Positions 1-64,000 of a stretch of DNA of 64,000 nt are shown piece after piece (the stretch's first letter is position 1; each line of letters begins with the position of its first letter). This DNA comes from Pectobacterium sp. A5351. GTDB lineage: Bacteria; Pseudomonadota; Gammaproteobacteria; Enterobacterales; Enterobacteriaceae. The notes below the pieces were generated by a model. The model saw nothing but the letters and a program-made list of their open reading frames with translations, had not been told where the DNA came from and searched no databases. The stretch is from the NCBI RefSeq assembly GCF_028335745.1, contig NZ_CP116477.1, positions 2,356,001-2,420,000 on the forward strand, read 5' to 3'. The position numbers were made by a program, and so were the translations under genes.

Positions 1-453
1 GACACGACAACGCCAAACATACCAACCGCTGCGTGCAACCTGAAACACCCGACACATGGCTTTGATACTGAACGCTACCCGATGTTTTTCGATGAAGACA
101 TAGCTCATTTCAGGCGCTTCGCGAAGTATGTCGCGGCCTTTTGGGGAATAGCCAGTTCCTCATCCCGCTCAGCCAGTTATCGTTTCAGACGGGCTATTTC
201 AAGGGACATTTCTTGCTCACGCTCGGAAGAGAAATGTGCATTTTTCAGTTTACTGCACCAAGCGTAAAGCGGTGATTCATACAGGCTGAACTCGCGGGCA
301 GCGGCAGCCGCACCACTTCAGGGCTTCCTGACGGCATTCAGGCGTGTACTGTTTACGGGGCTTCTTGCTGGTTGATACTGGTTTTGTCATGCGTCACCTC
401 TGGTTAAGAGTTTACTCACTTAATCACATGTCCACTATTGCTGGGTAAGATCA
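1..453 (-). mobile_element. IS3-family insertion sequence remnant (left part)
   Basis: Read on the minus strand, this stretch begins with an IS3-like terminal sequence near 453 (TGATCTTACCCAGCAATAG). An OrfA start follows at about 390 (MTKPVSTSKKPRKQYTPE), typical of the small helix-turn-helix protein of IS3-family elements. The frame soon breaks. Later pieces resemble OrfA (SEREQEMSLEIARLKR, then a stop) and the start of OrfB ([20 protein letters not shown], about 1-110). In-frame stops and small indels make it non-functional, and it runs off the left edge. It forms part of a patchwork of mobile-DNA scars reaching to 2300. Confidence 0.8.
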
Positions 454-581
454 GGAGGAGGTGAACTTTCATCTCCACCAAAAACTAATTATGACAAAGG
501 TGGATAATCCCTCCTCTCTTTCATTATTGATTCAAGTAGATAACGTAATATTGCCACCATGCCATGATTCTTCAAAGTGAA

Positions 582-1349
582 TCATGGCATGTTATCAGAC
601 AAACTTTTTCCCAACAGCTCAAGAATATACACGGCAGGAACCTGACTGGTTACATTGAAATCATTATTTATTAGCTTCAAAGGAAGGTGGTATGAAATAT
701 TAAGATCCGTTATTTTAGATAGCGATGAATTCTGACTACTGCTAACTGATAACAGTTTACAACCATTCTCTTTATATCTAGTAGCAAGTTTAAGTACATC
801 AGGTGTCTCTCCTGAAACTGACAAGAAAATGGCTACCTCATTAACATAGTTTTTATCTGCAACCGGATACCATGGATCATCAATAAAGTGACTTGATTTT
901 CCTAAATTAGAAAACATTCTAGCACCATATCTCGCTATCCCCCCTGACGAACCCACACCAACAAATATGACATGATTTGCTTCGCGCAAAAAATTCGCCA
1001 TATTTTTAAACGTAAGATCGAAAAGTCGATACTGAATCATTCTGAAAAAATAAATTATTTCTTTCATATCATCATTTTCAGACATTTCTTTTACTTTTTT
1101 CAAATGATTCGCAAGACTTAATTTAAACTCATTATAACCCTGAAAATTCATTTTATAGCAAAAATTAAGAACCACTGTGGAAGATATATTACACTCTCTT
1201 GATAAATCCCTGACGCTCATATAAATAACCTTATCATAATTCCTAATAATATACTCATAAACACGCATTTCATTATCATTAAGTGAATTATGCGATGTTG
1301 CAATAAACATCGATTGCAGGTCACTGATTTGGTTTTCCCATTCTATCAT
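582..1349 (-). CDS. RpiR/MurR-type transcriptional regulator (HTH + SIS domain), orphan
   Basis: A 255-residue protein with RpiR-family layout. An N-terminal helix-turn-helix of about 80 residues (SVRDLSRECNISSTVVLNFC) is followed by a sugar-isomerase (SIS) domain from about residue 120, with the glycine/serine phosphosugar loop VGVGSSGG and the second motif SVSGETPDV. Family members sense phosphosugars and control sugar or amino-sugar genes. I chose the ATG at 1349 over the longer frame to 1424 because AAGGAAAAGGAGAG lies just upstream. The gene is much more AT-rich than the core genes and sits between two IS3 remnants with no sugar genes beside it, so its target is unknown and it was probably acquired by transfer. 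It resembles HexR in architecture only. Confidence 0.8.
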   Translation of the reverse strand: MIEWENQISDLQSMFIATSHNSLNDNEMRVYEYIIRNYDKVIYMSVRDLSRECNISSTVVLNFCYKMNFQGYNEFKLSLANHLKKVKEMSENDDMKEIIYFFRMIQYRLFDLTFKNMANFLREANHVIFVGVGSSGGIARYGARMFSNLGKSSHFIDDPWYPVADKNYVNEVAIFLSVSGETPDVLKLATRYKENGCKLLSVSSSQNSSLSKITDLNISYHLPLKLINNDFNVTSQVPAVYILELLGKSLSDNMP

Positions 1350-1594
1350 TATCACTCTCCTTTTCCTTACGTTAAGGAACATAGAATACTCGCGATTGAT
1401 CTCTGATAACGTGAACCTAACCACGATCTACAAGACTCCCGAGAGAACTGAGCCACATCCTGTAGTAATACCCCCATTCTTGACGGAGGCCATAAGCAGA
1501 ATTACGCAGCACGCAACACACGCTATTTTGGAGTGTATCCACCCAATGCCATATTCGACCTTTCTTGATTATAAAATCACTGCCATTCTGTTGC

Positions 1595-1733
1595 GTTTTT
1601 CCTAGTTGAATAAAATTGAGAGCAATCTTATTTTTTCCACCCATTTAAATAACTCACCACTGGTATATTCCGGACCGTTGTCACAGCATATCGAAACCAC
1701 TTTACCACGCCACTCTATCAGACGCTCCAGCGT
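1595..1733 (-). mobile_element. IS3-family OrfB fragment
   Basis: On the minus strand the frame reads TLERLIEWRGK, then DNGPEYTSGELFKWVEK, matching the DDE-domain block around the second catalytic Asp of IS3-family OrfB (usually DNGPEY). After a frameshift near 1610 the next conserved block, FIQLGKTQQN (usually YIQPGKPQQN), appears in another frame. Nothing else of the transposase remains. The fragment abuts the integrase fragment at about 1734 and seems to have replaced its 5' half. Confidence 0.7.
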
Positions 1734-2195
1734 TTGCTTTTGGCACTTGTTACCGGACAGCGTAGAGAGGATATTGCCGCGATTAAATTCAGCGATATTG
1801 TTGGTGATCGGCTATTCGCCGAACAGGGTAAAACAGGAAATAAAATCGCGATCCCGTTCAATCTAACAATCGATACCATAGGGTTGCGTCTGGGTGATGT
1901 CATTGAGCAATGCCGCAATACGGATTACATGATTAGTGTCGGTATTAGAAAAAATAGCCCTCATGGGGCTGTAGAGCTCAATGGGCTAACAAAGGGATTT
2001 GTTAAAGCAAGAAAGGCATCGGGGATTGAATTAGATGAGAGGCCGCCAACGTTCCATGAGATAAGAAGTTTGGCAGGCAGGCTGTATGAAAAAGAGCGCG
2101 GAAAGGAATTTGCTCAAAAGTTACTGGGTCACAAATCAGCAAAAATGACGGAGAAATACCTGGATACGCGAGGGAAAGATTACGTCTATTTATAA
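1734..2195 (+). pseudogene. lambda-type tyrosine recombinase, C-terminal catalytic fragment
   Basis: About 153 residues equal to the catalytic half of a lambda-Int-like integrase. All the catalytic boxes can be seen: the first Arg in VTGQRRED, the Lys in EQGKTGNK, the His and second Arg in FHEIRSLAGR, the His in LLGHKS, and the nucleophilic Tyr in EKYLDTRG. The N-terminal arm-binding and core-binding domains are missing; the frame joins an IS3 fragment at its 5' side, with no proper start codon. It is therefore a broken gene and the only clear trace of a former prophage. Its 3' end points at the sdsR gene about 100 bp away, as int points at attP in lambda. Confidence 0.85.
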
Positions 2196-2209
2196 AAGAC
2201 CGTATATCG

Positions 2210-2260
2210 AATTTCGTGGATTTTTCGTGTATTTTCGTGTATTTTCGTGTATTTTCGTGT
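2210..2260 (+). repeat. four tandem copies of a 10-bp repeat, possible Int arm-type sites
   Basis: The unit ATTTTCGTGT occurs at 2231, 2241 and 2251, with a near-identical copy at 2221 and a degenerate half-copy at 2210-2220. The array starts 15 bp after the integrase stop codon. In lambda, tandem arm-type integrase sites (P'1-P'3) lie in this place at about 10-bp spacing. The arm-site role is inferred from position and period. Confidence 0.55.
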
Positions 2261-2281
2261 ATCTAAAAATAAATGATTATA

Positions 2282-2294
2282 AATCAACAAGATA
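2282..2294 (+). promoter_or_regulatory. IHF-like site between the arm repeats and sdsR
   Basis: AATCAACAAGATA matches the IHF consensus WATCAANNNNTTR with one mismatch. It lies between the 10-bp repeats and the sdsR terminator, the place of the H' IHF site in a lambda-type attachment site. IHF sites are degenerate, so this is suggestive only. Confidence 0.35.
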
Positions 2295-2397
2295 AAAAAA
2301 GACTGAATACGATTCCTGTATTCAGTCTAGGGAAATGGCTCTTGGGAGAGCCGTGCGCTAAAAGTTGGCATTTATACAAGCTGTACTAGCCTTGTAG
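2294..2397 (-). ncRNA. sdsR: SdsR (RyeB) small RNA
   Basis: The minus strand holds the conserved core of the enterobacterial sRNA SdsR: ATGCCAACTTTTAGCGCACG, then GGCTCTCCCAAGAGCC, then a strong terminator hairpin (GACTGAATAC/GTATTCAGTC, 2301-2327) followed by a U-run. In relatives SdsR is made under RpoS control and represses porin, mismatch-repair and other mRNAs through Hfq. It lies next to yebY, as in E. coli. The 5' end near 2396 is estimated from alignment by eye. The opposite strand may encode the antisense RyeA/SraC transcript, but I see no independent proof. The gene is intact although a prophage remnant stops at its 3' end. Confidence 0.85.
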
Positions 2398-2530
2398 ATT
2401 TAAGTTTAGTCAACTCCTCCACGTTTTCCAGCCTCAACCTACTCGCAATTATCACAAATGGAACAGATTTCACACTTTGCTTTAACTATTAAGAAGTAAA
2501 TAATTAACATTAATAGGTAAATCAATGACT

Positions 2531-2884
2531 TCATGGTTTCGCATCTGATTGGCACAGTTGCTCTGCACGCTCGATAAATGGCTGAAGACTTTTCTTCTTG
2601 CCAGGATGTTTCGGATCGTCCAGCCAGATAGCGTCTATCGGCTGTGCACTCACCTGTCCAGACTTCATTTGCGCAATGGCAACATCGTTTAGCGGATATT
2701 GCATCAGCGTCCCCGTATGTAAAGCGTACAGCGCATTACCAGGGCGGCAGATCAGTTGAACTTCTTCACGCGTGAAAGCCCAACGATCGCCGTATTCCAA
2801 CCGGCTGATATTTGCCAGTTTGGCGGCAGCAAAAGCATTCACAGAAAGTGAGGTAAGCACGATAGATAGCAAAAATTTCTTCAT
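2531..2884 (-). CDS. yebY: YebY family periplasmic protein (DUF2511)
   Basis: A small exported protein of about 118 residues. It has a Sec signal peptide ([18 protein letters not shown], cleavage likely after AFA) and a mature domain with two cysteines ([12 protein letters not shown] and EQLCQ) that probably form a disulfide. It matches YebY of E. coli, where the gene follows copper-related yobA-yebZ; here those partners are absent and the gene stands alone beside sdsR. Two ATG codons (2887 and 2884) are in frame and I cannot decide between them. The function is not established; a copper-related periplasmic role is only suggested by context in relatives. Confidence 0.8.
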
Positions 2885-3171
2885 CATGGTATTCCCGACA
2901 TGGCGTATTCAGACAATGATGTGTGTGAGTTTTGCAGCCTTATCCAAATCAGAGAAAGACAGCGTCAAACCTTATAAAACAGAATGTTGTATATCACTAC
3001 TGAGGCGATCATAGCGATAGAGGAAGATGAAGTCGAGCGTGACATCAGGAATAACACTGACAGCAAGATACCGGCAGGAAGGCCGTTCAGGAGGGGAAAA
3101 TCGCGGGATAAAGAGGAACGGTATCCCGCATCATTCAAATCATTATTGGCCGACAGAAGCGTCGCTTGTCG

Positions 3172-3678
3172 TTAGGCAGAGGGCGCAGCCGCAGACATTT
3201 TTTTCAGGTCCTGATCGATGAAGAACAGGCCGCCTTCGCTGGCTTTGACCAACGCCAGTTTGTCCAAAATGGAACGGAACAGTTTCTCTTCTTCATGCTG
3301 TTCAGCAACGTACCATTGCAAGAAGTTAAATGTAGAGTAATCCTGCAACGCCATCGCCGCATGCGCCAGCTCATTAATTTTTGCTGTAATCAACTGTTCG
3401 TGTTCATAGGTCAGCTTGAAGACATCAGCCAGTGAATCGAAATCAATGGGTGGTGCGGCAATCGCGCCTAATATAGGCAGGCTTCCCGTGTCGTCCAGAT
3501 AGTCAAACAGGCGCTGCATATGTTGCATTTCTTCCTGAGAATGCGTTTTCAGGAAACTGGATGCACCTTCAAAACCTTTGTCACCGCACCATGCGCTCAT
3601 CTGCAGATACAAATTTGCGGAATAAAACTCCAGATTAAGTTGCTCATTCAGCTTCTGAATCATTTCTTTTTTTAACAT
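3172..3678 (-). CDS. ftnA: Non-haem ferritin FtnA
   Basis: A 168-residue bacterial ferritin that oxidises Fe(II) and stores it as a mineral inside a 24-subunit shell in the cytoplasm. Ferroxidase-centre residues lie at the usual places: Glu17 ([10 protein letters not shown]), Glu50 and His53 (SQEEMQHM), and Glu residues in helices C-D ([14 protein letters not shown]). The length equals the E. coli FtnA family within a few residues. The start ATG is preceded by TTAATATG context with a GGGAGTTA ribosome site. The gene is monocistronic. The long AT-rich upstream region (3679-4049) has Fur-box-like sequences, consistent with the iron-dependent control known for ftnA. Confidence 0.95.
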
Positions 3679-3854
3679 ATTAACTCCCTATTTTCCCGGC
3701 AGGTGAAATTATTCAGGGCATTATGCCTGAAAAAATAAAATAAAAAACACTTTATTAACATTGCAATCAGATAAATAAAATAAATAATAAAAACAATGAA
3801 TTGCAAATTAAGTTATTGATATTTATTATCATTAAGTCTGAAGGTTAATATATT

Positions 3855-3958
3855 ATTGCGAATCGTTTTTATTATCAAAAATAACAACCACGCTTTATAT
3901 CACTTATGAAAACCCTGTATTAAAAATGATTCCCATTTCGTAATGAGAATAATAAACA
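3855..3958. promoter_or_regulatory. Fur-box-like sequences between ftnA and holE
   Basis: In the divergent AT-rich gap 3679-4049, the blocks GCGAATCGTTTTTATTATC (from about 3859), AAAATGATTCCCATTTCG (from about 3923) and GTAATGAGAATAATAAAC (from about 3940) each keep much of the Fur 19-mer (GATAATGATAATCATTATC). Fur activates ftnA in E. coli by displacing H-NS from such clustered upstream sites. The rest of the gap is A/T-rich with no gene. Site calls are by eye. Confidence 0.45.
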
Positions 3959-4049
3959 TCCACATAACAAGGTGAACACTTGCCATTTTTCTGTCGCTAC
4001 TTTACCGTGGCGCACATGAGTCTGTGATCAATCGGCAGGAGAAAATGGT

Positions 4050-4280
4050 ATGGGATATAATCTGGCAGAATTGTCCAAAGAAGAGATGGATAAAGTTAAC
4101 GTGGATTTGGCGGCATCAGGCGTTGCCTTCAAAGAGCGTTACAATATGCCGGTCATTCCAGAGGCCGTTGAGAGGGAACAGCCCGAGCACCTGCGTAACT
4201 ATTTTCGTGAACGCGTAATGTTTTATCGCCAGCGCTCACTTCAGTTCTCGCGTTTACCCTACGAACCCAAGGCTAAATAG
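4050..4280 (+). CDS. holE: DNA polymerase III theta subunit
   Basis: A 76-residue protein, the exact length of E. coli HolE. It shares nearly all of the core, for example [20 protein letters not shown] and [11 protein letters not shown], and the C-terminal [10 protein letters not shown]. Theta binds and stabilises the epsilon proofreading exonuclease within the polymerase III core. A clear AGGAG lies upstream (GGCAGGAGAAAATGGTATG); the start at 4050 (ATGGGATATAAT) is preferred over an ATG at 4044, which is out of frame. It is a single-gene unit with a hairpin just downstream. Confidence 0.95.
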
Positions 4281-4311
4281 CCTTACCTCCCCGTTCCTGT
4301 CTATGCCGTCT

Positions 4312-4339
4312 GTACCGTGGAAACCATCCCTTTCCACGG
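4312..4339 (+). terminator. hairpin after holE
   Basis: ACCGTGGAAA, then CCATCCC, then TTTCCACGGT forms a perfect 10-bp stem, followed by a short mixed T-rich stretch (TTACATTCTT). It is a likely intrinsic terminator for holE although the T-tract is weak. Confidence 0.6.
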
Positions 4340-4441
4340 TTTACATTCTTACACAGCAAAAACAATTTTCTACTTGCATCTCAGCCCGCACAGGAGGTTA
4401 ATGGAGTAGCAACCTAACCTTTTATCTAAGCGAGGCAAGAG

Positions 4442-4552
4442 ATGAGTAAAGGACTGGATAGCAAAAAGAACAGCAAGAAAAAACCGCTGAAAACGGCCGC
4501 CGAAAAGCGGGCTGACAAAAGAGCGAAGAAAACGCAGGCTGATATTACCTAG
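4442..4552 (+). CDS. small lysine/arginine-rich protein, 36 residues
   Basis: ATG at 4442 to TAG at 4552 encodes MSKGLDSKKNSKKKPLKTAA followed by EKRADKRAKKTQADIT. About a third of the residues are Lys or Arg, and no membrane segment or cysteine is seen. GAGGCAAG lies 3-10 bases before the start, a usable ribosome site. It stands alone between holE and the convergent ptrB. The base sequence looks like real coding DNA of this genome rather than spacer. I do not recognise a named family; nucleic-acid or ribosome binding would be a guess from charge alone. Confidence 0.55.
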   Translation: MSKGLDSKKNSKKKPLKTAAEKRADKRAKKTQADIT

Positions 4553-4647
4553 GTATTGATAACCTCAGTTTTGATAACCGAAGTAATGCGCCGAGCCAAT
4601 CGGGTAAACCCGAAAATGGGTTTACCCTCATAGCTATGTTTTATCCC

Positions 4648-6699
4648 TTATCCGCGATCGCCCTCAGGCATCTCAAGCACCATCAGCAGAAAAGCATATT
4701 CCAACGCAATATCATCATAGCGTTTGAAACGACCAGATTTTCCGCCGTGTCCGGCGTCCATGTCGGTGTACAGCAGCACCAGACGATCGTCCGTTTTGAC
4801 TTCCCGCAATTTCGCCACCCACTTCGCAGGTTCCCAATACTGCACCTGAGAATCGTGCAGTCCAGTATTCACCAGCAAATGTGGGTAATGCTGTGCGATA
4901 ACACCGTCATAGGGGCTGTATTGTTTGATATAGTCATAGTAGATTTGCTCATTCGGATCGCCCCACTCGTCATACTCGCCGGTCGTCAATGGGATAGACT
5001 CATCCAGCATCGTCGTCAGCACATCAACGAATGGAACCTGAGCGACAACACCTTTAAACAGTTCAGGCGCCATATTCACCACCGCGCCCATCAATAATCC
5101 ACCGGCACTGCCTCCCATTGCGAACATGTTCTTCCTGTCGCCATAACCTTTTTCTATCAATGCCTGCGACACATCGATGAAATCCGTGAAGGAATGCATT
5201 TTATTGAGCAACCGACCATCGTCATACCACTGTTGCCCCAGTTCACCACCGCCACGAATGTGCGTTAAGGCGAAGACAAACCCCCTGTCCAGCAGGCTCA
5301 AGCGACTCACGCTGAAATCAGGATCCAGACTATGGCTATAAGCGCCGTAGCCGTAGACCAGTATCGGGTTCTTACCGGGGCTGAAATGATCGCGATGGTA
5401 AACAAGAGAAACGGGAACCTCGACGCCATCTCGAACCGTGATCCACACGCGTTCGCTCTGGTAATTGTCCGAAGAGAAGTCTTTCACTTCAGCTTGTTTA
5501 AGTAACCGTTGTTCGCCCGTATCCAGATTCAATTCATACTGCGTGCTTGGAGTGGTCATTGATGAATAGCCATACCGCATCAATGCCGTGTCTGGCGTAG
5601 GATTGTACGACAGCCATGTCACATAGCTTGCATCATTAAAGGCGATCGTTTTTTCTTCCTGCGTATGCCAGTGAATCTGGCGTAAGCTGGTCAAGCCGCG
5701 CTCTCTTTCTTCAACCACCAGCCAGTCTCGAAACAGCTCAAAACCTTCCAGCACGCGACTTTCGCTCGGTGCAATCAGTGTTTCCAGCGTTTGCTCATCG
5801 GGCTTATCAGCGCGGTAAAGGCCAAAGTTTTTTCCTTCTCGGTTGGAGCGCAGATAAAACTTGCCTTGATAGTGATCGATGCCATATTCATGATCTTTCC
5901 GGCGTGGGATGCAGACCTGCGGCACGGCATCCGGCCGCGTCGCATCGAGCAATAACACTTCCGTCGTCGTGGTGCTGCTGAGATAAATGGTGATGTAGTG
6001 CTCTGATGTCGTTTTACTCAGGCTGACATAATAGGTGTCGTCTTTCTCTTCATAGACCAGCTCATCCTGTGCCGGATCGCTCCCCAGACGATGACGATAG
6101 ACCTGATACGGCAATAGCGTTTGCTCATGCTTGCGCACGTAATACAGAACCGTCGAATCCGCTGCCCATTCCGCTCCCGCCGTGACATTTTCGATCACAT
6201 CCGGCAACCACTCACCACTGTTCAGATCGCGAAAACGAAGCGTGTACTGCCGACGGGATAAAAAATCCTCCGAGAGTGCCAATAGCCTATTGTCGGGACT
6301 AACTTCAAGCGCGCCCAGGCTATAAAATTCGTGCCCTTCCGCTCGTTGATTCCCGTCCATCAGCGTGTCCCACACGTCTGTTGCCTGCTCAGGCTGACGC
6401 AAATAGATGGCGTACTCTTTGCCAGGCTCATAGCGACTTTGATAGCGATAACCCTTTCTGACATACGGCACAGACATATCCGTCGACGGGATACGCTTAA
6501 CCATTTCGTCATACAATGACCGTTTGCGCGCCTCATGAGGTGCCATGACAGCGTCGCTATAGGCGTTTTCCTGTTCCAGATAGGCCAGCACCTGCGGATC
6601 GGCACGCTGGTCATCACGCAGCCAGTAATAATTGTCGATACGCGTATCGCCATGCATGCTCATCACATGAGGGCGTTTTTCAGCTTGCGGTGTTTTCAT
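4648..6699 (-). CDS. ptrB: Oligopeptidase B
   Basis: A 683-residue S9A prolyl-oligopeptidase family serine peptidase that cuts short peptides after Lys or Arg in the cytoplasm. A beta-propeller occupies about residues 70-400 and the alpha/beta-hydrolase domain the C-terminal third. Catalytic residues are Ser531 ([10 protein letters not shown]), Asp616 ([12 protein letters not shown]) and His651 ([12 protein letters not shown]). The start at 6699 ([20 protein letters not shown]) matches the E. coli N-terminus; the open frame extends 25 codons further but without homology. It is transcribed convergently with the small ORF at 4442 and divergently from purT. The protein is complete and full length. 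Confidence 0.96.
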
Positions 6700-6840
6700 C
6701 GCGTCGGATCTCGTTGTCTTACCATAAAATTTTAACTCTACAAGAAGAGTGGCACGATTGATCGGCAATGCCAAGACACGCCCTTATCACTTGGTGCGCT
6801 TTTGCGCACCGCATTCCAATGCATGCCCTCTTTAATGCGC

Positions 6841-6856
6841 ACGCAAACGTTTTCGT
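6841..6856 (+). promoter_or_regulatory. PurR operator upstream of purT
   Basis: ACGCAAACGTTTTCGT differs from the PurR consensus ACGCAAACGTTTGCGT at one position. It lies 44 bases before the purT start codon, where PurR with hypoxanthine or guanine would block transcription. This is the regulation known for purT in E. coli. Confidence 0.9.
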
Positions 6857-6899
6857 TTATACTGCGGCCATTTTTCACAACCCGATCAGGTATAAGGTT

Positions 6900-8078
6900 A
6901 TGTTAACGATTGGAACCGCCCTGCGAGCGGATGCCACACGAGTGATGTTGCTTGGCTCCGGTGAATTAGGCAAAGAAGTGGCGATTGAATGTCAGCGTCT
7001 GGGTATCGAAGTGATTGCGGTCGATCGCTATGCCGATGCCCCGGCCATGCAGGTTGCGCATCGCAGCCACGTCATCAATATGTTGGATGGCGATGCATTA
7101 AAAGCGTTGGTTGAAGCCGAGCGTCCTGATTACATCGTGCCGGAAATTGAAGCCATCGCCACCGACATGCTGGTAACACTGGAAAAGCAGGGTCACCATG
7201 TTGTTCCTTGTGCTGAAGCCACGCGCCTGACAATGAATCGTGAAGGTATCCGTCGTCTGGCGGCTGAAACACTCGGCGTGCCCACTTCCACCTACCGTTT
7301 TGCCGACAACGAAGAGAACTTTCGTCAGGCGGTAGATGCGATTGGCTATCCCTGTATTGTTAAGCCGGTCATGAGTTCATCTGGCAAAGGGCAAAGCCTG
7401 ATTCGCTCCGCGGAGCAGTTAGATCAGGCGTGGAGCTACGCCCAACAGGGGGGACGAGCAGGCGGCGGGCGCGTCATCGTGGAAGGACTGGTTAATTTTG
7501 ATTTTGAGATCACTTTGCTAACCATCCATGCGGTTGACGGTATTCATTTCTGTGCGCCTATCGGGCATCGTCAGGAAGATGGCGACTATCGTGAGTCCTG
7601 GCAGCCGCAGCAGATGAGTGCGCTGGCGCAAGAGCGCGCGCAAAAGATGGCCAGCGATGTCGTGAAAGCGCTCGGTGGCTACGGCCTATTCGGCGTTGAA
7701 CTGTTCGTTTGCGGCGATGAAGTCATCTTCAGCGAAGTCTCCCCTCGCCCGCACGATACCGGCATGGTGACGATGATTTCTCAGGACTTGTCCGAGTTTG
7801 CCCTGCACGTCCGCGCTTTTCTGTGTTTGCCAATTGGCGCGGTTCGCCAATACGGCGCATCGGCTTCCGCTGTGATTTTACCAGAACTGGAAAGCAACAA
7901 CGTGCGCTATCAGGGGCTGGAAAGCGCGCTACTCCCTCACACGCAAATTCGCCTGTTTGGTAAGCCGGATATCAGCGGTAAACGTCGCATGGGCGTAGCA
8001 TTAGCCAGCGCAGAAACCACGGACGATGCGGTGGCAATCGCCAAACGTGTCGCTGCGACTGTAAAAGTCAGCGGCTGA
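6900..8078 (+). CDS. purT: Formate-dependent phosphoribosylglycinamide formyltransferase 2
   Basis: A 392-residue ATP-grasp enzyme, the same length as E. coli PurT. It makes formyl-GAR from GAR, formate and ATP, the folate-independent alternative to PurN in purine synthesis. Visible are the N-terminal Rossmann-like segment ([20 protein letters not shown]), the ATP-grasp lid ([10 protein letters not shown]) and the metal-binding end ([13 protein letters not shown]). The start at 6900 ([14 protein letters not shown]) is used because the upstream part of the frame contains the PurR operator and lacks homology. A bidirectional hairpin terminator follows. Confidence 0.97.
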
Positions 8079-8120
8079 TAGGCTACTGCCAATAGGGTGA
8101 CGGACAAGGATGTCCGTCAT

Positions 8121-8150
8121 AAAAAAGGCCACTCGTAGTGAGTGGCCTTC
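8121..8150. terminator. bidirectional terminator between purT and eda
   Basis: AAAAAAGGCCACTC, then GTA, then GTGAGTGGCCTT forms a stem with A-run on one side and T-rich sequence on the other. It can end the convergent purT and eda transcripts. Confidence 0.8.
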
Positions 8151-8171
8151 GTCATTCAGTCACGAGCATAC

Positions 8172-8813
8172 TTAGGCTTTTGCACCTGCAACGGCTTCAC
8201 GCGCCAGTTCGGTAATACGCGCGTAATCACCGCTTTCCAGCGCATCGTTCGGCACCAGCCATGAACCCCCTACGCACAGCACGCTTTTCAGCGCCAGATA
8301 GTCGCGGTAGTTATTTGGCGTAATGCCACCGGTCGGGCAGAAACGGATCTGAGCAAACGGACCCGCGATCGCCTGGAGCGCTTTCACACCGCCGTTAGCT
8401 TCCGCAGGGAAGAATTTGAACTCACTCAGACCGTAATCCATACCCAGCATCAGTTCAGACACGGTGCTGATACCTGGAATCAACGGGATGTTGCCTGCGG
8501 TCGCCGCTTTCAGCAACGGTTCAGTCAAACCAGGGCTGATGGCGAACTGGGCACCGGCTTCCACTACGGCCGCCAGTTGCTCAGGGTTTGTTACCGTACC
8601 CGCACCCACAATGGCTTCCGGCACTTCTTTCGCAATCGCGCGGATCGCGTCGATGGCGCAGTCGGTACGCAATGTCAGTTCCAGAACGCGAACGCCGCCC
8701 GCGACTAACGCTTTTGCCATCGGCACCGCGTGTTCCAGTTTGTTGACGACAATAACAGGAACAACGGGACCCGTTGTCAAAATCTGTTCCGCGCTCGTTT
8801 TCCAGTTTTTCAT
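8172..8813 (-). CDS. eda: KHG/KDPG aldolase
   Basis: A 213-residue class I aldolase that splits 2-keto-3-deoxy-6-phosphogluconate into pyruvate and glyceraldehyde-3-phosphate. The Schiff-base lysine lies in [12 protein letters not shown] (about Lys133) and the catalytic Glu in VLELTLRT (about Glu45). The ATG at 8813 is the start; an in-frame TTG one codon earlier is not needed. The gene follows zwf on the same strand after a 168-bp gap with a hairpin, with no edd between them, so here the enzyme probably serves mainly the pectin/hexuronate route (KDG kinase product) rather than a complete Entner-Doudoroff pathway. No convincing KdgR box was seen in the gap. Confidence 0.96.
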
Positions 8814-8931
8814 CAAAAGTTATCTCCAGTCATGCCCGAAGGCATCATTAATTATATAGCGCGCCCCTGCCACAGGGATCTGCGTCGCCACAGATGTCCG
8901 ACCGCACCGTTAGCCATACATTAAAAACTGC

Positions 8932-8957
8932 GGGATGCCGAGCAATCTCGGTATCCC
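8932..8957 (-). terminator. hairpin after zwf
   Basis: GGGATGCCGAG, then CAAT, then CTCGGTATCCC forms an 11-bp stem with one G-T type mismatch. On the minus strand it is followed by GCAGTTTTT. It could attenuate or end the zwf transcript before eda. Confidence 0.55.
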
Positions 8958-8981
8958 CATTACTGACGTATTATCAAAAAA

Positions 8982-10457
8982 TTATTCAAACTCATTCCAT
9001 GAACGGCCATCGCGGGTAATCATCGCCACGGATGCCACTGGCCCCCAACTTCCCGCCTGATACGGTTTCGGCGCATCATTGTCCATCGCCCATGCATCCA
9101 TGATGGAATCCACCCATTTCCAGGCTTCTTCCACCTCATCACGACGGACGAACAATGCCTGGATACCACGCATGGTTTCCAGCAGCAGGCGCTCATAGGC
9201 ATCGGCCAAATGCTGCTGATTAAAGGTTTCCGAGAAGCTCAGATCCAGCTTCACCGTTTGCAGGCGGTGCTTGTGCTCTAGCCCCGGGATTTTATTCAGA
9301 ATCTGGATTTCAACCCCTTCATCCGGCTGTAAGCGAATGATCAACTTGTTCTGCGGCAATTGCTGGTAAGAATCATGGAACAGGTTCAGCGCAGGGTTCT
9401 TAAAGTACACCACGACTTCCGAGCATTTCGTCGGCAGACGTTTACCGGTACGCAGATAGAACGGCACGCCAGACCAGCGCCAGTCATCAATATCGACACG
9501 AATCGCGACAAAGGTTTCTGTGCTGCTGCTTTTGTTCGCGCCTTCTTCTTCCAGATAGCCCGGCACTTTGTGTCCCTGAACAAAACCGGACGTATATTGG
9601 CCGCGTACCGTCGTTTCATGCACGTTGGAACGATCGATACGACGCAGTGAACGCAGCACTTTCACTTTTTCATCACGGATACGGTCGGTCGTCAGGTCAG
9701 ATGGCGGCGACATCGCAATCATCGTCAGAATCTGTAACAGATGGTTCTGGATCATGTCGCGCATCTGGCCAGCTTTATCAAAATAGCCCCAGCGCCCTTC
9801 AATCCCGACTTCTTCAGCTACCGTAATCTGCACATGGTCGATCGTCCGGTTATCCCAGTTTGAGGAGAACAGCGAATTGGCAAAACGCAGCGCCAGCAGA
9901 TTCAGTACGGTTTCTTTCCCCAGATAGTGGTCGATACGATAAACCTGGCACTCGTTGAAGTATTCCGCGACCTGATCGTTAATGACGCGAGAAGACGCCA
10001 GATCGGTACCCAGCGGCTTTTCCATCACCACGCGCGCCGGTTCTTTATTCAGCCCTGCGGTTCCCAGACCTTTGCAGATCGCGCCGAATGTGCTCGGCGG
10101 CATCGCAAAATAATTGATAGTGGTGCGGTTTTTCTGGTCAAGCATCTTGCCCAGCTTGTTGAACGCTTTCGTGTCTTCCACATCAAGATTGCAGAAATCC
10201 AGCCGACTGCTTAGCGTTTCCCACAACTTGTCGTCGATGGCTTCTTTCATAAAGGTGTCAAGCGCTTCGCGCACGACGCGGGTATACTCCGCTTTATCCC
10301 AATCGGCACGGCCCACCCCGATAATTTTGGTGTCCGCATGGATGTGGCCTGCTTTTTCCAACTGGTACAGGGAAGGCAGCAATTTACGGCGCGCCAGATC
10401 GCCCTTGGCACCGAAAATAACCAGATCGCACGCTTGGGCTGTTGAAGTTACCGCCAT
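8982..10457 (-). CDS. zwf: Glucose-6-phosphate 1-dehydrogenase
   Basis: A 491-residue enzyme, the length of E. coli Zwf, catalysing the NADP-dependent first step of the oxidative pentose phosphate pathway. The dinucleotide-binding loop FGAKGDLARRKLLP is at residues 16-29, the active-site signature RIDHYLGKE near residue 180, and the C-terminus WGPVASVAMITRDG is intact. The start at 10457 (MAVTSTAQ) is chosen over the ATG two codons upstream because GAGGAG is then 6 bases away and the N-terminus matches E. coli. A perfect HexR operator lies 25 bases before the start, and hexR is divergent. Confidence 0.97.
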   Translation of the reverse strand: MAVTSTAQACDLVIFGAKGDLARRKLLPSLYQLEKAGHIHADTKIIGVGRADWDKAEYTRVVREALDTFMKEAIDDKLWETLSSRLDFCNLDVEDTKAFNKLGKMLDQKNRTTINYFAMPPSTFGAICKGLGTAGLNKEPARVVMEKPLGTDLASSRVINDQVAEYFNECQVYRIDHYLGKETVLNLLALRFANSLFSSNWDNRTIDHVQITVAEEVGIEGRWGYFDKAGQMRDMIQNHLLQILTMIAMSPPSDLTTDRIRDEKVKVLRSLRRIDRSNVHETTVRGQYTSGFVQGHKVPGYLEEEGANKSSSTETFVAIRVDIDDWRWSGVPFYLRTGKRLPTKCSEVVVYFKNPALNLFHDSYQQLPQNKLIIRLQPDEGVEIQILNKIPGLEHKHRLQTVKLDLSFSETFNQQHLADAYERLLLETMRGIQALFVRRDEVEEAWKWVDSIMDAWAMDNDAPKPYQAGSWGPVASVAMITRDGRSWNEFE

Positions 10458-10481
10458 GTTCATCTCCTCGTTGCAGGATGC

Positions 10482-10496
10482 TGTAATTTTATTACA
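10482..10496. promoter_or_regulatory. HexR operator in the zwf promoter region
   Basis: TGTAATTTTATTACA is a perfect palindrome (TGTAAT-TTT-ATTACA) that fits the gamma-proteobacterial HexR motif TGTAATTAAATTACA. HexR releases such sites when it binds KDPG. It sits in the 384-bp zwf-hexR gap, close to zwf. No other gene-like feature was seen in that gap. Confidence 0.85.
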
Positions 10497-10841
10497 GCGA
10501 TAATGTACTCTTTTTGACTACAGCCAGTAAACCCATCATAAAAATGCCAAATAATGGTCGCTATTGGCTGAAAACCACACATAAGTCGGTCTGTGCAGCG
10601 GCTGAAATCACTTAGTCATTCGCCCTAAAGCGAAATTTTTCGTCGTTTCTGACAGTCGATTACTTTTCTGAAAGTTAGACACATGTCATGTTCTGGCAAA
10701 AAAAGGACTCAACTTAGTGTATTGCCCTCTGCCAACCACTACAGGGTCGTAGTATATTTTCACGACTTGCATTTTTTCACGTAATGCATGCCAGTTGTAC
10801 CTTTAGTTGAAATTGGAAAAAACTTACATGGCCCTTGTCGT

Positions 10842-11711
10842 ATGAATATGCTGGAAAAAATCCAGAGTCACCTAGAACTCTTGAGCAAATCGGAAAGAAA
10901 AGTTGCTGAAGTGATCCTGAGCACTCCGCAAACAGCCATTCACTCCAGCATCGCGACCTTAGCCAAAATGGCCGATGTTAGCGAGCCGACGGTCAATCGT
11001 TTCTGTCGCCGCCTTGAAACGAAAGGTTTTCCCGATTTTAAACTACATCTGGCACAAAGTCTGGCAAACGGTACACCCTATGTGAACCGTAACGTTGAAG
11101 AAGATGACAGCGTTGACGCCTACACCAGTAAAATCTTTGAATCCACAATGGCTGGCCTAGAAAAGGTGAAATCCAGTCTGGATGTCACCGCCGTCAACCG
11201 CGCCGTGGATTTACTGACGCAGGCGAAAAAAATCTCTTTCTTCGGCCTGGGCGCTTCCGCCGCAGTCGCACACGATGCGATGAACAAATTTTTCCGCTTC
11301 AACATCCCCGTCGTTTATTTTGATGACATCGTTATGCAGCGCATGAGCTGTATGAACTCCAGCGACGGCGACGTCGTGGTATTGATTTCCCACACGGGCA
11401 GAACGAAAAGCTTGGTCGAAATGGCGCAGCTGGCACGCGAAAACGACGCGACAGTGATCGCGATTACCTCGGACGGCACGCCGCTGGCGCGTGAAGCCTC
11501 GTTGGCTCTGCGGCTTGATGTGCCTGAAGATACCGATGTCTATATGCCGATGGTGTCCCGCATCGCTCAGTTGACGCTAATCGACGTTCTGGCAACCGGG
11601 TTCACACTGCGCCGTGGGGAAAAATTTCGTGATAACCTGAAACGGGTCAAAGAGGCCTTGCGTGAATCGCGCTTTGATAAAGACGAGCGATTGATTAACC
11701 CCTTCAGGTGA
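10842..11711 (+). CDS. hexR: HexR, DNA-binding regulator of central carbon metabolism
   Basis: A 289-residue RpiR-family regulator. The N-terminal HTH (residues 1-77; VSEPTVNRFCRRLETKGFPD) is followed by a SIS domain (about 125-260; FFGLGASAAVAHDAMNKFFR, VVVLISHTGRTK) that in homologues binds KDPG. It regulates zwf, eda, pykA-type and other glycolytic genes. I use the ATG at 10842 (MNMLEKIQSH), matching E. coli; the longer open frame starting at 10788 has no homology. It is divergent from zwf and shares with it a gap containing a HexR box. It is followed by an ERIC element and pykA. Confidence 0.95.
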   Translation: MNMLEKIQSHLELLSKSERKVAEVILSTPQTAIHSSIATLAKMADVSEPTVNRFCRRLETKGFPDFKLHLAQSLANGTPYVNRNVEEDDSVDAYTSKIFESTMAGLEKVKSSLDVTAVNRAVDLLTQAKKISFFGLGASAAVAHDAMNKFFRFNIPVVYFDDIVMQRMSCMNSSDGDVVVLISHTGRTKSLVEMAQLARENDATVIAITSDGTPLAREASLALRLDVPEDTDVYMPMVSRIAQLTLIDVLATGFTLRRGEKFRDNLKRVKEALRESRFDKDERLINPFR

Positions 11712-11752
11712 TAGATAAGTTTTACATTGTGCTTTGTTTTTTAGTTATATTT

Positions 11753-11955
<203 letters not shown>

Positions 11956-12171
11956 TGAAAATGAGCGGTATCATCTACCCGCTTCATCTTTATATGGTCA
12001 CAAATGACGGACATGGAAAGATGACGGGGATTACCTGTACAGTATGATAATCAGACTCAACACGATGTTCGGATAACGCAGGTGAAATAGTTTTGTTGTA
12101 AAGTGACATTTTGCACCGTTATTCGACGCTTAATCGCAACACTACAGCTTCACAAGTGAACGGAGTTATAC

Positions 12172-13614
12172 ATGTCCAGACGGCTCAGAAGAACCAAGAT
12201 TGTCACCACCCTAGGGCCCGCTACCGACCGCGATAATAATCTCGAAAAGATTATCAGTGCGGGCGCTAACGTAGTACGTATGAATTTTTCTCACGGCACA
12301 CCAGAAGATCATCTATTACGTGCCAACAAAGTTCGTGAAATTGCGGCTAAATTGGGCCGCCACGTTGCCATTCTTGGCGATCTACAGGGTCCAAAAATTC
12401 GTGTTTCTACCTTCAAAGAAGGTAAAATTTTCCTGAGTGTCGGCGACAAATTCTTGCTGGATGCCAATTTAGCGAAAGGCGAAGGCGATAAAGAAAAAGT
12501 TGGGATCGATTACAAAGGCTTGCCGAGCGACGTCGTACCTGGCGATATCCTGTTACTGGATGATGGTCGTGTACAACTGAAAGTGCTTCAGGTTGAAGGC
12601 CTGAAAGTGTATACCGAAGTCACCGTTGGCGGTCCGCTGTCTAACAACAAAGGCATCAACAAACTCGGCGGCGGTCTGTCTGCCGAAGCGCTGACGGAAA
12701 AAGATAAAGCCGACATTATTACTGCCGCAAAGATTGGCGTCGACTATCTGGCTGTCTCTTTCCCCCGTACCGGTGAAGACCTCAACTACGCACGCCGCCT
12801 CGCGCGCGATGCGGGCTGTCACGCCAAGATCGTATCAAAAGTTGAACGTGCTGAAGCCGTCTGCTCAGACGCTGCGATGGATGACATTATTCTGGCTTCC
12901 GATGTGGTGATGGTAGCAAGGGGCGATCTGGGCGTTGAAATCGGTGACCCAGAGCTGGTGGGCATTCAGAAGAAATTGATTCGTCGCGCCCGTCAGTTGA
13001 ACCGTGCGGTCATTACCGCCACACAGATGATGGAATCGATGATCACCAACCCGATGCCAACGCGTGCAGAGGTGATGGACGTCGCCAACGCCGTGCTAGA
13101 CGGCACTGATGCAGTCATGCTGTCGGCAGAAACCGCTGCGGGTCAGTACCCGGCTGAAACCGTCGCCGCCATGGCGAAAGTCTGCTTAGGCGCGGAGAAA
13201 ATCCCAAGCATCAACGTTTCCAAACACCGTCTTGATGTGCAGTTTGATAACACGGAAGAATCCGTCGCGATGTCTGCGATGTATGCCGCCAATCACCTGA
13301 AAGGGGTGACGGCGCTGATCGCTATGACGGAGTCAGGCCGTACCGCGCTGATGATGTCTCGTATCAGTTCTGGATTACCGATTTTTGCCATGTCTCGTCA
13401 TGAGCAAACACTGAACCTGACGGCATTATATCGTGGCGTTACCCCCGTGCATTTCGATAGCTACACGGATGGCGTGGCGGCCGCTAACGATGCGGTGATT
13501 CGTCTGCGCGATAAAGGGTTCCTGATGTCAGGGGATCTGGTTATCGTCACACAGGGCGACATCATGGGTACCGTCGGCACGACCAACACGATCCGGATCC
13601 TGCGCGTGGAATAA
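12172..13614 (+). CDS. pykA: Pyruvate kinase II
   Basis: A 480-residue pyruvate kinase of the AMP-activated PykA type, making pyruvate and ATP from PEP and ADP. The N-terminus [14 protein letters not shown], the ADP/metal-binding region VVRMNFSHG, the active-site signature [12 protein letters not shown] and the loop [11 protein letters not shown] are all present. The C-terminal regulatory domain ends [26 protein letters not shown] gives a good ribosome site. It stands alone and ends at a strong terminator. The weak TGTAAAGTGACATTT before it is not convincing as a HexR site. Confidence 0.97.
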
Positions 13615-13659
13615 TCGTTACCATAACCGTCTGCTAGCAGGCAGGCGGTTCATTCCAGC

Positions 13660-13692
13660 AAAAAGCCGGACGATTTCTCGCCCGGCTTTTTT
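13660..13692 (+). terminator. rho-independent terminator after pykA
   Basis: AAAAAGCCGG, loop ACGATTTCTCG, then CCCGGCTTTTTTA forms a GC-rich stem directly followed by a T-run. Confidence 0.85.
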
Positions 13693-13705
13693 ATCTATGC
13701 GGCCA

Positions 13706-13754
13706 GTGAGTAAGGGCAGCCAACGCACAAGCAGCTTGAAGTATGACGGGTATA
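13706..13754 (+). repeat. partial ERIC element (right half)
   Basis: GTGAGTAAGGGCAGCCAACG through GCAGCTTGAAGTATGACGGG is the right third of an ERIC repeat. The left part is lost. It lies between the pykA terminator and the end of lpxM. Confidence 0.75.
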
Positions 13755-13756
13755 AG

Positions 13757-14728
13757 CTAGTTGCGATATAAATCATCCCGACAGTACGGTTCAATCTCAC
13801 CCGGCTTGCGGGTTTTCAACAGCTTCAGAATCCAGGTGTACTGTTCAGGATTCGGCCTGACCAGAATTTCCACCTCTTCATTCATGCGGCGTGCAATATA
13901 TACGTCATCCGCCTCTGCCAAATCATCCATCGGCGGGCGAATATATACATCCAGGCAGCCGTCTTTCGCGTTATATACCGGGAACAGCGGGATGATATCA
14001 GCGCGGCATACTTTCATCAGCCGTCCGACAGCAGGCAGTGTTGCCTTATAAGTCGCAAAGAAATCAACGAATTCGCTGTGTTCAGGGCCATGATCCTGAT
14101 CGGGCAGGTAATAGCCCCAGCACCCGGAACGCACGGAACTGATAAACGGCTTAATACCGTCGTTACGCGCATGGATACGACCACCAAAGCGACGGCGTAA
14201 CCGATTCCACCAGTAATCCACCAGCGCATTCTTCTGGTTGTGGAACATCGCCGCCATACGCTGACCACGCGAAGTCAGCAGCATCGCCGGAATATCAACG
14301 CCCCAACCGTGCGGAACCAGAAAAATCACGTTTTTCTCTTGTTCTTTAATACGATCCAGAATGTCTTCACCGTGCCAACGCACATATTTCTCGATTTTCT
14401 TTGGGTTACGAATCCCGACTTCCACCATCATGATCATCGACTGAGGTGCCGTCGCAAACATGTCATCGATGATGGCTTCCCGCTGCGCTTCCGTTAATTC
14501 CGGCATACAATACAGCAGGTTTATACGGGCACGGCGGCGTGCGCCTTTTGATATTTTCCCGACAAAACGCCCCAACCCACCCAGCACCGGATTTCTTAAT
14601 CGCGCAGGAATATAGGCGGCGAGTGCCATTACGCCAACACCTAACCAAACGCCCCAATAGCGCGGATGAAAAAAAGCGCGTTGAAACTGGGGAATAAATT
14701 CAGCGTTCGATTTTTTCTCTTTTTCCAT
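13757..14728 (-). CDS. lpxM: Lipid A myristoyltransferase LpxM
   Basis: A 323-residue inner-membrane acyltransferase that adds the last secondary acyl chain to Kdo2-lipid A (also called MsbB). One N-terminal membrane segment (about residues 24-42, YWGVWLGVGVMALAAYIP) precedes the catalytic domain with the HX4D motif HGWGVD (about residue 142) and the conserved YYLPDQDHG. The start follows a weak GGCATG context; the length agrees with E. coli LpxM. It is downstream of mepM but separated by about 230 bp, including a decayed ERIC, so it is probably its own unit. Confidence 0.94.
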   Translation of the reverse strand: MEKEKKSNAEFIPQFQRAFFHPRYWGVWLGVGVMALAAYIPARLRNPVLGGLGRFVGKISKGARRRARINLLYCMPELTEAQREAIIDDMFATAPQSMIMMVEVGIRNPKKIEKYVRWHGEDILDRIKEQEKNVIFLVPHGWGVDIPAMLLTSRGQRMAAMFHNQKNALVDYWWNRLRRRFGGRIHARNDGIKPFISSVRSGCWGYYLPDQDHGPEHSEFVDFFATYKATLPAVGRLMKVCRADIIPLFPVYNAKDGCLDVYIRPPMDDLAEADDVYIARRMNEEVEILVRPNPEQYTWILKLLKTRKPGEIEPYCRDDLYRN

Positions 14729-14898
14729 GCCTAAACTCTTTAGATCAATCAGTAAACATCATCATAATTGCCGTTCAGCGTTTAGCAAACTCACCAGCCA
14801 TTACGCAAAAACACGCTTACTCGACAACAAAAATCAGGAACCACTACTCTACAAATGAAAATGCCGGCAGCAAACCACCGGCATAACATACAGTCAAA

Positions 14899-14954
14899 AT
14901 TCAAGTTGCGTAAAGGCGGCCAACGCACCAACAACTTAGAATATGACAGATATA
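14899..14954 (-). repeat. decayed, internally deleted ERIC element
   Basis: ATTCAAGTTGCGTAAAGGCG followed directly by GCCAACGCACCAACAACTTA and GAATATGACAGATATA retains both ERIC ends but has lost the central part. It sits immediately after the mepM stop codon. Confidence 0.65.
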
Positions 14955-14955
14955 A

Positions 14956-16278
14956 TTAATCAAACTTAAGCTGCGGTACCACTTCTTTCACCTGCGCCAG
15001 ATAATCACGACGCTCTTTGCCCGCAAGTCCTTCAGAACGCGGCAGTTTAGCCGTTAGCGGGTTTACTGCCTGCTGGTTGATCCAGAACTCATAATGCAGG
15101 TGCGGGCCGGTTGAACGCCCGGTGTTGCCAGACAATCCTATACGATCGCCACGTTTCACTTTCTGACCGGATGTCACCAATATACGATTCAAGTGCATAA
15201 AGTGAGTTGTGTACTGACGACCATGACGGATGACGACATAGTTACCCGCCGCGCCACTGCGTTTCGCAATCACGACTTCACCGTCTCCGACGGCCAGAAC
15301 CGGTGTACCAACTGGCATAGCAAAATCGACACCTTTATGAGGCGCAACGCGCCCTGTCACCGGGTTCAAACGGCGCGGATTAAAGTTGGATGAAACACGG
15401 AATTGTTTCATCGTAGGGAAGCGCATAAAGCCACGCGTTAACCCAGAACCTTCACGATCATAGAACTTTCCGTCTTCAGCGCGAATGGCGTAATAATCTT
15501 TGCCTCCGGTATTCAAACGAACGCCGATCAGCTCACTCTGTTCACTTTTACCATCGAGTATTTCGCGTGACATCAAAACAGAAAACGTGTCGTCCTTGCG
15601 TAACTTACGGAAATCCAGTTGCCATTGCAGCGCTTTGATGACGTCACGCACTTCTGCGCTGGTCAAACCGGCATTTTGCGCACTGCTGACAAAACTACCC
15701 GTGACTCGGCCATTCAGAACGCTGTTGCGCCACTCGCCTTTCAGCGTTTCAATGCGTTCTTTGAAATCGTCACCGACGCGCTCATAAATGCGCGTTTCAC
15801 GGCGAGACATCTGCCAGGTCAGGCTTTGCAGGTCACCATTTTCACCCAGTGACCATGAAATTTGCTGACCAATTTTCAGGTTACGCAAATCTTTATTCTG
15901 ATCGGCGAGCTGAGTAACGTCCGCCATATCGATACCATATTGCGTCAAAATGCTGCTTAAGGTATCGCCCGTAGACACCACATATTCATGCGAACTGCCT
16001 TCATCGGCAACTTTATCATCCAACTCATCTTGTGGAATATCGTCATCTGGCGAGGGCTGGTCTATGGGTTCACTGGCTTCTGGCGTCAGCGTACGGAGTG
16101 GGCTGGTTTCCAGATCGATATCTTTCACGATCATAGGGGCATCATCGACGTGGGGATAAACAAAAGGCCGCCAAACAGCAACGGCCAATGTCACAACGGT
16201 AAGCGACCCCAGCATGACGCGATGGGGGCGAGGTAAGCTGTTATACGCCAGAGCGATAGTTCGGACTATCTGCTGCAC
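14956..16278 (-). CDS. mepM: Murein DD-endopeptidase MepM
   Basis: A 440-residue M23 zinc metallopeptidase (formerly YebA) that cuts D-Ala-mDAP cross-links to let the cell wall grow. Order: N-terminal membrane anchor (about residues 20-38), LysM domain (about 95-142, YVVSTGDTLSSILTQYGIDM), then the M23 domain with metal ligands in HKGVDF, HFMHL and the GPHLHYE motif. The start codon is GTG at 16278, and the length matches E. coli MepM exactly. It is just downstream of znuA on the same strand with a 12-bp gap, so it is probably co-transcribed. Confidence 0.95.
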   Translation of the reverse strand: MQQIVRTIALAYNSLPRPHRVMLGSLTVVTLAVAVWRPFVYPHVDDAPMIVKDIDLETSPLRTLTPEASEPIDQPSPDDDIPQDELDDKVADEGSSHEYVVSTGDTLSSILTQYGIDMADVTQLADQNKDLRNLKIGQQISWSLGENGDLQSLTWQMSRRETRIYERVGDDFKERIETLKGEWRNSVLNGRVTGSFVSSAQNAGLTSAEVRDVIKALQWQLDFRKLRKDDTFSVLMSREILDGKSEQSELIGVRLNTGGKDYYAIRAEDGKFYDREGSGLTRGFMRFPTMKQFRVSSNFNPRRLNPVTGRVAPHKGVDFAMPVGTPVLAVGDGEVVIAKRSGAAGNYVVIRHGRQYTTHFMHLNRILVTSGQKVKRGDRIGLSGNTGRSTGPHLHYEFWINQQAVNPLTAKLPRSEGLAGKERRDYLAQVKEVVPQLKFD

Positions 16279-16290
16279 TTATTCGTATCC

Positions 16291-17310
16291 TCATGATTTT
16301 TCCTCCAGACAGCTCACATACTGGTTCGATAACTGCAACAAGAAATCGGCATAGCTATCTCTACCCAGTGCAATATTGCTTCCCAATGGATCGAGCACAC
16401 CCGAGCGCACGTCGGTTCCCTTGGCAACAGCATTAATAACGGCTGGCCTGAATTGTGGTTCAGCAAAAACGCATACGGCTTTCTGCTCAACCAACTGTGT
16501 TCGTATTTGATGTAAACGCTGTGCTCCAGGTTGGATTTCGGGGTTAACCGTGAAGTAACCCAAGGGGCTTAATCCGTAGTGTTTCTCAAAATAGCCATAG
16601 GCATCATGGAACACGAAATAGCCTTTACCCTGCACAGGCGCTAGCATCTTAACAATTTTTTCATCTGCTTGCGCGATTTTATCCGTGAAATAAAGCAGAT
16701 TCGCGTCTAGTTTGTCCTTATTCTGAGGCATAAGTTCCAATAATTTTGCATGAATGGCAATTGCCGCCTGTTTTGTCATCTCCGGCGACAGCCAAATGTG
16801 CATATTGAACTCGCTATGATGGTGGCCATCGTCGCCGTCATCATGGGCGGTATGGCTGTGATCGTGGCCTTTTTCATGGTCATCATGCGCCTGTTCATGC
16901 TCACTCTCATGATCGTGCCCAGCCGCTTTTTCCAGTTCGGACTTAATGGCAGGCAACGCGGAAAGTGCAATCTGCTTTGCGGGTGGAATTTTCGCTAACG
17001 GCTTTCCAAGGAAGGCTTCCATTTCCGGCCCAACCCAAATCACCAAATCTGCGGACTGTAAACGCTGGACATCAGACGGGCGCAAGGCATAATCGTGGGG
17101 CGATGCACCATCCGGTAATAAAACCTCCGATGGCGTTACGCCATCGGCAATCGCCGACGCAATGAATCCTAACGGACGAATTGACGTAATGACCGCCGCG
17201 GATGCTGCGCTGATTGACATCCCGCTCGCGAGTAGCGCGCTGGCAAAAAGAACACTTTTTAACCATTTTTTTTGCTGAATAGGTTTTTTTTGTTGAATAG
17301 GTTGTTGCAT
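16291..17310 (-). CDS. znuA: Zinc ABC transporter, periplasmic binding protein ZnuA
   Basis: A 339-residue cluster A-I metal-binding protein. Signal peptide about 1-39 ([21 protein letters not shown]). The charged His/Asp/Glu-rich loop typical of ZnuA spans about residues 120-165 and holds more than ten His; zinc ligands lie in [18 protein letters not shown] and [10 protein letters not shown]. It delivers periplasmic zinc to ZnuBC. The ATG at 17310 is used; the frame extends five codons further to 17325. It is divergent from znuC with a Zur box between them. Confidence 0.95.
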
Positions 17311-17340
17311 GAAAGTCGATCCCATCGATTTTTATCGTAC

Positions 17341-17363
17341 CGAACGTTACAATATAACATCAC
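17341..17363. promoter_or_regulatory. Zur box between znuA and znuC
   Basis: CGAACGTTAC then AATATAACATCAC resembles the enterobacterial Zur palindrome (GAAATGTTATA-TATAACATTTC), with the right arm ATATAACAT intact. It lies about 30 bases from both divergent start codons, so one Zur dimer pair could repress both. Confidence 0.75.
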
Positions 17364-17386
17364 ATGAGTTATGCAAACCGAATTAT

Positions 17387-18145
17387 ATGTCCACATTGGT
17401 ATCACTTAATAATATTTCCGTTACATTTGGCAGCCGAAAGGTCTTGTCAGATATTTCTCTTACCTTGCAGGCAGGTCGAATTCTGACGCTGCTGGGGCCG
17501 AATGGCGCAGGGAAATCAACACTGGTACGCGTCGTTCTGGGGCTACTCTCCCCCACCTCCGGCTCGCTGGTCCGGGATCACGCACTGCGTATCGGCTATG
17601 TTCCACAGAAACTGCATCTGGATACCACGCTGCCGTTGACCGTCAGCCGCTTTATGCAACTGCGCCCCGGCGTGAAAAAGCAGGATATTTTACCAGCCCT
17701 TAAGCGCGTACAGGCGGCTCACCTGCTAGAACAACCAATGCAGAAACTTTCCGGCGGCGAAACCCAACGCGTGCTGTTAGCGCGCGCACTACTCAATCAG
17801 CCCCAGCTTCTGGTGCTGGATGAGCCGACGCAGGGTGTCGACGTCAATGGGCAACTGGCGCTGTACGATCTCATCAACCAACTACGGCAGGAATTCCACT
17901 GCGGTGTGCTGATGGTCTCACACGATCTGCATCTGGTGATGGCGAAAACGGATGAAGTTCTGTGCCTTAATCAGCATGTTTGCTGCTCCGGCACGCCTGA
18001 GGTTGTTTCCCTTCATCCTGAATTTTTAGCGATGTTTGGCCACCGCGGCGTAGAGCAATTGGCGATTTATCGCCACCATCATAATCATCGTCACGATCTA
18101 CAGGGACGTATCATTCTGAAAAGACAAGGTGGAAACGACGCATGA
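17387..18145 (+). CDS. znuC: Zinc ABC transporter, ATPase ZnuC
   Basis: A 252-residue ABC ATPase powering ZnuB. Walker [10 protein letters not shown] (about residue 37), signature [10 protein letters not shown], Walker [10 protein letters not shown] and the switch His in VSHDLH are all present. The C-terminus carries an extra His-rich patch ([10 protein letters not shown]) also known in ZnuC homologues. The start at 17387 (MSTLVSLNN) matches the family; the upstream part of the frame overlaps the Zur box. It overlaps znuB by 4 bases (ATGA), so the two are translationally coupled. Confidence 0.95.
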
Positions 18146-18927
18146 TCGAATTGCTGTTTCCCGGTTGGCTGGCGGGGATATTACTGGCTATTGCGGCAGG
18201 TCCGCTGGGTTCGTTCGTCGTCTGGCGGCGAATGTCTTATTTCGGCGATACGCTGGCACACGCCTCCTTACTTGGCGTCGCTTTCGGCCTGCTGCTAAAC
18301 ATTAACCTGTTTGCTGCCGTCATCGCCGTGACACTCATTCTGGCTCTGGGGCTTGTCTGGCTGGAGCGGCGTCCCTATCTGGCCGTCGATACCTTACTCG
18401 GCATCATGGCACACAGTGCCTTGTCGCTGGGATTGGTTGTGGTTAGCCTGATGAATAACGTGCGCGTGGATCTGATGGCTTACCTGTTTGGTGATTTGCT
18501 CTCCGTCACGACAGAGGATCTGTGGGTCATCGCTGGCGGTGTGATTGTCGTTGTGGCCATTATGCGCTGGCAATGGTGCCCGCTGCTTTCGATGACGATT
18601 AGCCCGGAACTGGCGCACGTCGACGGCGTGAAGCTACAGCGCACCAAGCTGCTGTTGATGCTAACCACTGCGCTAACAATTGGTATTGCCATGAAATTTG
18701 TTGGTGCGCTGATCATTACGTCACTGCTGATTATTCCCGCCGCCAGCGCCAGACGCTTCGCGCGGACACCAGAACAAATGGCAAGTATCGCAATGATTGT
18801 TGGCATGATTGCCGTGACGGGTGGTTTGGCCTTCTCGGCTGGCTACAATACGCCGGCCGGGCCATCAGTGGTGTTGTGCGCATCGCTGCTGTTTATTATC
18901 AGCCTGCTGAAGCGCCAGCCTGCTTGA
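18142..18927 (+). CDS. znuB: Zinc ABC transporter, permease ZnuB
   Basis: A 261-residue ABC-3 family membrane permease with about seven or eight membrane segments, including [20 protein letters not shown] at the N-terminus and the coupling region [13 protein letters not shown]. It forms the zinc channel with ZnuC. Its start overlaps the znuC stop. The length and sequence agree with E. coli ZnuB. Confidence 0.95.
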
Positions 18928-19053
18928 CCAGACACCTAAACCCGTGAAATAAACCTTGCGGAAAAGCAAGGCACGAGAAACAAACGTATCAACACGCCAC
19001 CCGATGCGTTCAGCGTTTAGCAATGGGGGAGCCTGGCTCTAATCACATAAACT

Positions 19054-19077
19054 CAGGGAGACCGTATGGTTTCCCTG
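19054..19077. terminator. hairpin between znuB and ruvB
   Basis: CAGGGAGACC, then GTAT, then GGTTTCCCTG forms a 10-bp stem with one wobble, in the 186-bp gap between convergent znuB and ruvB. There is no T-run, so it is only a possible terminator. Nothing else was seen in this gap. Confidence 0.4.
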
Positions 19078-19113
19078 AATGTGAACAATGTGGAAAAACG
19101 TGCTCGAATGACG

Positions 19114-20118
19114 CTACTCCTCGCGCGTTAAGCCAAAGTGCCGATAGGCATGCTGTGTCGCTATCCGACCGCGCGGCGTACGCTGAATGAACCCTTGCTG
19201 AATCAGAAACGGTTCCAACACGTCTTCAATGGTTTCACGTTCTTCGCCAATCGCTGCCGCTAAGTTATCCAGCCCAACGGGGCCGCCCATGAATTTATCG
19301 ATAATCGCCAACAGCAGCTTACGGTCCATATAGTCAAAGCCTTCGGTGTCCACCGCCAGCATATCCAGCGCCTGTGTCGCCACATCACCGGTAATCGCCC
19401 CTTCCGACTTAACTTCGGAAAAATCGCGTACCCGGCGTAATAGCCGGTTGGCAATACGCGGCGTGCCGCGAGCACGACGGGCCACTTCAAGGGAACCTTC
19501 CTGCGTCAGATCCAGCCCCAGACACTGTGCGCTGCGGCCAACGATATACTGTAAATCCGCCACATTATAAAACTCCAGACGCTGCACAATGCCGAAACGA
19601 TCGCGCAACGGCGAGGTTAACGAACCTGCACGCGTCGTTGCACCAATCAGCGTAAAAGGCGGTAAATCGAGTTTGATCGAACGGGCAGCAGGTCCTTCAC
19701 CGATCATGATATCCAACTGATAATCTTCCATCGCCGGATACAGCACTTCTTCCACAACGGGCGACAGACGATGAATTTCATCGATGAACAGCACATCATG
19801 CGGTTCGAGATTAGTCAGCAGTGCTGCGAGGTCGCCGGCTTTTTCCAGCACCGGGCCTGACGTTGTGCGCATATTCACGCCCATTTCATTGGCGACAATA
19901 TTCGCCAGCGTCGTTTTACCCAGACCGGGAGGACCAAAAATGAGCAGATGATCCAGCGCATCCCCGCGTTTGCGGGCGGCTTGAATGAAAATTTCCATCT
20001 GCTCACGCACCTGCGGCTGGCCCACATATTCTTTCAGCAGCTTAGGGCGCATCGCTCGGTCGAGAAATTCTTCTTCGGGAATAGCGTCAGCGGAAATTAA
20101 ACGATCGGCTTCTATCAT
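19114..20118 (-). CDS. ruvB: Holliday junction branch migration helicase RuvB
   Basis: A 334-residue AAA+ ATPase that drives branch migration with RuvA. Walker [10 protein letters not shown] (about residue 60), Walker [12 protein letters not shown], sensor [10 protein letters not shown] and arginine finger region, then the winged-helix DNA-binding end ([10 protein letters not shown]). The start at 20118 ([11 protein letters not shown]) matches E. coli; the open frame runs 10 codons further into ruvA's end. ruvA lies 7 bp upstream on the same strand, forming the ruvAB operon. Confidence 0.97.
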
Positions 20119-20125
20119 GAATACC

Positions 20126-20743
20126 TCACAGCGCCGCGCGCAGTGCATCCCTGATTAGAGTTTCACAGTCAGCGTCGGGACGCGCAATCTTGGAAATCAT
20201 GCGGCTGGCTTCCTGTGGTTTATAGCCCAGCGCAACCAGTGCTGCTGCGGCTTCCGCTTCAGGATCGCTAACACGGCTGTCTGCGGCAGCGGGTGACGCC
20301 AGCGGAATATCGCTGACCGGATTAAACAGATCGCCGCTCAAGCCTTTGAAGCGATCTTTCATTTCAACAACCAGTCTTTCCGCCGTTTTCTTACCGACGC
20401 CAGGGAGTTTAACCAGCGCACCGATTTCTTCGCGTTCAACCGCGCTGACAAACTGCGTCGCAGACATCCCGGAGAGAATCGCCAGCGCCAGCTTTGGCCC
20501 AACGCCATTCACTTTGATCAGTTCACGGAACAGCGCCCTCTCCTGCTTATCATTAAAACCGAACAGCAGTTGCGCATCTTCGCGGACAACGAAATGGGTA
20601 AAAATAATCGCTTCCTGATTGAGCTCAGGGAGTTCGTAAAAGCACGTCATCGGCATATGGACTTCGTAACCCACGCCGTTAGCTTCTATCAGCACCTGCG
20701 GCGGCTGTTTTTCCAGGATAATGCCTCTGAGACGACCTATCAC
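20126..20743 (-). CDS. ruvA: Holliday junction binding protein RuvA
   Basis: A 205-residue protein with domain I OB-fold ([20 protein letters not shown]), helix-hairpin-helix domain II (about 70-140, with the motifs [14 protein letters not shown] and [13 protein letters not shown]) and a C-terminal RuvB-binding domain III after the acidic linker. It tetramerises on four-way junctions. The start is a GTG at 20743, preceded by AAGGAAG at good spacing; the frame continues 66 codons upstream without homology. Control is by LexA if the palindrome at 20810 is functional. Confidence 0.95.
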
Positions 20744-20773
20744 GTTGCGCTTCCTTTTACTTAGGGAATGAAT

Positions 20774-20797
20774 GGCTTGAAGTATGACGAGTATATA
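20774..20797 (-). repeat. ERIC end fragment
   Basis: GGCTTGAAGTATGACGAGTA then TATA is the last 24 bp of an ERIC element. It sits between the ruvC terminator and the ruvA start, probably a footprint of a lost or truncated copy. Confidence 0.55.
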
Positions 20798-20799
20798 AC

Positions 20800-20833
20800 A
20801 TAAAAAAGGCTGGATGAATATCCAGCCTCCTGT
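20800..20833 (-). terminator. ruvC terminator hairpin
   Basis: On the minus strand GGCTGGAT, ATTC, ATCCAGCC is followed by TTTTTTATG, a textbook intrinsic terminator directly after the ruvC stop codon. It overlaps the LexA-like palindrome at 20810-20825. Confidence 0.75.
20810..20825. promoter_or_regulatory. LexA (SOS) box upstream of ruvAB
   Basis: CTGGATGAATATCCAG has the CTG-N10-CAG form of a LexA box and resembles the E. coli ruvA operator core (CTGGATATCTATCCAG). It lies 67 bases before the ruvA GTG. The same bases form the ruvC terminator stem. Confidence 0.7.
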
Positions 20834-20834
20834 T

Positions 20835-21356
20835 TCAGCGCAGTCGTCCTGCCAGCGGATTCGCTTTCGCCGCCGATGTGCGCAGCAGACTTTGACTAAA
20901 GTGGCAATGGGTGATGGCAATAGCCAGCGCGTCGGCGGCATCCGCCTGTGGACTGGCCGACAATTTCAGCAGCGAGCGAACCATATGCTGCACCTGCTTT
21001 TTATCCGCCGCCCCCGTCCCTACCACGGTTTGTTTAACCAAACGCGCGGCGTACTCAAACACGGGCAGATCCTGATTCACCCCCGCGACAATAGCCACAC
21101 CGCGCGCCTGCCCCAGTTTCAAGGCTGAATCTGGGTTTTTCGCCATGAAAACCTGCTCAATCGCCATACAGTCTGGGCGAAATTGCGTGATGATTTCACT
21201 CACGCCTGCGTAAATCAGCTTCAGTCGCGTGGGCATATCATCCACCACAGTACGGATACAGCCGCTGCCGAGATACGTCAGATGACGCCCCTGCTGACGG
21301 ATAATGCCATAGCCCGTCACGCGCGAACCGGGGTCGATGCCGACTATTATTGTCAT
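20835..21356 (-). CDS. ruvC: Holliday junction resolvase RuvC
   Basis: A 173-residue RNase H-fold endonuclease that cuts junctions held by RuvAB. Acidic active-site residues are Asp7 ([13 protein letters not shown]), Glu66 (MAIEQVF) and Asp138/Asp141 ([12 protein letters not shown]). Start ATG at 21356. It is upstream of ruvAB in the same direction but separated by a terminator, so ruvC is not in the SOS unit, as in E. coli. yebC lies upstream. Confidence 0.97.
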
Positions 21357-21425
21357 AGTGCTACGATCGCTCCGCCGATTCGCCCGTGTAGGTAGTCGCT
21401 TCTATTCTGCATTACCGACCTGCCA

Positions 21426-22169
21426 TTACAGCAGTTCAGCCACCTCATCGGAGATATCACCGTTGTGGTAAACCTCCTGCACATCGTCGCAATCTTCCAG
21501 CATGTCGATCAGACGCATCAGCTTCGGTGCCGTTTCCTCATCCATATCCGCCTTGGTGGACGGAATCATCGATACTTCAGCCGATTCTGCTTTCAGACCC
21601 GCTGCATCCAGCGCGTCTTTCACGTTACCGAACGTTTCCCACGGCGTGAAGACGTCAATCGCACCGTCGTCGTACGTCACAACATCGTCCGCGCCCGCTT
21701 CCAGCGCCGCATCCATCACCGCATCTTCATCCAGACCTGGCGCGTAAGAAATAACGCCTTTCTTGGTGAAAAGGTACGAAACGGAACCATCAGTCCCCAG
21801 GTTACCACCGGTTTTTGTAAACGCATGGCGTACTTCGGAAACGGTACGGTTACGGTTATCACTCAGGCACTCCACCATGACAGCCGTGCCGCCCGGGCCG
21901 TAACCTTCATAAATGATGGTTTCCATGTTGGCATCTTCGTCACCGCCGACGCCACGGGCAATCGCGCGGTTCAGGGTATCGCGCGTCATGTTGTTGGACA
22001 GTGCTTTATCGATCGCGGCGCGCAGACGTGGGTTAGAACCCGGATCGCCACCGCCCAGACGGGCTGCGGTAACCAGTTCGCGGATAATCTTGGTAAAGAT
22101 TTTACCGCGTTTGGCGTCCTGTGCTGCTTTACGATGCTTTGTGTTCGCCCACTTACTATGACCTGCCAT
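21426..22169 (-). CDS. yebC: YebC/PmpR-family regulatory or translation factor
   Basis: A 247-residue member of the YebC (TACO1) family with the invariant N-terminus [20 protein letters not shown] and the acidic C-terminal domain. Family members have been described as transcription regulators and as factors that relieve ribosome stalling; the role here is not known. It lies 69 bp before ruvC, the usual gene order, and nudB is 23 bp upstream on the same strand. Confidence 0.95.
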
Positions 22170-22192
22170 AAAAATCTCCGAAAAAAGCCTGT

Positions 22193-22660
22193 TCAGGCCG
22201 GATAAATAACAAATTCCTCAATCGCCTGCCGGTTGCTCCAGGACTTGGTCAACTGTGCCGCGTGGGGCACATCCAACCACTGGTAGGCAAGATGCTCGGA
22301 TAATTGCACCTCGCGCTCAGCAGGTAACGCCAGACAAAACCAGTGTTCGGTATTGTGTGTTACTCCCGGCGCATAGCGACGTCTCAAATGAGCAAATAGC
22401 TCAAACTCAATACAGCGCTGACAGTCAAAGAGTGATAACGCTTCTGCGGATATATCAATGTTAACTTCTTCTTTGACTTCACGCTGTGCGGCATACGGTG
22501 CACTTTCCCCTTCTTCTATACTGCCGGTTACCGACTGCCAGAATTCAGGATCGTCACGCCGCTGCAACATCAGCACCCGCCCGGTGTCACGGGCATAGAT
22601 CACCACCAGAACCGAAACGGGTCGCTTATATACCATCTTATTCGTTCTCGGATTTTCCAT
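22193..22660 (-). CDS. nudB: Dihydroneopterin triphosphate diphosphatase
   Basis: A 155-residue Nudix hydrolase that removes pyrophosphate from dihydroneopterin triphosphate in folate synthesis. The Nudix box spans [14 protein letters not shown] and REVKEEV. The C-terminal [13 protein letters not shown] matches E. coli NudB. The start at 22660 overlaps the end of aspS by 23 bases; a second ATG at 22636 (MVYKRPVS) aligns better with E. coli's N-terminus and could be the true start. Confidence 0.93.
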
Positions 22661-24434
22661 CCTGAGCCGCTTTCCCTTTTACGACAACCGCAATGGCAAG
22701 CTCTTCCAGCGAAGCCGGGTTGGCGAAGCTTGGCGCTTCCGTCATCAGACAGGCGGCTGCCGTTGTTTTCGGGAAGGCGATAACGTCACGAATGTTATCG
22801 GTGCCCGTCAGCAGCATCACCAGGCGGTCAAGACCAAACGCCAGACCGGCATGCGGCGGCGTACCATATTTCAGCGCGTCCAGCAGGAAGCCGAATTTCT
22901 CACGCTGCTCTTGTTCGGTAATCCCCAGAATGCTGAACACGGTTTGCTGCATATCACCGTTGTGAATACGCACAGAACCGCCACCCACTTCATAACCGTT
23001 AATCACCATGTCATAGGCGTTGGCAATCGCCGAAACCGGGTTGGCAGCCAGTTCAGAAGGCAGCATGTCACGCGGTGCGGTAAACGGATGATGCATCGCA
23101 GCCAACCCGCCTTCGCCATCTTCCTCAAACATCGGGAAATCGACGACCCACAGCGGTTCCCAGCTATTGTCTTTCGTCAGGTTCAGATCGCGCCCCAGCT
23201 TGAGACGCAGCGCACCCAGCGCGTCGGTCACCACTTTCGCGCTGTCTGCGCCAAAGAACAGGATGTCGCCATCTTGCGCCGTGGTACGATCCAACAACGC
23301 AGACAACCTGTCTTCATTCAGGAATTTCGCGACCGGGCTTTGTACGCCTTCCAGCCCCTTGGCACGCTCGTTGACCTTGATATAAGCCAGACCTTTCGCG
23401 CCATAGATTTCAATAAACTTGCCGTATTCATCAATCTGCTTGCGGCTAAGCTGTGCGCCGCCCGGTACGCGGATAGCGGCAACGCGGCCTTTGGCATCAT
23501 TTGCCGGGCCAGAGAAAACTTTGAATTCAATGTCTTTAACCAGATCGGCAACGTCAACCAGTTCCAGCGGGTTACGCAGATCCGGTTTGTCAGAACCGAA
23601 ACGGCGCATCGCTTCTGCGAACGTCATGATCGGGAAATCGCCCAGATCGACACCTTTCACGTCCAGCCACAGTTCACGTACCAGTTTCTCCATCACTTCA
23701 CGCACCTGCGGCGCGGTCATGAAGGAGGTTTCCACATCGATCTGAGTAAATTCTGGCTGTCTGTCAGCACGCAGGTCTTCGTCACGGAAGCATTTAACGA
23801 TCTGATAGTAGCGGTCAAAACCGGACATCATCAGCAGTTGTTTGAACAACTGTGGAGACTGCGGCAACGCATAAAATTTGCCTTTATGTACACGGCTCGG
23901 CACCAGATAGTCGCGCGCGCCTTCTGGCGTCGCCTTCGTCAGCATTGGCGTTTCGATATCCAGGAAACTGTGATCGTCCATAAAGCGGCGAACAAAGCTG
24001 GTGATACGCGCACGCGTTTTCAGGCGCTGCGCCATTTCAGGACGGCGCAAATCCAGATAGCGGTATTTGAGACGGGCTTCTTCGGTGTTGGTTTGATTGG
24101 AATCCAACGGCAGCGCTTCTGAGCGGTTAACAATGGTCAGGGTACTGGCAAAAATCTCGACTTCACCCGTCGCCATATCTTTGTTGATTTGGCTTTCTGG
24201 ACGGGCACGTACTACACCGGTAAGCTGGATGCAGAACTCATTACGCAACTCGGATGCCAGTTTAAATGCGTCCTGACGATCCGGGTCAAAAAACACCTGA
24301 ACCAGCCCTTCACGGTCACGCATATCAATAAAAATCAAACCCCCCAGATCGCGGCGGCGGTTAACCCAACCGCACAATGTCACTTCCTGGCCCACATGGG
24401 ACGAATTCAACTGCCCGCAATAATTAGTACGCAT
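22638..24434 (-). CDS. aspS: Aspartyl-tRNA synthetase
   Basis: A 598-residue class IIb synthetase. N-terminal OB anticodon-binding domain (RTNYCGQL to about residue 110), then the catalytic core with motif 2 ([19 protein letters not shown]), the bacterial GAD insertion (about 290-420) and motif 3 ([13 protein letters not shown]). The ATG at 24434 follows AAAGGACATCGTG; an in-frame GTG one codon before is not needed. It is first in a run aspS-nudB-yebC on the minus strand. Confidence 0.97.
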
Positions 24435-24910
24435 CACGATGTCCTTTTACTCATCCGCCAGCTCACACGTTTTCACGCTAGACTACTTTTCACAGTAGAT
24501 CACAGCACAAAAACAGTGGCATTTTCGCTGCGCGGCATGGTTTTTCTGGATTACTGTCCGGTGAAAAAAGGTGGCTATTATAAAGGATATTCGCCCGAAC
24601 GATAAGCATGAAGGTAACGCTCTGCACCGCCGCCGCCTACTCTTTTTACGAAATTCCCTTTCCGGTTAACGGAATGTTCACTCATCGGCATAGCGTTGTT
24701 GCAAAAGTGAGTGGTAGACGAAAGCCCGCCCCATCAGCCCACAGGGACAGAACTCGCTGGCGCGCATCGCGTGAGGATTTAGGGAAACCGACCTTCTCTT
24801 TTGACAAAATCTGCTAAAGTTAATAAGTAACTTATTATTTTTATAAAAATTTTAATAAAAAGCACTTCACCATCACTGGCTAATGCGTATGGTTTACATG
24901 GAGAACACCT
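24435..24910 (+). promoter_or_regulatory. divergent intergenic region with palindromic operator-like site
   Basis: The 476-bp gap between aspS and the EAL-HDOD gene holds no convincing gene. TTGACA at 24801 could be a -35 box. The perfect 17-bp palindrome TAATAAGTAACTTATTA at 24821-24837 would cover the matching -10 region, as an operator might. The frame at 24608-24817 has no ribosome site or homology that I recognise. Confidence 0.45.
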
Positions 24911-26128
24911 ATGTATTCATTTGTTGCACGTCAACCTATTTTAAATCAATACCTCCAAACTGTTGCCTACGAACTCCTTTTTCGCATGGACGTCACCAAT
25001 AAATTTCCTAATGTCAGTCCTGAATTTGCTACCGCACAGCTTATTTCCGATCAGTTCTTAACCAATCCACTGACAAAATCCGTGGTTGAACAACCTTACT
25101 ATATTAATTTTCCCCACCAGATGCTGATCAATGGTCAGGCAGAAGTCCTGCCACAGGAAAAAGTCGTTATCGAGATTCTTGAGAATTCTCCCCCCGACAA
25201 CGATCTCTTTGTCGCCGTAAAAAAGCTAAAAAGAAAAGGCTTCAGAATTGCGCTGGATGATTTTTCGATGGATTCAGAGTGGGATCGGTTTTTACCTTAC
25301 ATTGACATCATCAAATTCGATCTCACTCTATCGACGTTTGATAATATTGAAAATTTCATCAACAGAACCTCGCCGCGCAAATTAACCTATCTGGCCGAAA
25401 AAGTAGAAACGCATGAGCAATACCTGCAAAGCAAAAAGCTGGGGATCTCACTTTTTCAGGGATATTTTTTCAGCCGTCCTGAAATGATTAAGTCGAAAAA
25501 ATTAGTCAGTAACTCCAGCAATACCATCAGGCTACTGAGAGAGGTTAATAAGCCTGAAATCAACTATGCCACGATCGAGGAATTGGTTTGTGCCGATCTG
25601 TCGCTGTATTATAAATTGATGCGCCATATCACCAATATCAAATACAACACCCGCTTTGGTATCACCGCGACCTCGATGTCTTTCCGTTCCATGGCAATGC
25701 TGCTTGGACAACGGGAACTCAAACGTTTTGTCTCGTTAATCAGCATTACCAACAGTAATGAAAATAAACCCAGCGAGCTTTATCGCACCAGTTTAATTCG
25801 CGCCAGATTCTTCGAATTATTGCACGCGTCTTTTAATCTGAAGAACGATACCACCGAGGCGTTTCTCTGTGGATTATTATCGCTGCTCGATGCCGTATTA
25901 GATTCGCCGATGCCGCTGCTGCTCTCGCAAATCGCTCTGTCGGAAAAAATTAACCAGAGTTTATTGGATCATACCGGCGAGCTCGCGCTTTATCTGACAT
26001 TAATCTCTAAATATGAACAGCAAGAGTGGGAAGAACTTGAACAGCTTTTAACGCAACTGGGTCTTGATGAAGAAAACGTCCTTACCATGATCATGGAGGC
26101 AACGCACTGGGCAGATGAGATTTTATAA
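24911..26128 (+). CDS. EAL-HDOD two-domain signalling protein
   Basis: A 405-residue protein with an N-terminal EAL domain (about 1-205) and a C-terminal HDOD domain (about 206-390), the architecture of the YuxH/CdgJ family. EAL signature positions are partly kept: YELLFR for the EAL motif, VIEILEN for the catalytic Glu region, ALDDFS for the DDFG motif, IIKFD for the K-D pair and FQGYFFSRP for the QG end. It may therefore bind or hydrolyse cyclic di-GMP, though the motifs are off-consensus. The HDOD part (ADLSLYYKLMRHI) mediates protein contacts in signalling. Homologues affect motility. It is a single gene with its own promoter region. Confidence 0.85.
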   Translation: MYSFVARQPILNQYLQTVAYELLFRMDVTNKFPNVSPEFATAQLISDQFLTNPLTKSVVEQPYYINFPHQMLINGQAEVLPQEKVVIEILENSPPDNDLFVAVKKLKRKGFRIALDDFSMDSEWDRFLPYIDIIKFDLTLSTFDNIENFINRTSPRKLTYLAEKVETHEQYLQSKKLGISLFQGYFFSRPEMIKSKKLVSNSSNTIRLLREVNKPEINYATIEELVCADLSLYYKLMRHITNIKYNTRFGITATSMSFRSMAMLLGQRELKRFVSLISITNSNENKPSELYRTSLIRARFFELLHASFNLKNDTTEAFLCGLLSLLDAVLDSPMPLLLSQIALSEKINQSLLDHTGELALYLTLISKYEQQEWEELEQLLTQLGLDEENVLTMIMEATHWADEIL

Positions 26129-26215
26129 ACGATGTCTCTCAGCTCACTCGCATGGCGCTGACAATTGCGCGATAATCAGCGCCATTCTATTGAGGTTTAC
26201 TGACGTGATGGTACG

Positions 26216-27031
26216 ATGATGTACATCGGATTACCGCAATGGCAGCATCCGGCATGGAGTCGGTTAGGACTCAACGATCTTGCCGACTACAGCCGCTATT
26301 TTACCTGCGTTGAAGGTAACACTACCTTTTATGCGTTGCCTTCACGTGAGGTCGTCGGGCGCTGGCGCGATATGACGCATGATGACTTCCGCTTTTGCTT
26401 CAAATTTCCCTCAACGATCAGCCATAAAGCCGCCTTGCAGAACTGCGACAGCGATGTCGGCCTTTTTTATCAATGCCTTGAACCGATTGCCCACCGTATC
26501 GGACAGCTCTGGCTACAGCTTCCCGCCGCCTTCGGCCCCGCGCAATTGCCTGTTTTGTGGCGCTTTCTTGATGCCTTGCCGCAGGGATTTAGCTACGGCG
26601 TGGAAGTACGTCACCCGCTATTTTTTGCCAAAGGCGATGAAGAACGCGCGTTGAATCAGGGGCTACAGCAGCGCGGTCTTAATCGCGTGATTCTCGACAG
26701 TCGTCCGGTTCACCACGCCGTACCAGAGAGCGCCGCCATGCGCGAAGCCCAGCGGAAGAAGCCCCGCGTGCCGGTACATGCCGTGCTGACGGCCACGCAG
26801 CCGCTGATTCGCTTTATCGGCAGTGAAACGCTGGAAGAAAATCTTCGCTGGTTCGAGTCATGGCGTAACAAGTTGCCGCAATGGCGTGAAGCGAATCCCT
26901 TCTTCTTTATTCACACACCGGATATCGGTGATGCCCCACCGCTGGCGCAGCAGCTTTGGCCTTTACTCGCCGAGATCGACCCGACATTTCCGCCCCAGCC
27001 GGATTGGCCACAGCAGGCGACGCTCTTTTGA
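26216..27031 (+). CDS. yecE: DUF72 family protein YecE
   Basis: A 271-residue TIM-barrel-like DUF72 protein. The family N-terminus IGLPQWQHPAW, the segment EGNTTFYALPS and FRFCFKFPSTISH are conserved. The biochemical function of this family is unknown. The gene precedes yecN and cmoAB as in E. coli, but the gaps are over 150 bp. Two adjacent ATG codons (26216 and 26219) could both start the protein. Confidence 0.92.
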   Translation: MMYIGLPQWQHPAWSRLGLNDLADYSRYFTCVEGNTTFYALPSREVVGRWRDMTHDDFRFCFKFPSTISHKAALQNCDSDVGLFYQCLEPIAHRIGQLWLQLPAAFGPAQLPVLWRFLDALPQGFSYGVEVRHPLFFAKGDEERALNQGLQQRGLNRVILDSRPVHHAVPESAAMREAQRKKPRVPVHAVLTATQPLIRFIGSETLEENLRWFESWRNKLPQWREANPFFFIHTPDIGDAPPLAQQLWPLLAEIDPTFPPQPDWPQQATLF

Positions 27032-27186
27032 TCCACCCGCTACTGGCATGTGTTAGCCCGTTTGGTTATAAACAATTTTACAACGCAGCGCATTTCCGCT
27101 AAAAAAATCGGCCTTTACAGGCGACAGTTGCGTTAGGTAAAGCTATTATTCTGCAAGCCGTTTTCGGTTAGGTTACGGAGTAAAAC

Positions 27187-27582
27187 ATGGTAAGTGCGCT
27201 CTATATCGTGCTTGGCGCAATCTTGTTGATAAAGCTGTCTATTGATGTTGTGAAACTCAGAATGCAGTATCGCGTGGCCTATGGCGACGGCGGATTTTAT
27301 GAATTGCAAACGGCGATCCGGGTACATGGCAATGCGGTGGAATACATTCCGATTGCGGCGATTCTGCTGGTGCTGATGGAAATGAACGGCGCCCTTATCA
27401 TCATGATCCACTTCTGCGGCATTTTATTGATCGCCGGGCGTTTAGTTCACTACTACGGCCTTCGGCATCGCGAATTCCGCTGGCGGCGTTCAGGTATGGC
27501 GGCAACCTATGCCTCGCTCATCCTGATGATTGCAGCAAACCTCTATTATCTCCCCTGGGATCTGGTTTTCACGCTGTATTGA
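27187..27582 (+). CDS. yecN: MAPEG-superfamily membrane protein YecN
   Basis: A 131-residue inner-membrane protein with four predicted membrane segments (residues about 2-22, 56-75, 77-96, 104-127) and the conserved MAPEG residues around IRVHGNAVEYIPI and GRLVHYYGLR. Relatives include microsomal glutathione S-transferases, but the bacterial YecN role is not known. GGTTACGGAG lies 9 bases upstream. A 10-bp imperfect hairpin follows at 27613-27641. Confidence 0.92.
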   Translation: MVSALYIVLGAILLIKLSIDVVKLRMQYRVAYGDGGFYELQTAIRVHGNAVEYIPIAAILLVLMEMNGALIIMIHFCGILLIAGRLVHYYGLRHREFRWRRSGMAATYASLILMIAANLYYLPWDLVFTLY

Positions 27583-27612
27583 TGGCATGAAACAAGAACG
27601 AGACCTGTTCCT

Positions 27613-27641
27613 CCCGGATGCACGGAATTTATGCGTCCGGG
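27613..27641 (+). terminator. hairpin after yecN
   Basis: CCCGGATGCA, loop, TGCGTCCGGG forms a GC-rich stem in the yecN-cmoA gap. No T-run follows, so termination is uncertain. Confidence 0.4.
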
Positions 27642-27712
27642 AATCAAAAGCCGCGTCCATAACCCTACGCCGACACAATGTGAAAGGTGAAGGCTACGGC
27701 GTATTCTGCTAG

Positions 27713-29478
<1,766 letters not shown>

Positions 29479-29492
29479 CTGCTGCGCCAGAT

Positions 29493-29520
29493 AAAAAAAG
29501 CCCCAACAACACGTTGGGGC
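29493..29520 (-). terminator. terminator serving cutC
   Basis: GCCCCAAC, loop AACAC, GTTGGGGC; on the minus strand the stem is followed by TTTTTTT. It lies between convergent cmoB and cutC and best fits minus-strand transcription. Confidence 0.75.
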
Positions 29521-29642
29521 CTGGTACTTGCCATGCAAACCGACAGGTATGCTGCGCGGCAAAATTGAAGAATGATAATGTCGTGTTGATTACAATGCTG
29601 TTTACGCACTACGCATATCGCCACACCATGACATTCCTGATG

Positions 29643-30401
29643 TCATGACACGTACTGCATTCCACAATCCGGGCTGACCGCCCGTTTCATTGCTGCCACT
29701 ACATCGCCATCCACGCAATACTGGCTAAATTCGTCTAGCTCTGTATCAGAACACATCGACACGCCGATTTTTCGGTAGCGCATAGGGGATGACATCCATT
29801 GACCAGCGGAACTGTGCAGTTCCCGAATACCGGCCTGCTGAAATTTGTGCAAGTTAGTCAGCCGCACGCCGGAGCCCGCCATAATGATTGGACCGCGACT
29901 GGCCTGTGTTAGTTCACGTAATAACCACAACCCATTCTCCGCCGTCTGCTGCTGCCCAGAGGTCAATATGCGCGATACGCCAAGTTCAGTGAGTTGTTCC
30001 AGCGCAATGTAAGGGTTCAGGCACATATCGAACGCGCGATGAAAGGTCACCGCCATTCCCTGAGCGACCGCCATGATTTCGCGCATTTTGGGTAAATCAA
30101 TATGTCCTTCCTCATTCAGCACACCGACAACGACGCCGGGAAACCCCATCTCGCGAATATGCTCAATATCATATTTGATGGCAGCCAATTCTGTCGCGCT
30201 GTAGCAAAAATCACCGCCTCTCGGGCGCACAATCGGGTGAACAGGAACCGCAACTTTTTCACGGGCACGACGCAGCGCACCATAAGATGGCGTTAATCCG
30301 CCTTCTCGTTGTCCAGCACAGAGTTCAATCCTATCAGCCCCAGACTGCGCTGCTGTTATGGCACAATCAACGCTATAACAGCATACTTCCAGTTTCGTCA
30401 T
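29643..30401 (-). CDS. cutC: CutC family protein
   Basis: A 252-residue TIM-barrel protein of the CutC family with the conserved [31 protein letters not shown] and [11 protein letters not shown]. Named for copper homeostasis in E. coli, though that link has been questioned; the enzymatic role is unknown. It is monocistronic, with the terminator at 29493 downstream. The ATG at 30401 is preceded by GGAGGAGC. Confidence 0.94.
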
Positions 30402-30589
30402 CGCTGCTCCTCCATGTAAACTCTCAAACTACTTTTTTTCTTCATTAGCGAGAAATCGGCGAATCATCAGGCCGATTAAAGTAATAACTATGGCATTCAC
30501 ATTCATATCGTGAGGAGACAGGAGTCACAATGAGCGCGATAGATTGCCGAAATAAACATGACATAATCCACAGTTTTATTAATCTGTTC

Positions 30590-30717
<128 letters not shown>

Positions 30718-30813
30718 AGTAGAAGAAAATGGCATGAATAACGTGACATGCCATTTTACCTTTCAGTCAATGTTATCTTTCTGATTACTCAACAAACGTA
30801 CTCATCACTATTT

Positions 30814-31386
30814 TCATAGTGACGACATTTCGCTCGCGACAACATCGCGTATATCAAATGGATGAAATTTTATTGTCACTTTCCCGTTGGTTACCGCCAG
30901 CGTCGGATTAGGCATTCGTTCTTTTTCGCCTTGCGGAGAACTGAATTTCAGCTTGATACCTGGCGCACGTAGCGCATCATCAGACAAGCAGGCCAGTGCA
31001 CGCTGATGCAGCGTTTCTGCCTCCCCTGAAAGCACCAGTTCCACATGCTCCCATCCTTCATGCGGATAATGTTTTTCCCCCGGCCACGGTAGCTCGATGC
31101 ACGTCATTTTCCAAGGGCCAACCGAGATAGCCTTATCCAGTATAAACAAGCAGATTGGGCGACCATTGATCTGGTTTTCAGACAGTAGGCGACCAACCTT
31201 TAGCAGCGCCACTTTCCAGGATTCAGCCGTCGCATTTTGGTTGCAGCGTAGAGAAATATGGTCAGCATGAAATGCGCCTAAATCCAGGTGTAGCACATCG
31301 GCCAATTCCTGCAACGCGAGCTCAAAACGCGCTAAATCCGTTATCAAATCATTGGGTAACATATCGGGCAAAACTCCTCGCAGCAT
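30814..31386 (-). CDS. yecM: YecM family protein (VOC-fold)
   Basis: A 190-residue protein matching E. coli YecM, a metal-site vicinal-oxygen-chelate-fold protein of unknown function. Conserved blocks are HADHISLRCNQNATAE, NGRPICLFIL, ELPWPGEKHYPHEGWEHVE and PNPTLAVTNGKVTIKFHP. The His/Glu residues in the second and third blocks could form the metal site. The gene usually lies next to argS, as here, in the opposite direction. The exact start among MLRGVLPDM or MLPNDL is uncertain. Confidence 0.9.
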   Translation of the reverse strand: MLRGVLPDMLPNDLITDLARFELALQELADVLHLDLGAFHADHISLRCNQNATAESWKVALLKVGRLLSENQINGRPICLFILDKAISVGPWKMTCIELPWPGEKHYPHEGWEHVELVLSGEAETLHQRALACLSDDALRAPGIKLKFSSPQGEKERMPNPTLAVTNGKVTIKFHPFDIRDVVASEMSSL

Positions 31387-31685
31387 CTCACATTATCACT
31401 AACCATTGGCACGGTGAGAATATCACACCCGTGACACATTCTAATTAAATTCTACTTTTCTCTCTGTACATTTATTTACATCTCCGTTACGTGAAACACA
31501 TTAAATGCAAAGAAAAGATAACCATTTTGTTTGATTAATAAACGGAAATGTTTTTTACTCGGCGTTAATTTGCGATACTTCTCGCAATCTATTCTGGGAG
31601 GAATCTTAAATAAGCCGCCCCCCATTGAATGCTTAAAAGAAAACGTATAAATTAAGAAAATAAATAATAACGCAGAGATACCATC

Positions 31686-31805
31686 ATGGTTTTACTCATT
31701 ATATCCATAGCACTTATCGTTATTGCGGCATACGCTATTTTTCGTCATTTTAAAACCAGAGACTCACATAAAATTGGTGTAAATGGTCGTTCAAGAAAAC
31801 GTTAA
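31686..31805 (+). CDS. small single-pass membrane protein, 39 residues
   Basis: ATG 31686 to TAA 31805 encodes MVLLIISIALIVIAAYAIF, a hydrophobic segment of about 19 residues, followed by a basic tail ending NGRSRKR. This is the form of a small inner-membrane protein with its C-terminus in the cytoplasm by the positive-inside rule. The ribosome site is weak (GCAGAGATACC). A terminator-like hairpin at 31906-31928 follows, supporting a separate transcript. I do not recognise a family. It stands alone in the 630-bp yecM-argS gap. Confidence 0.5.
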   Translation: MVLLIISIALIVIAAYAIFRHFKTRDSHKIGVNGRSRKR

Positions 31806-31905
31806 GATCGTAATTTTGATTTATTTTTATTCTACCTAAAACCTCATTTTCTTTTTTTTCGTGTTCTCCTTATCTCTTTTTTTCCTATCATCGCCCCTTT
31901 TTCAT

Positions 31906-31928
31906 ATCCCGCTTTGCGGGTATTTTTT
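31906..31928 (+). terminator. terminator upstream of argS
   Basis: ATCCCGC, TTT, GCGGGTATTTTTT is a short GC stem followed by a T-run. It would end the transcript of the small membrane ORF at 31686. Confidence 0.7.
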
Positions 31929-32020
31929 CGCCTGAACATCCCACGGATCCTCCCTGTGTGCTGACGAAGAAAAGCAAATATGGTATAAGCAAGGCTTAAT
32001 TTTTTATTTAAGGTAAACCG

Positions 32021-33751
32021 GTGAATATTCAGGCTCTTCTCTCCGAAAAAGTCAGCCAGGCGTTAACCGCCGCGGGCGCGCCAGCAGACAGCGAAGCTCA
32101 GATTCGTCAGTCGGCAAAAGCACAGTTTGGTGATTATCAGGCCAATGGCGTCATGGCCGTGGCAAAAAAACTGGGCATGCCGCCGCGACAATTGGCCGAA
32201 AAAGTCCTCCAGCGTTTGGCGCTCGAGGGCATTGCGGAAAAAACAGAAATAGCAGGCCCGGGGTTTATTAATATTTTTCTCGATAAACAGTGGGTTGCGA
32301 GCCAGGTTGAGAACGTCCTGAATGCACCAAAACTGGGTTTAACGCCAGTTGAACCACAAACGATCGTGATTGACTATTCTGCTCCCAACGTCGCGAAAGA
32401 AATGCACGTCGGCCACCTGCGTTCAACTATCATTGGTGATGCCGCAGCCCGTACGCTGGAGTTTCTGGGCCACAACGTCATTCGTGCCAACCACGTCGGT
32501 GACTGGGGTACACAGTTCGGCATGCTGATTGCGTATCTTGAAAAAATGCAAAACGAAAACGCTAGCGAGATGGATCTGTCCGATCTTGAAGCGTTCTATC
32601 GTGAAGCGAAGAAACACTACGACGACGATGCCGATTTCGCCGAGCGTGCACGCGGCTATGTGGTGAAATTGCAGGGTGGTGATGAATATTGCCGCCAGAT
32701 GTGGCGCAAGCTCGTCGATATCACCATGACGCAGAACCAGATCAACTATGAACGCCTCAACGTCACGCTGACAAAGCAGGATGTGATGGGTGAAAGCCTG
32801 TATAACAGCATGCTGCCGGGTATCGTTGCCGATCTGAAGGCAAAAGGTCTGGCGGTAGAAAGTGAAGGCGCTACGGTGGTTTTCCTTGATGAATATAAAA
32901 ACAAGGAAGGCGAACCGATGGGCGTTATCATCCAGAAAAAGGACGGCGGCTACCTCTACACCACTACAGATATCGCCTGCGCCAAATACCGTTATGAAAC
33001 CCTGAACGCCGATCGCGTGCTTTATTACATCGACTCACGCCAGCATCAGCATCTGATGCAGGCCTGGACCATCGTGCGTAAAGCGGGCTATGTGCCTGAT
33101 TCCGTCAGTCTGGAACACCATATGTTCGGCATGATGCTGGGCAAGGACGGTAAGCCATTCAAAACGCGTGCAGGCGGGACGATTAAACTGTCCGAGCTGT
33201 TAGATGAAGCCTACGATCGCGCATTGAAGCTCATCGCAGAAAAAAATCCACAGATGGAAAGCGATGAGTTAACCGCGCTGGCGAAAGTGGTTTCCATCGG
33301 TGCGATCAAATACGCCGATCTGTCGAAGAGCCGTACCACAGATTATGTTTTCGATTGGGACAACATGTTGGCGTTTGAAGGCAATACCGCGCCTTACATG
33401 CAATACGCCTACACCCGCGTCGCGTCTATTTTCAAGCGTGCAGGCATACAGGAAGACAGCTTAACGCAGCCGATTACGCTGAGCGATGAGCGAGAATTTG
33501 CGCTTGCCACGCGCCTGCTGCAATTTGAAGAAACCATCACCACCGTCGCCCGTGAAGGTACACCGCATGTGATGTGTAGCTACCTGTACGATCTGGCGGG
33601 TCTGTTCTCTGGTTTCTACGAGCACTGCCCGATTATCAATGCCGACAGTGACGACGTGCGTCAAAGCCGTCTAAGACTGGCACTGCTGACGGCGAAAACG
33701 CTGAAGCAAGGTCTGGATACGCTGGGCATCGAAACCGTCGAGAAGATGTAA
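32021..33751 (+). CDS. argS: Arginyl-tRNA synthetase
   Basis: A 576-residue class I synthetase charging tRNA-Arg. The N-terminal Add-1 domain, the HIGH-type motif in [10 protein letters not shown] (about residue 130), the KMSK-equivalent GKPFKTR and the C-terminal DALR anticodon domain are present. The start codon is GTG at 32021, and the N-terminus [15 protein letters not shown] matches E. coli. The gene marks the edge of the accessory island that follows. Confidence 0.97.
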
Positions 33752-33807
33752 TTTACCACTGGCTGTGACCGGCCTGCTTGCCATACCGCTCTCAATGCCT
33801 CTCCAGG

Positions 33808-33846
33808 CTGTCTCTTAGTCATATACTGCTGCGTACTAAGAGACAG
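33808..33846. repeat. 12-bp inverted repeat resembling IS50/Tn5 outer ends
   Basis: CTGTCTCTTAGT (33808-33819) and ACTAAGAGACAG (33835-33846) are perfect inverted copies 15 bp apart. Their outer ten bases are the same as the first ten of the Tn5 mosaic end (CTGTCTCTTA). They may be a transposon footprint at the island edge or simply a weak hairpin after argS; no transposase is present. Confidence 0.5.
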
Positions 33847-33892
33847 TTTCGGAAATAACGATAGTCATTCCTCTGATTTTAAAATCATCCTC

Positions 33893-35062
33893 TCAAGTAC
33901 GTGATTGTCGGTAGGTTAAATAGATTAAAAATGTCATCATGATGCCGACAGAACACAAATTTATGATGATCCAGCCATTTTTCATATTCATAAAAAAACC
34001 GACGGATAATGATGATAAAAAATTAACAACATATATTGACAAGGAATTCACACCCTGAGCCTTATATTTCATTTTTGTATCTACAATCTGGTTAACCAAA
34101 AATGTTCCACCGGCAAACATAACTCCCCAGCCAGCGCCAACGATACTGAGAGAGATAATATAGCCTAAATGATCGTTAACAAAGAGAGGGAAAGCGGAGC
34201 CAATAATGAATAAAAGAGATCCTATTTGTATAATAGATGCCGTTTTAATTTTATGGATTAAAAAGGGTAGCAAAAAAGCCGGTGCGTACATCCAGAAGAA
34301 ATGCCATTGTAGTACATTTGCACTCTGCTCTATATTGAACTGCTCATGATGCATCGCCAAAGGTGTCGCATTCATCACTAATGTCATCACAGAGAACGCC
34401 AAAGCACAGCTCATAGTACCTATTAAAAAACCAGGGCATTGGATAACATCCATAACCTTAACATTTTGAGTATCATTATCTTTTTTACTCCCTAGCGGAA
34501 TAAAAATAAACATCTGAGAAATAAAAGATAGCGCAAACACAAGAGAAGACAGTATAAACGTCCCCAGAAATACATGCTCAGAGATCAGTAGCTCGCCTTT
34601 TGTCGCGATAATCGGCCCCGCCACGCCACCAATAACCCCACCACCAATTATAATTGATGTACATATTTTCTTTTTTACATCTTCATTAAATATCTCAGCA
34701 GCAGCAAATCTGTAATATTGATTAAATACGGTAGCGCCTCCAAGTATAAGAGTAGATAAGATGAACAATGAAAAAATCTCATAATACATCGACACAGCAG
34801 CCAACACGCTGCCAAATAATCCGATGATGCTCCCAATCGCAAAAGCGGTGCGTCTCCCATACGACGACATCAGATATGACGCATAGTAAACCATAATTGC
34901 CCCTCCCAGAACGGTAGAGGTAACAGGTACTGTACTGAGAAATGGATATGGCGCAAGTTTATTGCCCGCCAGCGTAGAGGTAAGCGTCAACATAGAAATC
35001 ACTGACCCCGTTAATCCCTGACCTATAAACAACGAAAATAATGTAATTCTATTTTTCATCAT
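33893..35062 (-). CDS. MFS transporter, last gene of the accessory operon
   Basis: A 389-residue major facilitator superfamily protein with about 11-12 membrane segments. The MFS loop 2-3 motif is recognisable as YLMSSYGRRTAFAIGSIIG, and segment 5 has the glycine-rich GGGVIGGVAGPIIA. The closest general type is a drug/small-molecule efflux or uptake MFS protein; the substrate is unknown. It starts 13 bp after the upstream gene, with GGGGG before two possible ATGs (35062, 35059). It is AT-rich like its two partners and unlike the neighbouring core genes. I infer export of the product made by the two upstream enzymes. Confidence 0.8.
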   Translation of the reverse strand: MMKNRITLFSLFIGQGLTGSVISMLTLTSTLAGNKLAPYPFLSTVPVTSTVLGGAIMVYYASYLMSSYGRRTAFAIGSIIGLFGSVLAAVSMYYEIFSLFILSTLILGGATVFNQYYRFAAAEIFNEDVKKKICTSIIIGGGVIGGVAGPIIATKGELLISEHVFLGTFILSSLVFALSFISQMFIFIPLGSKKDNDTQNVKVMDVIQCPGFLIGTMSCALAFSVMTLVMNATPLAMHHEQFNIEQSANVLQWHFFWMYAPAFLLPFLIHKIKTASIIQIGSLLFIIGSAFPLFVNDHLGYIISLSIVGAGWGVMFAGGTFLVNQIVDTKMKYKAQGVNSLSIYVVNFLSSLSVGFFMNMKNGWIIINLCSVGIMMTFLIYLTYRQSRT

Positions 35063-35075
35063 ATCCCCCGACTAT

Positions 35076-36458
35076 TTATTCTTCAATATACCTAATGCCT
35101 TTAATCACAGAAATATATTCTTCTTTAGACAGATCGGTATAAAACAAAGGCTGATCATTTTCAGTTAACCATGAAAACAAACCATTTGTCACTGGTTGGA
35201 TTCTCTTAACTTTACCTTTTTCTCCTTTGCTATATATTTCAAGCAAAGTATCGAATGAAATCCCACTTTTAGTTATAAAACCGCATACATGCTGAGAAAG
35301 TTTGTTACCACTATTTTTACCTAACGTATAGAGCGCGGGGATATCTCTGCGATCTTTTTTCTCATGAACGGTCAAACGAATTGCGTTTGAATGCAACTTA
35401 CTTTGTGATGTATTGTTAATATCACCATCCATCAAATGCAACGCTATATACTTCCTTGCGGAGACAAGTGAAACCTGATAAAAAAAGTCAATTACATCAT
35501 CGAATAACTCAACGTTGTTTAACTTATCTATCCAGAATGGATGCGTCGTCCTATTGAGGATGGAAACAATCGCGATCATAATTAACTGGTCTATATCATT
35601 TTTATCTTTAATATATCTTGAAATACTTTCAGGAAGATGAATGCCATGAGGATTTAATACGTCCCCAGTTAATATTGCTTGCCAATCAACATTTATAAGT
35701 ATTGTTTTAAAGATCTTTTCAATATCTCTCTGTTCTGTCATGCTACAAAACAAATTCAATTTATCATAATCCTCTATATGATTATTATGATATGAGTCGA
35801 AAATAATATTTACACCTTCTATTTTTAGTGCATTTACTAACAACTGTCTTTGTTGATCATACTTAATAATTGCATCACGATCTGTAAATAATGCAGGATA
35901 GAATCTTGTTCCACCGGTTAATACCGTCAACTTAACATTATAACCACAAATCAAATGGACACTAAGAAGGACAATTTGTAGATTCATTATTGCGTACAGT
36001 TCAGACAGATCCGCACTAAACCCCTCCGTTTTCAACCCTCCGCAATAGCGTTTTGCCTGCCCCCAGCCAATAAGAAATTCCACATTATTTTTTTGCAATG
36101 CAGAATACAATTTTTCCTGTAATTTTCTGGTATCAAGGCTGCCAGCATTTTTTGAAATAGAGTGATCTCTGAAAACTTCAACGATAAGTGCTGCACGATA
36201 CCAGTCCTTATCGTCTAAATTTGAATACATTATGTCTTCACCAATACCTTCAATTCTCCCTTTTACGGTTTTGACAACTTTTCTGGCCTCTCTAATTATA
36301 TTTTCAATGAAAAGTTCAATTAGTAATTCACAATCGGAATGAGTTAACTGCTCAGTTTGCAAATCACGAATACTAAAATCATAATCCCACTTATCATTAA
36401 TAATGACAGGCAAATTTGACTCACTAACAAAAATTCTATTTTCCATTAAAAAATTCAT
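35076..36458 (-). CDS. Dit1/PvcA-like protein B (possible isocyanide synthase paralogue)
   Basis: A protein of about 460 residues, cytoplasmic by composition. It appears paralogous to the gene immediately upstream. Both have a helical N-terminus, a middle motif (here GWGQAKRYCGGLKTEG then FSADLSELYAI) followed by a Rossmann-like stretch (VKLTVLTGGTRFYPALF), and a C-terminal ARKYIALHL then IRLTVHEKK and LSQHVCGFI. In the Dit1/PvcA family (amino-acid isocyanide synthases using ribulose-5-phosphate) the same order holds. The ATG at 36458 is preferred over 36467 because AAGGA then has 8-base spacing. Family assignment is by eye, and catalytic competence is unknown; it could be a non-catalytic partner. 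Confidence 0.55.
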   Translation of the reverse strand: MNFLMENRIFVSESNLPVIINDKWDYDFSIRDLQTEQLTHSDCELLIELFIENIIREARKVVKTVKGRIEGIGEDIMYSNLDDKDWYRAALIVEVFRDHSISKNAGSLDTRKLQEKLYSALQKNNVEFLIGWGQAKRYCGGLKTEGFSADLSELYAIMNLQIVLLSVHLICGYNVKLTVLTGGTRFYPALFTDRDAIIKYDQQRQLLVNALKIEGVNIIFDSYHNNHIEDYDKLNLFCSMTEQRDIEKIFKTILINVDWQAILTGDVLNPHGIHLPESISRYIKDKNDIDQLIMIAIVSILNRTTHPFWIDKLNNVELFDDVIDFFYQVSLVSARKYIALHLMDGDINNTSQSKLHSNAIRLTVHEKKDRRDIPALYTLGKNSGNKLSQHVCGFITKSGISFDTLLEIYSKGEKGKVKRIQPVTNGLFSWLTENDQPLFYTDLSKEEYISVIKGIRYIEE

Positions 36459-36469
36459 TATAGACATCC

Positions 36470-37888
36470 TTAATCTTTAATGTAGTACATCGGCTGATTA
36501 ATTTTATTCATCTCATATAATGGATCAAATTCTTTACCTTTTTTATCTCCTGATGAAATATAAATTTTTGTATGATCTTCAGATTCACGGAAAAGTCTGT
36601 ATTTATAATCCACCGAAATACTTTCGCTTTCATTCTTTATACCCGCAACAGTATGCTGAGCTGTCATTGCGTAATCTTTAGCATTCGTCGATATAAAATT
36701 ATATTCCCCTTTTTTGGCATGAATGGTCAACTTCAAAACCGATGGTAATTTATTATAAATAGTATTCAATTTTCGATCTGTTAAAGAAATAGAAACGTAC
36801 TGCTTTGCGGCTTCCCACGCCTCTTTCCTCATATTAAAAATGGTATCTATTGCATCATAAGCAAGAGCACCAACGATATCGGAAGAAAAAAGGTGTGACT
36901 TTTTTAGTCTATCAATTTGAAAATTTAAAGATGCAATGAATGACACATAAAAATTTTGATTTTCTCTGGTAAAAATCTGTTTCTCTTTATGCCAGTCAGG
37001 AAATAATGAATGATAATTCACAGATGTTATTATTGACCAGTATGTATGCGATAACTGTTTTCCAATATCATCATTCTGTATGTATTGAAATGTTTTTTGA
37101 GGATTATTGGCATCAAAAAAACGATCATATTTAGACGATAACTCATGATAAAGACGCTTATTTAAAACGTGCCTTTTAAAATCCCAATCATCAACCGAAT
37201 CATCACTTATCCATTTTTCGTAATCAACAACTTCGACAAAATCATCAATATGAAGATACTTCACCCAATAGTTAAGCGACTGCTGATATAAATCCACTAC
37301 TTCATAGGGTGTTTTACATGCTCTGTTATATTTATTCCCATCCGCCAGGATGATAAACTTGCACGGATAATTAGAAATATTTGATATTAATTTAGCCAGT
37401 TTTGCACATCTTAGTAATGTATTAATTTCACCTATATCAGGAAAATATCCTTTATTTTTTATTGGTGAAAATGGCTTTCTTGATAAGACAGGCATCGCCA
37501 AAATAATTTCTTTATGTTTATTGATATTTTCACTTATTATTGAGACAGTTTCACTTCTATTAATATATTGTTCATTGTTTTTAAAAAAATATCCATCAAA
37601 CAAGGCTTCTGCTGCATATTCAACTGCGGTTAATTTATTACTGTTATGATTGCCAAACTTTCCTTTAATTCGCTTAAGTAATGCTGACTGCCTTTTTGAT
37701 ATAGTTGTATTTAATTTATTTTCCAGCTTACCAAGTATTTCATTAACAAAATAGTCTTCATGCACAATAGTATAATTACTTCCACGCCCATCCATCGTAT
37801 CAAGCTGATGCCTCAGCCGTTCAACCAAACTAATCAAACGATGTGAACTGGATATTTGTGTTTTTTTTTGCTCTTCATTCAGATTCAT
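36470..37888 (-). CDS. Dit1/PvcA-like protein A (possible isocyanide synthase)
   Basis: A 472-residue protein, first gene of the accessory operon. Around residues 137-190 it has ILAMPVLSRKPFSPIKNKG, then FPDIGEINTLLRCAKLAKLI and FIILADGNKYN, which follow the Dit1/PvcA signature (P-x-x-S/K-x-P...K..G..PD..E...L..L, then a DG motif after a beta strand). The C-terminus has LKLTIHAKKGEY and AQHTVAGI, the places of the family's IRLSIH segment. PvcA-type enzymes make isonitriles from Tyr or Trp; Dit1 makes the dityrosine precursor. The best support is order of motifs, not high identity. It is strongly AT-rich, suggesting transfer, and is followed by its paralogue. Confidence 0.6.
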   Translation of the reverse strand: MNLNEEQKKTQISSSHRLISLVERLRHQLDTMDGRGSNYTIVHEDYFVNEILGKLENKLNTTISKRQSALLKRIKGKFGNHNSNKLTAVEYAAEALFDGYFFKNNEQYINRSETVSIISENINKHKEIILAMPVLSRKPFSPIKNKGYFPDIGEINTLLRCAKLAKLISNISNYPCKFIILADGNKYNRACKTPYEVVDLYQQSLNYWVKYLHIDDFVEVVDYEKWISDDSVDDWDFKRHVLNKRLYHELSSKYDRFFDANNPQKTFQYIQNDDIGKQLSHTYWSIITSVNYHSLFPDWHKEKQIFTRENQNFYVSFIASLNFQIDRLKKSHLFSSDIVGALAYDAIDTIFNMRKEAWEAAKQYVSISLTDRKLNTIYNKLPSVLKLTIHAKKGEYNFISTNAKDYAMTAQHTVAGIKNESESISVDYKYRLFRESEDHTKIYISSGDKKGKEFDPLYEMNKINQPMYYIKD

Positions 37889-38453
37889 AGTTCCCTCTAA
37901 TGATCACAATAACTTTCCATGTACGTAATATCATTTAACAGATCCCAAACAAGTATAAAATATAAAAGTGCGAAAACATCCAACAAATAACAATAAGTAA
38001 TAAAAAATATCTTTAATATAAAGAAAACAAATAACAGCCATTTAATAGTGATTTATATCAATAAATAGCAAAAAAAAGAATAAAAAATTGTAAAAAACAT
38101 TCTTTTAGATTCTTCAACCAAATCAGCCAGTTCAAAAACTGATGTTATTTCACCATCCTATTGGATAATTTTAAAGTTTACAGCGCCCACTATTAAATAG
38201 TGGGCGAATTATTAATTCTTGAATTAATAGCAAAAAACTATAATCATATATCAGACTGATGACAAACCTATTTGCCGAACAAAAACGAGGGTAACGGAAT
38301 AGAATAGTAAAGCGTTTGCGCCAGGGACAAAAGCCTCAGGAACGCTTTTGAACGTCGCTTGCGACAGACCTGAAAGGCTGACTATGTCCCCCTCCGCAGG
38401 GGGGAAACATCTTGAACCCTGCCTGACAATAGTCAGGGTAAAGGAGGGAGTAT
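37889..38453. other. AT-rich upstream region of the accessory operon and island edge
   Basis: The first 300 bp are very A/T-rich with long A-tracts and must hold the operon promoter, a likely H-NS target; no single promoter can be picked with confidence. A perfect 11-bp inverted repeat lies at 38184-38206 (CGCCCACTATT, A, AATAGTGGGCG). From about 38290 the base composition returns to that of the core genome. Short hairpins at 38387-38405 and 38422-38437 follow murJ. Confidence 0.6.
38387..38437 (-). terminator. two short hairpins after murJ
   Basis: TCCCCCTCCGCAGGGGGGA and CCTGACAATAGTCAGG are small perfect stems just past the murJ stop codon on its strand. Neither has a T-run on the minus strand, so they are possible processing or termination signals only. 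Confidence 0.4.
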
Positions 38454-39989
38454 CTACACACTACGGCGGGCAAAATCTCGTGGCCGGAACCCCAGCAGGG
38501 CCAGCGTGGCAAAATAGGACCCTGCTCCCGCGACCACCACCAGCAGCAAACGCAGGATTCGCATCGTCATGTTGCCGTCATCCCACGCGGGCATCCACCA
38601 CAGCATCCCCAGTAAAACCAGCGACATCACGATAACCGCGACCAGCAGACGCACCAGAAAACGCCGCCAACCCGGCTGTGGCTGGAAAATATCCTGCTTA
38701 CGCAGTTGCCAGTACAGCAACCCTGCATTCAGGCACGATGCAAGACCGATGGACAAGGCCAGACCAGCATGTTGCAGCGGGCCGATAAAGATCAGGTTCA
38801 TCACCTGCGTCAGAATCAGCGTGACTATCGCGATTTTAACCGGCGTCTTGATATCCTGTCGGGAATAAAATCCGGGTACGAGCACCTTGACAACAATCAA
38901 TCCCATCAGCCCAACCGAGTAGGCAATCAGTGCCCGCTGGGTCATCAGCGCATCAAAGGCGCTAAATTTACCGTACTGGAACAGCGACACCGTCAACGGT
39001 TTAGCCAAAATACCTAGTGCGACCGCACTCGGCAGCGCCAGCAGGAAACACAGGCGGAGTCCCCAATCCATCAGACGGGAGTATTCGTCATGGTTGCCAC
39101 TGGCAAAACTCTTCGCCAGCGACGGGAGTAAGATCGTTCCCAGCGCCACGCCCAGAACGCCGGAAGGGAACTCCATCAGGCGATCGGCGTAATACATCCA
39201 TGACACCGCACCTTCACTGAGGAAGGACGCGAAAATGGTGTTGATGATGAGTGAAATCTGGCTTACCGAGACGCCCAGAACCGCAGGCCCCATCAGCTTC
39301 ATGACTCGCCAAACGCTCGGTTCCCGCCATTTCAGGCGTGGCAAGACCAGCATGCCAATCTTTTTCAGATGCGGTAGCTGGTAGCCGAGTTGCAGTAAAC
39401 CGCCAACCAACACCGCCCAGGCCAGCGCCATCACCGGTGGGTTAAAATATGGCGCAGCAAACAGCGAGAAACCAATCATGCTGACGTTAAGTAATGTCGG
39501 GGCAAACGCCGGCACCGAGAAACGGTTCCAGGTGTTCAGCACCGAACCGACCATAGAGGTCAGTGAAATCAGCAGAATGTAGGGAAACGTGACTCTTAAC
39601 AGATCCGAGGTCAGCTCAAAGCGCTCTGGCGTCACGGCAAAACCAGGAGCGGTCACCATAATAACCCAAGGGGCGGCAACCATTCCGGCTACGGTGACCA
39701 ACGCCAGAATCAGCGTCAGCATACCGGAAACATAAGCGAGGAAGGTTCGCGTGGCCTCGTCACCCTGCTGACTTTTATATTCGGCAAGAATAGGCACAAA
39801 AGCCTGTGAGAATGCGCCCTCCGCGAAAATCCGCCGGAGCAGGTTGGGCAGTTTAAACGCCACAAAGAAGGCATCCGTCGCCATACCTGCACCAAAAATA
39901 CGCGCGACGATCGCATCGCGCACAAACCCTAAAATGCGCGATAGCATGGTCATGGAACTGACGGCAGCCAGTGATTTAAGTAAATTCAT
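38454..39989 (-). CDS. murJ: Lipid II flippase MurJ
   Basis: A 511-residue MOP-superfamily flippase (MviN) with 14 membrane segments that moves lipid II across the inner membrane for wall synthesis. The N-terminus [20 protein letters not shown] and the conserved [20 protein letters not shown], plus [20 protein letters not shown], are diagnostic. Essential in relatives. The length is the same as E. coli MurJ. Its usual neighbour yceM, upstream on the same strand, is broken. Confidence 0.96.
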
Positions 39990-40165
39990 CCGATTATGTT
40001 CTGAACGGTTCAGGACCGATTATTAACCCGTTGAGGTCATCCTGATTGCGAGGTGCGACTAGTCTACGCATTGCGCGAGTAATAGCTACCGCGCATTGTC
40101 ATAACCGCTGAACTTTTCAGCTTTTTCCCAGCAATTTTTCAATCATGCGTTGGGATAGCAATGCC

Positions 40166-40629
40166 TGGTTACCTGATGCACGGTGCGAAACGACGATTAA
40201 AGCCGACCATCAGAATTTTTTGTCGTTGTTCTGCCAATTCAACCAGCGCTTCCGCCTGTGTAAGCCGCTCTGCCAGCGGTTTATCCACATAAACATCGAC
40301 GCCAGCTTTCAGCAGTTGGCTCACAACAGAAAAATGGCTGGCGGTGCTGCTGTACACGAAAACGGCATCACGAAAACGGCATCACATTGTGCAGCCAGTT
40401 CGTCCAGCGCGGAGAAACTCGTCATTCGATAGTGCTGACAAATCCGCTGCGTCTTTTGCTGGTCGGGAGAAAATGCGCCAACCAATTCCCAGCGTTCGGC
40501 CTGGCTAAGAATCGGCAAGTACGCTTTCTGCGCGATAGATCCCAGCCCGACAACGCCGATACGGGGACATTGGCTAACACCACCGCTATTCTCCGAAACA
40601 CTTTGCGCAGACGTAAGCTGAGGCTTCAT
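40166..40629 (-). pseudogene. yceM: yceM (mviM), frameshifted and truncated oxidoreductase
   Basis: The N-terminal half of a Gfo/Idh/MocA-type NAD(P)-dependent oxidoreductase: the Rossmann motif GVVGLGSIAQKAYLPIL, then in another frame HFSVVSQLLKAGVDVYVDKP and MVGFNRRFAP. The frame breaks at a 14-bp tandem duplication of ACGAAAACGGCATC (40356-40369 and 40370-40383). About 170 C-terminal residues of the normal 307 are also missing after a stop at 40169. The gene is non-functional. It sits between murJ and yceH as in other enterics. Confidence 0.85.
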
Positions 40630-40657
40630 AACTGATTTTCTCCCTGATACCGATTGA

Positions 40658-41299
40658 TTACGCTAACAGCGAGGCAAGCTGACGCTTGAGTTCAGCGACC
40701 TCTTTTTCTAACGCCTCAACCCGTTCAGTCAGCGGATGCGCATCATCGTTTGCGCTTTCCACTTCAAGCATCGTCCCATCATGGGCCTCACCGCTGAAAA
40801 GGTGTCGATAGCGGCTTTCTCGCTTACCCGCTTCCCGCGCCAGTCGGACAACAAACGGCCCATCGTCGCGCTGTTGTAGTTGTTCAAGAGTGGATTCAGC
40901 CTCGCTGACATCTGAAAAATCATACAGTCGGGCCGCACGAGTACGCAGTTCGCCCGGCGTCTGTGGGCCACGCAGGAGCAGCGTCGTCACCAACGCCACT
41001 TCCGCCGCTGACAGCTTCAGATCGCCAAACTCAGAATTGCAAAAACGATGTTCATACTTCACAACACGATTACCAAACCCGCTGAGCGTGCGCAGGAAAT
41101 GCTTCTTCACGAGTAAATCCAGCGTTTGCTGCACCTCGCTTTCACTCAGCTCCATCACGGGTTCGCGGTTAGTTTTCTGATTACAGGCCGTGGTGATGCC
41201 GTTTAACGACATCGGGTATTGATCCGGCGTGGTGATCTGCTTTTCCAGCATGCAGCCAATCACGCGGGCTTCACGAGCATCCAATTGGTATTTCATCAT
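40658..41299 (-). CDS. yceH: DUF480 family protein YceH
   Basis: A 213-residue protein of the conserved YceH (DUF480) family. Two winged-helix-like units cover most of the length, with [20 protein letters not shown] and [20 protein letters not shown] as signatures. The C-terminus is a short coiled coil (about 185-212, [19 protein letters not shown]). A DNA-binding role is plausible but unproven. It starts 6 bp after rimJ on the same strand, so the two are an operon. Two adjacent ATGs (41299, 41296) are possible. Confidence 0.92.
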
Positions 41300-41305
41300 T
41301 TTTCC

Positions 41306-41890
41306 TTAACGCGGAGACTTCCACTCGGCGTTGGTCAGCGCGGTTAATACATGGTCCTGCCATTTGCCGTCAATCAGCAGATAATCCTTCGCATAGCCCT
41401 CACGTTCAAACCCCAAACGCGCCAGCAAATTCCCGCTACGCTCGTTATGCGGCATATAGTTAGCCATGATGCGATGCATATGCTGCTGACGCTGCATATA
41501 GCGTATTGCTGGTTGCAGCGCCTCATACATCAGCCCCTGCCCCTGCCATTTTTGGCCGAGCGAATAGCCCAGATAGCAGGCGTGAAACGATCCCCGTAGC
41601 ACGTTGCTGAAATTCGCCACGCCGTACACTTCGTTTTCATTCGGATCCAACAGGAGGAAGTAATAGGCGCTGCCCTGTTTATGCATATCGTTAATCACGC
41701 TCAGCCGTGCCTGCCAGCCTGACGGATAGCAATGGCTGGCGTCTCTCACGGGTTCCCACGGCTTAAGGAAATCACGGTTTTCAGAATAGTATTCAGCCAG
41801 ACGCCATGCATCACGTTCCTGGGCCAGACGCACCACCAGCCTGTCGGTTGTCAATTGCACTCTTGCTGGCGTTGAACGATAGCCAAACAT
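41306..41890 (-). CDS. rimJ: Ribosomal protein S5 N-acetyltransferase RimJ
   Basis: A 194-residue GNAT acetyltransferase that acetylates the N-terminal Ala of S5. Conserved blocks are [28 protein letters not shown]-type [14 protein letters not shown] and the acetyl-CoA loop [15 protein letters not shown] with [20 protein letters not shown]. Start ATG 41890. Upstream 41891-42205 is the 315-bp divergent gap to mdtH, AT-rich with a small palindrome CGATAAGTAAAATTTATCG and no gene. Confidence 0.95.
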
Positions 41891-42205
41891 TTTTCCCCCT
41901 GCCTCTCCATGTTATCGATAAGTAAAATTTATCGCTGCTGAAAAAATAATTATTCCACATAAGCAGAAAATATCGGTATTCCTGATAATCCTTACTATAA
42001 CCACATAAATTCATAGACGTAAAATCATCATCGCCGAGTTATTGCGCAATTGAATCAGGAAAGCTATTTTTTCTCGCCAAAATGCTACCCGCATAACGTC
42101 AAATCGATAAAAAAATATTATCCAACAATAGGCTATACCAATGTCGAATTAGAGTACAAAATAGTCATGTCTGTTATTTTCCTTCTTTTTTCGTTGTGGT
42201 GAAAC

Positions 42206-43411
42206 ATGCCTCTGATGTCGCAAGCTCGGAGCTTGGGTAAATATTTTTTATTATTAGATAATATGCTGGTGGTTTTAGGGTTCTTCGTTGTATTTCCCCT
42301 TATTTCCATTCGTTTTGTCGACGATCTCGGCTGGGCTGCATTATTAGTCGGTATCGCGTTGGGATTGCGCCAGTTTATTCAACAAGGGCTCGGTATTTTC
42401 GGTGGGGCTATTGCCGATCGTTTTGGTGCCAAACCGATGATTATTACCGGGATGCTGCTACGCGCCTCCGGTTTTGTGTTCATGGCGATTGCCGACGAGC
42501 CTTGGCTACTCTGGCTGTCTTGTGCACTATCCGGCCTCGGCGGCACGCTCTTCGATCCGCCGCGCACTGCACTGGTCATCAAACTGGTCCGTCCGCAGGA
42601 ACGCGGCCGTTTCTACTCGCTGTTAATGATGCAGGACAGCGCGGGTGCCGTTATCGGCGCCCTCATCGGCAGTTGGCTGCTCCAGTACGATTTTGAGATC
42701 GTTTGCTGGGCGGGTGCGGTCATTTTCGTGCTCGCGGCTGCGCTTAATGCCTGGTTGCTGCCAGCCTATCGTATCTCGACGGTCAAAACGCCGATACTGG
42801 AAGGTCTGACCCGCGTTATTCGTGACCGCCGTTTCCTGATGTATGTGTTAACCCTAACGGGTTACTACATGCTGGCCGTGCAGGTGCTGTTAATGCTGCC
42901 TATTATGGTCAATGAAATCGCCGGAACGCCGTCTGCGGTGAAATGGATGTACGCCATTGAAGCAACGCTGTCGCTGACGCTGCTTTACCCTATCGCTCGC
43001 TGGAGCGAGAAGCGCTTCCGACTGGAACAACGCCTGATGGCAGGTCTTTTCATTATGTCCGTCAGTATGTTCCCCATTGGGATGACAACCGAGCTGCAAA
43101 CCCTGCTGCTGCTGATCAGCCTGTTTTACATCGGCTCAATTATCGCCGAGCCTGCGCGTGAAACCTTGAGCGCATCGCTGGCAGACTCCAGAGCAAGAGG
43201 CAGTTATATGGGGTTCAGTCGGCTTGGGCTGGCGCTCGGCGGCGCAATTGGTTACAGCGGCGGCGGTTGGCTGTTCGATACCGGACATGCGTTGAACCAG
43301 CCGGAATTGCCGTGGTTCATGCTCGGCACTATCGGGTTCCTGACGTTAGCCGCACTGTATTGGCAGTTCAATCAACGCCGCATCGAGCCTGCGATGTTGG
43401 GCGGTCATTAG
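42206..43411 (+). CDS. mdtH: Multidrug efflux MFS protein MdtH
   Basis: A 401-residue MFS transporter with 12 predicted membrane segments, orthologous to E. coli MdtH (YceL). The loop motif [21 protein letters not shown] and the N-terminus [20 protein letters not shown] are typical. Over-expression of the family gives quinolone resistance in E. coli. It is divergent from rimJ and upstream of grxB. A hairpin TACCGACGAG/CTCGTCGGTA (43421-43446) follows the stop codon. Confidence 0.95.
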
Positions 43412-43420
43412 TCTGAATTT

Positions 43421-43446
43421 TACCGACGAGTTTGATCTCGTCGGTA
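43421..43446 (+). terminator. hairpin after mdtH
   Basis: TACCGACGAG, TTTGAT, CTCGTCGGTA is a perfect 10-bp stem just past the mdtH stop. The following AAAGCCC is not a T-run. Confidence 0.55.
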
Positions 43447-43592
43447 AAGCCCTCCTATACTTTCCTAATACATTCAAACAATTGTTTCGTCGCGAGACTT
43501 CTCGCACGTTCGGTTTACCTTGTTTGATGATACGTTACACGCGTGGCCGCACAGCGGCCTTTGTCTAAAACCTGTGATTGAGGAGACAACGT

Positions 43593-44240
43593 ATGAAACT
43601 CTACATTTACGATCACTGTCCCTACTGCGTTAAAGCACGCATGATCTTCGGCCTGAAGAATCTCCCTGTCGAACTGCAAATACTGGCAAATGACGATGTC
43701 GCAACGCCAGAGCGGCTGATCGGTCAAAAAATGGTGCCCATTCTGCAAAAAGACGATGGCAGCCACATGCCTGAAAGCATGGATATTGTTCATTTCATTG
43801 ATCATTACGACCGCAAACCGCTGCTGACCGGTTCCACCAATCCCGCCATCGCCGCCTGGCTGCGTAAAGTTACCGAATATACGCCTCGCCTGATTATCCC
43901 CCGCTTTGCTCAGGCAGCCTTTGAAGAATTTGCCTCCGCTTCCGCCCGGCAATACTTTATTAATAAGAAGGAAGCCCAGCTAGGCAGTTTTGCTGAACAC
44001 CTGAGCCATTCGCAGGGACTAATTAAGAAATTGAACAATGATTTACAGGATCTGGATCCGTTGATTGTCCAACCAAACGCCTGTAACGGCGTACTATCAA
44101 CGGACGATATCGACCTCTTCCCACTGCTCCGCTCGCTGTCTATCGTGGCGGGTGTCACGCCGCCTTCACGCGTTGCAGACTATCGGGATAACATGGCGAA
44201 ACAAACTCAGGTAACGCTGCTCAGCAGCCTGGCAATCTAA
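43593..44240 (+). CDS. grxB: Glutaredoxin 2
   Basis: A 215-residue glutaredoxin with GST fold. The N-terminal thioredoxin-like domain has the redox motif CPYC (residues 9-12), and the C-terminal helical domain spans about 80-215. It reduces protein disulfides with glutathione. GAGGAGACAACGT precedes the ATG at 43593; the frame extends five codons to a TTG at 43578. Monocistronic with a strong terminator. Confidence 0.96.
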   Translation: MKLYIYDHCPYCVKARMIFGLKNLPVELQILANDDVATPERLIGQKMVPILQKDDGSHMPESMDIVHFIDHYDRKPLLTGSTNPAIAAWLRKVTEYTPRLIIPRFAQAAFEEFASASARQYFINKKEAQLGSFAEHLSHSQGLIKKLNNDLQDLDPLIVQPNACNGVLSTDDIDLFPLLRSLSIVAGVTPPSRVADYRDNMAKQTQVTLLSSLAI

Positions 44241-44257
44241 CCCTTCGATTTTACTCC

Positions 44258-44285
44258 GCCGCTTCGTCCTGAAGCGGCCTTTTTC
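44258..44285 (+). terminator. rho-independent terminator after grxB
   Basis: GCCGCTTC, GTCCT, GAAGCGGC followed by CTTTTTC. Confidence 0.85.
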
Positions 44286-44441
44286 TGCTGTTTCAGTGCT
44301 ATCCTATTGTTTACCCTGTGCATCAGGTGCACCCTGCCAATGCGTAATCGTGTTGATTGTTAACACCAATAGATTGCCCGTATGAACACACGCCACCGAT
44401 GAGTAGATTGTGCGCGTCAATAGCATTAAGAGGTCAGAATA

Positions 44442-45008
44442 ATGAAAAAATCAGGATGGATGGCAGCGGCCGCAGTGCTGCTGGCTTTTACACTCAGCGG
44501 CTGTAATAAACTCACGCAATACACGCTCAGTGAACAGGAAGTGAATGAGTATCTGCAAAAACACAATGATTACCAGAAACAGCTTGGCGTACCTGGCGTG
44601 GTGGATGCGCATATCGTTTTAACCGAGCTATCCAGCCAGATTGGTCGGGCCGAACCGGGGAAAGTCACGTTAGCGGGCAATGCGAAGGTCGATATTTCCT
44701 CCCTGTTGGGCAATCAGGCTGCCGATATGAAGCTGACGCTAAAAGCACAGCCGGTATTTGATAAAGCGCAGGGCGCGATTTACCTGAAAGACATGGAATT
44801 GGTTGATTACACGGTACAGCCTGAAAAAATGCAGACGATAATGAAAACGCTAAGCCCTTACCTCAATCAATCGCTGAAAAGCTATTTTGACCAAAAACCG
44901 GCTTACGTGTTGAATGCGGATAAGAGCACGACGGAATCGCTGGCGAAGAAGATGGCGAAAGGCATCGAAATCAAACCTGGCCAGATCGTTATCCTGTTTA
45001 CTGACTAA
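44442..45008 (+). CDS. yceB: Lipoprotein YceB (DUF1439)
   Basis: A 188-residue outer-membrane-type lipoprotein. The signal peptide ends in the lipobox LSGC (Cys21), with Asn-Lys after the Cys. The mature domain is a DUF1439 lipid-binding-like fold (LSEQEVNEYLQKHNDYQKQL, then KADISSLL-type VDISSLLGNQAADMKL). Function not established. GAGGTCAGAATA precedes the ATG. A hairpin (45017-45049) separates it from the convergent ycdY. Confidence 0.93.
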   Translation: MKKSGWMAAAAVLLAFTLSGCNKLTQYTLSEQEVNEYLQKHNDYQKQLGVPGVVDAHIVLTELSSQIGRAEPGKVTLAGNAKVDISSLLGNQAADMKLTLKAQPVFDKAQGAIYLKDMELVDYTVQPEKMQTIMKTLSPYLNQSLKSYFDQKPAYVLNADKSTTESLAKKMAKGIEIKPGQIVILFTD

Positions 45009-45016
45009 TACCTACT

Positions 45017-45049
45017 CGCCGATAGCACACATCGTGTCTGCTATCGGCG
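45017..45049. terminator. bidirectional hairpin between yceB and ycdY
   Basis: CGCCGATAGCA, loop, TGCTATCGGCG gives an 11-bp perfect stem between convergent genes. No clear T-run on either side. Confidence 0.5.
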
Positions 45050-45072
45050 TCATACGATTTCATAGCAGCGTA

Positions 45073-45648
45073 TTATTCTTCTGCTTCCGACTCGTCTTCT
45101 TCATCGCTTTCACCCAGTTCATCTCGCATGGCTTCCAGCGCTTCACGGCACACTATTGCCAGCGTACGATAAAATGCGGTGGTGGCGTGGCTTTCCACTT
45201 TCCCGAGAAAACGATCGCTCCACGGCAAGAGATATTCATCAAACAGGGTAATCTGCGCTGCCGTCTCGTCTTCTTGTGCCTGATCTTCCAGCCAGGATGC
45301 CGCAAGCAGCAAGCTACCGAAATGACCAACCGCCCCGTCATTTAACGGCATGCCGCGCTGTTGTAGAAAAGTACGAATTTCCGCATCATCCGCATCGCTT
45401 TCATAGGATGAGCGCAGCGGCGATACCGAGCCGTTTTCACTATCAAACAGCGCCTGATAATCCGCCGCCATCGCGGGTAAATCCAATCCCTTTTGCAAAC
45501 GAGCCAACAGGGCATCCTGCTCCAGCGGCCAATGCTGCGCCAATTTCCCCTCTTTAATTAGCGTGAACAGCGGCGTCAGCAAAGGATCCTGCGGCTGGCG
45601 ATAAAACAGCGTGCCCAATAGGCGGCACACAATAGAAAACTCGTTCAT
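45073..45648 (-). CDS. ycdY: TorD/DmsD-family chaperone YcdY
   Basis: A 191-residue all-helical protein of the redox-enzyme maturation chaperone family, orthologous to E. coli YcdY (NEFSIVCRLLGTLFYRQPQD; GHFGSLLLAASWLEDQ; YLLPWSDRFLGKVESHATT). YcdY in E. coli assists the neighbouring zinc phosphatase YcdX. It has a highly acidic tail (ESDEEDESEAEE). It is downstream of ycdX on the same strand, separated by 79 bp that hold a short tandem repeat. Confidence 0.92.
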   Translation of the reverse strand: MNEFSIVCRLLGTLFYRQPQDPLLTPLFTLIKEGKLAQHWPLEQDALLARLQKGLDLPAMAADYQALFDSENGSVSPLRSSYESDADDAEIRTFLQQRGMPLNDGAVGHFGSLLLAASWLEDQAQEDETAAQITLFDEYLLPWSDRFLGKVESHATTAFYRTLAIVCREALEAMRDELGESDEEDESEAEE

Positions 45649-45663
45649 TGATAACCCTATTTA

Positions 45664-45728
45664 TTTTTAAGTGATGACGCCTTTAAGTGACATAGCTTTT
45701 AAGTGACATAGTTTTTAAGTGACAATGT
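45664..45728. repeat. tandem repeat of a 16-bp unit between ycdX and ycdY
   Basis: TTTAAGTGACATAG recurs with spacing of about 16 bp (three close copies at about 45682-45728 and a degenerate one from 45664). The last copy overlaps the ycdX stop codon. It probably arose by slippage. Confidence 0.7.
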
Positions 45729-46465
45729 CACAAATCAGCAAGCTCAGCGATAACAGGCATTCCCCGCTGTTCGAGGAAATCCAACACGCGCCGAGGGCTT
45801 ACATTCAATATCCGATCCTGCGGGAAATTCACGTCCTGCAAAATACGTTCGCAGTGGGTAAAGTCTCCCAGAGAAAACGCAATATGGGAATCAGAACCTA
45901 AAGAAAGTAACCCACCTGCATCACGAACGGCTTCCGCGATCGCCCGACAGTTTGGTTCACTGCCTTTGCGCGAATGCATGAAAGAGGAGTTATTCAGCTC
46001 CAGCGCCACATTGTATTTCGCCGCGGCTTCCGCAATTGCGCGGATATCGACAGGAAATTTTGGGTTACCGGGGTGGCTAATGATATGGGCGTCGCCGCGT
46101 GCCATAGTCGCGATCATCGCCGTAGTGTGCGTATCTTTATCCTGTGGTGGAAAAACCGGCTCATGAAAGCCCGCGATAATCACATCCACCTGATCCAACA
46201 TGGGCCCGGTGCAGTCGATATCGCCTTCAATGTTTTTAATATTCGCTTCGATACCGCGCAGGATACCCACGCCATCAACCAGACGCGGCCAAACGCGCAT
46301 ATTCATGAAGTGCCAGTAATGCGGCGCATCCGCCATATCCGGGCCATGATCGGTAATGGCGAACAGGCGGATATTCTTCTGCTGTGCTTCAGCAATGTAA
46401 TCATGCAGGGTACTGTAAGCGTGCGTACTGGCAACGGTGTGCATATGTAAATCGACGGGATACAT
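45728..46465 (-). CDS. ycdX: PHP-domain phosphatase YcdX
   Basis: A 245-residue trinuclear-zinc PHP-domain hydrolase. Metal ligands lie in VDLHMHT (residues 4-10), [15 protein letters not shown] and SHPGNPKF, with the C-terminal SDSHIAF. The E. coli protein is a phosphatase involved in swarming and is matured by YcdY. The start at 46465 ([10 protein letters not shown]) has AGGAG 7 bases upstream; the longer frame to 46504 lacks homology. The end coincides with the repeat array. Confidence 0.94.
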
Positions 46466-46743
46466 AGGTTCTCCTGGGTCAATGTTTGCAAGGCAGCATA
46501 CCATTTTCAGGGGTATTCCGCAGCCAGCGAGCGAAATTACAACGCATGATTAACACAAATGAAACATCAGCGTTTTGCGTCACGACGGGAAATGGATGAA
46601 GGTGAGCGCAAAAACGGTGAGCAAAGCAACAAATTGCGTTAACTTTAGCTAATTGCGCGCATTGAATGCAGAAGTTTGTTGACGCTGTTCGGCAATTTAC
46701 CTACATTAGCGCCGTCCGCTGAGATGCAAGACGGCGAGACCAC

Positions 46744-46833
46744 GGTGAGGTGTCCGAGAGGCTGAAGGAGCACGCCTGGAAAGTGTGTATACGTGAAAAC
46801 GTATCAAGGGTTCGAATCCCTTCCTCACCGCCA
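46744..46833 (+). tRNA. tRNA-Ser (anticodon GGA)
   Basis: A class II tRNA of 90 nt including an encoded CCA. Acceptor arms GGTGAGG and CCTCACC pair, with discriminator G. The anticodon loop CTGGAAA gives GGA, reading UCC/UCU serine codons. The long variable arm (TGTATACGTGAAAACGTATC region) is typical of serine tRNAs, and the T-loop GGTTCGAATCC is standard. A terminator follows directly. Confidence 0.96.
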
Positions 46834-46837
46834 TATA

Positions 46838-46879
46838 AAAGAAAACGCCCTTGACGCAAGTCAGGGGCGTTTTCTTTTA
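46838..46879 (+). terminator. terminator after tRNA-Ser
   Basis: AAAAGAAAACGCCCTTGAC, GCAA, GTCAGGGGCGTTTTCTTTT forms a long stem with a T-rich end. Confidence 0.85.
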
Positions 46880-46949
46880 TGGTGCTGGAACGGATGAGAA
46901 ACCTTGACAGGGTTCAGCCGGATACCTGAACCCCGCCAGTTTATGGCAA

Positions 46950-48530
46950 CTATCTTGCCCCCAACGCCAGATAGCGGCCTGCGGATTCATCAACGCGGAA
47001 CTGTTCAACGGTGCGTGATAGCTCCTGTGCCTGCTCGCTCAGCGAGTGTGCCGCCGCCAGCGCTTCTTCAACCAGCGCAGCGTTCTGCTCAGTGCTCTGA
47101 TCCATCTGCGATATCGCGAGATTGACCTGTTCAATCCCGGAGCGCTGCTCTGCGCTCGCCACACTGATTTCACCCATCATGGACGTGACGCGATGCACGC
47201 TTTCAACAACCTCACTCATCGTATCGCCAGCCTGCTTCACGAAATCCGTGCCCTCACCCACCTTGGCCACAGAGTCATCAATCAGGCCTTTAATTTCCCG
47301 GGCGGCGGACGCTGAACGCTGTGCCAACGTACGGACTTCACTCGCGACCACGGCGAAGCCTCGACCTTGTTCACCGGCGCGTGCCGCTTCTACCGCCGCA
47401 TTCAACGCCAGAATATTGGTCTGGAAAGCGATGCTGTCGATAACACCGATGATATCCACAATTTTGCGTGATGATAGACTGATGGAATCCATCGTCACGA
47501 CAACCCGGCTGACAACGTCACCACCGCGCACTGCGACATCCGATGCCGATACCGCGAGTTCATTCGCATAACGTGCATTGTCCGCATTCTGTTTCACTGT
47601 CGCGGTCAGTTGTTCCATTGCCGCCGCCGTCTGTTCTAATGCACTGGCCTGCGATTCGGTACGCGCAGACAAATCGCCGTTACCTGACGCGATCTGCGTT
47701 GAAGCGGTAGCAATGGAGTTGGTACTGCTGCGTACCTGATTAACCAAATGAGACAGGTTGTCGCGCATCGCGCGGATAGCGTAAAGAATACTGGTTTGAT
47801 CGCCCTGCTTTGTTTCAACATCGACGCGTAAATTACCTTCCGCAATTTCGCGTACGACATCCACGGCATACTGCGGCTCACCACCGAGCTGGCGCATCAG
47901 CGTACGCAACATATTCCACGCAAACGCGGAAATGATTAACAGCAGAACCAACCCTAAGGACAACAGGATCAGCGCATTACGCCAGAATGTTTGCTGGATA
48001 TCGTCAATATAATCACCGTAACCAATCGTCCAATCCCAAGGCTCGAATTTCATGACGGCATACAGTTTCTCAACCTTATTCTGCTGCCCCGGACGCGTCC
48101 CTTCTGCAATCACGGTGCCGATCGTATTGCCCTGGAGCGAAGCGCGATAGCGTTCCCCTGCTTCTTTGCCGCCATTGGCGTCGATGATGCCGATACGTTT
48201 AGGATTAGGATGAACGTAGTTCACATCATTCGTATAACCGCGCACAAAGAAATAGCGATCGCCCTGATGGAAACTGCCGATCGTGCGTTTAGCCTCTTTT
48301 TCTGCGTCCTCGTGCGACAGCTGACCGCTTTTTTCAAGGTCATATGCCTTTTGTGCCGCCGAGTGAGCCAGTTGCACCAGCGTAGAAAGCTGACCGACAC
48401 GTTCGCTCATCATCGTGTTATAGAGCGTATTCAGCGCCACCGCAGATAAAATTAACATCCCTAATAAGGTCGTACCACATAGCAGTGCAATTCTGGTTCG
48501 TAATTTCACGATATTTTTCCCTCTAATCAC
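46950..48530 (-). CDS. Methyl-accepting chemotaxis protein with single Cache ligand domain
   Basis: A 526-residue chemoreceptor. Membrane segment 1 (about 12-33), periplasmic single-Cache (sCache_2-like) domain about 35-185 ([36 protein letters not shown]), membrane segment 2 (about 187-208), HAMP about 210-265 and the methylation/signalling helices to the end. The kinase-binding tip is intact ([40 protein letters not shown]). There is no C-terminal NWETF pentapeptide, so it is a low-abundance type needing help for methylation. The ligand is unknown; sCache_2 receptors often sense small organic acids. Single gene. Confidence 0.93.
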
Positions 48531-48890
48531 TTTCAGAAAATTCCGAACAAAAAATTACACTACATTCCCGTTCTGAACCATACCATCCAGGGAGTAATGA
48601 TAGATTTTTTAACAAAAAATAATGAAAAATCACCTTATTCGCTCAACATAAAGACGATATCGAACAATAAAGACTAAAAATCATAATAAAAATGATCGAA
48701 ATCGAAATTAATAGGTAAATGACGTTACAGAAATGACAACGCCCCGGATCGTTATCTGAAACCTGATAGGTTTGTCGATCGTGTATGTCTATGACGTGCG
48801 TTGATGACGTTCGTGGGTCGTGTCTGTCGATGGCTTTACATCGATGAACAGAGAGAAGAAGAATCAGGATATATGGCCGCTAAAAAACAA
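48531..48890. other. AT-rich gap between the chemoreceptor and rmf, no gene seen
   Basis: About 360 bp with the chemoreceptor promoter near 48530-48700 (several A-tracts) and a more GC-balanced second half. No open frame with a ribosome site, no RNA gene and no repeat was recognised. Confidence 0.6.
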
Positions 48891-48892
48891 AA

Positions 48893-48912
48893 GCCTCCGC
48901 AAAAGCGGAGGC
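48893..48912 (-). terminator. rmf terminator
   Basis: GCCTCCGC, AAAA, GCGGAGGC; on the minus strand the stem is followed by TTTTGTTTTTTA. Confidence 0.85.
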
Positions 48913-48935
48913 GTTCCCTCTAATGACAAGGCGCG

Positions 48936-49103
48936 CTAAGCGGTAACAGCCCTGTCTTCCATGGCTTTTCGCCAGCCTCCCAACCAGTAGGATCGGGCAT
49001 TAATGGATTGATAAGGACAAAATTCCTTTGGTCTACCGACAATACCTGCTTGATAACCACGTGAATGAGCCCGTTCCAGGCGATCGCGTTTCTGTCTCTT
49101 CAT
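48936..49103 (-). CDS. rmf: Ribosome modulation factor
   Basis: A 55-residue basic protein of exactly the E. coli RMF length: MKRQKRDRLERAHSRGYQAG, then IVGRPKEFCPYQSINARSYW and LGGWRKAMEDRAVTA. RMF binds 70S ribosomes in stationary phase and joins them into inactive 100S dimers. GGGAAATAAGGC precedes the ATG. It is too short for many gene callers. It is monocistronic with its own terminator; stress and growth-rate control are expected from relatives. Confidence 0.96.
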   Translation of the reverse strand: MKRQKRDRLERAHSRGYQAGIVGRPKEFCPYQSINARSYWLGGWRKAMEDRAVTA

Positions 49104-49298
49104 GCCTTATTTCCCTCATTATTTATCTGGTGGAAAGAAAACAATGATTACTTTATAAGCAACCACAGACTATCAATACCTATTCTGTTGCCAAAGGTCA
49201 AGGCGCAAAATTCACGCCAGTGTCATATTTGTGATCCAAAATAGGAATTTCCCCCACTCAATAACGGAAAATCGTAACTAATTAAAAATAATAAAAAA
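49104..49298. other. gap upstream of rmf, no gene seen
   Basis: Low-GC stretch between the rmf start and the terminator of the pqi operon. It must contain the rmf promoter, but no box stands out clearly. Confidence 0.5.
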
Positions 49299-49341
49299 CC
49301 TCTAAAAACGTAATGCAATCACGGCATTACATCTTTAGAGG
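49299..49341 (-). terminator. terminator of the pqiABC operon
   Basis: CCTCTAAAAACGTAATGC, loop, GCATTACATCTTTAGAGG forms a long stem flanked by A/T runs on both sides; on the minus strand TTTTTTATT follows. Confidence 0.8.
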
Positions 49342-49422
49342 CCTGATTTTTTAGAAACGTCGTTGTTTCAAATTATGATCGGACGATACCGAGCATCTGT
49401 AACGATGATTACCAAGTAACAG

Positions 49423-49995
49423 CTAGTTCAGCGCCGCTGCCTGCTGGGCAACCGACTGAGAAACCTGCTGCCAGCCTTGCGCCAGCGTTCTCACCAGCGC
49501 GTCATAGCCGTCTTCCGTTTGTGGCAGCACGACGCTAAAGGGGCGCTTAACCACTTTTCCCTGATAGGTCAGCATCCACTCTCCACGTACGATAACGTTG
49601 CCATCATAGCGGCCATGAAATCCCGTAACAGCGACGTTCAACACCGCCTGATCGCTTCCCTGCGGCTGTGTGGTCACGACCCAACCGGGCAGTTTATGCC
49701 CCAGGTTCGTCACCAACGCCTGCTGCAATTGCTGATCCAGTGGACTGGCCCACAGGTTGTTGCTGGCAATGACATACTGCACATCGTTAGTCTGGTAGAC
49801 CAAGCCTGCATTGGCGAGGTAGTCCGCCACGCTAACATGTTCAACCCAAAGCGGGTGACCCTGAGTCACCGCCCCCTGCGTCGTAGTGGTATCTGCTATT
49901 GTTGGCAGTTGATAATAGGTTTTCTGCGAATTGCTACTGCTGCACGCACTCAATACCAGTACCAGTACCAGAGCTAGTGTCCATGCTTTCATCAT
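49423..49995 (-). CDS. pqiC: Outer-membrane lipoprotein PqiC
   Basis: A 190-residue lipoprotein (YmbA) with the lipobox LSAC (Cys18) and a DUF330/ABC-type transport auxiliary domain. PqiC anchors the PqiB needle at the outer membrane. It overlaps or abuts pqiB by one base and ends the operon, followed by a strong terminator. Confidence 0.95.
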   Translation of the reverse strand: MMKAWTLALVLVLVLSACSSSNSQKTYYQLPTIADTTTTQGAVTQGHPLWVEHVSVADYLANAGLVYQTNDVQYVIASNNLWASPLDQQLQQALVTNLGHKLPGWVVTTQPQGSDQAVLNVAVTGFHGRYDGNVIVRGEWMLTYQGKVVKRPFSVVLPQTEDGYDALVRTLAQGWQQVSQSVAQQAAALN

Positions 49996-51635
49996 TATCT
50001 TGCCCTCTTAGGCTGAGGATCCTGACTCCCCGAAGCCTCAAACACCAACGCATTACTTTTCTCGTTCAGGGTACGCAGCACAGGCTGTAGCTCCCGCAAT
50101 ACCTGATCCAACCGCTGCATATCCGCCACCATCTTGTTATACGCCGGCGAGCCGGGCTGAAAACCTTTCATACTGCGGTTCAGTTCGAGCAGCGTTTTTT
50201 GCATATCTTCCGGCAAGTCCTGCATCGCTTTGCTGGACGTCAGCTTGTTCAACGTCGCCAGTGTTTTTTGCATTTCACGCAGCGTTGCCTGACTTTCCGC
50301 CAGCGTCTTCGTCGCTTCATTGACCATCGGATTCAGCGGCAGGTTATTCACCTTATCTAACACTGTCATCAGCTTCTGCTGAATCTGTGACAGGCCGCCG
50401 TCAATGGTAGGCAGGACCGGGTAGCCATCCAGAACGAACTGTTGTTTATCCGCTTTCTCTTTTGGATAAAAATCGAGATCGATATAGAGCGCCCCCGTCA
50501 GGAGGTTAGCCGATTTCATCGAAGCACGCAGCCCAAGCGATTGTGCCTGCTTCAGATGCTGTTCAAAGTCGAACGAATCGCCAATCGTCTTTTGGAATCG
50601 ATCGGGTTCAATACGAACCAATACTGGAATACGATAATCATCATCCAGCTCCTGCGTCATATTACGCGGGAAAAACGGCGCTTCAGCAACCGTGCCCAGA
50701 CGAATACCACGGAACTCAACCGGGGCCCCGGCCTGTAAGCCACGGATCGATTCACTGAAGAACAGCAGATACTCTTTATACTCGGTGTATAGCGAATCCT
50801 GAATGCTGCGCTGGCTATCAAAGAGTCGATACTGCGCCATGGTTTGGGCCGCATCCCCCAGCTCCCACCCCGAAGGTACATCAAAGCTGACGCCCCCGCT
50901 GAACAGCGTGGTCAGAGAGCCCATTTCGACACGCATTCCCTGTGCTGACATATCAAACGCAACGCCACTATCTTTCCAGAAACGGACATTGGTCGTGACC
51001 AGACCGTCATACGGCGCAGAAATAAATAGCTGATAGCGCATCTTACGCGCTTTCGGATCGAACTCGCTGGTTTCCACCGATCCCACCCGATAGCCGCGGA
51101 ACAGAACCGGATCGCCCGCATTCAATTGCCCGGACTGTTCACTGTCCAGTATCACCCTGATGCCTTTCGCATCCGGTGACGCCAGCGGCGGCGCATCCAG
51201 CAGGGTAAACTCGCGTTTATCCTCCTTATTAGCACCGGGCTGTAGCTCGATATAAGCACCGGATAACAACGTCCCCAAACCGGAAACCCCTTCCCGACCA
51301 ATTTGCGGCTTCACCACCCAGAACGCAGAGTCCTGCTTGAGCAGTTTCTCCATACCGTCATGCAGACGCGCTTTGATCTCCACCCGATGGAGATCGTCGC
51401 TCAGCACCACGCTTTCTACCACCCCAACGTCTACGCTACGGCTCTTGATGGCGGTTTTGCCCGCTTCAATGCCTTCGGCGTTGCTGGTAACCAACGTAAT
51501 TTGCGGCCCTTGATGGCTAAAATGGTAAAACAATATCCAGGCACCGATCAGCACCGTGACAATCGGCACAATCCAGACCGGCGACCAGCGTTTAATCGTT
51601 TCTACATCCGCAACGGCATGATTATCTTTCGCCAA
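49995..51635 (-). CDS. pqiB: Intermembrane lipid transport MCE protein PqiB
   Basis: A protein with an N-terminal membrane anchor (WIVPIVTVLIGAWILFYHF), three MCE domains in tandem (first near GPQITLVTSNAEGIEAGKT, later ones beginning GIRVILDSEQSGQL and the GLQAGAPVEFRGIRLG block) and a long C-terminal helical needle. It forms a tunnel for lipids between the membranes. A TTG start at 51635 with GGAG upstream gives 546 residues, exactly the E. coli length, and overlaps the pqiA stop by 14 bases. The open frame from an ATG at 51692 is less likely. Confidence 0.93.
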   Translation of the reverse strand: MAKDNHAVADVETIKRWSPVWIVPIVTVLIGAWILFYHFSHQGPQITLVTSNAEGIEAGKTAIKSRSVDVGVVESVVLSDDLHRVEIKARLHDGMEKLLKQDSAFWVVKPQIGREGVSGLGTLLSGAYIELQPGANKEDKREFTLLDAPPLASPDAKGIRVILDSEQSGQLNAGDPVLFRGYRVGSVETSEFDPKARKMRYQLFISAPYDGLVTTNVRFWKDSGVAFDMSAQGMRVEMGSLTTLFSGGVSFDVPSGWELGDAAQTMAQYRLFDSQRSIQDSLYTEYKEYLLFFSESIRGLQAGAPVEFRGIRLGTVAEAPFFPRNMTQELDDDYRIPVLVRIEPDRFQKTIGDSFDFEQHLKQAQSLGLRASMKSANLLTGALYIDLDFYPKEKADKQQFVLDGYPVLPTIDGGLSQIQQKLMTVLDKVNNLPLNPMVNEATKTLAESQATLREMQKTLATLNKLTSSKAMQDLPEDMQKTLLELNRSMKGFQPGSPAYNKMVADMQRLDQVLRELQPVLRTLNEKSNALVFEASGSQDPQPKRAR

Positions 51636-52929
51636 CGGCAGGCTCCTTATGAAGAATATCATTGCGACGATCCCACAACAGACGGGGATCAAACATCATC
51701 GCGGCAAACATGGTCAAAATGACCACGGCCGCAAACAGCACCGCCCCAACGGCGGGATAAATACTCATCAGTCGACCAATCCGCACCATCGCAGACAGGA
51801 CGGCAATCACGAACACATCAATCATCGACCAGCGTCCGACAAACTCAACCATCTCATAGATGACATGCATCCGCTCGCTGTCCTCCGTGCTTTTGGTTTT
51901 GCCGTTGGCCTGCCAGCAAAGCCAGCCTAGCGCCAGCATTTTTAGCGATGGCACCATGACGCTGGCGACAAAAATCACCATTGCAACGGGGTAAGACCCC
52001 ATCCCCCACAACAGGATGACGCCCGACATGATCGTCGATCCCATGCGATCGCCGAAGGCTTCGGTCACCATGATCGGCATCAGATTCGAGGGGATATACA
52101 ACATCACAGAAGTGATCAGCAGGGCCAGTGTCCATTGTAGGCTATGCTTCTTACGAGCATGTCCACGTGAGTGGCAGCGCGAGCAGACTAACTGGTTGGC
52201 TGGCAGGATAGCGGTGCAGCATGAACACGAACGCAGCCCTTGTGATAGCCCACTTTCCCCCAAGACCGGGGGCGCAGGCAAGGCTGGGGGCGGCACGATG
52301 TCATTCCATAGCCAGCGGCGATCGAGGCTTTGGAAAGCCAGCAGTTGCAATACACAGAACAGGACAAAAGGCATAAAACTGGTGCCGATACCGATATCGC
52401 CATAGGCCATCAGTTTGACAAAGCTAACCAGCACACCAGCCAGAAAAATCTCCGCCATTCCCCAGCTTTTCAGATGGAATAGCATCTTGCCCATACTTTT
52501 TTTCAACGCCATCGGCAGCGAGGCGTGCAGGCAAAGCAGAATAAGGGTCGCCATACTTAGGGCTGGAACCAGTTGCACAAAAAGCATAAACAGCGTCGCG
52601 ACGCTGGCATAATTTTCCGCCACCATCACTTTAGGAATCTGTATCAGGGTAATTTCGCTGGTGATGCCTGCCACGCGCATAGAAACGAAGGGAAAGAGGT
52701 TTGCCAGCAATAGCATGAATAGCGCGCTCAGCGCGTAGCCAACCGGCCGTTTGCGCGGTTCCGTCTGTCTGCTGGTTAGTGCCGTTTTACAACGCGGACA
52801 GGTCGCCTTCTGACCGTGCAAAAGTTCAGGTAGCTCCACCAGCAGGTCACACTGCGGGCAAAGCATATAGTCATCATGGTGATGATCGTGTTGAAGATTA
52901 CAGTCATGCCGCTCATGATGGGAACACAC
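51622..52929 (-). CDS. pqiA: Inner-membrane protein PqiA
   Basis: A 435-residue membrane protein with two repeats of a zinc-ribbon plus four membrane segments: CPQCDLL...CPRCK near the N-terminus and CSCCTAI...CSRC near residue 230. It is the inner-membrane partner of PqiB in the paraquat-inducible lipid-transport system. The N-terminus carries an extra His/Asp-rich stretch (CNLQHDHHHDDY) longer than in E. coli. First gene of pqiABC; SoxS control is known in E. coli, but I did not identify the box. Confidence 0.95.
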   Translation of the reverse strand: MCSHHERHDCNLQHDHHHDDYMLCPQCDLLVELPELLHGQKATCPRCKTALTSRQTEPRKRPVGYALSALFMLLLANLFPFVSMRVAGITSEITLIQIPKVMVAENYASVATLFMLFVQLVPALSMATLILLCLHASLPMALKKSMGKMLFHLKSWGMAEIFLAGVLVSFVKLMAYGDIGIGTSFMPFVLFCVLQLLAFQSLDRRWLWNDIVPPPALPAPPVLGESGLSQGLRSCSCCTAILPANQLVCSRCHSRGHARKKHSLQWTLALLITSVMLYIPSNLMPIMVTEAFGDRMGSTIMSGVILLWGMGSYPVAMVIFVASVMVPSLKMLALGWLCWQANGKTKSTEDSERMHVIYEMVEFVGRWSMIDVFVIAVLSAMVRIGRLMSIYPAVGAVLFAAVVILTMFAAMMFDPRLLWDRRNDILHKEPAVGER

Positions 52930-52968
52930 TCGTCCTCTCCTTCAAAACTCGTCAGCTTCTGACTGAAA

Positions 52969-53008
52969 ACCCCATCAATGCGGCACATTACGCCCGTCTT
53001 GATGGGGT
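52969..53008 (-). terminator. hairpin after uup
   Basis: ACCCCATCAA, loop, TTGATGGGGT gives a 10-bp perfect stem between uup and pqiA; on the minus strand TTTTCAG follows. Confidence 0.65.
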
Positions 53009-53024
53009 CATACAATCACGTGAA

Positions 53025-54953
53025 TTAGCCGTTTTTCTGTGCTTCCAGCTCTTCCCAACGTTCGAAACAGGCCTCCAGCGCGCTTTCCGCTTCCGCCAGC
53101 GCGTTTAAGACCTGCTGCGTCTCTTCACGTGGACGGCTAAAGAAACCCGCATCATTCATCTGCGCCTGTAGCGACGCAATGTCCTGCTCCAGTTGCTCAA
53201 GACGTTGCGGCAACTGCTCTAATTCGCGCTGCTGGTTATAACTTAATTTTCCCGCGCTTCGTTTAGCGGACGGTGCGGTGCTCGCTGCCGTCGTGGTTGT
53301 CGCTACCGCTGGCGCTGTCGTTGTTCGCAGTGGCGTTGCCGTGGCGCGCTGCTGCTGTGCATCGTAATACCCACCAACGAAGCGAGAAATCTTGCCTTCA
53401 CCTTCAAAGATCCAGCATTCGGTCACCGAGTTATCGACAAACTGACGATCGTGGCTAACCAGCAAAACGGTTCCCTGATAACTTTCGATCAGCTCTTCCA
53501 ACAGTTCCAGTGTTTCCACATCCAGATCGTTGGTTGGTTCATCAAGAATCAACAGGTTGCTGGGCTTGAGGAACAAACGCGCCAGCAGCAGGCGGTTACG
53601 TTCCCCACCCGACAACGCTTTTACCGGCGTCATCGCGCGTTTCGGATGGAACAGGAAATCCTGCAAATAGCCCAATACATGACGTGAGCGGCCGTTGACC
53701 ATCACTTCTTGTTTGCCTTCCGCCAGGTTGTCCATCACTGTACGTTCTGGATCGAGTTCAGCGCGGTGCTGATCGAAATAGGCCACTTCCAGCTTCGTTC
53801 CACAGTGCACGCGTCCACTGACCGGTTCCAGGTCACCCAACATCAATTTTAGCAGCGTGGTTTTACCGCAGCCATTCGGCCCCACCAGCGCAATCTTGTC
53901 GCCGCGCTGTACCTGAGCGGAGAAATTGCGCGTCAGGACTTTCTTATTCCCCTGCGCGCCTTGATCGACATGATAGTTCACGTCTTCCAGTTCAAACACA
54001 ATCTTGCCGGATCGGGCGGCCTCTTCAACCTGCATTTTCGCCGAGCCCATCACTTCGCGGCGCTGTGCGCGTTCCTGACGCATGGCCTTCAACGCACGCA
54101 CACGGCCTTCGTTACGGGTACGACGGGCTTTGATGCCCTGACGGATCCACACTTCTTCCTGCGCCAGCTTGCGATCGAATTCCGCATTTTGCAGATCCTC
54201 CACCCGAAGCGCTTCTTCTTTTCCTTCCAGATACTTATCGTAGTTACCCGGCCAGGAAACCAATTTGCCGCGATCGAGATCGACAATACGAGTCGCCATA
54301 TTGCGAATAAACGAGCGGTCATGGGAGATGAAGATAATGCTGCCCTGGAACGTTTTCAGGAAAGTTTCCAGCCAGTCAATCGTCTCAATATCCAGATGGT
54401 TAGTCGGTTCATCCAGCAGCAGCACACGCGGCGAACTCACCAGCGCTCTGCCGAGTGCCGCTTTACGCAGCCAGCCGCCGGAAAGTGACGCCAGCGGCGC
54501 ATCAGCGGACAGACCAAGCTGTTCCAACACTTCGTGAATACGGCTTTCCAGTTGCCAAAGGCCCTGATGCTCCAGAACGTCCTGCAACTTAGCCAGCTGA
54601 TTCAGGTTCTTTTCGCTCGGATCGCTTTCTACCAAACGCAGCATGGCGTGATAATTTTTCAGGTAATCCGCCTGTGCAGCGACCCCTTCGGCGACAAAAT
54701 CAAAGACGCTGCCCACCACATCACGGGGAGGATCCTGTTGTAAACGTGCAACAATCAGATCCTGTTCATAGATAATGCGGCCATCATCCAGCGGAATCTC
54801 TTTGGCCAGAATTTTCAGCAGGGTCGATTTGCCCGCGCCGTTGCGCCCAACCAGACAAACGCGCTCATTCTCTTCGATATGGAGTTCGGTGTTATCCAAC
54901 AGCGGCGCATCGCTGAACGACAGCCATGCACCTGAAACACTGATTAAAGACAT
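53025..54953 (-). CDS. uup: ABC-F ATPase Uup
   Basis: A 642-residue soluble ABC-F protein with two ATPase domains. Walker [12 protein letters not shown] and GPNGCGKTTLL, signatures SLSGGWLRKAAL and ALSGGERNRLLL, and Walker B LLLDEPTN and LILDEPTN. A C-terminal coiled-coil domain (about 550-640) binds DNA or ribosomes in the family. Uup affects transposon excision and ribosome function. It begins 3 bp after rlmKL in the same direction, so they are co-transcribed. Confidence 0.96.
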   Translation of the reverse strand: MSLISVSGAWLSFSDAPLLDNTELHIEENERVCLVGRNGAGKSTLLKILAKEIPLDDGRIIYEQDLIVARLQQDPPRDVVGSVFDFVAEGVAAQADYLKNYHAMLRLVESDPSEKNLNQLAKLQDVLEHQGLWQLESRIHEVLEQLGLSADAPLASLSGGWLRKAALGRALVSSPRVLLLDEPTNHLDIETIDWLETFLKTFQGSIIFISHDRSFIRNMATRIVDLDRGKLVSWPGNYDKYLEGKEEALRVEDLQNAEFDRKLAQEEVWIRQGIKARRTRNEGRVRALKAMRQERAQRREVMGSAKMQVEEAARSGKIVFELEDVNYHVDQGAQGNKKVLTRNFSAQVQRGDKIALVGPNGCGKTTLLKLMLGDLEPVSGRVHCGTKLEVAYFDQHRAELDPERTVMDNLAEGKQEVMVNGRSRHVLGYLQDFLFHPKRAMTPVKALSGGERNRLLLARLFLKPSNLLILDEPTNDLDVETLELLEELIESYQGTVLLVSHDRQFVDNSVTECWIFEGEGKISRFVGGYYDAQQQRATATPLRTTTAPAVATTTTAASTAPSAKRSAGKLSYNQQRELEQLPQRLEQLEQDIASLQAQMNDAGFFSRPREETQQVLNALAEAESALEACFERWEELEAQKNG

Positions 54954-54956
54954 CGA

Positions 54957-57074
54957 TTACTTTTCCTCACCGGCATGCGTCAGCAGCCAGCAGTTATGAA
55001 TCTGACGATTACGGGCAAAATCCTGCGATTGGGTCTGCGCGGTAATTTCTTTGGCATTCAGCCCCAGCGCGGCTAAACCAGCGCTATCCATCTGGAAGCC
55101 GCGTTTATTGTTCGAGAACATGATGGTACCGCCACGACGCAGCAGACGTTTGAGATCCTTCATCAGCGCCAGATGATCGCGCTGGACATCAAACGATTCT
55201 TCCATCCGTTTTGAGTTAGAAAAGGTCGGCGGGTCGATGAAGATCACATCGAACTGTTCATTCGCATTATGCAACCATGTCAGGCAATCAGCCTGAATCA
55301 GGCGATGCTGACGTCCGGTCAGGCCATTCACCCGCAGGTTTTTCTCCGCCCATTCCAGATAGGTGCGTGACATATCGACAGTGGTCGTTGAACGTGCGCC
55401 GCCCAATCCGGCGTGTACGCTCGCCGTGCCGGTGTAGGCAAACAGATTGAGAAAATCTCTGCCACGGCTCATCTCACCCAGCATTTTGCGGGCGATACGG
55501 TGATCGAGGAACAAACCGGTATCGAGGTAATCGGTCAGGTTGACCCACAGCTTGGCGCCAAACTCTTCCATCAGCAGGAAGTCGCCTTTCTGCGCCAGCT
55601 TCTCATACTGGTTTTTGCCTTTCTGACGTTCACGCGTTTTCAGCACCAATCGGTTTGACGGCAATTCCAGCACGCTCAGCGTCGCATTAATAACATCAAA
55701 CAGGCGCTGACGGGCTTTTTGCGCATCAACGGTTTTCGGTGGCGCATATTCCTGTACAACCACCCAACTGCCGTAGCGGTCGACCGCCACATTATATTCA
55801 GGCAGATCGGCATCATAGATGCGATAGCATTCAATCCCCTGCTGACCCGCCCATTTCTCCAGCTTGCGCAGGTTCTTACGCAGGCGGTTGGCAAAATCTT
55901 CCGCGATTTGCCCTGAGGATGCACTTTGCGTTTCTGCCAGTTGATAATTTTTCTGTACGCAGTCTAACGGGCCGTTTTTCGCCTTGAATTGGCGCTCGGC
56001 ACGCAGTTGCAGACAGCTCAGCAGCTCCGGCGACGCACTGAACAGCGAGAGCTGCCAGCCGCCAAAATCACTTTTCATCTTACGGCCCAGCATATTATGC
56101 AGGGCAATCAGCGCAGGTTCACTTTCCAGACGCTCACCGTAAGGCGGGTTACTGATGACCGTACCTTTAGAGCCTTCCGGCAACGGATTCTGGAGCTGTG
56201 CTGCATCTTTTACACCGAAATAAATCAGTTCAGCCACGCCTGCACGACGTGCATTGGCTTTAGCGATATCAATCACCCGGCGGTCATTATCCGATCCGAA
56301 GAAACGTGAGGTCGTTGCCTGCAAGCCTTGACGGGCGCGCACTTGTGCTTCCGCCGTCACCTCGCGCCAGAGTTCGGCGTCGTGTTTTAACCAGGCATTA
56401 AATCCCCAGTGCGTACGGTGTAAACCGGGTGCGCGATCGGCGGCCATCATCGCCGCTTCGATCAGCAACGTCCCGGAACCACACATCGGGTCGACCAGCG
56501 GCGTGCCATTTTGCCAGCCGGAACGTAACACAATTGCCGCCGCCAGATTTTCTTTCAGCGGTGCCAGTCCCGCCAGATCGCGGTAGCCACGTTGATGTAA
56601 CCCTTCGCCGCTTAAATCCAGCGAGACACTCGCTGTATCACGCTGTAAAAAAACGTTAATACGAATATCCGGTTGCTGCTTTGCCACATCGGGCCGCTGT
56701 CCGGTTTTGCGCGTAAAGCTATCCACAATCGCATCTTTGACTTTTAACGCGCCGTACTGGCTGTTGCGGATATCTTCATTGGTGCCGGTAAAATGGACGG
56801 CAAAGGTTTTATCGATGCTGAAAACCGTTGACCAGTCAATCGCCTGCACGCCCAGATACAAATCCAGGTCGCTGTGTACCTTGAATTCATTCAACGGTAG
56901 CAGAATGCGCGACGCCAGACGGCTCCACAGCAGGCTCTGGTACATCAGGCGGTTATCACCCTCAAAATGGACACCACCCTGCACCACTGTACAGGACTGC
57001 GCACCCAATGATTCGAGTTCGCTTTTTAATAACTCTTCCAGTCCCCGCGCCGTGCTGGCAAACAAAGCATTCAT
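54957..57074 (-). CDS. rlmL: 23S rRNA m2G2445/m7G2069 methyltransferase RlmKL
   Basis: A 705-residue fused enzyme. The N-terminal half has THUMP (about 45-155) and the RlmL methyltransferase (SAM motif [15 protein letters not shown]; catalytic [10 protein letters not shown]). The C-terminal half is RlmK (SAM motif [35 protein letters not shown]). It modifies G2445 and G2069 of 23S rRNA. It is upstream of uup as in E. coli. An ERIC copy lies upstream. Confidence 0.96.
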
Positions 57075-57108
57075 GTCGTCACTATCACCAAAATATGTAA
57101 AAACGAAC

Positions 57109-57235
57109 TATACCCTAAATAATTCACGTTGCGTGAAGGCGACAACCGCATGAATCCCCAGGAGCTTACATAAGTAAGTGACTGGGGTGAGTAAGGGCGG
57201 TCAACGCACAAGCAGCTTGAAGTATGACGGGTATA
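57109..57235 (+). repeat. complete ERIC element
   Basis: 127 bp from TATACCCTAAATAATTCACG to GCAGCTTGAAGTATGACGGG plus TATA. The central AAGTAAGTGACTGGGGTGAG matches the ERIC consensus almost perfectly, including the site of the common ERIC2 primer. It lies between divergent rlmKL and ycbX. Confidence 0.95.
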
Positions 57236-57317
57236 GAAAAAGAAATTGAGGCGCATTATAGCTAATCCGAGACGCTTGTCATAAAGTTGCCGTTTTACTT
57301 TGGCGAGGAACAGGTCA

Positions 57318-58421
57318 GTGATTGGCGTAACGCGGCTTTATATTCATCCGGTAAAATCAATGCGAGGGCTACAACTGTCCCACGCGATGGCGTCTGTCAG
57401 CGGGTTGGCGAACGATCGTGCCTTCATGATTACCGAACTTGATGGAACCTTTATTACCGCTCGCCAGTATCCACAAATGGTGTTGTTTACACCGGCGCTG
57501 CTGCCGGACGGGCTGTTTATTGCCGCGCCGGATGGCCAAACCGCCACCATACGTTTTGCCGACTTCACCGCAGCACCGCAGCCGACAGAGGTGTGGGGAA
57601 CGCACTTTACGGCACTCGTCGCTCCTGATTCCATCAATGTCTGGTTAAGCCACTATTTTCAGCGCGCCGTCCAGCTGCGCTGGGTGGGCAATGAACCGTC
57701 GCGACGGGTTAAGCATTATCCAGAAGTGCCTTTGGCATTTGCTGACGGCTATCCGTTTCTGTTAATCAATGACGCCTCATTTCAGGCGTTACGCCAGCGT
57801 TGCCCCGCCGGCATTAAAATCGAGCAATTTCGCCCCAATCTGGTGGTGACAGGCGCAGACGTCTTTGCCGAAGATAGCTGGAAGACCATTCGTATTGGCG
57901 AGGTTATTTTTGACGTCGTCAAACCCTGTAGCCGCTGTATTTTCACCACCGTCAGCATCGAACGTGGCCGTAAGCACCCTTCAGGAGAACCGCTGGCAAC
58001 ACTGCAATCGTTTCGTACTGCCGAGAACGGCGACGTTGATTTTGGGCAAAATCTGGTCGCCAGAAATACGGGCATCATTCGTGTGGGCGACACATTGGAA
58101 GTCTTAGCGACCAAACCCCCGCGTCCTTATGGCTCCGGCCAGGTAGTCGAAAGCCTTGTCGTTCCCGAAAAAAGCGAACAGGCCGTCACCATCCACTATC
58201 AGGGAAAATCGTTACAAGGGAACAATCAGCAGATTTTACTGGAACAGTTGGAACAACAGGGTATTCGAATCCCCTATTCTTGTCGGGCAGGACTATGCGG
58301 TTGCTGTAAATTGACGCTGGTCAGCGGAGAAGTTTCCGCACTGAAGCAAAGTGCCATCAGGGAAAACGGCGAGATTCTTAGCTGTAGCTGTATTCCTCAG
58401 AGTGACGTTCATTTGCAATAG
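57318..58421 (+). CDS. ycbX: MOSC and 2Fe-2S ferredoxin domain protein YcbX
   Basis: A 367-residue molybdenum-cofactor protein that detoxifies N-hydroxylated bases with reductase partners. N-terminal MOSC-N beta-barrel ([20 protein letters not shown]), MOSC domain with the cofactor Cys in [12 protein letters not shown] (about residue 205), and a C-terminal plant-type ferredoxin with the cluster cysteines in [10 protein letters not shown] and LSCSC. GTG at 57318 ([10 protein letters not shown]) is preferred; the frame starts six codons earlier at a TTG. It is flanked on both sides by ERIC copies. Confidence 0.94.
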
Positions 58422-58435
58422 CCAAAGAAAAAATA

Positions 58436-58460
58436 GCGTACATGCAGCTTGAAGTATGAC
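58436..58460 (+). repeat. ERIC end fragment
   Basis: GCGTACATGCAGCTTGAAGT then ATGAC is the right end of an ERIC element, directly followed by a full copy at 58466. The two form a truncated-plus-complete tandem. Confidence 0.6.
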
Positions 58461-58465
58461 AAACC

Positions 58466-58592
58466 TATACCCTAAATAATTCGAGTTGCAGGAAGGCGGC
58501 AAGGGAAGGAATCCCGATGAGCTTACTCAGGTAAGTGATTCGGGTGAGTGAGCGCAGCCAACGCACATGCAGCTTGAAGTATGACGGGGATA
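58466..58592 (+). repeat. complete ERIC element
   Basis: 127 bp with both ends and the central GCTTACTCAGGTAAGTGATT. It lies between convergent ycbX and zapC. Confidence 0.92.
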
Positions 58593-58601
58593 TGACGGGG
58601 T

Positions 58602-59189
58602 TTAGACGACCTTGGCATACTCAAATGCCGACGTGCCTTCACCCAATGTGGTTTCCCACTCAGCGCTATTCTGCACAGCGGCAGGCATTAATCTGTCGTG
58701 CATGATTTTTATGGCATCACCCAACCCCATCGTCTTCCCATTTAATGACAACTGCTCTTGCGCCAGCAAACAGAGACAGGCTTTATCTCCTGCTTCCGCC
58801 ACCAGGAAACAGGCCGTTTCATGGGTCTCAGTGAGCTGTACCTGCACAATATCCCCCGCCTGCGGCGAATGGGGCACAGCAGCCGGCTGTTGGATGAAAT
58901 GCCAGCTTTTCGGCATTAACGGCTTGAGGAATCGGGTCGCCACCAGCGCGTTCAAAACTAATTCGCCTTGAAGGTCGCGGTGCAGCGCCGCTTTCTGACA
59001 TTTGTCGTTATAGGTAAAAAATAACGCGGCGTCGTCAACGCAGAAGGCACATTCATTGAAAGCATCCGGCGTTAACATTTTAGAGGGAAAACGAGAACGG
59101 AATAACATGCCGTTAGCCAGATCCAACATCAGGCGATCGTGTTCGGTATCAAAATACCAGCGCCAGTTATCGTCAGGTTTTAACTTCAT
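58602..59189 (-). CDS. zapC: Cell division protein ZapC
   Basis: A 195-residue cytoplasmic protein (YcbW) that bundles FtsZ filaments at the division ring. Conserved N-terminal block [40 protein letters not shown] and PKSWHF. The C-terminal third is less conserved and longer than in E. coli (180 residues). Single gene next to pyrD, the usual order. Confidence 0.94.
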
Positions 59190-59390
59190 ATTATTTACCC
59201 TTCGTCTTTACAGTAGAAATATCAGAAATGGCTGATTGTGTTTTCTTACACTTCATTAAGTGTTCATCGACATAAACGTCGCGGTAAGAAAATCAGACAT
59301 CGGTTGATAGATTATTTACGCAAACGGATAAAATATAGACTAGCTGGGGGGATAAATAAACCCCCAGCTAAAAATGAAAGGAATTTCAGA

Positions 59391-60401
59391 TTAAATATGT
59401 GTAACGATATCTTTAATCAGACGAGGGCCGTGGAAAATAAAGCCCGAATATATCTGCACCAGCGATGCGCCAGCCGCCATTTTTTCACGTGCGGCGACCA
59501 AAGAATCAATTCCGCCAACGCCAATAATCGGTAGACGTCCCGCTAATTCCTGTGACAAACGACGGATAATTTCCGTGCTGCTGGTCTGCAATGGACGTCC
59601 ACTTAATCCGCCTGTCTGCCCGCAGTGGTTTAATCCCTGAATCAGTTTTCTATCGAGCGTGGTATTCGTGGCAATCACACCATCGATGTTATGACGAACC
59701 AGACTATCGGCAATTTGGATCAATTCTTCCTCAGAAAGATCCGGCGCGATCTTTACCGCTACAGGGACATACTTCTGATGTTTCTCTTTTAATTCTGCCT
59801 GCTTGTTCTTTATTGCCAGCAAAAGATCGTCCAGTGCTTCACCATATTGCAGGCTGCGTAACCCCGGCGTATTGGGTGACGAAATATTGATCGCGATATA
59901 GCCAGCGTGGGCATAAACCTTATCCATGCAGATCAAATAATCGTCTTTACCTTGCTCAACCGGCGTATCTTTATTCTTGCCAATGTTGATCCCTAATACA
60001 CCGCCAAAGCGTGTTTGCTTTACATTCTCAACCAGATAATCTACGCCTTTATTATTGAAACCCATCCGGTTGATCAACCCTTCCGCTTCTACTACGCGGA
60101 ATAATCTCGGTTTATCATTACCGGATTGTGGACGCGGCGTGACCGTCCCCACTTCAATAAAACCAAACCCCATTGCGCCTAATGCATCAATACATTCGCC
60201 GTCTTTATCTAATCCCGCCGCCAGACCGAGTGGGTTTTTAAAAGATAACCCCATGCAGGTAACTGGTTTAGTTGGAACAGATTGACGGACGAGAAATTCA
60301 AAAGGCGTGTTGGTAATACGACGTAATTGTTGGAAGGTCAGCTCATGCGCACGCTCTGGATCGAGCTGAAACAGGGCTTTTTTGATAACGGGATAGAACA
60401 T
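59391..60401 (-). CDS. pyrD: Dihydroorotate dehydrogenase (quinone)
   Basis: A 336-residue class 2 enzyme, peripheral on the inner membrane, oxidising dihydroorotate to orotate in pyrimidine synthesis. The N-terminal amphipathic helices (residues 1-40) reach the quinone pool. FMN-binding and catalytic residues are in [20 protein letters not shown] (catalytic Ser about 175) and IGVGGIDS. Length equals E. coli PyrD. Start ATG 60401, with TCAGGAGACAAT just upstream. It is separated from zapC by about 200 bp. Confidence 0.97.
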
Positions 60402-60719
60402 ATTGTCTCCTGAGATCCCTATCGCAAAGGTATCTTGCCTACGCTGAAAGTAAGCAATCGTGGATTAGCGCTTGATAATAACGTTACGTCACGCTGTGGT
60501 AAGGGATAGATCGTAAAGACGCTGCAAGTACATCCCTGTAAGCTCGAGCCGCGCCATCCCTGGCGCGGACGCTTTACTCTTCTATCCCCAACCACCGTTA
60601 TCATTCCGCAGAAAATAATCGTCACAATCTAAGATTATGAATTCACGGGCGGTGATGGTAATTCCATCTTTGCGGAAAGTAAAACGTTTGCGGAAGTGAG
60701 AAATGGCATAAGAGAGAAT
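60402..60719. other. pyrD upstream region, no gene seen
   Basis: Gap between pyrD and pepN. It holds the pyrD promoter. An 11-base PurR half-match AAACGTTTGCG lies at 60682-60692 but is about 280 bp from pyrD, so its role is doubtful. No ORF or RNA was recognised. Confidence 0.5.
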
Positions 60720-60748
60720 GCCACACGCGGCAGGATACCGCGTGTGGC
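60720..60748 (-). terminator. hairpin after pepN
   Basis: GCCACACGCGG, loop CAGGATA, CCGCGTGTGGC is a perfect 11-bp GC-rich stem, followed on the minus strand by ATTCTCTCTTAT. Confidence 0.65.
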
Positions 60749-60769
60749 TGGGCTAATCGCGTGGCAGGA

Positions 60770-63385
60770 TTAGTCTTGCAGTGCCTTGCTGATCTTCTCG
60801 AACAGATCGCCAGACAGGTTTTCCAGCGTCTTCAGTTGCTCCAGCGCCTGACGCATTTGCGCCTGACGTTTGGCATCATAACGTTTCAGGCGGATCAACG
60901 GTTCGATCACGCGAGCCGCGACCTGCGGATTGCGGGTGTTCAGATCGCTCAGAATCTCCGTCAGGAAGCGATAGCCGCTACCGTCTTCGGCATGGAAAGC
61001 CGACGGATTAGCGGCCGCAAACGCCCCCACCAACGAACGCAGGCGGTTAGGGTTATTCAGGCTGAATGAACGGTGTTGCAACAGTTCACGCACGCGGGTC
61101 AGCACATCGGCTGCCGGGCTGGTGGCTTGCAGCACAAACCATTTATCCATGACCAAACCATCCTGATGCCAGCGGTTATCAAACTGCGTCAGCAATTCAT
61201 CACGCACCGGCAACTGTGCCTCAACCGCCGCCGACAGCGCCGCCAGCGAATCGGTCATGTTATCCGCCTGACGAAACTGCGCCTGTACCAGTTTATCTGC
61301 CAGCGCGTCATCGCTGAATGCCAGATAATGCAGGCAGACGTTGCGCAGCGCGCGTTTACCCATATCCGCATGTTCGATGCGATACTGTGGCGCCTGATTC
61401 GCGTGGTATACCGCCAGCCACTCATCCGCCATCTCTTTCGCCATCGTATGCGTCATGCTGTCGCGTACGGCAGCGATCGCCGTCGGATCGATGATATCAA
61501 ACAGCTCAGCAATCTCGTTTTCGCTCGGCAATGTCAGAATCTGAGAAGCCAGCATCGGATCCAGTTTGTCGTCCAGCAACACGCCACGGAAAGCATCGAC
61601 AAAATGCATCGGCACGGAAAGCGGCTGTTTCTGCTGAAAGCGTGAAACGTTCAGGCGGATATAGTTGGCCAACAAGCTCTGTGCCGCATCCCAACGAGAG
61701 AACGCATTGCTCGCATGACGCATCAGGAACGTCAGTTGTTCATCGCTCCAGGCATAGTTCAGTTTTACTGGCGCAGAAAATTCACGTAATAAAGAAGGAA
61801 TTGGGCGGCAAGGTACCTGATCGAAAATGAACGTCTGTTCGGATTCGGTCACATTGAGTACCGACGCCAGCAGTTGGCCGTCTTTCTGTAACGGAATCAC
61901 CTGCCCTTGCGGATCGTACAGTTCGATATCCAGCGGAATGTGCAGTGGCAGTTTGGGTTGTTTGTCGGCACCGACTGGCGTCGTCTGGCTCACGCTCAGC
62001 AGATATTGTTGTGTCTGCGGATCGTAATCATCACGCACGGTCAGCACCGGCGTGCCAGACTGGCTATACCAACGACGGAACTGGGTAAGATCGACACCGG
62101 AGGCGTCTTCCATCGCCTGCACGAAATCATCACAGGTCGCCGCGCTGCCATCGTGACGTTCAAAATACAGACGAATGCCGGCCTGGAAGCCTTCTTCACC
62201 TAATAAGGTGTGCATCATGCGGATCACTTCCGATCCCTTTTCATAGACCGTCAGCGTATAGAAGTTATTCATCTCGATCACCTGATCGGGACGAATCGGA
62301 TGGGACATCGGGCTGGCATCTTCGGCGAACTGCGCACCGCGCATCACACGTACGTTATCGATACGGTTCACCGGGCGCGACCCCAGGTCAGAGCTGAATT
62401 CCTGATCGCGGAACACCGTCAACCCTTCTTTCAGGCTAAGCTGGAACCAGTCGCGGCAAGTCACGCGGTTACCCGTCCAGTTATGGAAATATTCATGGCC
62501 GATCACCGCTTCAATGTTCAGATAATCTTTATCCGTCGCGGTTTCTGCCTTGGCCAGCACGTATTTAGAGTTGAATACGTTCAGCCCTTTATTCTCCATC
62601 GCCCCCATGTTGAAGAAATCAACGGCGACGATCATATAAATGTCGAGATCGTATTCCAGACCGAAACGCTCTTCGTCCCACTTCATCGCATTTTGTAACG
62701 AGGTCATCGCCCAGCCAGCGCGATCGAGGTTGCCACGGTCAACATACAACTCCAGCGCAACATCACGGCCAGAACGTGTCGTGAAACGATCCTGAAGGAC
62801 ATCAAAATCGCCAGCAACCAGTGCGAACAGGTAAGCTGGTTTCGGGAACGGATCCTGCCACTCAATCCAGTGGCGGCCGCCTTCCAGCTCCCCTTGCGCC
62901 ATGCGGTTGCCGTTAGAGAGTAAATAAGGATAGCGTGCTTTATCCGCCGTAATGCGCGTAGTGAATTTTGCCAGCACATCCGGCCGGTCGAGATAGTAGG
63001 TAATATGACGGAAACCTTCGGCCTCGCACTGCGTACACAGGGCTTCACCGGATTGATATAGCCCTTCCAGCGCGCTGTTAGCGGCGGGATTGATTTCCGT
63101 TTCGATGCTGAGCGTAAAACGCGCAGGTAATTGCGCCAGAATCAGGCCATCGTCCTGCTGCTGATAATGCGTCCACGGCTGCCCATCAACGCTCAGCCCG
63201 ATCAGAACCAGCCCTTCGCCATCCAGCTTCAACGGCGCGCCAGCGTCCCCCTGCAACACCACCTGACTCACGGCTTTTACGCGCGTTTTCTCGGCATGGA
63301 GATCGAAATCCAGTGCAATGTCGGTAATGGTATAATCCGGCGTACGGTAGTCATGGCGATATTTTATTTGCGGCTGTTGATTCAT
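60770..63385 (-). CDS. pepN: Aminopeptidase N
   Basis: An 871-residue M1-family zinc aminopeptidase, one residue longer than E. coli PepN. It completes cytosolic peptide breakdown. The substrate motif GAMEN and the zinc site HEYFHNW with the downstream Glu in LKEGLTVFRDQEF are intact; the C-terminal helical bowl (DUF3458) is complete. The ATG at 63385 (MNQQPQIKYRHDYRTPDYTI) is used; the open frame extends 10 codons further. It is divergent from pncB. Confidence 0.97.
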   Translation of the reverse strand: MNQQPQIKYRHDYRTPDYTITDIALDFDLHAEKTRVKAVSQVVLQGDAGAPLKLDGEGLVLIGLSVDGQPWTHYQQQDDGLILAQLPARFTLSIETEINPAANSALEGLYQSGEALCTQCEAEGFRHITYYLDRPDVLAKFTTRITADKARYPYLLSNGNRMAQGELEGGRHWIEWQDPFPKPAYLFALVAGDFDVLQDRFTTRSGRDVALELYVDRGNLDRAGWAMTSLQNAMKWDEERFGLEYDLDIYMIVAVDFFNMGAMENKGLNVFNSKYVLAKAETATDKDYLNIEAVIGHEYFHNWTGNRVTCRDWFQLSLKEGLTVFRDQEFSSDLGSRPVNRIDNVRVMRGAQFAEDASPMSHPIRPDQVIEMNNFYTLTVYEKGSEVIRMMHTLLGEEGFQAGIRLYFERHDGSAATCDDFVQAMEDASGVDLTQFRRWYSQSGTPVLTVRDDYDPQTQQYLLSVSQTTPVGADKQPKLPLHIPLDIELYDPQGQVIPLQKDGQLLASVLNVTESEQTFIFDQVPCRPIPSLLREFSAPVKLNYAWSDEQLTFLMRHASNAFSRWDAAQSLLANYIRLNVSRFQQKQPLSVPMHFVDAFRGVLLDDKLDPMLASQILTLPSENEIAELFDIIDPTAIAAVRDSMTHTMAKEMADEWLAVYHANQAPQYRIEHADMGKRALRNVCLHYLAFSDDALADKLVQAQFRQADNMTDSLAALSAAVEAQLPVRDELLTQFDNRWHQDGLVMDKWFVLQATSPAADVLTRVRELLQHRSFSLNNPNRLRSLVGAFAAANPSAFHAEDGSGYRFLTEILSDLNTRNPQVAARVIEPLIRLKRYDAKRQAQMRQALEQLKTLENLSGDLFEKISKALQD

Positions 63386-63608
63386 ATAAAGTTTCCACCT
63401 CGTCATAAGCATCAAAGATCAAGTCTAAGCCTGTTATCTTAATGTTACCACGACAAAATAATGAGGATAATCATCGTACCGTGGTTCGTGCCCGCACGTC
63501 TCGCTATGTTGTCGTAATGTAATAAACGGATAATCAAGGTATACTGGCCGGACATTGCTGATTGTCCCGATGGTGGATAGGCATCTTACGAGGATGCTGT
63601 AACGCATT

Positions 63609-64000
63609 ATGACTTTGCACACTTCCCCGATTCTACACGCATTGCTGGATACCGACGCCTACAAGCTGCACATGCAACAGGCGGTGTATCATCACTATTA
63701 TGATGTTGACGTTGCAGCTGAATTTCGCTGCCGCGGTGATGAGTTATTAGGCGTTTACGCCGACGAAATAGCCCATCAGGTCGATCTGATGCGCTTCTTG
63801 TCATTAAGTGATGACGAGTTTGCCTATCTTTCTTCTCTGCCGTTCTTTAAGCCGGATTACCTGCACTGGCTGCGAGGCTTTCGTTTCAATCCCCAGCAGG
63901 TTTCTATCAAGAATAACGCTGGCAAGCTGGATATCCGCATCACCGGACCGTGGCGTGAAGTGATTTTGTGGGAAGTTCCCCTGTTGGCGGTCATCAGTGA
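63609..64000 (+). CDS. pncB: Nicotinate phosphoribosyltransferase, N-terminal part
   Basis: The first 130 residues of PncB, running off the right edge. The family N-terminus [15 protein letters not shown] and the block [20 protein letters not shown] are present, up to [11 protein letters not shown]. The enzyme makes nicotinate mononucleotide from nicotinate and PRPP with ATP, in NAD salvage. ATG at 63609. It is divergent from pepN, as in E. coli. Confidence 0.95.

Follow-up and report, generated by a model that had tools for sequence, protein, structure and literature searches.

The 64,000-nucleotide stretch of Pectobacterium sp. A5351 DNA that we analysed (the window) contains three tandem genes on the minus strand. 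The first, P1 (36470..37888), encodes a PvcA/IsnA-fold protein of 472 aa; the next, P2 (35076..36467), encodes a second PvcA/IsnA-fold protein of 463 aa; and the last (33893..35062) encodes an MFS transporter of 389 aa, a probable exporter (PF07690, 3.8e-13; 49.5 bits, above the cut-off of 33.4). Gaps were 2 bp between P1 and P2 and 13 bp between P2 and the MFS gene, and the reading frames were exactly those of the initial annotation, which had described a tight unit of three minus-strand genes with gaps of 2–13 bp. Its claim that the unit is far more AT-rich than its neighbours was also correct. The G+C fraction was 0.341 at 33893–37888 versus 0.506 in the remaining window (a background that omits the span from the argS end to the murJ start), and none of 521 stretches of 3996 bp lying clear of the operon was as G+C-poor. 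Upstream of P1 lies an AT-rich stretch without assigned strand (37889..38283) that is presumed to be the promoter region; a promoter call was rejected there, as promoter-like matches were not above shuffles (24 matches versus a shuffle mean of 21.8).

Insertion site and horizontal gain

The operon lies within a segment inserted between argS and murJ (33759..38283, no strand) that was absent from all 24 genus relatives. The right edge at 38283 rests on one relative (L043), and in the other relatives homology resumes only at 38455/38456. The window argS matched E. coli argS, and the name murJ was assigned from sequence. These two genes were adjacent in 24/24 relatives, with a spacing of 81–296 bp by match ends, versus 4.5–4.7 kb in the window, around which the genome comprises 4.41 Mb. 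P2 relatives were present in two of 25 genomes of the genus. The second carrier, G005, had the three genes in identical order (protein identities of 62, 53 and 58%) at a different chromosomal site, ~340 kb from its own murJ, and its operon was AT-rich too (G+C 34.1% versus 51.5% in the flanks). An intact mobile element at the window site was rejected, because no integrase ORF was seen there by eye and no flanking repeats were found at the edges of the inserted segment. We consider horizontal acquisition of the operon to be the simplest reading. The same gene order occurs at another site in the genus mate and in unrelated bacteria, indicating that the operon is more than a chance arrangement.

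Two diverged proteins of the PvcA/IsnA fold

P1 and P2 both matched PvcA/PIsnA structures (PDB 3e59; PIsnA 9dh4 and 9dhm) far above other folds, with ~80 extra N-terminal residues of P1/P2 left uncovered by the PvcA alignment. The initial annotation had proposed that the two proteins are diverged paralogues related to PvcA/IsnA, and this proposal was supported. The P1 and P2 profiles matched each other (9.8e-15 over 404 columns), which together with the common fold ruled out unrelated proteins, and identity between them was 20% over 378 columns (range 15–20%). A tree placed P1, P2 and the canonical rows in three separate groups (support 80/93, 100/100 and 100/99), with long branches that leave the root and deep order unsure. 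The low identity and the separate tree groups ruled out a recent tandem duplication; the two copies lack the high identity of a recent tandem duplicate of the AmbI1/AmbI2 type.

Family membership, which the initial annotation had implied for both proteins, held for P1 and not for P2. P1 scored 36.2 bits against PF05141 (DIT1_PvcA), above the cut-off of 26.4, and on its sequence it is placed in that family. Window P2 had no match to PF05141, and the six P2 homologues scanned reached at most 21.0 bits, one of them without a match; P2 shares the PvcA/IsnA fold only and is not assigned to PF05141. A canonical isonitrile-synthase profile matched P1 at 2.3e-15 and P2 at 3.6e-5. Against the NCBIfam model for tyrosine isonitrile synthase (NF045653), P1 scored 18.5 bits, below the cut-off of 600, and P2 gave no match.

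The Dit1/PvcA-type motifs that had been quoted for both proteins were present in the translations. Six canonical rows carried FPxK.P[NS]...PD, [SA]DG..[FW].D[LI], RLS[IV]H and P[WY]H; part of the motif comparison was read directly from the alignment rows. P1 rows retained the FPxK lysine, PD, DG and the histidines of KLT[IV]H and AQH, and window P1 kept K138, K144, D151, D183, H390 and H412 at canonical motif positions (H412 was matched to the canonical P[WY]H by eye). In P1 rows RAC replaces the second aspartate of the canonical DG block: P1 has KYxRACxTP versus canonical [FW]xD[LI] after DG, and RKPxxP versus canonical KSP[NS], suggesting that its chemistry may differ from the canonical one.

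P2 carried R140 at the position of the canonical FPxK lysine and G185 in place of the aspartate of the DG turn, and kept K146, D153, H368 and H393. Its rows had arginine at the lysine position (WGQ.KR; WGH in one truncated row), and they kept an AD..E block plus the QH histidine where that part was present. Invariant polar residues of P2 in and near the motif blocks included W135, Q137, K139, R140, K146, D153, E156, R188, R207, R364 and H393 in a 9-row alignment that leaves out Klebsiella, where K146 and R364 differ; Klebsiella P2 has Arg at K146 and Ile at the RLTVH histidine (H368). In 9-row alignments, P2 had 51 invariant columns versus 74 in P1, and mean column identity was 53% for P2 and 54% for P1. 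Pairwise identity of P2 was lower than or equal to that of P1 in most pairs of loci. Judged from these alignments, P2 is somewhat less constrained than P1 but does not resemble a degenerate copy.

Distribution, pairing and neighbouring genes

A GTDB species scan with the P1 alignment (A1) found nine loci, a lower bound from a pattern-based search: Volucribacter, a Helicobacter MAG, two Chromobacterium, Acinetobacter rudis, two Ensifer, Streptomyces roseolilacinus and Mesorhizobium. Together with the enterobacteria these presumably represent three phyla. A contig scan with the P1 sequence alone gave no loci. P2 lay directly after P1 at all nine (gaps −4 to 10 bp); the Volucribacter P1 was split over two frames, the Mesorhizobium P2 was truncated, and the Acinetobacter contig ended inside P2. 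In Klebsiella, the same seven plasmid records carried P1 and P2 side by side, and P2 was split by IS903B in one record (three of the seven regions were read). Klebsiella P1-P2 DNA had no megablast match in an E. coli collection. The P2 profile matched only the window's genome among 394 order genomes and 398 phylum genomes; among 392 family genomes it additionally gave a single weak match, to a canonical IsnA-IsnB-type fusion, in samples that did not include carrier G005. P1-profile matches occurred in 44 of 246 Streptomyces genomes, only one being P1-type (707 bits); the others scored ≤42 bits and were confined to the PF05141-like part. A phage-borne unit was rejected after a viral-contig pattern scan gave no P2 relative, and a known defence system was rejected with no PADLOC match at E 0.01. 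Open-licence PubMed Central yielded no paper on this P1-P2 pair and none on PIsnA, and we know of no activity for any P1 or P2.

The two genes were adjacent at every locus found, that is, at the nine scan loci, in the window, in the genus mate and in 7/7 plasmid records. The identity matrices of P1 and P2 correlated at 0.982 over 10 loci, and those of P1 and P2 with MFS at 0.875 (9 loci) and 0.907 (10 loci); 0/2000 permutations were as high in any comparison. Two near-identical locus pairs inflate these correlations, and the MFS figures are also raised by an unrelated Streptomyces row. Constant pairing and parallel divergence favour a heteromer or tightly coupled pair. Among the 11 readable loci (all Klebsiella records treated as one), nine had a related MFS gene after P1-P2: those of the window, G005, Klebsiella, Volucribacter, Helicobacter, two Chromobacterium and two Ensifer. 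The Streptomyces locus had no related MFS and an unrelated MFS gene further on, and no MFS was found at the Mesorhizobium locus.

The statement that no oxygenase accompanies the pair held for the flanks searched. No PvcB/IsnB-type oxygenase was found at any of 13 P1/P2 loci (flanks of at most 10 kb, with less sequence at L006, L033, L037, L039 and L041), and the same query, the IsnB-like C-terminal part of L007, recovered a TauD/IsnB-type oxygenase in 3/3 canonical loci (L054, L055, L056). A single P450 query found no P450 at the 13 loci and matched nothing but itself.

Other partners varied by lineage. The Klebsiella operon had the order P1-P2-methyltransferase-InhA isonitrile hydratase homologue-MFS, with gaps of −8, 16, 17 and −4 bp. 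The best solved relatives of its DJ-1/PfpI protein were isonitrile hydratases (InhA 6ni5, 2.6e-65). Passages of PMC10971408 name Cys101 and Asp17 as catalytic in InhA, and these align to identical Klebsiella residues, given an inferred chain-count offset of 3; both catalytic-residue stretches were present in all three Klebsiella copies examined. No hydratase or methyltransferase gene was found at the window or 10 other non-Klebsiella loci, and the window genome had only weak DJ-1-type matches (31–32% over half the protein). At both Chromobacterium loci, P2 and the MFS gene were separated by a HAD gene resembling phosphoglycolate phosphatase (163 bits, below the cut-off of 180). In Streptomyces, an aspartate aminotransferase gene lay 4 bp after P2, followed by O-succinylhomoserine sulfhydrylase and a MetA-like gene; the idea of the aminotransferase as a resistance duplicate found no support, as that genome has no close second copy.

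Known systems and proposed function

Isonitrile synthases link the amino nitrogen of Tyr/Trp to a carbon from ribulose 5-phosphate (passages of PMC7949033). PvcA/IsnA resembles P1 and P2 in fold, and its FPxK/PD/DG/RLSIH/H blocks are largely present in P1 and partly in P2. However, PvcA/IsnA is one protein of ~320 aa with a PvcB/IsnB-type oxygenase partner, whereas here there are two divergent paralogues of ~470 aa each, beside which none was found. Hapalindole-type clusters likewise contain two IsnA-type genes, AmbI1/AmbI2 (WelI1/WelI2), but these copies are at least 78% identical, far above the P1/P2 value; passages of the same source report AmbI2 as functionally redundant and an IsnB-type I3 as present (PMC4236562). 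Our canonical cluster L054 had two PF05141 genes plus a TauD-P450 fusion. The yeast Dit1-Dit2 system, whose exporter is Dtr1, is similar in combining a PvcA-like protein with a transporter; it has a P450 partner, in contrast to the second PvcA-like protein found here. Fungal isocyanide clusters contain MFS genes in ~60%, isocyanide hydratases in 21.1% and P450s in 34.6% of cases, and the two synthases of GCF 1 are attributed to duplication in an ancestor (passages of PMC10153163); the xan cluster has the hydratase XanA and methyltransferase XanE (passages of PMC5974471). Such clusters (xan, GCF 1) combine MFS, hydratase and methyltransferase with synthases, as does the Klebsiella version, but the same sources describe fungal synthases that may carry a fused dioxygenase or NRPS part. 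Here no dioxygenase was found, nor a P450 by the one query used.

We propose, at a probability of roughly 0.55, that the operon is a horizontally moving biosynthesis and export unit in which P1 and P2 are cooperating old paralogues, most likely one heteromeric isonitrile-type enzyme, and the MFS protein exports the product. P1, the more PvcA-like protein, would probably be the catalytic subunit, forming an isonitrile by condensation of an amine (amino acid) and a sugar phosphate, for example ribulose 5-phosphate. P2 would be a diverged partner with conserved polar residues of its own, supplying substrate binding or a second catalytic step. The analysis establishes the predicted fold of both proteins, their paralogy, pairing and parallel divergence, the exporter gene and the lack of a nearby oxygenase among the loci searched; the isonitrile chemistry, the substrates, the heteromer and the direction of transport are inferred. 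The common fold, the motifs of P1, the presence of a hydratase in one lineage and the similarity to fungal clusters favour isonitrile-type chemistry. Several findings count against the proposal as a whole: P2 does not reach the PF05141 cut-off and has lost the DG aspartate (Klebsiella P2 also H368, with Arg at K146), P2 is less conserved than P1, P1 departs from the canonical motifs after DG and at KSP[NS], the hydratase was not found at the non-Klebsiella loci, and the Streptomyces version has no related MFS.

Other readings were also considered. The loss of the DG aspartate and FPxK lysine, the sub-threshold PF05141 scores and the smaller number of invariant columns would fit P1 as the sole synthase and P2 as a catalytically dead scaffold or regulatory subunit; we regard this as somewhat unlikely, since many charged and polar residues of P2 are still invariant and its mean column identity is close to that of P1. 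Those residues, many of them in or near the motif blocks, and the single coherent tree group of P2 are in turn consistent with a sequential pathway: P1 would make an isonitrile, after which P2, acting as an independent enzyme built on the same scaffold, would carry out a different second step (e.g. a second condensation, on another amine) before export. Yet P1 and P2 were never found separately and show parallel divergence, for which a complex is an equally good or better explanation, and we consider separate sequential enzymes unlikely.

The identity of the product can be questioned as well. Passages of PMC7345447 give the yeast Dit1 product as most likely N-formyl tyrosine and state that PvcA is no substitute for Dit1, and the Klebsiella hydratase would yield a formamide, so that the released product could conceivably be an N-formyl compound in place of the free isonitrile. 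We find this doubtful, as a fungal isonitrile of the Dit1 type is reported in a later paper to be a stable natural product (passages of PMC13005658), and the hydratase may merely protect the producer and was not found in the other versions. The Dit1 result further suggests that an isonitrile is not the obligatory end product of this fold; with the low NF045653 score of P1 and the HAD gene at both Chromobacterium loci (below its model cut-off), it could indicate a repurposed scaffold that makes, for example, a sugar-phosphate/amine adduct to be dephosphorylated and then exported. The hydratase in the Klebsiella operon and the residues common to P1 and canonical enzymes (K138, D151, D183, H390, H412) make such repurposing similarly doubtful.

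Returning to the heteromeric isonitrile-type enzyme, a more specific version is only tentative: P1 and P2 might be co-evolving PvcA-fold subunits of a heteromeric isonitrile synthase whose active site is divided or composite, producing a new isonitrile or formamide for export without a dedicated oxygenase, and spreading horizontally across bacterial phyla, including on conjugative Klebsiella plasmids. We know of no example of a heteromeric isonitrile synthase. The initial annotation had raised a two-component isonitrile-type pathway as a possible new arrangement; this interpretation was supported, the annotation being right about the sequence and largely right about what it means.

Isonitriles are reactive, metal-binding natural products for which few enzyme routes are described. 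On present evidence the gene set probably makes and exports a small molecule of isonitrile type. If so, this compact set of three genes, two for synthase-like partners and one for a dedicated exporter, would represent a new arrangement for biosynthesis, and searches for a synthase plus oxygenase would miss such units. That conjugative Klebsiella plasmids carry the unit alongside an isonitrile hydratase suggests that the trait is traded and comes with self-protection of its own.

Canonical loci of other make-up

The weak match in the search with the profile of P2, the second PvcA/IsnA-fold protein of the operon, came from a 587 aa fusion protein (L007 1303–3066, genome G231). Its N-terminal part is PvcA-type and its C-terminal part IsnB-like. 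Another isonitrile-type cluster (L054 4583–11306, genome G656) differed from the P1-P2 operon: besides the PvcA part of an 862 aa cyclic-nucleotide-binding/PvcA/DUF924 fusion protein, it contained a further PvcA-type gene, together with an O-methyltransferase and a TauD-P450 fusion, and was adjoined by two-component regulator genes.

P1-P2 versions in other genomes

The Klebsiella P1-P2 version (L004, L005, L006) was located on plasmids that were predicted to be conjugative, one of them pNDM-IMP-2, and was adjoined by a divergent GlxA/AraC-type regulator gene. Both L004 and L005 had transposase genes close to this version, and P2 was interrupted by IS903B in L005.

The Mesorhizobium P2 was truncated (L041 1497–2357), and its C-terminal end appeared by eye to be site-specific recombinase-like. 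The Volucribacter P1 occupied two reading frames in the assembled sequence (L033 9995–11398); this split may be an assembly error or may be real.

Genes 3' of the Streptomyces roseolilacinus version (L040 12935–17235) encoded an aspartate aminotransferase, an O-succinylhomoserine sulfhydrylase and a MetA-like protein.

Window genes outside the operon

A yceM/mviM-like oxidoreductase gene (window 40321–40629) with a match to PF01408 was truncated, encoding 102 aa of the N-terminal part only. At this point (window 40173/40178), the relatives L042, L043 and L045 carried ~463 bp of extra sequence. An EAL-HDOD protein (window 24911–26128) was encoded within a stretch of locally AT-rich DNA.
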